Assembly (NCBI GenBank): GCA_003646505.1
Contig: QMKT01000004.1
Span: forward strand, 1-22,636
DNA length: 22,636 nucleotides
Source: Campylobacterota bacterium
Lineage (GTDB): Bacteria > Campylobacterota > Campylobacteria > Campylobacterales > Sulfurovaceae
Reading direction: 5' to 3'
Part shown: piece by piece, positions 1 to 22,636 of the stretch
Layout: every line of letters begins with the position of its first letter
Numbering within the stretch: position 1 is the stretch's first letter
Position numbers and translations under genes: made by a program
The notes under the pieces: model-generated
What the model was told of the DNA's origin: nothing
Databases searched by the model: none
What the model saw: the letters and a program-made list of their open reading frames with translations, nothing else

Positions 1-214
1 GATTAAAATCTATCAAAGTATCTGAAAGTATTTCGTAGGCTGAAAGCAAAGCCAGTACTTCAGCATGTGAAGTTCCTGCTTTTTGATGTGCTTCTATGGC
101 TAAAATCTTACCATCAAGTGTAATCACTGCACCCACAGCAGGGTTTGGATAAGTTAAGCCCTGGTATTCCCAAGCCTTATTTAGAGCAAGTTGCATATAA
201 AATTCATCTGTCAT
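1..214 (-). CDS. ribD: Riboflavin biosynthesis deaminase RibD, N-terminal part (cut by window edge)
   Basis: Only the first 71 codons are in the window. The ATG at 212-214 opens a frame reading MTDEFYMQLALNKAW and runs off the left edge without a stop. It contains YPNPAVGAV (residues 22-30) and the zinc/catalytic signature TSHAEVLAL (His50, Glu52) of the cytidine-deaminase fold found at the N-terminus of RibD. In known RibD proteins this domain deaminates the pyrimidine intermediate of riboflavin synthesis, and a C-terminal reductase domain follows; whether that domain is present here cannot be seen. It starts 23 nt after the rimP stop and is probably the last visible gene of the lpxC-to-rimP run. 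A stand-alone deaminase of the same fold is the main alternative. Confidence 0.75.
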   Translation of the reverse strand, partial: MTDEFYMQLALNKAWEYQGLTYPNPAVGAVITLDGKILAIEAHQKAGTSHAEVLALLSAYEILSDTLIDFN

Positions 215-237
215 AGCAAGCCCTTAAAAGTGATTCG

Positions 238-675
238 TTAATTCCAGTCAAAATACGTTTTACACGTATTTAATTCTCCATAAGTATAAGACTCATCCCC
301 TGCTTTAGTTTCAACAACGATACCATTATTGTCCGCAGATCTGAGTACTCCTTTAAGCTTATCACCAGCACCGAGTTTAAGTTTTACTTTTTCACCAATG
401 GCATTTTGAAAATGCACAGGTTTTGCAAGCTTACGCTCTATGCCTGGTGAAGAAACTTCTAAACGGTAGGCTTGACTCATAGGAGGGTGTACATCTAAGA
501 AAGGAGACAATTCATGAGAAATATTGGCACAAAGATCAAGACTTACACCCCCTGTCTTTGTGAGCAATATACGAAAAATGGTCTCGTCAAATTCGGTCAC
601 TATTTCAGTATCATATAAAGCCGCACCATTGGCTTCGATGATCTTAGCAATTTGTGTTTCAAGATTCATCTTCAT
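238..675 (-). CDS. rimP: Ribosome maturation factor RimP
   Basis: The 145-residue product matches RimP in length and in motifs. The N-terminal domain has the pattern LCANISHELSPFLD and the conserved YRLEVSSPGIERKL, and a C-terminal Sm-like beta domain follows (KVKLKLGAGDKLKGVLRSADNNGIVVE). RimP acts in the cytoplasm on late 30S subunit assembly. The gene overlaps the end of rbfA by 17 nt, so translational coupling is likely. Two starts are close together, ATG at 673-675 and ATG at 667-669. The GAGGA ribosome site is only 3 nt from the first and about 9 from the second, so the product may really start at MNLETQ. The infB-rbfA-rimP order fits a ribosome-maturation cluster. Confidence 0.93.
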   Translation of the reverse strand: MKMNLETQIAKIIEANGAALYDTEIVTEFDETIFRILLTKTGGVSLDLCANISHELSPFLDVHPPMSQAYRLEVSSPGIERKLAKPVHFQNAIGEKVKLKLGAGDKLKGVLRSADNNGIVVETKAGDESYTYGELNTCKTYFDWN

Positions 676-1042
676 TGTCCTCTTTTTTACTATTGCGACC
701 TTCTATTTGTTTAAAAAGATCTTCAATTCTACTCACTTGTTCTAACTGATGATCAAATTCAAAAGTAAAAATAGGTGCTTTGAACCAACCTTCACTCTGT
801 TTACAATGATTTTGAAGATATGCACCGACTTTGCGTAGTTGTCTCAGTGCTTCTCCCTGTTCTTTCTCATTTAAAAATGAAGTGTCAAGATAGACTTTTG
901 CATTTGAACGCCCCTTGGAACACTTAACATCTGTTACCGTTAAACTATTGATGCGTTCATCATTTAAAGAAGCAAAAGCTTCAGGTAAAAGCTCTTTAAG
1001 CACTGATTCTACCCTGTGCCGTTTGATCTCTTCCTGGGTCAT
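659..1042 (-). CDS. rbfA: Ribosome-binding factor A
   Basis: This is a 127-residue RbfA: a small single KH-like domain protein that binds 30S precursors and helps mature the 16S rRNA 5' end. Visible family features are the N-terminal helix IKRHRVESVLKELLPEAF, the strand INSLTVTDVKCSKGRSNAKVYLD, and the segment RQLRKVGAYLQNH. The tail (IEGRNSKKEDNEDES) is charged and probably disordered. It lies 1 nt downstream of infB and overlaps rimP, so the three are almost certainly co-transcribed and translationally coupled. Confidence 0.93.
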   Translation of the reverse strand: MTQEEIKRHRVESVLKELLPEAFASLNDERINSLTVTDVKCSKGRSNAKVYLDTSFLNEKEQGEALRQLRKVGAYLQNHCKQSEGWFKAPIFTFEFDHQLEQVSRIEDLFKQIEGRNSKKEDNEDES

Positions 1043-1043
1043 G

Positions 1044-3752
1044 TTACATTGTCACCTGTTCTTCAACATCTTTATAGGTTTCGATCACATCACCTTCTTT
1101 AATATCATTAAAGTTTGCAAGCATGATACCACATTCATAACCATTCTTAACTTCTTTGGCATCTTCATTAAAGCGCTTGAGTGAAGAGATAGTACTTTCA
1201 TAAACAACCACACCATCACGGATAAGTCTTGCTTTAGAGTTTCTAGTGATAGAACCATCAGAAACTTTACATCCGGCAATTGTTCCTACTTTACCAACAA
1301 CAAATGTTTCACGAACATCTGCCTGTCCAGTAACCTCTTCAGAGATCACAGGACTCATCATACCGCCAAGGAGTGCTTTAACTTCATCCAGAAGATCATA
1401 GATAATAGAATAGCTTCGAATCTCAACACCAAGCTCTTTTGACTTCTTCTTCACTGCACCTGTTGGTCGTACGTTAAATCCAAGAACAACTGCATGTTCA
1501 GAAGCATCTGCAAGTGTCAAGTCAGACTCAGTAACCCCACCTACACCCTCATGAATAATATTAACTTTAACTTCTTCATTTCTCAGTTTTTCCAAAGAAC
1601 CTTTAATGGCTTCAAGAGAACCTTGAACATCTGCTTTAATGATCACAGGAAGTGTTTTTAACTGACCTTCAGCAATAAGTGCAGAAAGATCATCAAGTGT
1701 TGCTTTCGTACTTTTAGAAAGTTGTTTTGCTCTTTCAAACTCTGCTCTTTTTTCTGCGAGTTCACGTACCTCTTTATCTGTATCCATTACAATGAGTTCT
1801 TCACCTGCTCCTGGTACTTCATTGAGTCCTACGATGGCTGCAGGAGTACTTGGCCCTATCTCTTTAACAGAAGAACCATCATCCAGTTTAATCGCTTTGA
1901 TACGTCCATAGGTTTTACCCACAATGACATTATCACCTACACGTAATGTACCATTTTGGATAATCACATTGGCAACTGGTCCAAAACCTTTTGCAAGTGA
2001 TGCTTCAACCACAACTGCTTTTGCATCTCTTGAGGCATCTGCTTTAAGTTCCATCACTTCAGCTGTAAGTAAAATAGTCTCAAGTAATTCATCAATACCC
2101 AACCCAGAATGTGCAGATACAGGTACAAATTCATACTCTCCGCCCCACTCTGTTGACAATACATCAATTTCAGCCAATTGTGATTTAACATTATCAGGAT
2201 TTGCTGATTCTTTATCCATTTTGTTTACAGCGATGATCATAGGAACACCTGCTGCTTTTGTATGTGAAATGGCTTCTTTTGTCTGAGGCATTACACCATC
2301 ATCCGCAGCAACTACGATAATAACTATATCTGTTGCCTGTGCACCACGCGCTCTCATTGCAGTAAAGGCTTCATGTCCCGGAGTATCCACAAAAGTGATC
2401 TTCTTACCGTTTTTTTCTACCTGGTATGCACCTACGTGCTGTGTAATTCCACCTGCTTCTTTATCTGCAACTTTTGCTGTTCTGATTCTGTCAAGTAATG
2501 ATGTCTTACCATGGTCAACGTGTCCCATAATGGTAATTACAGGAGGTCTATTTTCCAGGTTTTTATCTTCAATTGCATCATACGCATCTGAATAATCCAA
2601 CTCATCAAGTGGGTTGATCGTTGACACTTCAACTTCAAACTCTTCTGCCAATATTTCGATTTCATCTTTATTTAAGAAGTCATTTTTGGTGACCATCATT
2701 CCCAGTGCAAAAAGAACACCTACAACTTCTCCAACAGAACGGTTTACTTTTTCAGCAAACTCATATACCCTTACATTTTCAGGGATTTCCACAGAAGTGA
2801 CCACATCAGTATTTTCTTCTCTAATATATTTTTTACGTTTCCCGCCACGCTTAAGTGAACGTCTTTGTTGAGGACGGAATGGCTGTCTGCCTTTAGCAGG
2901 TCCGCCATTGGCTGCCTCTCTCTTTTTCGCTTCTTCTTTACGTTTTTGCTCTTGACGCATCATATCTTCATAGATATTTTTATCAGAGAAGTCTAAAAGA
3001 ACTACTTCTTCACCACCAAAACCACTATCTATATCAGCAGACATACTGTCATGATTGAAAATATCTATTCTAGTACCACTTTCTTTTGCATGTGCCACTT
3101 TTTTAGGTTTCTTTTTTCCCACATATGGCTCATAGTTTGTAGAACCTAAAGAAATTTTTGTACTTGCTCTTACCGGTGCAGGTTTCGCTTTTCTAACGAT
3201 TTTGATACCCGCACGAGAAAGTATTCTTCTCTTTGGTTGTGCTTCAGAACTTTCATCATCTTTAGCTTTCACTTCAGATTCTGTTTTCTTTGAAACTACA
3301 GAAATACCTTTACGTTTTCGTACCTCTTTTGGAGCTTCTTTTTCAACAACTTCTTCTTTAGCTACTTCAACTGACTCATCAGCTACTGCGACTGCTTCAG
3401 TTTTAGTCTCAACAACTGTTTCTACCGGTGTTTCTGTTAGCACTGTGGATTTTTCTTCTACAGGGGCTTCAGTAATCTCTTCAGGAGTTACTTCAGAAAT
3501 GACTGGTTCAGCTGTCTCAACTACTAGCACTTTTTTCTTCACTACAGTGATTTTAGATTTACTACCTGGTTTAGTGAAGCTTTTTGGCAAAGTTCCACTT
3601 ATAGCATAATCTACGAGAATACCTGCATCTTGCATACTGATAGTACTGTTGGCTGCTTTTACATCAAACCCTAATTCTTTGGCTTTGTCTAGCAATTCAC
3701 CGTTTGATAATCCCGCTTCATCTGCTATTTCTTGGATTTTAACTTTATCCAT
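1044..3752 (-). CDS. infB: Translation initiation factor IF-2
   Basis: The product has 902 residues, normal for a long-form IF-2. Residues 1-50 form an IF2_N-type module ([29 protein letters not shown]). A low-complexity linker rich in Glu, Val, Lys and Thr follows to about residue 330, then a second IF2_N-like segment ([25 protein letters not shown]). The GTPase domain starts near residue 405: G1 GHVDHGKT, G2 region [11 protein letters not shown]3 DTPGHEAF, G4 NKMD, G5 SAHSG. The C-terminal part carries the domains that bind fMet-tRNA. IF-2 places initiator tRNA on the 30S and promotes subunit joining. The start is supported by AAGGAG 10 nt upstream. It is preceded by a ylxR-type gene and followed at 1 nt by rbfA, a widely conserved arrangement. 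Confidence 0.98.
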
Positions 3753-3775
3753 TCTTAATTAACTCCTTTAATATA

Positions 3776-4036
3776 CTACGACTTCTCGCAGGCGTTTACC
3801 TTAACGGTCAACTTTTTGATCAAGGCAGTGAATTGTGTTTCGTTTTGTTTGAAACGTTTCACTAAACCTCTAATTTTTTTTTCATTTGTACTACAAATAT
3901 CACAAAGATAAAAACTTCTACCTAACCCATCAGATGCTGTCACATCTTTACCCTCTTGCTTTAACCTGATCAAAGTATTTTGAGGATGTTTACTCCGGCA
4001 AACGAGGCACATACGTATTGGCTGTGATTTTTTCAT
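3776..4036 (-). CDS. ylxR: YlxR-type (DUF448) putative RNA-binding protein
   Basis: This is a small basic protein of about 86 residues starting MKKSQPIRMCLVCRSKHPQ. It has the YlxR/DUF448 layout: an N-terminal CxxC (CLVC), a middle GRSFYLCDIC with a second Cys pair, and a basic C-terminal helix (KIRGLVKRFK). The family sits next to infB in many bacteria and is thought to bind RNA; its exact role is unsettled. I chose the ATG at 4034-4036 because family members usually begin MKxxxxPxRxC. The frame can be extended five codons to a TTG at 4049-4051. Neither start has a convincing Shine-Dalgarno sequence, and a perfect TATAAT lies 4 nt upstream of the ATG (4041-4046), so a local promoter or unusual initiation is possible. 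Confidence 0.85.
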   Translation of the reverse strand: MKKSQPIRMCLVCRSKHPQNTLIRLKQEGKDVTASDGLGRSFYLCDICSTNEKKIRGLVKRFKQNETQFTALIKKLTVKVNACEKS

Positions 4037-4040
4037 GCGT

Positions 4041-4046
4041 ATTATA
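4041..4046 (-). promoter_or_regulatory. TATAAT -10-like hexamer just upstream of ylxR
   Basis: On the minus strand this reads TATAAT and is followed by ACGC and the ylxR ATG. It could be an internal promoter for ylxR-infB-rbfA-rimP. The 4-nt distance is too short for a normal leaderless start, so a transcript would begin in or after the ATG. It may also be chance in AT-rich DNA. Confidence 0.3.
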
Positions 4047-4071
4047 CCCAAAAAGAGATTAAGCGTACAGC

Positions 4072-4953
4072 TTAACTTCTAGTTGTTACTCCAGCATTGT
4101 CTAAAGTGAGTGTAAAAACCCTAAATTGAGGGAAGCGTGACTGTAATACCTGTGCCATTTTATCTGCATCTTTATCATATGCAAGATTAAAAAAAGTAGA
4201 GCCCGAACCCGAAAGTGTACTCATTAATGCACCATGTTTAAGTGCCAATTTCTGAACATCGAACAATTCAGGTATCATTTTCATTCGTCTAGCCTGATGC
4301 AGTTTGTCTTTTGATGCAATACGCAATTGATCCCAGGATTCTGTCATAAAAAGTGCTGTCATATAAGACGATCTTGAAAGTGAATAGACCGTTTCTTCTT
4401 TTCTATACATTTTAGGCAATACCGTACGGGATCTTGCTGTAGAGATAGTACGGTTAGGCACAACAACAACCGCTCTTAAATACTCAGGCATACGTCTTTT
4501 TTTACTGTATACTCTGTCACCTTCTACACAGGCTACATTAAAACCACCCATGACTGCGGGTGTAATATTGTCCGGGTGATGTTCATAGCGAAGAGCCTGA
4601 TTGAGAATTTCTCTTTTGTTATATTTTACATTCGCTGCGGTATAGGCTCCTGCCAATGCTGCAACAATTACAGCAGAAGATGATCCAAGTCCACGCGAGA
4701 TAGGAATACGATTGTGAAACTCAAATCTAAAGTACTCTTCTCTTCCTGAGAGTCTTTTATAGTTCTCATTAAAGACACTTAAAAAAAGAGAGTTTTTCTT
4801 GATCTTTGGATTGTCTGCACCCTCACCATGTGTAGAAATGCTTAAAAACTTTGAAGGCTTGATAATGATTTCATTTCTTAGATCTACAGCAAGCCCCAAA
4901 GTATCAAAGCCCGGTCCTAAGTTTGCTGATGTGGCAGGTACGCTTACAAACAT
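4072..4953 (-). CDS. thrB: Homoserine kinase
   Basis: The 293-residue GHMP-family kinase phosphorylates homoserine with ATP on the path to threonine. All three GHMP motifs are visible: VSVPATSANLGPGFDTLGLA (residues 3-22), PISRGLGSSSAVIVAALAGA (the ATP loop) and STLSGSGSTFFNLA near the C-terminus. Length is typical of the family. No strong Shine-Dalgarno precedes the ATG; the upstream tract GAAAGAAAGAATATT is purine rich. The gene begins 16 nt after the tsaB-like stop, so it is part of the same operon. Placement between lipid A, t6A and translation genes is metabolically odd, but I recall the same order in Campylobacter and Helicobacter. Confidence 0.95.
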   Translation of the reverse strand: MFVSVPATSANLGPGFDTLGLAVDLRNEIIIKPSKFLSISTHGEGADNPKIKKNSLFLSVFNENYKRLSGREEYFRFEFHNRIPISRGLGSSSAVIVAALAGAYTAANVKYNKREILNQALRYEHHPDNITPAVMGGFNVACVEGDRVYSKKRRMPEYLRAVVVVPNRTISTARSRTVLPKMYRKEETVYSLSRSSYMTALFMTESWDQLRIASKDKLHQARRMKMIPELFDVQKLALKHGALMSTLSGSGSTFFNLAYDKDADKMAQVLQSRFPQFRVFTLTLDNAGVTTRS

Positions 4954-4969
4954 AATATTCTTTCTTTCA

Positions 4970-5437
4970 CTAAACAGCCGGTATTATATACTCAGGTGTT
5001 GATTCTTCATCTAATTCAAGATCATGAATACTCTGAGGTAAGGTAAATATCATTTTGACCGGTTGTTCATATTTTTTTGTAATTATAGTCTCTTTTTCCT
5101 TGATAAAATAAAGATTCCCTATAGCTTTAATGGGTTCTCCATCATTTAAGGCAAATCCACTACAACCAGCACATTCAATCCCTCTTAATATTTCGATAGT
5201 CTTAAGCATGATATAGGTCAGTTTAATGGCCATATAAGAGCCTGGCCCTCTCGTATAAATGATCCTTGAAATATCATAGCAGTCCAAATACTCAGTGATC
5301 AAAGGTAAAAGTATTTCCGAGGTTTTCAATTCACTAGAAACTGTTTTGATCAATTTCCCATCTTCATATACACCCAGCAAAAGAGGCGAAGCAATGGAGA
5401 TAATTAAAAGTTCGTATTTAGGCGAAGGCTTTTGCAA
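4970..5437 (-). CDS. tsaB: Short TsaB-like t6A synthesis partner protein
   Basis: The product is about 155 residues, against roughly 230 for E. coli TsaB. It keeps the ASKHA-type N-terminus: an early strand (ELLIISIASPLLLGVYEDGKLI), and the segment IIYTRGPGSYMAIKLTYIMLKTIEI, which corresponds to the TsaB signature GPGSFTGLRIG. TsaB partners TsaD in making t6A37 of ANN-decoding tRNAs; it is a scaffold rather than the catalyst. The C-terminal half of classical TsaB is missing or strongly reduced. The frame appears to start at a TTG (5435-5437) lying inside the last codons of lpxC, a 20-nt overlap, so it probably depends on translation of lpxC. Identification is from the GPGS motif, the context and recalled synteny; a generic YeaZ-like protein is the alternative. 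Confidence 0.75.
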   Translation of the reverse strand: MQKPSPKYELLIISIASPLLLGVYEDGKLIKTVSSELKTSEILLPLITEYLDCYDISRIIYTRGPGSYMAIKLTYIMLKTIEILRGIECAGCSGFALNDGEPIKAIGNLYFIKEKETIITKKYEQPVKMIFTLPQSIHDLELDEESTPEYIIPAV

Positions 5438-6302
5438 ATGCTCTACTTTGCAATGATTCTACGGCAACAAGATCATAACTTTTTGAATTTGACAGTAATT
5501 TTGTGGTCAGTTTATAATTCAAATCATGACTTCCGGCAAAAGACTCATATTTAGCTAATATATTATGCCCAGTGACCATCATATCACCCATAGCATCTAA
5601 GATCTTATGTCTTGCAAATTCATTGTCAAACCGTAATCCTTCAGGATTCAGTACTTTATGGTCATCGAGTCCTATGGCATTTTGAAGTGTAGCACCAAGG
5701 GCTAAGTTTTGACTTTGCAGATATTGGATATCTTTGGCAAACCCAAAGGTTCTTGCTCTTGCGATCTCTTCAATAAAGTTTTTAGTACTAAATACAAAAT
5801 GCTCTTTCTGATCTCCTATCACAGGATGATCAAACTTGATACGAAAATCAAATTCTGCGCTGCCATGAGGTACTAAGCGTACAAATTTGTCTCCATCTCT
5901 TACCTCAATCGGTTCTTTAATAGAAATGACTTTTTTAGGCGCATTCTGTTCTTCTATCCCTGCTTCATCCAATAAAAGACAAAAAGAGATGGCTGAACCA
6001 TCCATAATAGGCATTTCATTTCCATCCAGTATCACACGCATATTGTCTATACCATAAGCATAAACAGCAGAGAGAAAATGTTCTATCGTGGAGATAGATC
6101 CCTTTTCATTGCCTATGACCGTAGCCATACGTGTATTGATCACAGATTTAGGAGAAAGCGGCATGCTCATGGCAAGATCTTCACGGTAAAATATGATACC
6201 CGCATCCACATCAAGTGGCTCAAGTCTTAACTTTATCGGTACACCTTTATGTAAACCAATTCCAACGACTTCTACAGGTTTTTTAAGTGTTCTTTGCCGC
6301 AT
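5418..6302 (-). CDS. lpxC: UDP-3-O-acyl-N-acetylglucosamine deacetylase
   Basis: LpxC catalyses the committed zinc-dependent deacetylation in lipid A synthesis. The 294-residue product opens with QRTLKKPVEVVGIGLHKG. The metal ligands are visible: His75 in TIEHFLSAVYAYGIDN, and His232 and Asp236 in RHKILDAMGD. The catalytic His259 lies in AGSHDLNYKL and Glu74 precedes the first ligand. Length is normal. An AAGGAG site six nt before the ATG gives a strong start. It is the first gene of the run that extends to ribD, with a good -10 upstream and a 73-nt gap to the M23 peptidase gene. Its presence implies a lipid A-bearing Gram-negative envelope, consistent with bamA in the same window. Confidence 0.97.
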   Translation of the reverse strand: MRQRTLKKPVEVVGIGLHKGVPIKLRLEPLDVDAGIIFYREDLAMSMPLSPKSVINTRMATVIGNEKGSISTIEHFLSAVYAYGIDNMRVILDGNEMPIMDGSAISFCLLLDEAGIEEQNAPKKVISIKEPIEVRDGDKFVRLVPHGSAEFDFRIKFDHPVIGDQKEHFVFSTKNFIEEIARARTFGFAKDIQYLQSQNLALGATLQNAIGLDDHKVLNPEGLRFDNEFARHKILDAMGDMMVTGHNILAKYESFAGSHDLNYKLTTKLLSNSKSYDLVAVESLQSRAFAKAFA

Positions 6303-6334
6303 TGCTTTCTCCTTTCATTATTTTTTAATAAAGT

Positions 6335-6340
6335 ATTATA
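6335..6340 (-). promoter_or_regulatory. Probable sigma-70 promoter of the lpxC-to-ribD operon
   Basis: On the minus strand the gap upstream of lpxC reads AAATTATACTATAATACTT, with a perfect TATAAT at these positions and A/T-rich DNA upstream. No clear -35 box is visible, which is usual in Campylobacterota. Transcription would start near 6328 and give a leader of about 25 nt carrying the AAGGAG site. Confidence 0.6.
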
Positions 6341-6376
6341 GTATAATTTTTCATTATTCCAAAATATCCACCCTTG

Positions 6377-7783
6377 CTATGAACTCTTTGTCTTTTTTAC
6401 TGCTGGGGGTGTAATAATAGTATCTGCCTCTTTAAAAACATTGTTGATGAATTTCTTGATCCACTTTGGATCAAACCACTCTACAGGTCTTACTTCAATA
6501 CCCTGGATCACTATACCAAAATGTAAGTGATCTCCCAGAGCCAATCCTGACATACCTGTTTTGGCTATGACTTGTCCTGCATTGACTTTCTCACCGTCGT
6601 TTACCAATACTTGCGAACAGTGACCGTAAAGACTGTAAAGTCCCAAACCATGATCGATCATAGGCATATTTCCATAAATACCGTTATCGCCAGTAAAGAT
6701 CACTGTACCGGCATTGGATGTGACGATACTTGCCATTTTGGTACTAGCCAGATCATATCCGACATGGTATGACTCGGAGACCACATTATCTTTTGTTTTA
6801 TAATAGTAGAATCTATGGTCACCATAACTTGCTACTTTTGCACCGTTTCTAAGAGGATAGAATTTTTTTATTTTCCATGAATCCAAGATCTCATCAGAAA
6901 CATTCTTACTTAGATCATGGATCAACTTTTCATTTTTCAAACGCATGGTTTCATTGATCGCTTTTAATTTTCCCAGTCTGTCATCAATACCGTCATAGTC
7001 CGGATCACTGGCAGCCAGGTCTGTGATCTTGCCATCTATAAATTTATCACTGGCCTTGATCTGTGATCTTTTATACTTTGGATTCTTATGATAAAAAGGG
7101 ATCTCGGTCACACGTTTGTTCTTTGCCAGGTCCGTAGCGATGATCTTTGCAGAGAAAGTATCTTCTGCGAAAGGCCAGGCGATCAAGGTGGCATAATATC
7201 CCTCTTTCTTATACGGTTGCGGTTTAAACTTATTCCCGTTGGCTTCAACGTAGAGTTCATCCATGTTTTCATCCTCTGCCTGAAAAACAACCAGTGCAGC
7301 TCCCCCTTGATTGATCATGCGAGAGTTTGCCAGTATATTCACATTGGGACGTTTATAATCAAGCGTGATATGAAATGTTCTGTTTGCAGAATTTCCCTGC
7401 ATCATATGCCAAAGACTGACGTCGGAGACTTTTACTTCCAAAGTAAAATGTTTTGCTTTGGGATCCAAAACTTTTTCTTTTGGATATGTTACGGATAAGG
7501 TTTGCTCTTTGGTATGAGCCGGGAAAGTTCCCTGTCCGACAATAATACTTTTGGCACCATCGCTCAAAACAAGTTCATAGCTGCCTAATTCTCCATTGTC
7601 CTTCAATTTAACAATAAGCGGATCTTTACGATTCCAAAAAACATTATCTGCCCCTTCGATCTGAGGCTTTACTCTTTCAAATTCTGGAGCGGTGTAAATA
7701 TATCCTGCTCCTCCCAATATTGCCAATAACAGCAATACACCTAAGAACTTGCCTCCGCTTTTTTTACCGTGTCTCTTTTTCAT
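6377..7783 (-). CDS. Membrane-anchored M23 (LytM-type) peptidoglycan endopeptidase
   Basis: The 468-residue product has a basic N-terminus and one transmembrane segment (residues 11-30, GKFLGVLLLLAILGGAGYIY). A long periplasmic region of beta-rich and linker sequence follows, with a short helical stretch near residues 270-300. The C-terminal M23 domain carries all metal-site motifs: HVGYD (His340, Asp344), YGH (His388) and HLHFG (His419, His421), so it should be an active zinc peptidase cutting peptide cross-links in the cell wall. AGGAT lies about 7 nt upstream of the ATG. It follows the DHH gene by 39 nt and precedes lpxC. An M23 gene next to lpxC also occurs in Campylobacter as I recall. 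Cell-shape roles of relatives (Csd/Pgp proteins) are possible, but the exact orthologue is not assignable here. Confidence 0.92.
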   Translation of the reverse strand: MKKRHGKKSGGKFLGVLLLLAILGGAGYIYTAPEFERVKPQIEGADNVFWNRKDPLIVKLKDNGELGSYELVLSDGAKSIIVGQGTFPAHTKEQTLSVTYPKEKVLDPKAKHFTLEVKVSDVSLWHMMQGNSANRTFHITLDYKRPNVNILANSRMINQGGAALVVFQAEDENMDELYVEANGNKFKPQPYKKEGYYATLIAWPFAEDTFSAKIIATDLAKNKRVTEIPFYHKNPKYKRSQIKASDKFIDGKITDLAASDPDYDGIDDRLGKLKAINETMRLKNEKLIHDLSKNVSDEILDSWKIKKFYPLRNGAKVASYGDHRFYYYKTKDNVVSESYHVGYDLASTKMASIVTSNAGTVIFTGDNGIYGNMPMIDHGLGLYSLYGHCSQVLVNDGEKVNAGQVIAKTGMSGLALGDHLHFGIVIQGIEVRPVEWFDPKWIKKFINNVFKEADTIITPPAVKKTKSS

Positions 7784-7822
7784 CTATCTTATCCTAATTC
7801 ATTGGTCTTACGTCATCATACT

Positions 7823-8779
7823 TTATGAAAGTAAATGCAACGCTTTTATCTTCTGCAAAATTGTATCTATACTTTCTTGTACTCCACCTTTCTCAAAGGT
7901 AAAACCAGCAGCTACTTTGTGACCGCCCCCGCCAAAGGCTAAAGCCACTTTAGATACATCCACTTTTTTACTACGTAAAGAGATACGAACGCCCTCATCA
8001 AGTTCCACAGCAAACAAGGCAATTTCAACCGTTACCAATGACCTTGCATAATCTACGATACCTTCCATATCTGCTACGGTAGCTCCAGTTGCCTCCGTGT
8101 CTGACCGTGTTACGCTCAATGTTGCTACCTGTGCATTTTCATAAAGAGATAAAGAAGCCAATGCTCTTTGTAAAATACGTAATGAAGCCAAAGGTCTTCT
8201 CTGTGTAAAGTGATAAGCTATTTTATCTGGCTTTGCACCGGCTTCAACCAAAGCTCTTGCTACTGAAAATACTTCTACATTGACAGCGGTGGTTGTAAAG
8301 TACCTTGTATCAGAGAGCAAGGCTGCATAAAAACATGTTGCCGCGTCAGCTTCTATTGTATAAATCTCTCTAAATAATGCAAAAGCAACTTGCGAAGCCG
8401 AAGCATAATCAGAAAGAATCACATTGATACATCCATACCGTGTATTACTTTGATGATGGTCGATATTGATAATATCTCTTCCCTCAAGATCGAATCCCAG
8501 ACGATGAATACTGCCACAGTCACAGGCAATGATAAGACTTTGAGTGTAATCCATATGGTGTTTTATTTTTTTAAAATTCGGGAGGAAATCCATATATTGA
8601 GGCAATGCATTGGAAGCATTCACTACTTCTATTTTTTTATTCAATACTTTACTGAGTAATGCATAGATACCCAAAGCAGTACCCAGTGTATCTGCATCCG
8701 GATTAAGATGAGAGAGTAAAGTGATAGACTCTGCTTGGTCTATCTTCTCTTTGACTTCTTTATAGGGGAGGTTTTGCAT
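7823..8779 (-). CDS. DHH/DHHA1 phosphoesterase (NrnA / oligoribonuclease-like)
   Basis: The 318-residue product has the full DHH set: HLNPDADT (His24, Asp28, Asp30), ACDCGS (Asp87) and IDHHQSNT (Asp107, His108, His109). A C-terminal DHHA1 domain ends with GGGGHKVAAGF (near residues 283-293), which binds substrate. Family members of this size degrade nanoRNA or linear di-nucleotides and dephosphorylate pAp. No membrane segment, PAS or GGDEF domain is present, so it is not GdpP-like. The ATG lies 3 nt after the nadC stop, with only a weak ribosome site, so it should be co-transcribed with nadAC. The link to NAD synthesis is unexplained and may simply be operon sharing. Confidence 0.9.
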   Translation of the reverse strand: MQNLPYKEVKEKIDQAESITLLSHLNPDADTLGTALGIYALLSKVLNKKIEVVNASNALPQYMDFLPNFKKIKHHMDYTQSLIIACDCGSIHRLGFDLEGRDIINIDHHQSNTRYGCINVILSDYASASQVAFALFREIYTIEADAATCFYAALLSDTRYFTTTAVNVEVFSVARALVEAGAKPDKIAYHFTQRRPLASLRILQRALASLSLYENAQVATLSVTRSDTEATGATVADMEGIVDYARSLVTVEIALFAVELDEGVRISLRSKKVDVSKVALAFGGGGHKVAAGFTFEKGGVQESIDTILQKIKALHLLS

Positions 8780-8782
8780 GAT

Positions 8783-9601
8783 TTATTCAATCTTCATGGA
8801 AAGATCGATCCAATTTGCCTGATGGATCACAGCACCTGAGCTAATAGCATCCACACCGGTTTGGGCTATCTCTCCAATAGTATCAAGTGTGACATTACCG
8901 CTGGCTTCAAGTAAAATATGTGGATACTCTGCATCTCTATAGGCTACGACTTCTTTAGTGACCCCTAATGACATGTTGTCACACATCACGATATCTGCTC
9001 CCGCTCTCATCGCTGTTTTAGCCATCTCCAGACTCTCACATTCTATCTCAACTTTGGAAGTAAACGGTATCTTTTGACGTACTTCCTTCATAAAAGCATT
9101 CAGGTCATCTATGGTCTGCAAATGTGTATCTTTCAGCATTAAACAATCATCCAGTCCCATACGGTGGTTAATGCCTCCGCCACAACGTACTGCATACTTT
9201 TCAAATGTACGAAGCAAGGGTCTGGTTTTTCTTGTATCAAGTAACTTCACACCCGTGTCTTTTATGGCAGCTACATACTGTGCCGTAAGGGTAGCAATAG
9301 AAGAAGCATGCAATACCATATCTAAAATAGACCGTTCAAGTGAAAGTATCGTTTTGGAATCACCGGAGATAAAAAGAAGTTTTTCGCCTCTTGTAAAACA
9401 ACTCCCGTCCTCTACTTTCCACTCCAATGACAGATCATACATCTTCGCAAATTTTTCGACATACTCCTGTCCTGCGAATACACCTTCACTTTTTGCAATA
9501 ATATAGGCACGAATAGGTTTACCTGTACTGATACGGGAAAACAAGTCTCCCCGTCCTATATCTTCAGCTACTAAAGCTTTTAAAAAAGTCTCTTTTAACA
9601 T
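8783..9601 (-). CDS. nadC: Nicotinate-nucleotide pyrophosphorylase (quinolinate phosphoribosyltransferase)
   Basis: NadC converts quinolinate and PRPP to nicotinate mononucleotide, the step after NadA. The 272-residue product shows the expected motifs in order: LLDTRKTRPLLRTFEKYAV, RCGGGINHRMGL, the catalytic-site CLMLKDTH, KVEIECESLEMA, DIVMCDNMS, LEASGNVTLDTI and ISSGAVIH. The start ATG (9599-9601) has AAGGGA about 8 nt upstream. Immediately upstream of that ribosome site is the palindromic doublet at 9622-9676, which separates it from nadA. Length is normal and no active-site change is evident. Confidence 0.96.
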   Translation of the reverse strand: MLKETFLKALVAEDIGRGDLFSRISTGKPIRAYIIAKSEGVFAGQEYVEKFAKMYDLSLEWKVEDGSCFTRGEKLLFISGDSKTILSLERSILDMVLHASSIATLTAQYVAAIKDTGVKLLDTRKTRPLLRTFEKYAVRCGGGINHRMGLDDCLMLKDTHLQTIDDLNAFMKEVRQKIPFTSKVEIECESLEMAKTAMRAGADIVMCDNMSLGVTKEVVAYRDAEYPHILLEASGNVTLDTIGEIAQTGVDAISSGAVIHQANWIDLSMKIE

Positions 9602-9621
9602 CTATTTATTCCCTTTTTATC

Positions 9622-9676
9622 TGTAGGGGTGAACCCCTGTGTTCACCCTGGTCAGACACAGGGGTCTGACCCTACA
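9622..9676. repeat. REPIN-like palindromic doublet, copy 1 (nadA-nadC gap)
   Basis: Two inverted 26-nt units separated by one base. Left unit: GTAG (9623-9626), stem GGGTGAA (9627-9633), loop CCCCTGTG (9634-9641), stem TTCACCC (9642-9648). Right unit, read on the minus strand: GTAG, GGTCAGA, the same loop CCCCTGTG, TCTGACC (9675 back to 9650). Each unit folds as a perfect 7-bp hairpin, the two loops are complementary to each other, and the outer ends pair as TGTAGGG with CCCTACA. It starts 4 nt after the nadA stop codon and ends just before the nadC ribosome site, so in RNA it sits between two cistrons. The GTAG head followed by a hairpin, in inverted pairs, is the known layout of REP/REPIN elements mobilised by RAYT transposases. 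No RAYT gene is in the window. Confidence 0.88.
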
Positions 9677-9679
9677 TGT

Positions 9680-10684
9680 CTACTTTATTTCCAGCATACG
9701 CTGAAGCGCCAAGTTTGCATATTTCGCAGTATGCGGATCAACAACAATTTCATTGATAGGCTGACCCTTCTCTATGGATCTTAATGTGTTATAGAGATCT
9801 TCCAAAGTCGTTTCATTCATCGTAGGACATTCCGGTTTGGTGGATGAAAGTACATAGGTATTCCCCTGCCTCATTCTGTTAACCAGGTTATATTCTGTGC
9901 CTATAGCCACTTTTTGTTCAGGATCAAGATCGTTCACATACTTAATGAGCTGTGACGTAGATCCAGAGAAATCTGCTGCAAGTACCACGGTAGGGTCACA
10001 CTCTGGATGTACCGCGATTTTAATGTCTGGAAATTTATTACGGTAAAATTCTATGTCATCCACAGTGAAGAGTTGGTGTACAGAACAAAACCCGTTAAAA
10101 CAGATAATATCTGCTTCTTTGGGGTCACACTCTTTCCCATCAACTTCTACACCGATCACACAAGATCTCAGTCCCATCTGTATGGCAAAGTTCTGTCCTA
10201 AACAACGGTCAGGCACAAAAAGGATCTTTTTACCACTCTCTAAACCTTTTTCAATGATCTTAAAAGCATTAGAAGAAGTACATACCAATCCTCCCATTTC
10301 ACCGACTTTTGCCTTAACTGATGCATCTGAGTTAATATAAGTGATGGGTAAAATATCATCTTTGGCTATACCTCTGTCCACCATATACTGTACGGAGTCA
10401 TCAAAGTACGAACCATCCATCATACGTGCCATAGCACAACAGGCTATCTTTGGCATAAGTACACGCTTTTCGGGTGCGATCACTTTCACACTCTGTCCCA
10501 TAAACCCAACACCGCAAAAAACGACCCAAGGATTTGTATCGGCCTGACATCTACGTGCCAACTCAAGACTGTCACCAATGATATCAGCCATTTCAAATAC
10601 TTCATCACGCTGATAATAATGTGCAACTACTGTTACGTCAAGCTCTTGTTTAAGCCTGTTTATCTCAGCTTTATAATCAATCAT
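9680..10684 (-). CDS. nadA: Quinolinate synthase A
   Basis: NadA is an iron-sulfur enzyme that condenses iminoaspartate with dihydroxyacetone phosphate to quinolinate in de novo NAD synthesis. The 334-residue product begins MIDYKAEINRLKQEL and has VVAHYYQRDEVFEMADIIGDSLELAR. The probable [4Fe-4S] ligands are Cys83 (PKIACCAMA), Cys200 (NGFCSVH) and Cys286 (TKPECPTMNET). Also conserved are VHPECDP (residues 225-231), ADFSGSTSQLI and GTEYNLVNRM. The start is supported by AAAGG 5 nt before the ATG. It is the first gene of the nadA-nadC-DHH-M23 run and diverges from plsY. L-aspartate oxidase or dehydrogenase must be encoded elsewhere. Confidence 0.97.
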   Translation of the reverse strand: MIDYKAEINRLKQELDVTVVAHYYQRDEVFEMADIIGDSLELARRCQADTNPWVVFCGVGFMGQSVKVIAPEKRVLMPKIACCAMARMMDGSYFDDSVQYMVDRGIAKDDILPITYINSDASVKAKVGEMGGLVCTSSNAFKIIEKGLESGKKILFVPDRCLGQNFAIQMGLRSCVIGVEVDGKECDPKEADIICFNGFCSVHQLFTVDDIEFYRNKFPDIKIAVHPECDPTVVLAADFSGSTSQLIKYVNDLDPEQKVAIGTEYNLVNRMRQGNTYVLSSTKPECPTMNETTLEDLYNTLRSIEKGQPINEIVVDPHTAKYANLALQRMLEIK

Positions 10685-10745
10685 TCATACCTTTCTTCTT
10701 GAAGCTTGGCAAAGCCATACTACAATCGAACTATTATTTGTGGCT

Positions 10746-10751
10746 ATTTTA
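10746..10751 (-). promoter_or_regulatory. Probable -10 box of the nadA operon
   Basis: On the minus strand the divergent gap reads TTGCTAAAATAGCC, with TAAAAT as the -10. Transcription would begin near 10739, giving a leader of about 55 nt before nadA. It lies back to back with the plsY promoter. Confidence 0.45.
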
Positions 10752-10763
10752 GCAAAATTCGGT

Positions 10764-10769
10764 TAAAAT
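10764..10769 (+). promoter_or_regulatory. Probable -10 box of plsY-folB
   Basis: The plus strand reads CGGTTAAAATTGC, with TAAAAT as the -10. It is only 12 bases from the opposing nadA -10, so the two promoters share upstream DNA and could interfere with each other. Confidence 0.45.
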
Positions 10770-10813
10770 TGCACCTAACAAGACTTTGTCTAATCTAAAA
10801 CGATGGAAACCCT

Positions 10814-11434
10814 ATGGATTTATTTAACCAAAACATCATACTTTATCTCGCAGCGTACCTTATAGCAGGTATCCCATTTGGCTACTTACTGGCTAAAAAA
10901 TTTGCCGGTGTTGATATCAAAGAAGAAGGTTCTGGCAATATTGGTGCAACCAATGTGCTTCGTGTAGTAAAAGAAAAAGACCCGAAACTCGCAAAAAAAC
11001 TAGGCGCCATTACGCTCTTTCTTGATGCTATTAAAGGTGTCGTTGTCATACTTGTAGCACAAGTACTGGGTGCCCCGGAAGGTGTACTGTGGACCATCGC
11101 AGTCCTTGCTGTAGCAGGACACTGTTTTTCTGCATTTTTATTTTTTGAAGGTGGGAAAGGTGTTGCCACAGGTTTTGGTGTATTGCTTGTCATGATGCCC
11201 ATCCCTGCACTCATCGCCATAGTTGTTTGGTTAGGTGCGGCAAAAGGTTTAAAGATCTCTTCTATCTCTTCACTCATAGGACTTGTGGCATTTATCATTG
11301 CTTCTTATGTTCTCTACCCTGAAGTCCCGGGTATTGGTTCACATGCACCTATCTGGATCATCGCTTTTATTATCTTCTATAAACACATCCCCAACATTGT
11401 TAGATTGTTCAACAAGGAAGAGGGTAAAGTTTAA
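10814..11434 (+). CDS. plsY: Acyl-phosphate:glycerol-3-phosphate acyltransferase
   Basis: PlsY is the inner-membrane enzyme that transfers acyl groups from acyl-phosphate to glycerol-3-phosphate at the start of phospholipid synthesis. The 206-residue product is strongly hydrophobic, with about five membrane segments. It carries the family's cytoplasmic motifs: GSGNIGATNVLR (residues 36-47), GHCFSAFLFFEGGKGVATGFG in the middle, and KHIPNIVRLFNKEE at the C-terminus. The PlsX partner is not in the window. folB begins 3 nt after its stop, so the two are co-transcribed. Confidence 0.96.
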   Translation: MDLFNQNIILYLAAYLIAGIPFGYLLAKKFAGVDIKEEGSGNIGATNVLRVVKEKDPKLAKKLGAITLFLDAIKGVVVILVAQVLGAPEGVLWTIAVLAVAGHCFSAFLFFEGGKGVATGFGVLLVMMPIPALIAIVVWLGAAKGLKISSISSLIGLVAFIIASYVLYPEVPGIGSHAPIWIIAFIIFYKHIPNIVRLFNKEEGKV

Positions 11435-11437
11435 GCC

Positions 11438-11764
11438 ATGACCATACACATAGAAGCGCTGACTTTTGATGTTATCATTGGATTACTGGATTTTGAACGT
11501 GACAGACCACAATCTATCATCGTAGACCTTAGCGCTTCTTATGACTATAGTGATGATGCCTTTATAGATTATGCAGATGTGGTAGTTCTGATACAAAATG
11601 AACTTAGAGATAAGCGTTATACACTTTTAGAAAACGCTCTTCTTGGCGTTAAGGATGTGCTTTATACAGCCTACCCTCAACTCAAAACCCTTTCCCTTAA
11701 AATCTCAAAACCGGACATCCTTCCTGAATGTAATGTTGCACTTAGCCATCGCTGGAAATTCTAA
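11438..11764 (+). CDS. folB: Dihydroneopterin aldolase FolB
   Basis: The 108-residue product matches the small FolB/tunnelling-fold family that cleaves dihydroneopterin in folate synthesis. It begins MTIHIEALTFDVIIGLLDFERDRPQ, equivalent to the GVxxxERxxPQ pattern of FolB. It has the D-YADVVVLIQ segment, the active-site glutamate region LLENALLGV, and the terminal KISKPDILPECNVALSHRW. The FolB chain is slightly short but complete. It follows plsY by 3 nt. As I recall, plsY-folB upstream of an HsrA/CosR regulator also occurs in Campylobacter. Confidence 0.85.
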   Translation: MTIHIEALTFDVIIGLLDFERDRPQSIIVDLSASYDYSDDAFIDYADVVVLIQNELRDKRYTLLENALLGVKDVLYTAYPQLKTLSLKISKPDILPECNVALSHRWKF

Positions 11765-11822
11765 AGCACACCTCCCCTGACCCTAAACTTAAAAAAAACT
11801 TTCATAAACCCTTATTTTATGC

Positions 11823-11828
11823 TATAAT
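11823..11828 (+). promoter_or_regulatory. Promoter (-10) of the hsrA-like regulator gene
   Basis: TTATGCTATAATTAAG contains a perfect TATAAT with a TG-containing extension upstream and T-rich DNA further up. Transcription would start near 11835, inside the palindrome at 11828-11842, giving a leader of about 30 nt with AAAGGG before the ATG. Confidence 0.6.
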
Positions 11829-11842
11829 TAAGAAATTCTTAA
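11828..11842. promoter_or_regulatory. Palindrome over the predicted start site; candidate operator
   Basis: TTAAGAA-A-TTCTTAA is a perfect inverted repeat with 7-bp arms and a single central base, placed across the predicted transcription start of the regulator gene. HsrA-type proteins are known to bind their own promoters and TTTAAG-like half sites. Here the TTAAG halves are inverted rather than direct. Binding by this regulator or another repressor is an inference. Confidence 0.4.
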
Positions 11843-11864
11843 CTTTAAATTAAAAGGGTCACTT

Positions 11865-12539
11865 ATGAGAATATTAATTATTGAAGATGATGTAGAACTG
11901 GGTAAAGCACTTTCAAATACGCTGACTGAAGAAAATTATCAGGCTGATATAGCTGAAAATCTCGGTGATGCAAAATATTATCTTGATATAAGAAACTATG
12001 ACCTGGTACTGCTTTCATGGCCACCGGACAACAAAAGTCATATTGATCTTATCTCGACCATTAAAACAGATGCTTATAAAACATCTGTGATTGTCTTTTC
12101 TGAGCGTCCAGATAAAGAGAGCGAGATAGAAGCACTCAAATCAGGTGCGGATGATTTTATTAGAAAGCCTCTTGATTATGATATCTTACTGGTACGCATT
12201 GAAGCAAAACTGCGTTTTGGTATTTCTAATATTATTGAGATAGAAGACCTTATCATCAATCCTGAAGAAGAAAAGATCATTTATCAGGATGAAGAGATAG
12301 AGCTCAAAGGTAAACCATTTGAGGTACTGACACACCTTGCTATGCACAAGGACCAAATTGTTTCCAAAGAACAACTCCTTGATGCCATTTGGGAAGAGCC
12401 GGAACTTGTCACACCTAATGTGATTGAAGTTGCGATTAACCAAATACGTCAAAAGATGGACAAACCATTAGATATCACTACCATCGAAACTGTCAGAAGA
12501 CGTGGATATAGATTTTGTTTTCCTAAAAAGATCTCTTAA
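11865..12539 (+). CDS. hsrA: HsrA/CosR-type orphan response regulator lacking the phospho-Asp
   Basis: The 224-residue OmpR-type regulator has an atypical receiver domain (1-115) and a winged-helix DNA-binding domain (about 120-220). The acidic pocket Glu7-Asp8-Asp9 and Lys101 are kept. The phospho-acceptor position in YDLVLLSW is Ser51 instead of Asp, so ordinary phosphorylation is not expected. The C-terminal half is strikingly close to H. pylori HP1043 (HsrA) as I remember it: KGKPFEVLTHLAMHKDQIV, LLDAIWEEPELVTPNVIEV, AINQIRQKMDKP and TIETVRRRGYRF. HsrA in Helicobacter and CosR in Campylobacter are essential regulators of growth and oxidative-stress genes and act without a cognate kinase. 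No histidine kinase gene is adjacent here. It has its own promoter and terminator. Confidence 0.93.
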   Translation: MRILIIEDDVELGKALSNTLTEENYQADIAENLGDAKYYLDIRNYDLVLLSWPPDNKSHIDLISTIKTDAYKTSVIVFSERPDKESEIEALKSGADDFIRKPLDYDILLVRIEAKLRFGISNIIEIEDLIINPEEEKIIYQDEEIELKGKPFEVLTHLAMHKDQIVSKEQLLDAIWEEPELVTPNVIEVAINQIRQKMDKPLDITTIETVRRRGYRFCFPKKIS

Positions 12540-12550
12540 CTACTCCTCTT

Positions 12551-12577
12551 AAAAAGGGGGTATTTAAGCCCCTCTTT
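12551..12577 (+). terminator. Hairpin terminator after the hsrA-like gene
   Basis: AAAAAGGGG (12551-12559), a 9-nt loop, then CCCCTCTTT (12569-12577) make a 9-bp stem with one mismatch, 11 nt after the stop. The U-tract is short and interrupted (TCTTTCTC), so termination may be partial. Confidence 0.6.
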
Positions 12578-12650
12578 CTCATAAAATGACCATATAAAAA
12601 ATTTATACCTATATTTAAATAAATCATAAGCATTCTTGGGTTATAACTCC

Positions 12651-12656
12651 TATAAA
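12651..12656 (+). promoter_or_regulatory. Candidate -10 of the ferredoxin-ppx transcript
   Basis: TATAAA within CTCCTATAAATAATAAAGG is the best-placed -10 before the ferredoxin gene. It would put the transcript start near 12663, at the base of the hairpin at 12664-12687. A nearby GTTATAAC (12640-12647) is an alternative -10 or small palindromic site. Confidence 0.4.
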
Positions 12657-12663
12657 TAATAAA

Positions 12664-12687
12664 GGTTCTTCTAATATTCAAAGAACC
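12664..12687 (+). promoter_or_regulatory. 5' leader hairpin upstream of the ferredoxin gene
   Basis: GGTTCTT (12664-12670) and AAGAACC (12681-12687) form a perfect 7-bp stem around a 10-nt loop. The AGAGGA ribosome site follows 8 nt later. If transcription starts near 12663 the mRNA would begin with this hairpin, which could protect the 5' end. It has no U-tract, so it is not a typical terminator. Confidence 0.5.
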
Positions 12688-12704
12688 CTAATACAGAGGA
12701 AAAT

Positions 12705-12956
12705 ATGGCATTAGTAATAACAGACGAGTGTATAGCATGTGATGCATGTAGAGAAGAGTGCCCCAATGAGGCCATTGAAGAAAACGACCCTGTCTATTTA
12801 ATCGATGCAGACAGATGCACAGAGTGTGTAGGTCATTTTGATGAACCTCAATGTATTGCTGTATGTCCTGTTGACTGTATTATTCCAGACCCTGACAATG
12901 TTGAGAATGTTGAAGAATTAAAATTCAAATATGATAAACTGCAAGAAGAAGAGTAG
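12705..12956 (+). CDS. 2[4Fe-4S] ferredoxin (YfhL/FdxB type)
   Basis: The 83-residue cytoplasmic electron carrier has two cluster motifs. The first is CIACDACREECP (Cys9, 12, 15, 19). The second is CTECVGHFDEPQCIAVCP, which has the extended CX2CX8CX3CP spacing of Alvin/YfhL-type ferredoxins with two low-potential clusters. The tail is acidic (KLQEEE). A good AGAGGA site lies 4 nt before the ATG. It sits between the HsrA-like regulator and ppx, matching as I recall the cosR-fdxB-phosphatase order of Campylobacter jejuni. The redox partner is unknown; in this phylum low-potential ferredoxins serve oxoacid oxidoreductases and related enzymes. Confidence 0.95.
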   Translation: MALVITDECIACDACREECPNEAIEENDPVYLIDADRCTECVGHFDEPQCIAVCPVDCIIPDPDNVENVEELKFKYDKLQEEE

Positions 12957-12963
12957 TTAAACT

Positions 12964-14487
12964 ATGGCAAAACGAACTGCTATCATTGATATCGGTTCAA
13001 ATTCAGCCAGACTTGTTATTTTTGAAAAAACAAGTCGTTACGGCTTCCATCTTATCTGCGAACAAAAATCAAAAGTGCGTATCGGAGAAAGTGCGTATGA
13101 AAAAGAAGGTTATCTCCAGCCTATTGCTATCAAACGTGCTTTTCTCACCCTAAAATCCTTCGTTCATACCATAGAAAAGTATCAAGTCAATAAAACACTC
13201 TGTATCGCAACATCAGCACTTAGAGATGCACCAAACGGCAAAGAGTTTGTTCAGTGGGTCAAAAAAGAACTTGGACTATCTATTCGTATCATAGATGGTA
13301 AAAAAGAAGCAAAATATGGTGCCATTGCTGCTAACAATCTACTGCCTCTGCATAATGGTATTACTATTGATATAGGGGGTGGTTCTTCAGATATGGCTCT
13401 CATTCAAAATAATCATATCGTAGACACTTATTCACTCAACCTGGGTACAGTTAGACTTAAAGAACTCTTTTTTGATAAAGAACTGTCTCTCAAAGAGAGT
13501 AATAAACAAGCAAAAGCCTATATAAAAGAGGAGCTGGAAAAGCTTCCTGAACATTTCAGGCACGCCTTAGCCATAGGAATAGGAGGCACTGCCAGAACAC
13601 TGAGTAAGGGGATCATGAAGCGCTCTAAGCACCCTTTAGACAAACTGCATGCTTTTTCCTATAATATTAAAGAACATACAGACTATCTTCAAGATATTCC
13701 ACTTTCAAGTGCCAAAAATCTCAAACAATTTGAACTCAAGAAAAATCGTTATGACACCATACGGGGAGGTACACTCATTTTTACTATGATACTCTCCCAT
13801 ATTGGTGCAAAAAATGTGATCTCAAGTTCGGTCGGGGTGAGAGAAGGTGTATTTTTAGAACAACTCCTAAGAGATGAGAATTTAAAATTTCCAACCACTA
13901 TAAATCCCAGTATCCTATCCATATTAGATAGATTCAACCCTCTGCTAGATATTGAAAAAAAAGAGAAAAGTAAGCTTAGGCTTGCTTCTAAACTGTATGA
14001 ACAAATGCAAAGTGATATACGAGACCAGCAACAGTATAAAGATGAACTACGTTGGGCATTGAAGCTCTCAAATATAGGAAAAACATTGACCATATACAGA
14101 TCACATCAGCATGCATTCTATATTGCCATGCAGGAGCTGAATTATGGTTTTACGCATGAGCAGAGTCTTCTCATTGCCTTACTTTTACGTATGCATGGAA
14201 AAGAGTTGTTGCATAAACCGCTTTTTCAAAGCTTTAAACCCCTTTTACCGGAGAAACAAACACTCTTATGGCTCAGTTTCATCTATACACTGACGGTATT
14301 TATACACGAGGCTTCCAACTCTGCTACCATTGAATTTACCTATAGCAACAAAACCCTTATTATACTATCTGATAAACCGCTATATCTGGCAAAAGAGAAG
14401 ATAAGATCTTTGGAAAAACCTATACCGTTTGCTATTATTATTAAAGATGAAAATGAAGTGCCCAGAAATAAGGATTTGAAAGTATAG
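12964..14487 (+). CDS. Ppx/GppA-family exopolyphosphatase / pppGpp phosphohydrolase
   Basis: The 507-residue product has the ASKHA fold of Ppx/GppA. Phosphate loop 1 is AIIDIGSNSARLVIF (Asp9), the substrate region is CIATSALRDAPNG followed by IDGKKEAKYGA, and loop 2 is ITIDIGGGSSDMALI. The helical region GIGGTARTLSKGIMKRSKHPLDKLH comes next. A C-terminal HD-like domain carries WALKLSNIGKTLTIYRSHQHAFYIAMQEL. The family hydrolyses polyphosphate or converts pppGpp to ppGpp; sequence alone does not separate the two. It begins 7 nt after the ferredoxin stop, with only a weak purine-rich ribosome site, so it probably depends on the upstream gene. Its stop codon abuts the inverted repeat that separates it from bamA. 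Confidence 0.92.
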   Translation: MAKRTAIIDIGSNSARLVIFEKTSRYGFHLICEQKSKVRIGESAYEKEGYLQPIAIKRAFLTLKSFVHTIEKYQVNKTLCIATSALRDAPNGKEFVQWVKKELGLSIRIIDGKKEAKYGAIAANNLLPLHNGITIDIGGGSSDMALIQNNHIVDTYSLNLGTVRLKELFFDKELSLKESNKQAKAYIKEELEKLPEHFRHALAIGIGGTARTLSKGIMKRSKHPLDKLHAFSYNIKEHTDYLQDIPLSSAKNLKQFELKKNRYDTIRGGTLIFTMILSHIGAKNVISSSVGVREGVFLEQLLRDENLKFPTTINPSILSILDRFNPLLDIEKKEKSKLRLASKLYEQMQSDIRDQQQYKDELRWALKLSNIGKTLTIYRSHQHAFYIAMQELNYGFTHEQSLLIALLLRMHGKELLHKPLFQSFKPLLPEKQTLLWLSFIYTLTVFIHEASNSATIEFTYSNKTLIILSDKPLYLAKEKIRSLEKPIPFAIIIKDENEVPRNKDLKV

Positions 14488-14558
14488 GAACCTCAAACTT
14501 GTTTAAGGAAGAAGATTTTAATTTCTATGATTTGTTGCCTCGAACAAGTTCGAGGTTC
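14488..14558. repeat. Inverted-repeat doublet between convergent ppx and bamA
   Basis: Two 21-nt units face each other across a 29-nt AT-rich spacer. Unit 1 (14488-14508) is GAA, then stem CCTCAAAC, TT, GTTTAAGG. Unit 2 (14538-14558, read on the minus strand) is GAA, then CCTCGAAC, TT, GTTCGAGG. They agree at 18 of 21 positions. Each unit is itself a near-perfect 8-bp hairpin; unit 1 has one mismatch, and one A-T pair in it is replaced by G-C in unit 2. The first unit begins directly after the ppx stop. It may serve as a two-way transcription barrier, but no U-tract follows either hairpin. A REP-like repeat family is the better guess. Confidence 0.7.
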
Positions 14559-14567
14559 AAAGGTAGA

Positions 14568-16889
14568 TTAGAATTTTGATCCCATAGAGAATTCAAAGCT
14601 CGCTGTTCTGTCACCATCTTCCTCATCTATAGGGTAGGCAAAGACAAGGTTTATTAGACCAAATGCTGATTGCCATTCTAAAACCACGCCCGTTGAAGAT
14701 CTACTGATATCATTTTCAACGTCATCCCCTTTAAATAGCTTACTATCTAAGCCAACATACCCATAATCATAGAAAAATGCCAATCGCATTTTAGCTGCTT
14801 CTGAGAGAGGAATACTCGCTTCCAAACTTCCTGAGGCACGTTGCGTACCAGCCACAAGATTTCGATATCCAGTATCTTTGTCTACAACATAAGGTGAAAG
14901 TGAATAAGGGTCATATCCTCTCACCGAACCGATACCACCCATAAAGAGTTTTTCTGCAGTTGGCAACTTATCATTTTCATCTCTGCTTATATAAGTTGCA
15001 CGTCCCTTAACACGTAAAACAAGATCATAATCGATCCAATCTTCCAACCCATAGTAGAACCCTACTTTTGCACTTGTTTTAAAAGGGTCTGCGTAACCAT
15101 TAAAAAAGTTTGCTTCAACTTCATCGAGGTCGCCGTCCAATTGTCCATAATCAAAGGTTACAATGGCTTTCATACCTCTTCTTGGTATATAGAAATCATC
15201 TGTATTATCAAAGTTTACAGAGGCAAAAATAGATGTTTTTGAATATTGATCATTATATAACAGACCCTCTACAGGGGTAGTCAGTGCATCATTGATCGTT
15301 GACTGATTATCTACATAGCCAATCCCTACTGATCCATGAAAATATCTCCAAAATTCTCTTCCCACTGTGACGGAAGCACCTACTGAATCTTCAGTATAAT
15401 CTACATATTCATAATCTCTCTTATAAAAGCTCACTCCAAAACTGTACATACTGTCCCATATTTTTGGATTGACAAAAGAGAGGTTGGCATTTGTGGAAAT
15501 TTTTGAAATTTCAAAACCTAAAGTGGTATTGATCCCCGAACCAAATAAATTTCTGTCTGAGATAGAAGCATTGACCATTAACCCTTCATAAGACCCATAT
15601 CCACCACCCGCAGAAATGGTACCCGTAGAAGTCTCTCTCACTTTCACAAGAAGATTGATCTTATTGTCAGATAACCTTTCACTCTGGATATCAATAGATT
15701 CAAAAAAACCGGTTCTACCTAATGAAGATTTTGAATCTTTAAGATCCGTTGCATTAAATTTATCCCCAGGCGCAAGATAAATATAACGACGAATAACTCT
15801 GTCTTTTGTGGTGTCATTACCCGAGATCACAACATCATTGATGGTTACAACTTCTCCTGGATCTACAATATATTGTAAATTAATGATCTTCTGTTCGGGA
15901 TCTTTATGCATCTGAGGTGAAACTTTTACAAAGGCATATCCGAAGTTACCCACTTTTTCTTCCAAGTTTACTATATCTTTACGCATACGTTTTACATTGA
16001 AGATCTTACCTGATGATAATATGAGATCTGCTATCAAATCTTCTGTATTGAGACCTTTTATAGCTTGTGTAACGCCTACAGTTCCTACGCGGTACTGAAC
16101 TCCTTCTGTAACCTGATAGTCGACTTCTGCATTATATGAACCAAAATCAACACGCATTAACGGCTTACTTACATAAGCATCCAAATACCCATTTTGCATA
16201 AATACATCTTTAACCCTGTGGGCATCATATTCAAGTTGGCTCACAGATGCTTCACCATTATTTCTCCAAGGCATCCATCCCAGTACATCTTCCTCTTTAT
16301 TGGCAAGTTCTCTTTCAAGATCACTTTTCTCCATTTCAGAAGCACCAACAAAATTCATTTTTTTGATAATGATCTTTTCACCTTTATTGACATCAAAGAC
16401 AATAGAGATACTGCTCTCACCAACAGGTGTTTTACTCACTTCTATGACCGTGTCATAAAATCCTTGGCTTTCCAGTTTGGATATAAGTGTTTTTTTCGCT
16501 TTTTTAACACGTCTTTCGTCATAAAGGTCACCTTTTTTAAGTCCAATACCTTCTAAAAGTTTTTTACCGTCATCTCCTGATCCATATCCTTTGATATCGA
16601 TATTTGCAATCGCTACCTTTTCTTCAAAATGATAGATCAGTACACTACCTTGTTTGTCAACCCACACATCTTTAAAGTATCCTTGTGAAAAAAAGTTTTT
16701 AATAGAGTCATTGATCTTTCCACTGTCCATCTGCTCACCCACACGAATGCCAGCGATCTCTTTTGCAACAGTAGGCGAAAGGTGCGCAAGTCCTACAAAT
16801 TTGATTTGTGTGATTTTTTGTGCTGACAACAATGAACTTATCATCATCCAGGAAAAGAGTATTGTAAATAGTGCTGTCTTTTTTATCAT
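14568..16889 (-). CDS. bamA: Outer-membrane protein assembly factor BamA (Omp85)
   Basis: The 773-residue product has a signal peptide (about residues 1-23, ending SSLLSA). Successive POTRA repeats follow, starting QKITQIKFVGLAHLSPTVAKEIAG and including VTINDVVISGNDTTKDRVIRRYIYL. A C-terminal 16-strand barrel begins near residue 430. The barrel has the lid-loop motif SVRGYDPYS near residue 657 and ends in the aromatic outer-membrane signal FEFSMGSKF. BamA inserts beta-barrel proteins into the outer membrane. An AAGG ribosome site lies about 8 nt upstream. It is transcribed alone, divergent from tyrA and convergent with ppx. The POTRA part is Lys-rich, as in other Campylobacterota BamA proteins. 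Nothing suggests truncation. Confidence 0.96.
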   Translation of the reverse strand: MIKKTALFTILFSWMMISSLLSAQKITQIKFVGLAHLSPTVAKEIAGIRVGEQMDSGKINDSIKNFFSQGYFKDVWVDKQGSVLIYHFEEKVAIANIDIKGYGSGDDGKKLLEGIGLKKGDLYDERRVKKAKKTLISKLESQGFYDTVIEVSKTPVGESSISIVFDVNKGEKIIIKKMNFVGASEMEKSDLERELANKEEDVLGWMPWRNNGEASVSQLEYDAHRVKDVFMQNGYLDAYVSKPLMRVDFGSYNAEVDYQVTEGVQYRVGTVGVTQAIKGLNTEDLIADLILSSGKIFNVKRMRKDIVNLEEKVGNFGYAFVKVSPQMHKDPEQKIINLQYIVDPGEVVTINDVVISGNDTTKDRVIRRYIYLAPGDKFNATDLKDSKSSLGRTGFFESIDIQSERLSDNKINLLVKVRETSTGTISAGGGYGSYEGLMVNASISDRNLFGSGINTTLGFEISKISTNANLSFVNPKIWDSMYSFGVSFYKRDYEYVDYTEDSVGASVTVGREFWRYFHGSVGIGYVDNQSTINDALTTPVEGLLYNDQYSKTSIFASVNFDNTDDFYIPRRGMKAIVTFDYGQLDGDLDEVEANFFNGYADPFKTSAKVGFYYGLEDWIDYDLVLRVKGRATYISRDENDKLPTAEKLFMGGIGSVRGYDPYSLSPYVVDKDTGYRNLVAGTQRASGSLEASIPLSEAAKMRLAFFYDYGYVGLDSKLFKGDDVENDISRSSTGVVLEWQSAFGLINLVFAYPIDEEDGDRTASFEFSMGSKF

Positions 16890-16917
16890 ATGGGAGACCT
16901 TCGAATAATTTGCTAAT

Positions 16918-16923
16918 ATTTTA
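16918..16923 (-). promoter_or_regulatory. Probable -10 box of bamA
   Basis: On the minus strand AAGATAAAATATTAGC gives TAAAAT at these positions. A start near 16911 would leave a leader of about 20 nt. The upstream DNA is A-rich, as in other promoters of this group. Confidence 0.4.
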
Positions 16924-16966
16924 TCTTTTTTTCAATAAGAACCTCATAATAAACAAAAAATAATGC

Positions 16967-16972
16967 TATACT
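16967..16972 (+). promoter_or_regulatory. Probable -10 box of tyrA
   Basis: TAATGCTATACTTTTG contains TATACT with a preceding TGC extension. The start would be near 16979, which excludes the in-frame ATG at 16963 and supports translation from 16999. Confidence 0.5.
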
Positions 16973-16998
16973 TTTGTAAAAATAAGGGTGGTGTACGT

Positions 16999-17838
16999 AT
17001 GACACATGTGAAAGTCGGAATCGTCGGTCTGGGGCTTATGGGAGGCTCTTTGAGTCTGGCACTTAAAAAGCTTCCTGAAGACTATTACTTTATCGGTTTA
17101 GATCATAATGAACTGCATTGTACACAAGCACTTAAACTGGGTCTAGTAGATGAGATCACCTATTCTCTTGAAACACTCAAAAGCTGCGATATTATTTTTC
17201 TAAGTATCCCTGTGGATGGTATCATCACTATAGTGAAACAATTGGGTTCTTTAGATCCAAAATGTACAGTCATTGACCTGGGAAGTACAAAAGAGAAGAT
17301 CTCTCTATCCATCCCCTCAAATATTCGACATAATTTTGTGACTGCCCACCCTATGACAGGTACAGAAAAATTTGGTCCTACTGCTGCTCTTGAAAATCTC
17401 TACTCTGATAAAGTCGTTGTACTTTGTGACATGCAGAAAAGTGGAGAATATCAAGATAAAGTTTCCAAAGAACTTTTTTCTGCTATCGGAATGAACATCG
17501 TATGCATGGGAGCAAAAGAGCATGATAGACATGCTGCTTTCATCTCCCATATGCCTCATGCACTCTCTTATGCACTTGCAAATTCTGTGATGAAACAAGA
17601 GGCTTCAGAGAGCATCATTGATCTTGCGGGTGGAGGATTTAGAGATATGAGTCGTATCGCCAAATCTTCACCTAATATGTGGGAAGATATATTCAGACAG
17701 AATAAATTCAATGTTCTTGAAGCGATCCACACCCTTCAATCAGAACTTAAAAAGTGTGAAAAGCTGGTAGAAAATGACGAATGGCATGCACTCAATAAAT
17801 GGATGACAGATGCCAATACTTTACATGATATATTATAA
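16999..17838 (+). CDS. tyrA: Prephenate dehydrogenase
   Basis: The 279-residue enzyme oxidatively decarboxylates prephenate on the way to tyrosine. It shows the NAD-binding start VKVGIVGLGLMGGSLSLAL, then DIIFLSIPVDGI, VIDLGSTKEKI, the substrate region TAHPMTGTEKFGP and the catalytic-site helix HDRHAAFISHMPHALSYAL. No chorismate mutase or ACT domain is attached. The frame extends upstream to ATG 16963, but the -10 box lies inside that extension and AAGGGTGGT precedes the ATG at 16999, so I use the shorter form. It diverges from bamA, and its stop is 2 nt from the stop of the convergent DUF389 gene. Confidence 0.95.
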   Translation: MTHVKVGIVGLGLMGGSLSLALKKLPEDYYFIGLDHNELHCTQALKLGLVDEITYSLETLKSCDIIFLSIPVDGIITIVKQLGSLDPKCTVIDLGSTKEKISLSIPSNIRHNFVTAHPMTGTEKFGPTAALENLYSDKVVVLCDMQKSGEYQDKVSKELFSAIGMNIVCMGAKEHDRHAAFISHMPHALSYALANSVMKQEASESIIDLAGGGFRDMSRIAKSSPNMWEDIFRQNKFNVLEAIHTLQSELKKCEKLVENDEWHALNKWMTDANTLHDIL

Positions 17839-17840
17839 GA

Positions 17841-19727
17841 CTACAATCTATATCTAAACGTTACTATCACTTCAACCTCTTTACCTATGCTTTTAAGTAT
17901 AGCTTCTTTAAGTAATCGTTTTTCTTCCTTAGTCAAAATACCTGTTGCGATTACTTCACATCTTACTTCATCCATATATGCACGATGCAACAGTTCTATA
18001 TGTGTTAACTTCACATCATGTGTACCTACATTAAAGGCTAAGTTTGAAAGGGTTTTCTGTATGGCTATATCTTCTTTCATTTTTCCAAAAGAACTGTAAA
18101 GAGGTATGGCAACAACAGCTACAATAGCCATCCATGTTAATATACCTTTTCTTGCTATATGTAAAGGAGAAAAACCTAAAAGAACAAATACAAATGCTGC
18201 AGCAAGTACAATGCCTACCAAGTTAGTGATAAAGAGCAAAAATGCGGTAGAGAACATATGCCAATCTGCCCATCCCAAACCTATACCTGCTACAGCAATA
18301 GGAGGAACCAATGCCACAGCAATGGCTACACCTGCCAAACTTCCAAGTATCTTTTCATTGCTTTTTGCATAGGCAGCTGCTGCACCAGAGACGATGGCAA
18401 CAAAGAGATCAAGTATGGTAGGACTTAATCGTCCTGCCATTTCAGAAGTAAGTCTTTCTATGGGGGTAAAAAGTGCGATGATAGCAGCCGTAGCAAGTAC
18501 AGCAAAGACACCTATGGCTATGGTTTTTCCACCATTTATCTCTAAAGAGGTATCTTGCCGTAATACACCCATACTAAGACTTACTATAGGCTGCATGAGT
18601 GGTGCTAAAAGCATAGCTCCTATGATGACAGAAGAAGAATTTATAAAAAGTCCAAAAGTAGCTATCATCGTTGCAAGTATGAGTAGTATCATAAAGTTCT
18701 GGTTTACTTTACTCTCTTCTCTAAGATTCTTAAATAACGACGCATATTGTTCTTGACTAGCATGCGAAAAAAGAGGTATGGCATTACTTAAGTAGTTTGT
18801 ACTCGCTTCATCAGAGGGAAGATGATCTACTTTGATACTGTCTTTTCCATTATTATCTACTTTTTGTTTTTCCCAAAATACCTCACCAACACTTAATGCC
18901 AAAGCTTCTTTTTTCACTGATAATTCTAAAGGTGTTTGCAGTTTTATTGTGGAGTCTACCAAAACATCAAGTGGTGCTTTACTTTCTATAGTTAGCTTGG
19001 AACTTCGTACATAGCCCACAGAACTAGGCAATGTCTCTGGTGTCAAATGTGAAACCAGAGATTTAAATAAATATCCCATATATTGAAGTATAGAAGTAGG
19101 AGAAAGAATAACTATAGAGAGTTTTCCATCACTGGCACTCAATTGAGAAGAGATGAGTTTTGCTGCAAACGTTGCATTATTGTATTCTATACCGACAATA
19201 CCTACAGCGGAGAGTTTTATCTCATTTTCTTTTGCATCGGTTATTTTCATTTGTGTATGTTTGAGATTTTTGACTTTCTTGATGGTATGCCAAAACATTT
19301 TGATACGGTCAAAATATGTTTTACCTTTGAGTGTAGAATCAAAAAGGTCTAAGGGAGGTGCATCGCCTACAACCACTTCTTGCAGCACTATCGTACCATT
19401 AGCGTAAAGTAAATCTAGTTTTTTATCTGTTGCAGTAAGTGCCAAATCTATGGCATCTTCAAGTTTTGATGGTAACGCAAAAGTACGTATAAGTTCTTTT
19501 TGTTTAGATGTAGGAATGATACCTATGGGAAGTGCATTTTTATATGCGATCTCAAGTAGAAGTTTGATCTCATCCACACATCCTGTCACCATAAGATGAG
19601 AGGCTGATGAGATATCAAAAGCATCTAAAGCATCAAAAGAGAGATAGTCTATCTCTTTCCCTTCTAAATGCCTTTTAACTGTTTCAACAAATTCTGCTTC
19701 TTTCTCTGCATATATATAATAAATCAT
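17841..19727 (-). CDS. DUF389 membrane protein with degenerate lipid-kinase-like N-terminal domain
   Basis: The 628-residue product has two parts. Residues about 345-545 are a DUF389 (TIGR00341-type) domain with roughly six hydrophobic segments. Its signatures are INSSSVIIGAMLLAPLMQP and VAIAVALVPPIAVAGIGLGW. Residues 1-285 look like a diacylglycerol-kinase/LCB5 fold: LPIGIIPTSKQKELIRTFALP matches the PxGIxPxGTxNDFARxLxIP helix, and LTIESKAPLDVLVDSTIKLQTPLELSVKKEAL matches the C-terminal beta domain. The catalytic GGDGT is replaced by TGCVD (residues 48-52), so kinase activity is unlikely. A cytosolic tail (550-628) follows. The function of DUF389 is unknown. It follows batD by 18 nt. No ribosome site precedes the ATG; a TACAAT lies exactly 6 nt upstream, which would suit a leaderless mRNA. 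Confidence 0.8.
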   Translation of the reverse strand: MIYYIYAEKEAEFVETVKRHLEGKEIDYLSFDALDAFDISSASHLMVTGCVDEIKLLLEIAYKNALPIGIIPTSKQKELIRTFALPSKLEDAIDLALTATDKKLDLLYANGTIVLQEVVVGDAPPLDLFDSTLKGKTYFDRIKMFWHTIKKVKNLKHTQMKITDAKENEIKLSAVGIVGIEYNNATFAAKLISSQLSASDGKLSIVILSPTSILQYMGYLFKSLVSHLTPETLPSSVGYVRSSKLTIESKAPLDVLVDSTIKLQTPLELSVKKEALALSVGEVFWEKQKVDNNGKDSIKVDHLPSDEASTNYLSNAIPLFSHASQEQYASLFKNLREESKVNQNFMILLILATMIATFGLFINSSSVIIGAMLLAPLMQPIVSLSMGVLRQDTSLEINGGKTIAIGVFAVLATAAIIALFTPIERLTSEMAGRLSPTILDLFVAIVSGAAAAYAKSNEKILGSLAGVAIAVALVPPIAVAGIGLGWADWHMFSTAFLLFITNLVGIVLAAAFVFVLLGFSPLHIARKGILTWMAIVAVVAIPLYSSFGKMKEDIAIQKTLSNLAFNVGTHDVKLTHIELLHRAYMDEVRCEVIATGILTKEEKRLLKEAILKSIGKEVEVIVTFRYRL

Positions 19728-19733
19728 AGAGAT

Positions 19734-19739
19734 ATTGTA
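19734..19739 (-). promoter_or_regulatory. Candidate -10 for a leaderless transcript of the DUF389 gene
   Basis: On the minus strand the batD-DUF389 junction reads GCTACAATATCTCTATG. TACAAT followed by exactly six bases would put the transcript start on the A of the ATG, and no Shine-Dalgarno sequence is present. No -35 is recognisable. Confidence 0.35.
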
Positions 19740-19745
19740 GCAAGA

Positions 19746-21260
19746 CTATCTAAAACGCTCCACCATATCTTTAAGTACTTTTTTATCTATTTGTACAGAT
19801 TTGTCACCATTTTTACGGGCATATAGTTTTCGTACCATCTCTTCAACAGCCGTATCTTCACTCATATGTGCATAGAGTATTTTCAGTGCCTCTGATTCTT
19901 TGTATGGATTTTTTCCAACTGACTTAAATTTTGGCAGAAAGCCTAACAAATACATCACTATCATACCTGAGATAAAAGCCAAAGCCAACATCCACCATGA
20001 TACAGACTTCACCTCTACTTCTTTTTCAACGATGACTTCTTTCGTCTGTACAGGCTGAGGCATTTTGGTTTGCACTATGCCTTTTGTATTTTCGGTATGC
20101 GCTGAAACAGCTGTACTTTTTGATGCTTTGATCTTAATATCATAACGCTTTACATCAAGTGATTTTATCGTTTTATCTTCAAGTGTCAACATAGAAAAAC
20201 TTTTAGCAGGAATAGTAAAATCTGTGTCTGAAATAAATGCAAAAGTTTTACTGTAAATACTATGCAGCGCTCCATCGATAATATTGGTGTCCACTTTGGC
20301 TTCATCACTATAGACTGTCACACCATCTATTTCATATTTTGGAAATTCAAAATTTTCCAGATTTCCCTTACCTTCTATTTTGATGGTAAGATTCACTGGT
20401 TTATTTGATTTTACCTCTTGGGTATCTATGGTTGTATTGACTGTAAATATACCAACAAGATCACTCTCTTGGGCTTGAGGTAGAACTTCTATATCAAGAG
20501 AATTTGATGCCGTTTGATGCCATTTTGTACCAAAGGTCATCCCAAAAATATCTCTTCTACTACGATCTGGAACCCCTACTTTTGCCCGAGCAGGAGTAAT
20601 TGTAATGTTTCCTTCTTTTTGTGCTGTGAGTATATATCGTACTTCCTGTACTTGATAATTACCTTTCATATAGGCATTTTTCTCACCCACATCCACAGCG
20701 GTAAAGCCTGGGAATGTAGGTTTGGTATACTGCACCTCCTGTGAAAGTCTTACACCATTTTTCAATGAAAAATAGACTGTCACCATAAAAGACTCGCCCA
20801 TCATCACTTTTGTTTTATTCGCTTTCATTTGTAGAGAAAACAAAGAGTTTTTCTGTGCTGTTGGGGCAGAAGATTTCACCACTTTTATACCTATAGGATC
20901 TGTTTTATACTCTGCCCCGCCGATAGTCACGGTATAGGAAGGTATGGTCATATCTTGTTCTGGTACAAACTGTATCAACTGTGTGGTTATCTTTTCACTT
21001 TTAAAAGTGCCATTCATCATAGTATAGTTTTGGCTGCTGCTTGTAGATCTTCCTACAACAGGAGCATCTGCTACCATGAGTATCTTAGGGAAAGTAGCTG
21101 ACCCGCCTGTCGCTTTCAAACGTAACTGTACAGGATTGCCTTTAACCACTTCCACTGTATTGACCATGGCTCTTACACTTGCTCCATACGAAAAAGTTAA
21201 CAACATACTCAAAATAATAAATAAAAATTTATGCACACTTCTACTACCAAGGTTTCGCAT
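19746..21260 (-). CDS. batD: BatD-like (oxygen-tolerance family) membrane-anchored protein
   Basis: The product has about 504 residues. It starts with a signal peptide (SVHKFLFIILSMLLTFSYGASVRA). A periplasmic region of several beta domains typical of BatD follows, for example VNTVEVVKGNPVQLRLKATG, NKTKVMMGESFMVTVYFSLKNG, PVNLTIKIEGKGNLENFEFPKYE and FTIPAKSFSML. One transmembrane helix (SWWMLALAFISGMIVMYLLGF) and a short cytoplasmic tail end it. I chose the ATG at 21258-21260 because AAAGGAG lies 5 nt upstream; ten more in-frame codons to 21290 have no such support. It overlaps the end of the batC-like gene by 17 nt. Bat proteins form a MoxR/VWA-linked envelope complex implicated in stress tolerance in other bacteria; the mechanism is not established. 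Confidence 0.85.
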   Translation of the reverse strand: MRNLGSRSVHKFLFIILSMLLTFSYGASVRAMVNTVEVVKGNPVQLRLKATGGSATFPKILMVADAPVVGRSTSSSQNYTMMNGTFKSEKITTQLIQFVPEQDMTIPSYTVTIGGAEYKTDPIGIKVVKSSAPTAQKNSLFSLQMKANKTKVMMGESFMVTVYFSLKNGVRLSQEVQYTKPTFPGFTAVDVGEKNAYMKGNYQVQEVRYILTAQKEGNITITPARAKVGVPDRSRRDIFGMTFGTKWHQTASNSLDIEVLPQAQESDLVGIFTVNTTIDTQEVKSNKPVNLTIKIEGKGNLENFEFPKYEIDGVTVYSDEAKVDTNIIDGALHSIYSKTFAFISDTDFTIPAKSFSMLTLEDKTIKSLDVKRYDIKIKASKSTAVSAHTENTKGIVQTKMPQPVQTKEVIVEKEVEVKSVSWWMLALAFISGMIVMYLLGFLPKFKSVGKNPYKESEALKILYAHMSEDTAVEEMVRKLYARKNGDKSVQIDKKVLKDMVERFR

Positions 21261-22155
21261 CTTCACTCCTTTGACCTTTTTTACTTTCACCCATCTGATA
21301 CATCATCGTAGGTGTCTTGCCTTTTTGCATCTTTTTCATAAGACGTTTTAGCTCTTGTTCTTTCAACTTATCTTCTTTACTTTGTTTCTTTTGTTCTTGA
21401 GGCTTAGAGGAATCTTTGTCGCCCTTTTCATCTTTAGACTTTTTGTCTTTCTCTTTTTTTGCATCTTTTTTATCTTTTTCGCCCTTTTTGTTCTTCTCGT
21501 CTTTTTTCTTTTGGTCCTCTTTGTCTTTTTGGTCTTTCTTTTTTTGATCTTGTTTTTTCTTTTCGTCTTGATCTTTCTTATCTTTTTGATCCTGATCTTT
21601 TTTGTCGTCTTTCTTTTTATCTTTCTTTTTATCTTTTTTATCTTGATCTTTCTGATCTTGTTTCTTTTTCTCTTCTTCTTTTTTCTTCTGTCTTTTTGCC
21701 AATTCTAGGTTAAATTTTGTATCTTCGTCTTCTTTGATCTTTAACGCTTTTTCATAAGACGCTATGGCTTTATTGAGCTCTTGTTTTTGAAACTGACTGT
21801 TCCCGATGTTATGTAACCTTTGGCTCTCGTCGACACCTTCCGCTTTTTCATATGCTTCCAGTGCTTCATCATATTTTTTATCTTTATAGAGTGCATTTCC
21901 TATGTCATACTGTTTTTGAGGACTCTTTGCCTCTAAACTGTTGAGCAATGTTGCACTTTTAGCATACTCTTTTGCTTTATAAGCCTGATTGGCTTCTTCT
22001 ATGGTTTTAAAATCTGTCAATCCAGCTGAAGATTGAGTACAAAAAAATATGAAATAAATAAAAAATATTTGTAACCATTTGATCTTGTAGTGGTCAACCC
22101 CTGTGTTGACCATTGGGCAGACACGGGGGTCTGCCACTACCAAAGCCTTTTTCAT
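21244..22155 (-). CDS. batC: BatC-like TPR protein with Lys/Asp/Gln-rich tail; start region interrupted by REPIN
   Basis: The 303-residue frame starts at an ATG overlapping the batB stop (ATGA), with AAGGAG 6 nt upstream, so this start is well supported. Residues 6-23 are encoded entirely by the palindromic element at 22087-22140. Next comes a signal-type hydrophobic stretch (KIKWLQIFFIYFIFF, cleavage likely after CTQSSA). About three TPR repeats follow (residues 52-145), including YDIGNALYKDKKYDEALEAY and HNIGNSQFQKQELNKAIASY. A low-complexity Lys/Asp/Gln/Glu tract covers residues 156-262, before a basic C-terminus. In Bat operons this position is held by TPR protein BatC, thought to scaffold the complex. 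An internal ATG at 22111-22113, formed inside the element, could give a shorter product but has no ribosome site. Confidence 0.82.
   Translation of the reverse strand: MKKALVVADPRVCPMVNTGVDHYKIKWLQIFFIYFIFFCTQSSAGLTDFKTIEEANQAYKAKEYAKSATLLNSLEAKSPQKQYDIGNALYKDKKYDEALEAYEKAEGVDESQRLHNIGNSQFQKQELNKAIASYEKALKIKEDEDTKFNLELAKRQKKKEEEKKKQDQKDQDKKDKKKDKKKDDKKDQDQKDKKDQDEKKKQDQKKKDQKDKEDQKKKDEKNKKGEKDKKDAKKEKDKKSKDEKGDKDSSKPQEQKKQSKEDKLKEQELKRLMKKMQKGKTPTMMYQMGESKKGQRSEDAKPW
21370..21690 (-). repeat. Low-complexity Lys/Asp/Gln coding tract in batC-like gene
   Basis: About 107 codons (residues 156-262) consist almost only of Lys, Asp, Gln and Glu, with short imperfect KKDQKDQDKKDKK-like repeats. The DNA is nearly pure A/G on the coding strand. 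The tract is probably disordered or a charged helix, and is prone to length change by slippage. Confidence 0.85.
22087..22140. repeat. REPIN-like palindromic doublet, copy 2 (inside batC-like coding sequence)
   Basis: This has the same design as the copy at 9623-9675 but with different stems. Left unit: GTAG, TGGTCAA, loop CCCCTGTG, TTGACCA (22087-22112). Spacer TT. Right unit, read on the minus strand: GTAG, TGGCAGA, loop CCCCCGTG, TCTGCCC (22140 back to 22115), where only the first stem pair is mismatched. It is 54 nt long, one base more than copy 1, and contributes exactly 18 stop-free codons to the batC-like frame between codon 5 and the hydrophobic signal segment. Confidence 0.88.
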
Positions 22156-22636
22156 ATCTCTCTCCTTCTCGGCAATGAACCAAACGATATCAGTAAAAAT
22201 AACAATCCAAGTCCTAAAGGATAATAGAAAAACTCTACACGTTCTTTCACTGTCACTTCCCCTTGCTGTTGGTTTTTGTATTTACCTCGAATGACTGAGA
22301 CCAGTTGTTTAATATCTGCATCTCCATTTCCCGCTACCACATAAGCACCACCATTTTCTTTGGCTACTTCACCTAAAGCATCATTTCTCTGTGAAATGGC
22401 TATGGTACCGTCTTTTTGTGTAAACGGTTTTCCATTTTCATCGATGACTGGTGCACCTTTATCTGTACCTACAAGTACCACATATAGGTCTATCTCATTG
22501 GCTTTAAGTATTTCTGAAAATCCTGCTATGGCTTCTTCATCTCCACCATCGGTAAAGAGTAAAACAATTTTTGGTTTTTTCTTTTCCAGTAAAGATGCTG
22601 TCAATTCACCCAACGCTGAAAAATCAGTAGAACCCA
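22152..22636 (-). CDS. batB: BatB-like VWA-domain membrane protein, C-terminal part (cut by window edge)
   Basis: The frame is open to the right edge, beginning GSTDFSALGELTASLL. It contains the second half of a von Willebrand A domain: the Thr region of the metal site (GSTDF) and the strand IVLLFTDGGDEEAIAGF, whose TDG holds the MIDAS aspartate. EIDLYVVLVGTDKGAPV and the BatA/BatB-typical region AISQRNDALGEVAKENGGAYVVA follow. A C-terminal transmembrane helix (FFYYPLGLGLLFLLISFGSLP) ends in a basic tail. It overlaps the batC-like start by 4 nt (ATGA). BatA or another BatB-type VWA protein is the alternative; the downstream TPR and BatD genes favour BatB. The N-terminal membrane segment and the DxSxS half of the metal site lie outside the window. 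Confidence 0.85.
   Translation of the reverse strand, partial: GSTDFSALGELTASLLEKKKPKIVLLFTDGGDEEAIAGFSEILKANEIDLYVVLVGTDKGAPVIDENGKPFTQKDGTIAISQRNDALGEVAKENGGAYVVAGNGDADIKQLVSVIRGKYKNQQQGEVTVKERVEFFYYPLGLGLLFLLISFGSLPRRREI

Follow-up and report, generated by a model that had tools for sequence, protein, structure and literature searches.

The stretch of DNA analysed here (the window, 22,636 nucleotides in all) carries at positions 22087 to 22140 a REPIN, two GTAG-tagged REP hairpins placed head to head, inside a batC-like gene. A survey of this gene across the genus Sulfurovum revealed that different REP families have recurrently settled at the same spot of its signal region. In-frame intragenic GTAG-REP dimers as such are already known (Di Nocera et al. 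2013, PMC3733652). What is new is their recurrence: we found no description, in the open-licence literature searched, of different REP families repeatedly colonising the signal region of one gene within one genus.

Read directly on the plus strand, the element consists of GTAGTGGTCAACCCCTGTGTTGACCA, TT and GGGCAGACACGGGGGTCTGCCACTAC, giving 26 + 2 + 26 = 54 nt (Table 1). GTAG stands at both of its outer ends on opposite strands, and the stems of 8 and 7 pairs fall within the 5–13 bp of the GTAG-REP superfamily. Two inverted REPs separated by a short spacer, which as a single strand make up one hairpin, constitute the structure of a REPIN. With up to 3 mismatches allowed, both hairpin patterns have two occurrences in the window, where chance predicts 0.00 and 0.01. 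The start ATG of batC lies at 22155–22153 on the minus strand, and codons 6–23 coincide exactly with 22140–22087. The original prediction, a palindrome set in frame into the n-region of the batC signal peptide as residues 6–23, was thus accurate to the codon. Its further proposal of a source of coding sequence agrees with the 18 in-frame codons, since the whole element lies within a conserved ORF and contains no stop. The in-frame internal ATG and the 53-nt intergenic copy with a one-base spacer were likewise recovered as described. The names batB and batC are presumed from gene order, family matches being confined to BatD and TPR; the signal sequence was called by eye from a basic start, a hydrophobic stretch and SSA preceding a conserved GLTDF.

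Table 1. Coordinates of the batC-like gene, its neighbours and the REP elements in the window.
Feature	Position	Strand	Remarks
batC-like gene	21244..22155	-	303 aa; signal region, TPR, Lys/Asp-rich tail
batB-like gene, 3' part	22152..22634	-	named from gene order; fragment without family match
batD-like gene	19746..21290	-	PF13584 BatD
Ribosome-binding site of batC	22162..22167	-	AAGGAG
ATGA overlap	22152..22155	-	batB stop (TGA) / batC start
KIKW and hydrophobic stretch	22036..22086	-	51 nt after the element
GTAG-REP dimer (REPIN)	22087..22140	-	head to head, 54 nt; batC codons 6-23
REP unit 1	22087..22112	+	GTAG tag and TGGTCAAC / CCCTGT / GTTGACCA hairpin, 8 pairs
Spacer between REP units	22113..22114	n/a	2 nt
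REP unit 2	22115..22140	-	GTAG tag and hairpin, 7 pairs
In-frame internal ATG	22111..22113	-	codon 15; straddles the spacer; no Shine-Dalgarno-like sequence just upstream
Intergenic second copy, same REP family	9623..9675	n/a	53 nt; 26 + 1 + 26, 1-nt spacer

The family is dispersed. In the window genome (G000; 1.46 Mb, 142 contigs, 80% complete), the 26-nt REP consensus was found at 33 places (up to 3 mismatches) versus 4 for the reversed pattern. These REPs share their loop variants with REPs surrounding a RAYT-like gene of G066, the nearest relative compared; the REPs there are of the same types as in the window genome. The protein of this gene scored 63.4 bits (2e-17) against NCBIfam REP_Tyr_transpos, below the cut-off of 80, and 32.8 bits against Pfam Y1_Tnp, above the cut-off of 23. 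Searching it against 78 genomes of the genus returned 19 rows, equal to 17 distinct places in 14 genomes; GTAGGGG-type REPs flanked or lay inside the gene in 15 of the 17 stretches fetched at these places, which form one clade. In other bacteria, RAYT proteins have been shown experimentally to cleave single-stranded REP DNA, with GTAG being needed (PMC8266576). The window genome, at 80% completeness, returned no match to a RAYT of the G066-type clade at E <= 1e-15, and this counts against an explanation by RAYT. It has three Y1_Tnp matches, one of which (L028) is flanked by a pair of a different GTAG palindrome; no palindrome pair was found around the two others.

The RAYT-like genes themselves carry REPs. 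An in-frame GTAG-REP lies in the coding sequence of 11 of the 17 RAYT-like ORFs; the one in L300 precedes the likely start, and L305 and L311 seem to be fragments of a single gene. Of the resulting 16 genes, about 9 (L295, L297, L298, L305/L311, L306, L307, L308, L309 and L310) hold it in the loop behind the HUH motif, and L306, L307 and L310 have an additional GTAG-REP pair near the N-terminus. REPs overlapping the ends of RAYT genes have been described (PMC3733652); a REP internal to a RAYT gene was not found in the portion of that paper available to us.

To what extent the insertion is shared was seen by comparing orthologues. The first 160 residues of the batC product had matches in 77 of the 78 genomes, and one batC per genome was retained for 70 of them, 8 being excluded for lack of a match or for a weak or fragmentary one. 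Ten named records matched BatC, namely nine metagenome assemblies of Sulfurovum and one assembly of Campylobacterota. The window's element is present in 2 of the 70 orthologues, G000 and G008 (probably Sulfurovum sp. NORP77). A different GTAG-REP dimer of about 55 nt occupies the same place in three (G003, G032 and G041), and neither dimer is found in the other 65. In this comparison, which the original prediction had proposed, G066, the nearest compared relative, is among those without the element. The unit in G003 and G032 is GTAGGGTCGGTTTACCGACC or close to it. That of G041, which we grouped with them by look, is divergent, with 5–6 differences per unit from their consensus, and may represent a third REP family. 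Allowing up to 3 mismatches, the G003/G032 unit has 194 places in G003, 185 in G032 and 19 in G041, versus 1, 0 and 0 for reversed controls; in 5 of the 20 loci fetched for G003 and G032 a copy lies inside an ORF of at least 100 aa, each time near the ORF end. In all five batC dimers, which begin after codon 5 or 6, the reading phase is GTA-G or GCA-G. Among 22 metagenomic proteins, two (P0002 and P0008, known as proteins only) contain the translation of a G003/G032-type dimer, beginning at residue 5 or 6. When the 70 batC leaders were searched by script for tagged hairpins, G+C-rich pairs turned up in the five dimer-bearing genomes only, and single A+T-rich, chance-like matches in four others. 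The original prediction named unrelated sequence of equal length in relatives as evidence against an insertion. Leaders are shorter than 38 residues in 61 of the 70 orthologues; among the nine of 38–45 residues, five are the REP carriers and only four (L114, L119, L129 and L130) are unrelated.

Insertion in frame is not peculiar to batC. We examined 30 of the 33 REP places in G000 and 30 of 45 in G008, and found in-frame copies in batC, priA, dnaX and hisH of the former and in batC, priA, dnaX, folC and hypF of the latter; the further copies lie at ORF ends or outside ORFs. Searches for dnaX and priA covered 14 of the 78 genomes. Both copies are present in G000, G008 and G066, and were not seen in nine other aligned genomes for dnaX and six for priA. 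Both sit in variable linkers, that of priA between the 3'BD and DEAD domains. The priA stems of G008 differ in sequence from those of G000 and G066, yet all 8 of 8 pairs are kept in each of the six units, which may reflect either an exchange of units or maintenance of structure.

These copies also bear on element length. The original prediction held that a 53-nt copy would break the frame, which fails as a rule: a 53-nt dimer is in frame in dnaX of three genomes. The loci of G000 and G008 contain ten compact dimers, seven of 54 nt and three of 53 nt, by a scan pattern that missed at least the window's 53-nt intergenic copy. Those in genes comprise batC twice and folC at 54 nt and dnaX twice at 53 nt, and elsewhere there are four of 54 nt and one of 53 nt. 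A bias toward 54 nt within genes, which had been suggested for survey, is not visible in numbers this small. The frame would be kept by selection on the net change, rather than by an element length divisible by three.

The anatomy, frame, family, orthologous copy, recurrence and REP–RAYT neighbourhood in the genus are observed directly, whereas transposition by a RAYT, export of the product and tolerance of the insert are inferred. In the reading that we consider probable, a REPIN, a type of element mobilised by RAYT (REP-associated tyrosine) transposases, entered the loosely constrained n-region of the batC signal sequence in frame. It would contribute 18 residues to the protein, placed between the basic start and the hydrophobic stretch, and would have been retained because the n-region tolerates a different length and sequence provided that frame, start, charge and hydrophobic core are preserved. 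An n-region makes few sequence demands, which would explain why different elements collect at the same few codons. Selection would restrict surviving insertions to a narrow interval, after codon 4 to 6, and unrelated repeat families would be repeatedly found there for this reason. An inserted REPIN that has survived would then drift. Two observations count against tolerance in its plain form. The priA stems that stay paired despite changed sequence are not what plain neutral decay would give, and a block around the batC element is more conserved between G000 and G008 than the surrounding genes.

This block bears on the history of the insertion. G000 and G008 share 52 of the 54 bases of the element, and both differences alter a residue. 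The element and the next 51 nt (22036–22140 versus L062) are identical at 100 of 105 bases (95%), in flanking genes of about 80% identity. With block limits set after inspecting the alignment, third positions agree at 33 of 35 within it versus 168 of 286 in the compared rest of batC and batB (Fisher p = 1.0e-5). Recombination that passed the element with about 51 nt between the two lineages would account for this pattern, and we give it an even chance against one insertion followed by loss in G066. G066 is closer to G000 than G008 is, with base identities in batC, dnaX and priA of 88.8, 91.4 and 85.5% versus 80.5, 80.4 and 79.1%, yet its batC has a 7-nt-repeat signal region in place of the element. 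The G008 batC copy has G000-type loops, unlike most other clear REPs listed for G008, although another G008 dimer (C39) has similar ones. A weakly resolved BatC tree (73 rows) pairs G008 with P0002, which carries the other REP family, with support 98/88, but it is built on 116 columns only. In this tree the window's family requires 2 changes, both forced by well-supported branches, and the other group requires 5, of which such branches force 3; each may be a gain or a loss. Constraint on structure or signal could also produce the conserved block, so that descent with loss, recombination and constraint are all possible. An exact empty site was not alignable for the batC element because the n-regions vary too much.

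A larger mobile unit of element plus 51 nt was considered and rejected. A 126-nt probe matched 16 of the 78 genomes, with at most 11 candidates per genome scored. Outside G000 it matched near its full length only in G008 (probe positions 3–125), at batC, and no dispersed full copy appeared among the scored matches. The others lay mostly on the REP dimer, some reaching up to position 81, and that of G054 covered positions 64–95 only.

Repeats of another type occur in the same signal region. Tandem 7-nt repeats encode the hydrophobic core of BatC (FTIHYSLFT, LISHFSFFT) in L063, L065, L072, L073, L074, L078, L087, L109, L114, L130 and others. A period of 7 with shuffle p <= 0.01 was detected in 27 of 70 batC start regions, one of them in a REP carrier, versus 0 of 70 control stretches. 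By one filter, there are 15 strong arrays in 13 of the 70 batC regions (8.8 kb) versus 18 in the remaining loci fetched, which span 0.68 Mb with overlaps and about 0.49 Mb without redundancy; a few of the batC arrays precede the start, and the genomes are related, so that these counts are not independent. In G003, in-frame 7-nt arrays in dnaX (L200, SIQHSAFSVQK) and priA (L227, VQRSAFSVQ) lie in the linkers that hold REPINs in G000, G008 and G066. Lipoprotein-like N-termini outside batC (L138 and L256) also contain stretches encoded by 7-nt repeats (LLITHYSLLILAVLLLTSC, MKKLFTIHYSLFTLIALLLVSC). Tentatively, the batC signal region might be a site of recurrent exchange, where REPINs of at least two families and 7-nt arrays would serve as interchangeable coding modules before a conserved mature protein, in part through recombination between species. 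As the same repeat types occur in DnaX and PriA linkers, and REPINs in the HUH loop of RAYT-like proteins, the family may be adapted to reading frames. This wider view strikes us as possible rather than probable.

The hairpin could instead be kept for use, tuning translation of batC and the genes downstream or the stability of the mRNA. The element starts 15 nt after the first base of a gene translationally coupled through the ATGA overlap, and the RNA of the 60-nt stretch 22084–22143 folds strongly (-32.2 kcal/mol, z = -4.6, equalled by 0 of 200 shuffles). Start-region z values of the five REP carriers range from -2.3 to -7.2. Conservation of the 105-nt block and the priA stems that remain paired though both sides changed are also in keeping with use. 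The outermost bases of REP unit 2 pair in G008 but not in the window copy, and this same difference completes the outer pairing of the long hairpin in G000. Against these points, the window's element is missing from 68 of 70 orthologues, G066 has another leader, and start regions of the 70 orthologues fold no better than a control stretch (mean z -0.22 versus -0.63). Values of z under -2 were obtained for 7 of 70 start regions, five of them in REP carriers, versus 10 of 70 control stretches. These data led us to reject RNA structure as a general trait of batC starts in the genus, and the same fold test gave no support to a hairpin between 7-nt arrays flanking the ribosome site. A translational role of the element, such as the reduced batC and batD translation suggested in the original prediction, is possible but unsupported and not general in the genus, and we regard retention of the hairpin for use as unlikely.

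The start of batC had been taken as fixed by the ATGA overlap and the ribosome site, and this held up. In-frame ATG, GTG or TTG codons among the first 60 are ATG1, TTG5, GTG7, ATG15 and TTG46; TTG46 lies beyond the hydrophobic stretch, and the rarer ATA/ATT at codons 30, 33 and 36 lie within it. None of the three start codons occurs in frame between the element and the end of the hydrophobic stretch. Because the candidates are thus codons 1, 5, 7 and 15 and then 46, any exported BatC begun at ATG, GTG or TTG carries the second half of the element or more, and translation starting downstream of it would require another start codon or the loss of the signal. That batC is annotated from the wrong start, with the element in its leader, is highly improbable. 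A warning has been given that misannotated starts may place many N-terminal REPs outside genes (Di Nocera et al. 2013, PMC3733652), but here AAGGAG and the overlap belong to codon 1, no comparable site stands immediately before codon 15, and any start later than codon 15 forfeits the signal sequence.

These results offer a comparative case for small mobile palindromes feeding new residues into conserved proteins, resting on the following: 1) two species with the element; 2) the nearest compared one without it; and 3) different REP families at one site. With a signal region that is easy to assay and a start codon hardly in doubt, batC also provides a clean test of whether an insertion is tolerated or used.

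Several known systems invite comparison. REPINs and their RAYTs share with our element two inverted REPs, a short spacer, a non-autonomous nature and a link to RAYT; a REPIN copy entering a gene is modelled there as destroying it (PMC8049555), unlike the in-frame batC case. A passage search of PMC6006769 yielded nothing on intragenic REPs, and a term search of PMC3116915 had no hits. Rickettsia palindromic elements (RPE) likewise lie in frame in conserved genes, and an RPE-bearing Gmk product was shown to be active (PMC2229807). The likeness proposed by the original prediction, with a different sequence family, proved apt. The original RPE type measures 105–146 bp and has another sequence, and the 54-nt element is GTAG-tagged, without the CGTC tag of the group of R. 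conorii REPs among which RPE-4 and RPE-6 are counted (PMC3733652). The Yersinia element YPAL/RU-2 also lies in a predicted signal peptide (YPO1552), but is a 168-bp MITE presumed to have given rise to a new gene (Delihas, PMC2229807), in contrast to batC, a conserved gene whose mature part is kept and whose n-region is changed. Closest are the GTAG-REP dimers of Di Nocera et al. (2013, PMC3733652), in-frame intragenic insertions that add 20–30 residues, some N-terminal and many in replication or repair genes. In that study, Sulfurovum sp. NBC37-1 is described as having GTAG and CGTC repeats, and different REPs are noted at about the same recB site in two Xanthomonas species. Our element resembles those dimers in its GTAG tag, stems (6–13 bp there), head-to-head order and insertion in frame; it differs from them in lying in a signal sequence behind a start fixed by gene overlap and, in the present genus-wide survey, in having two or three REP families at the same batC codons.
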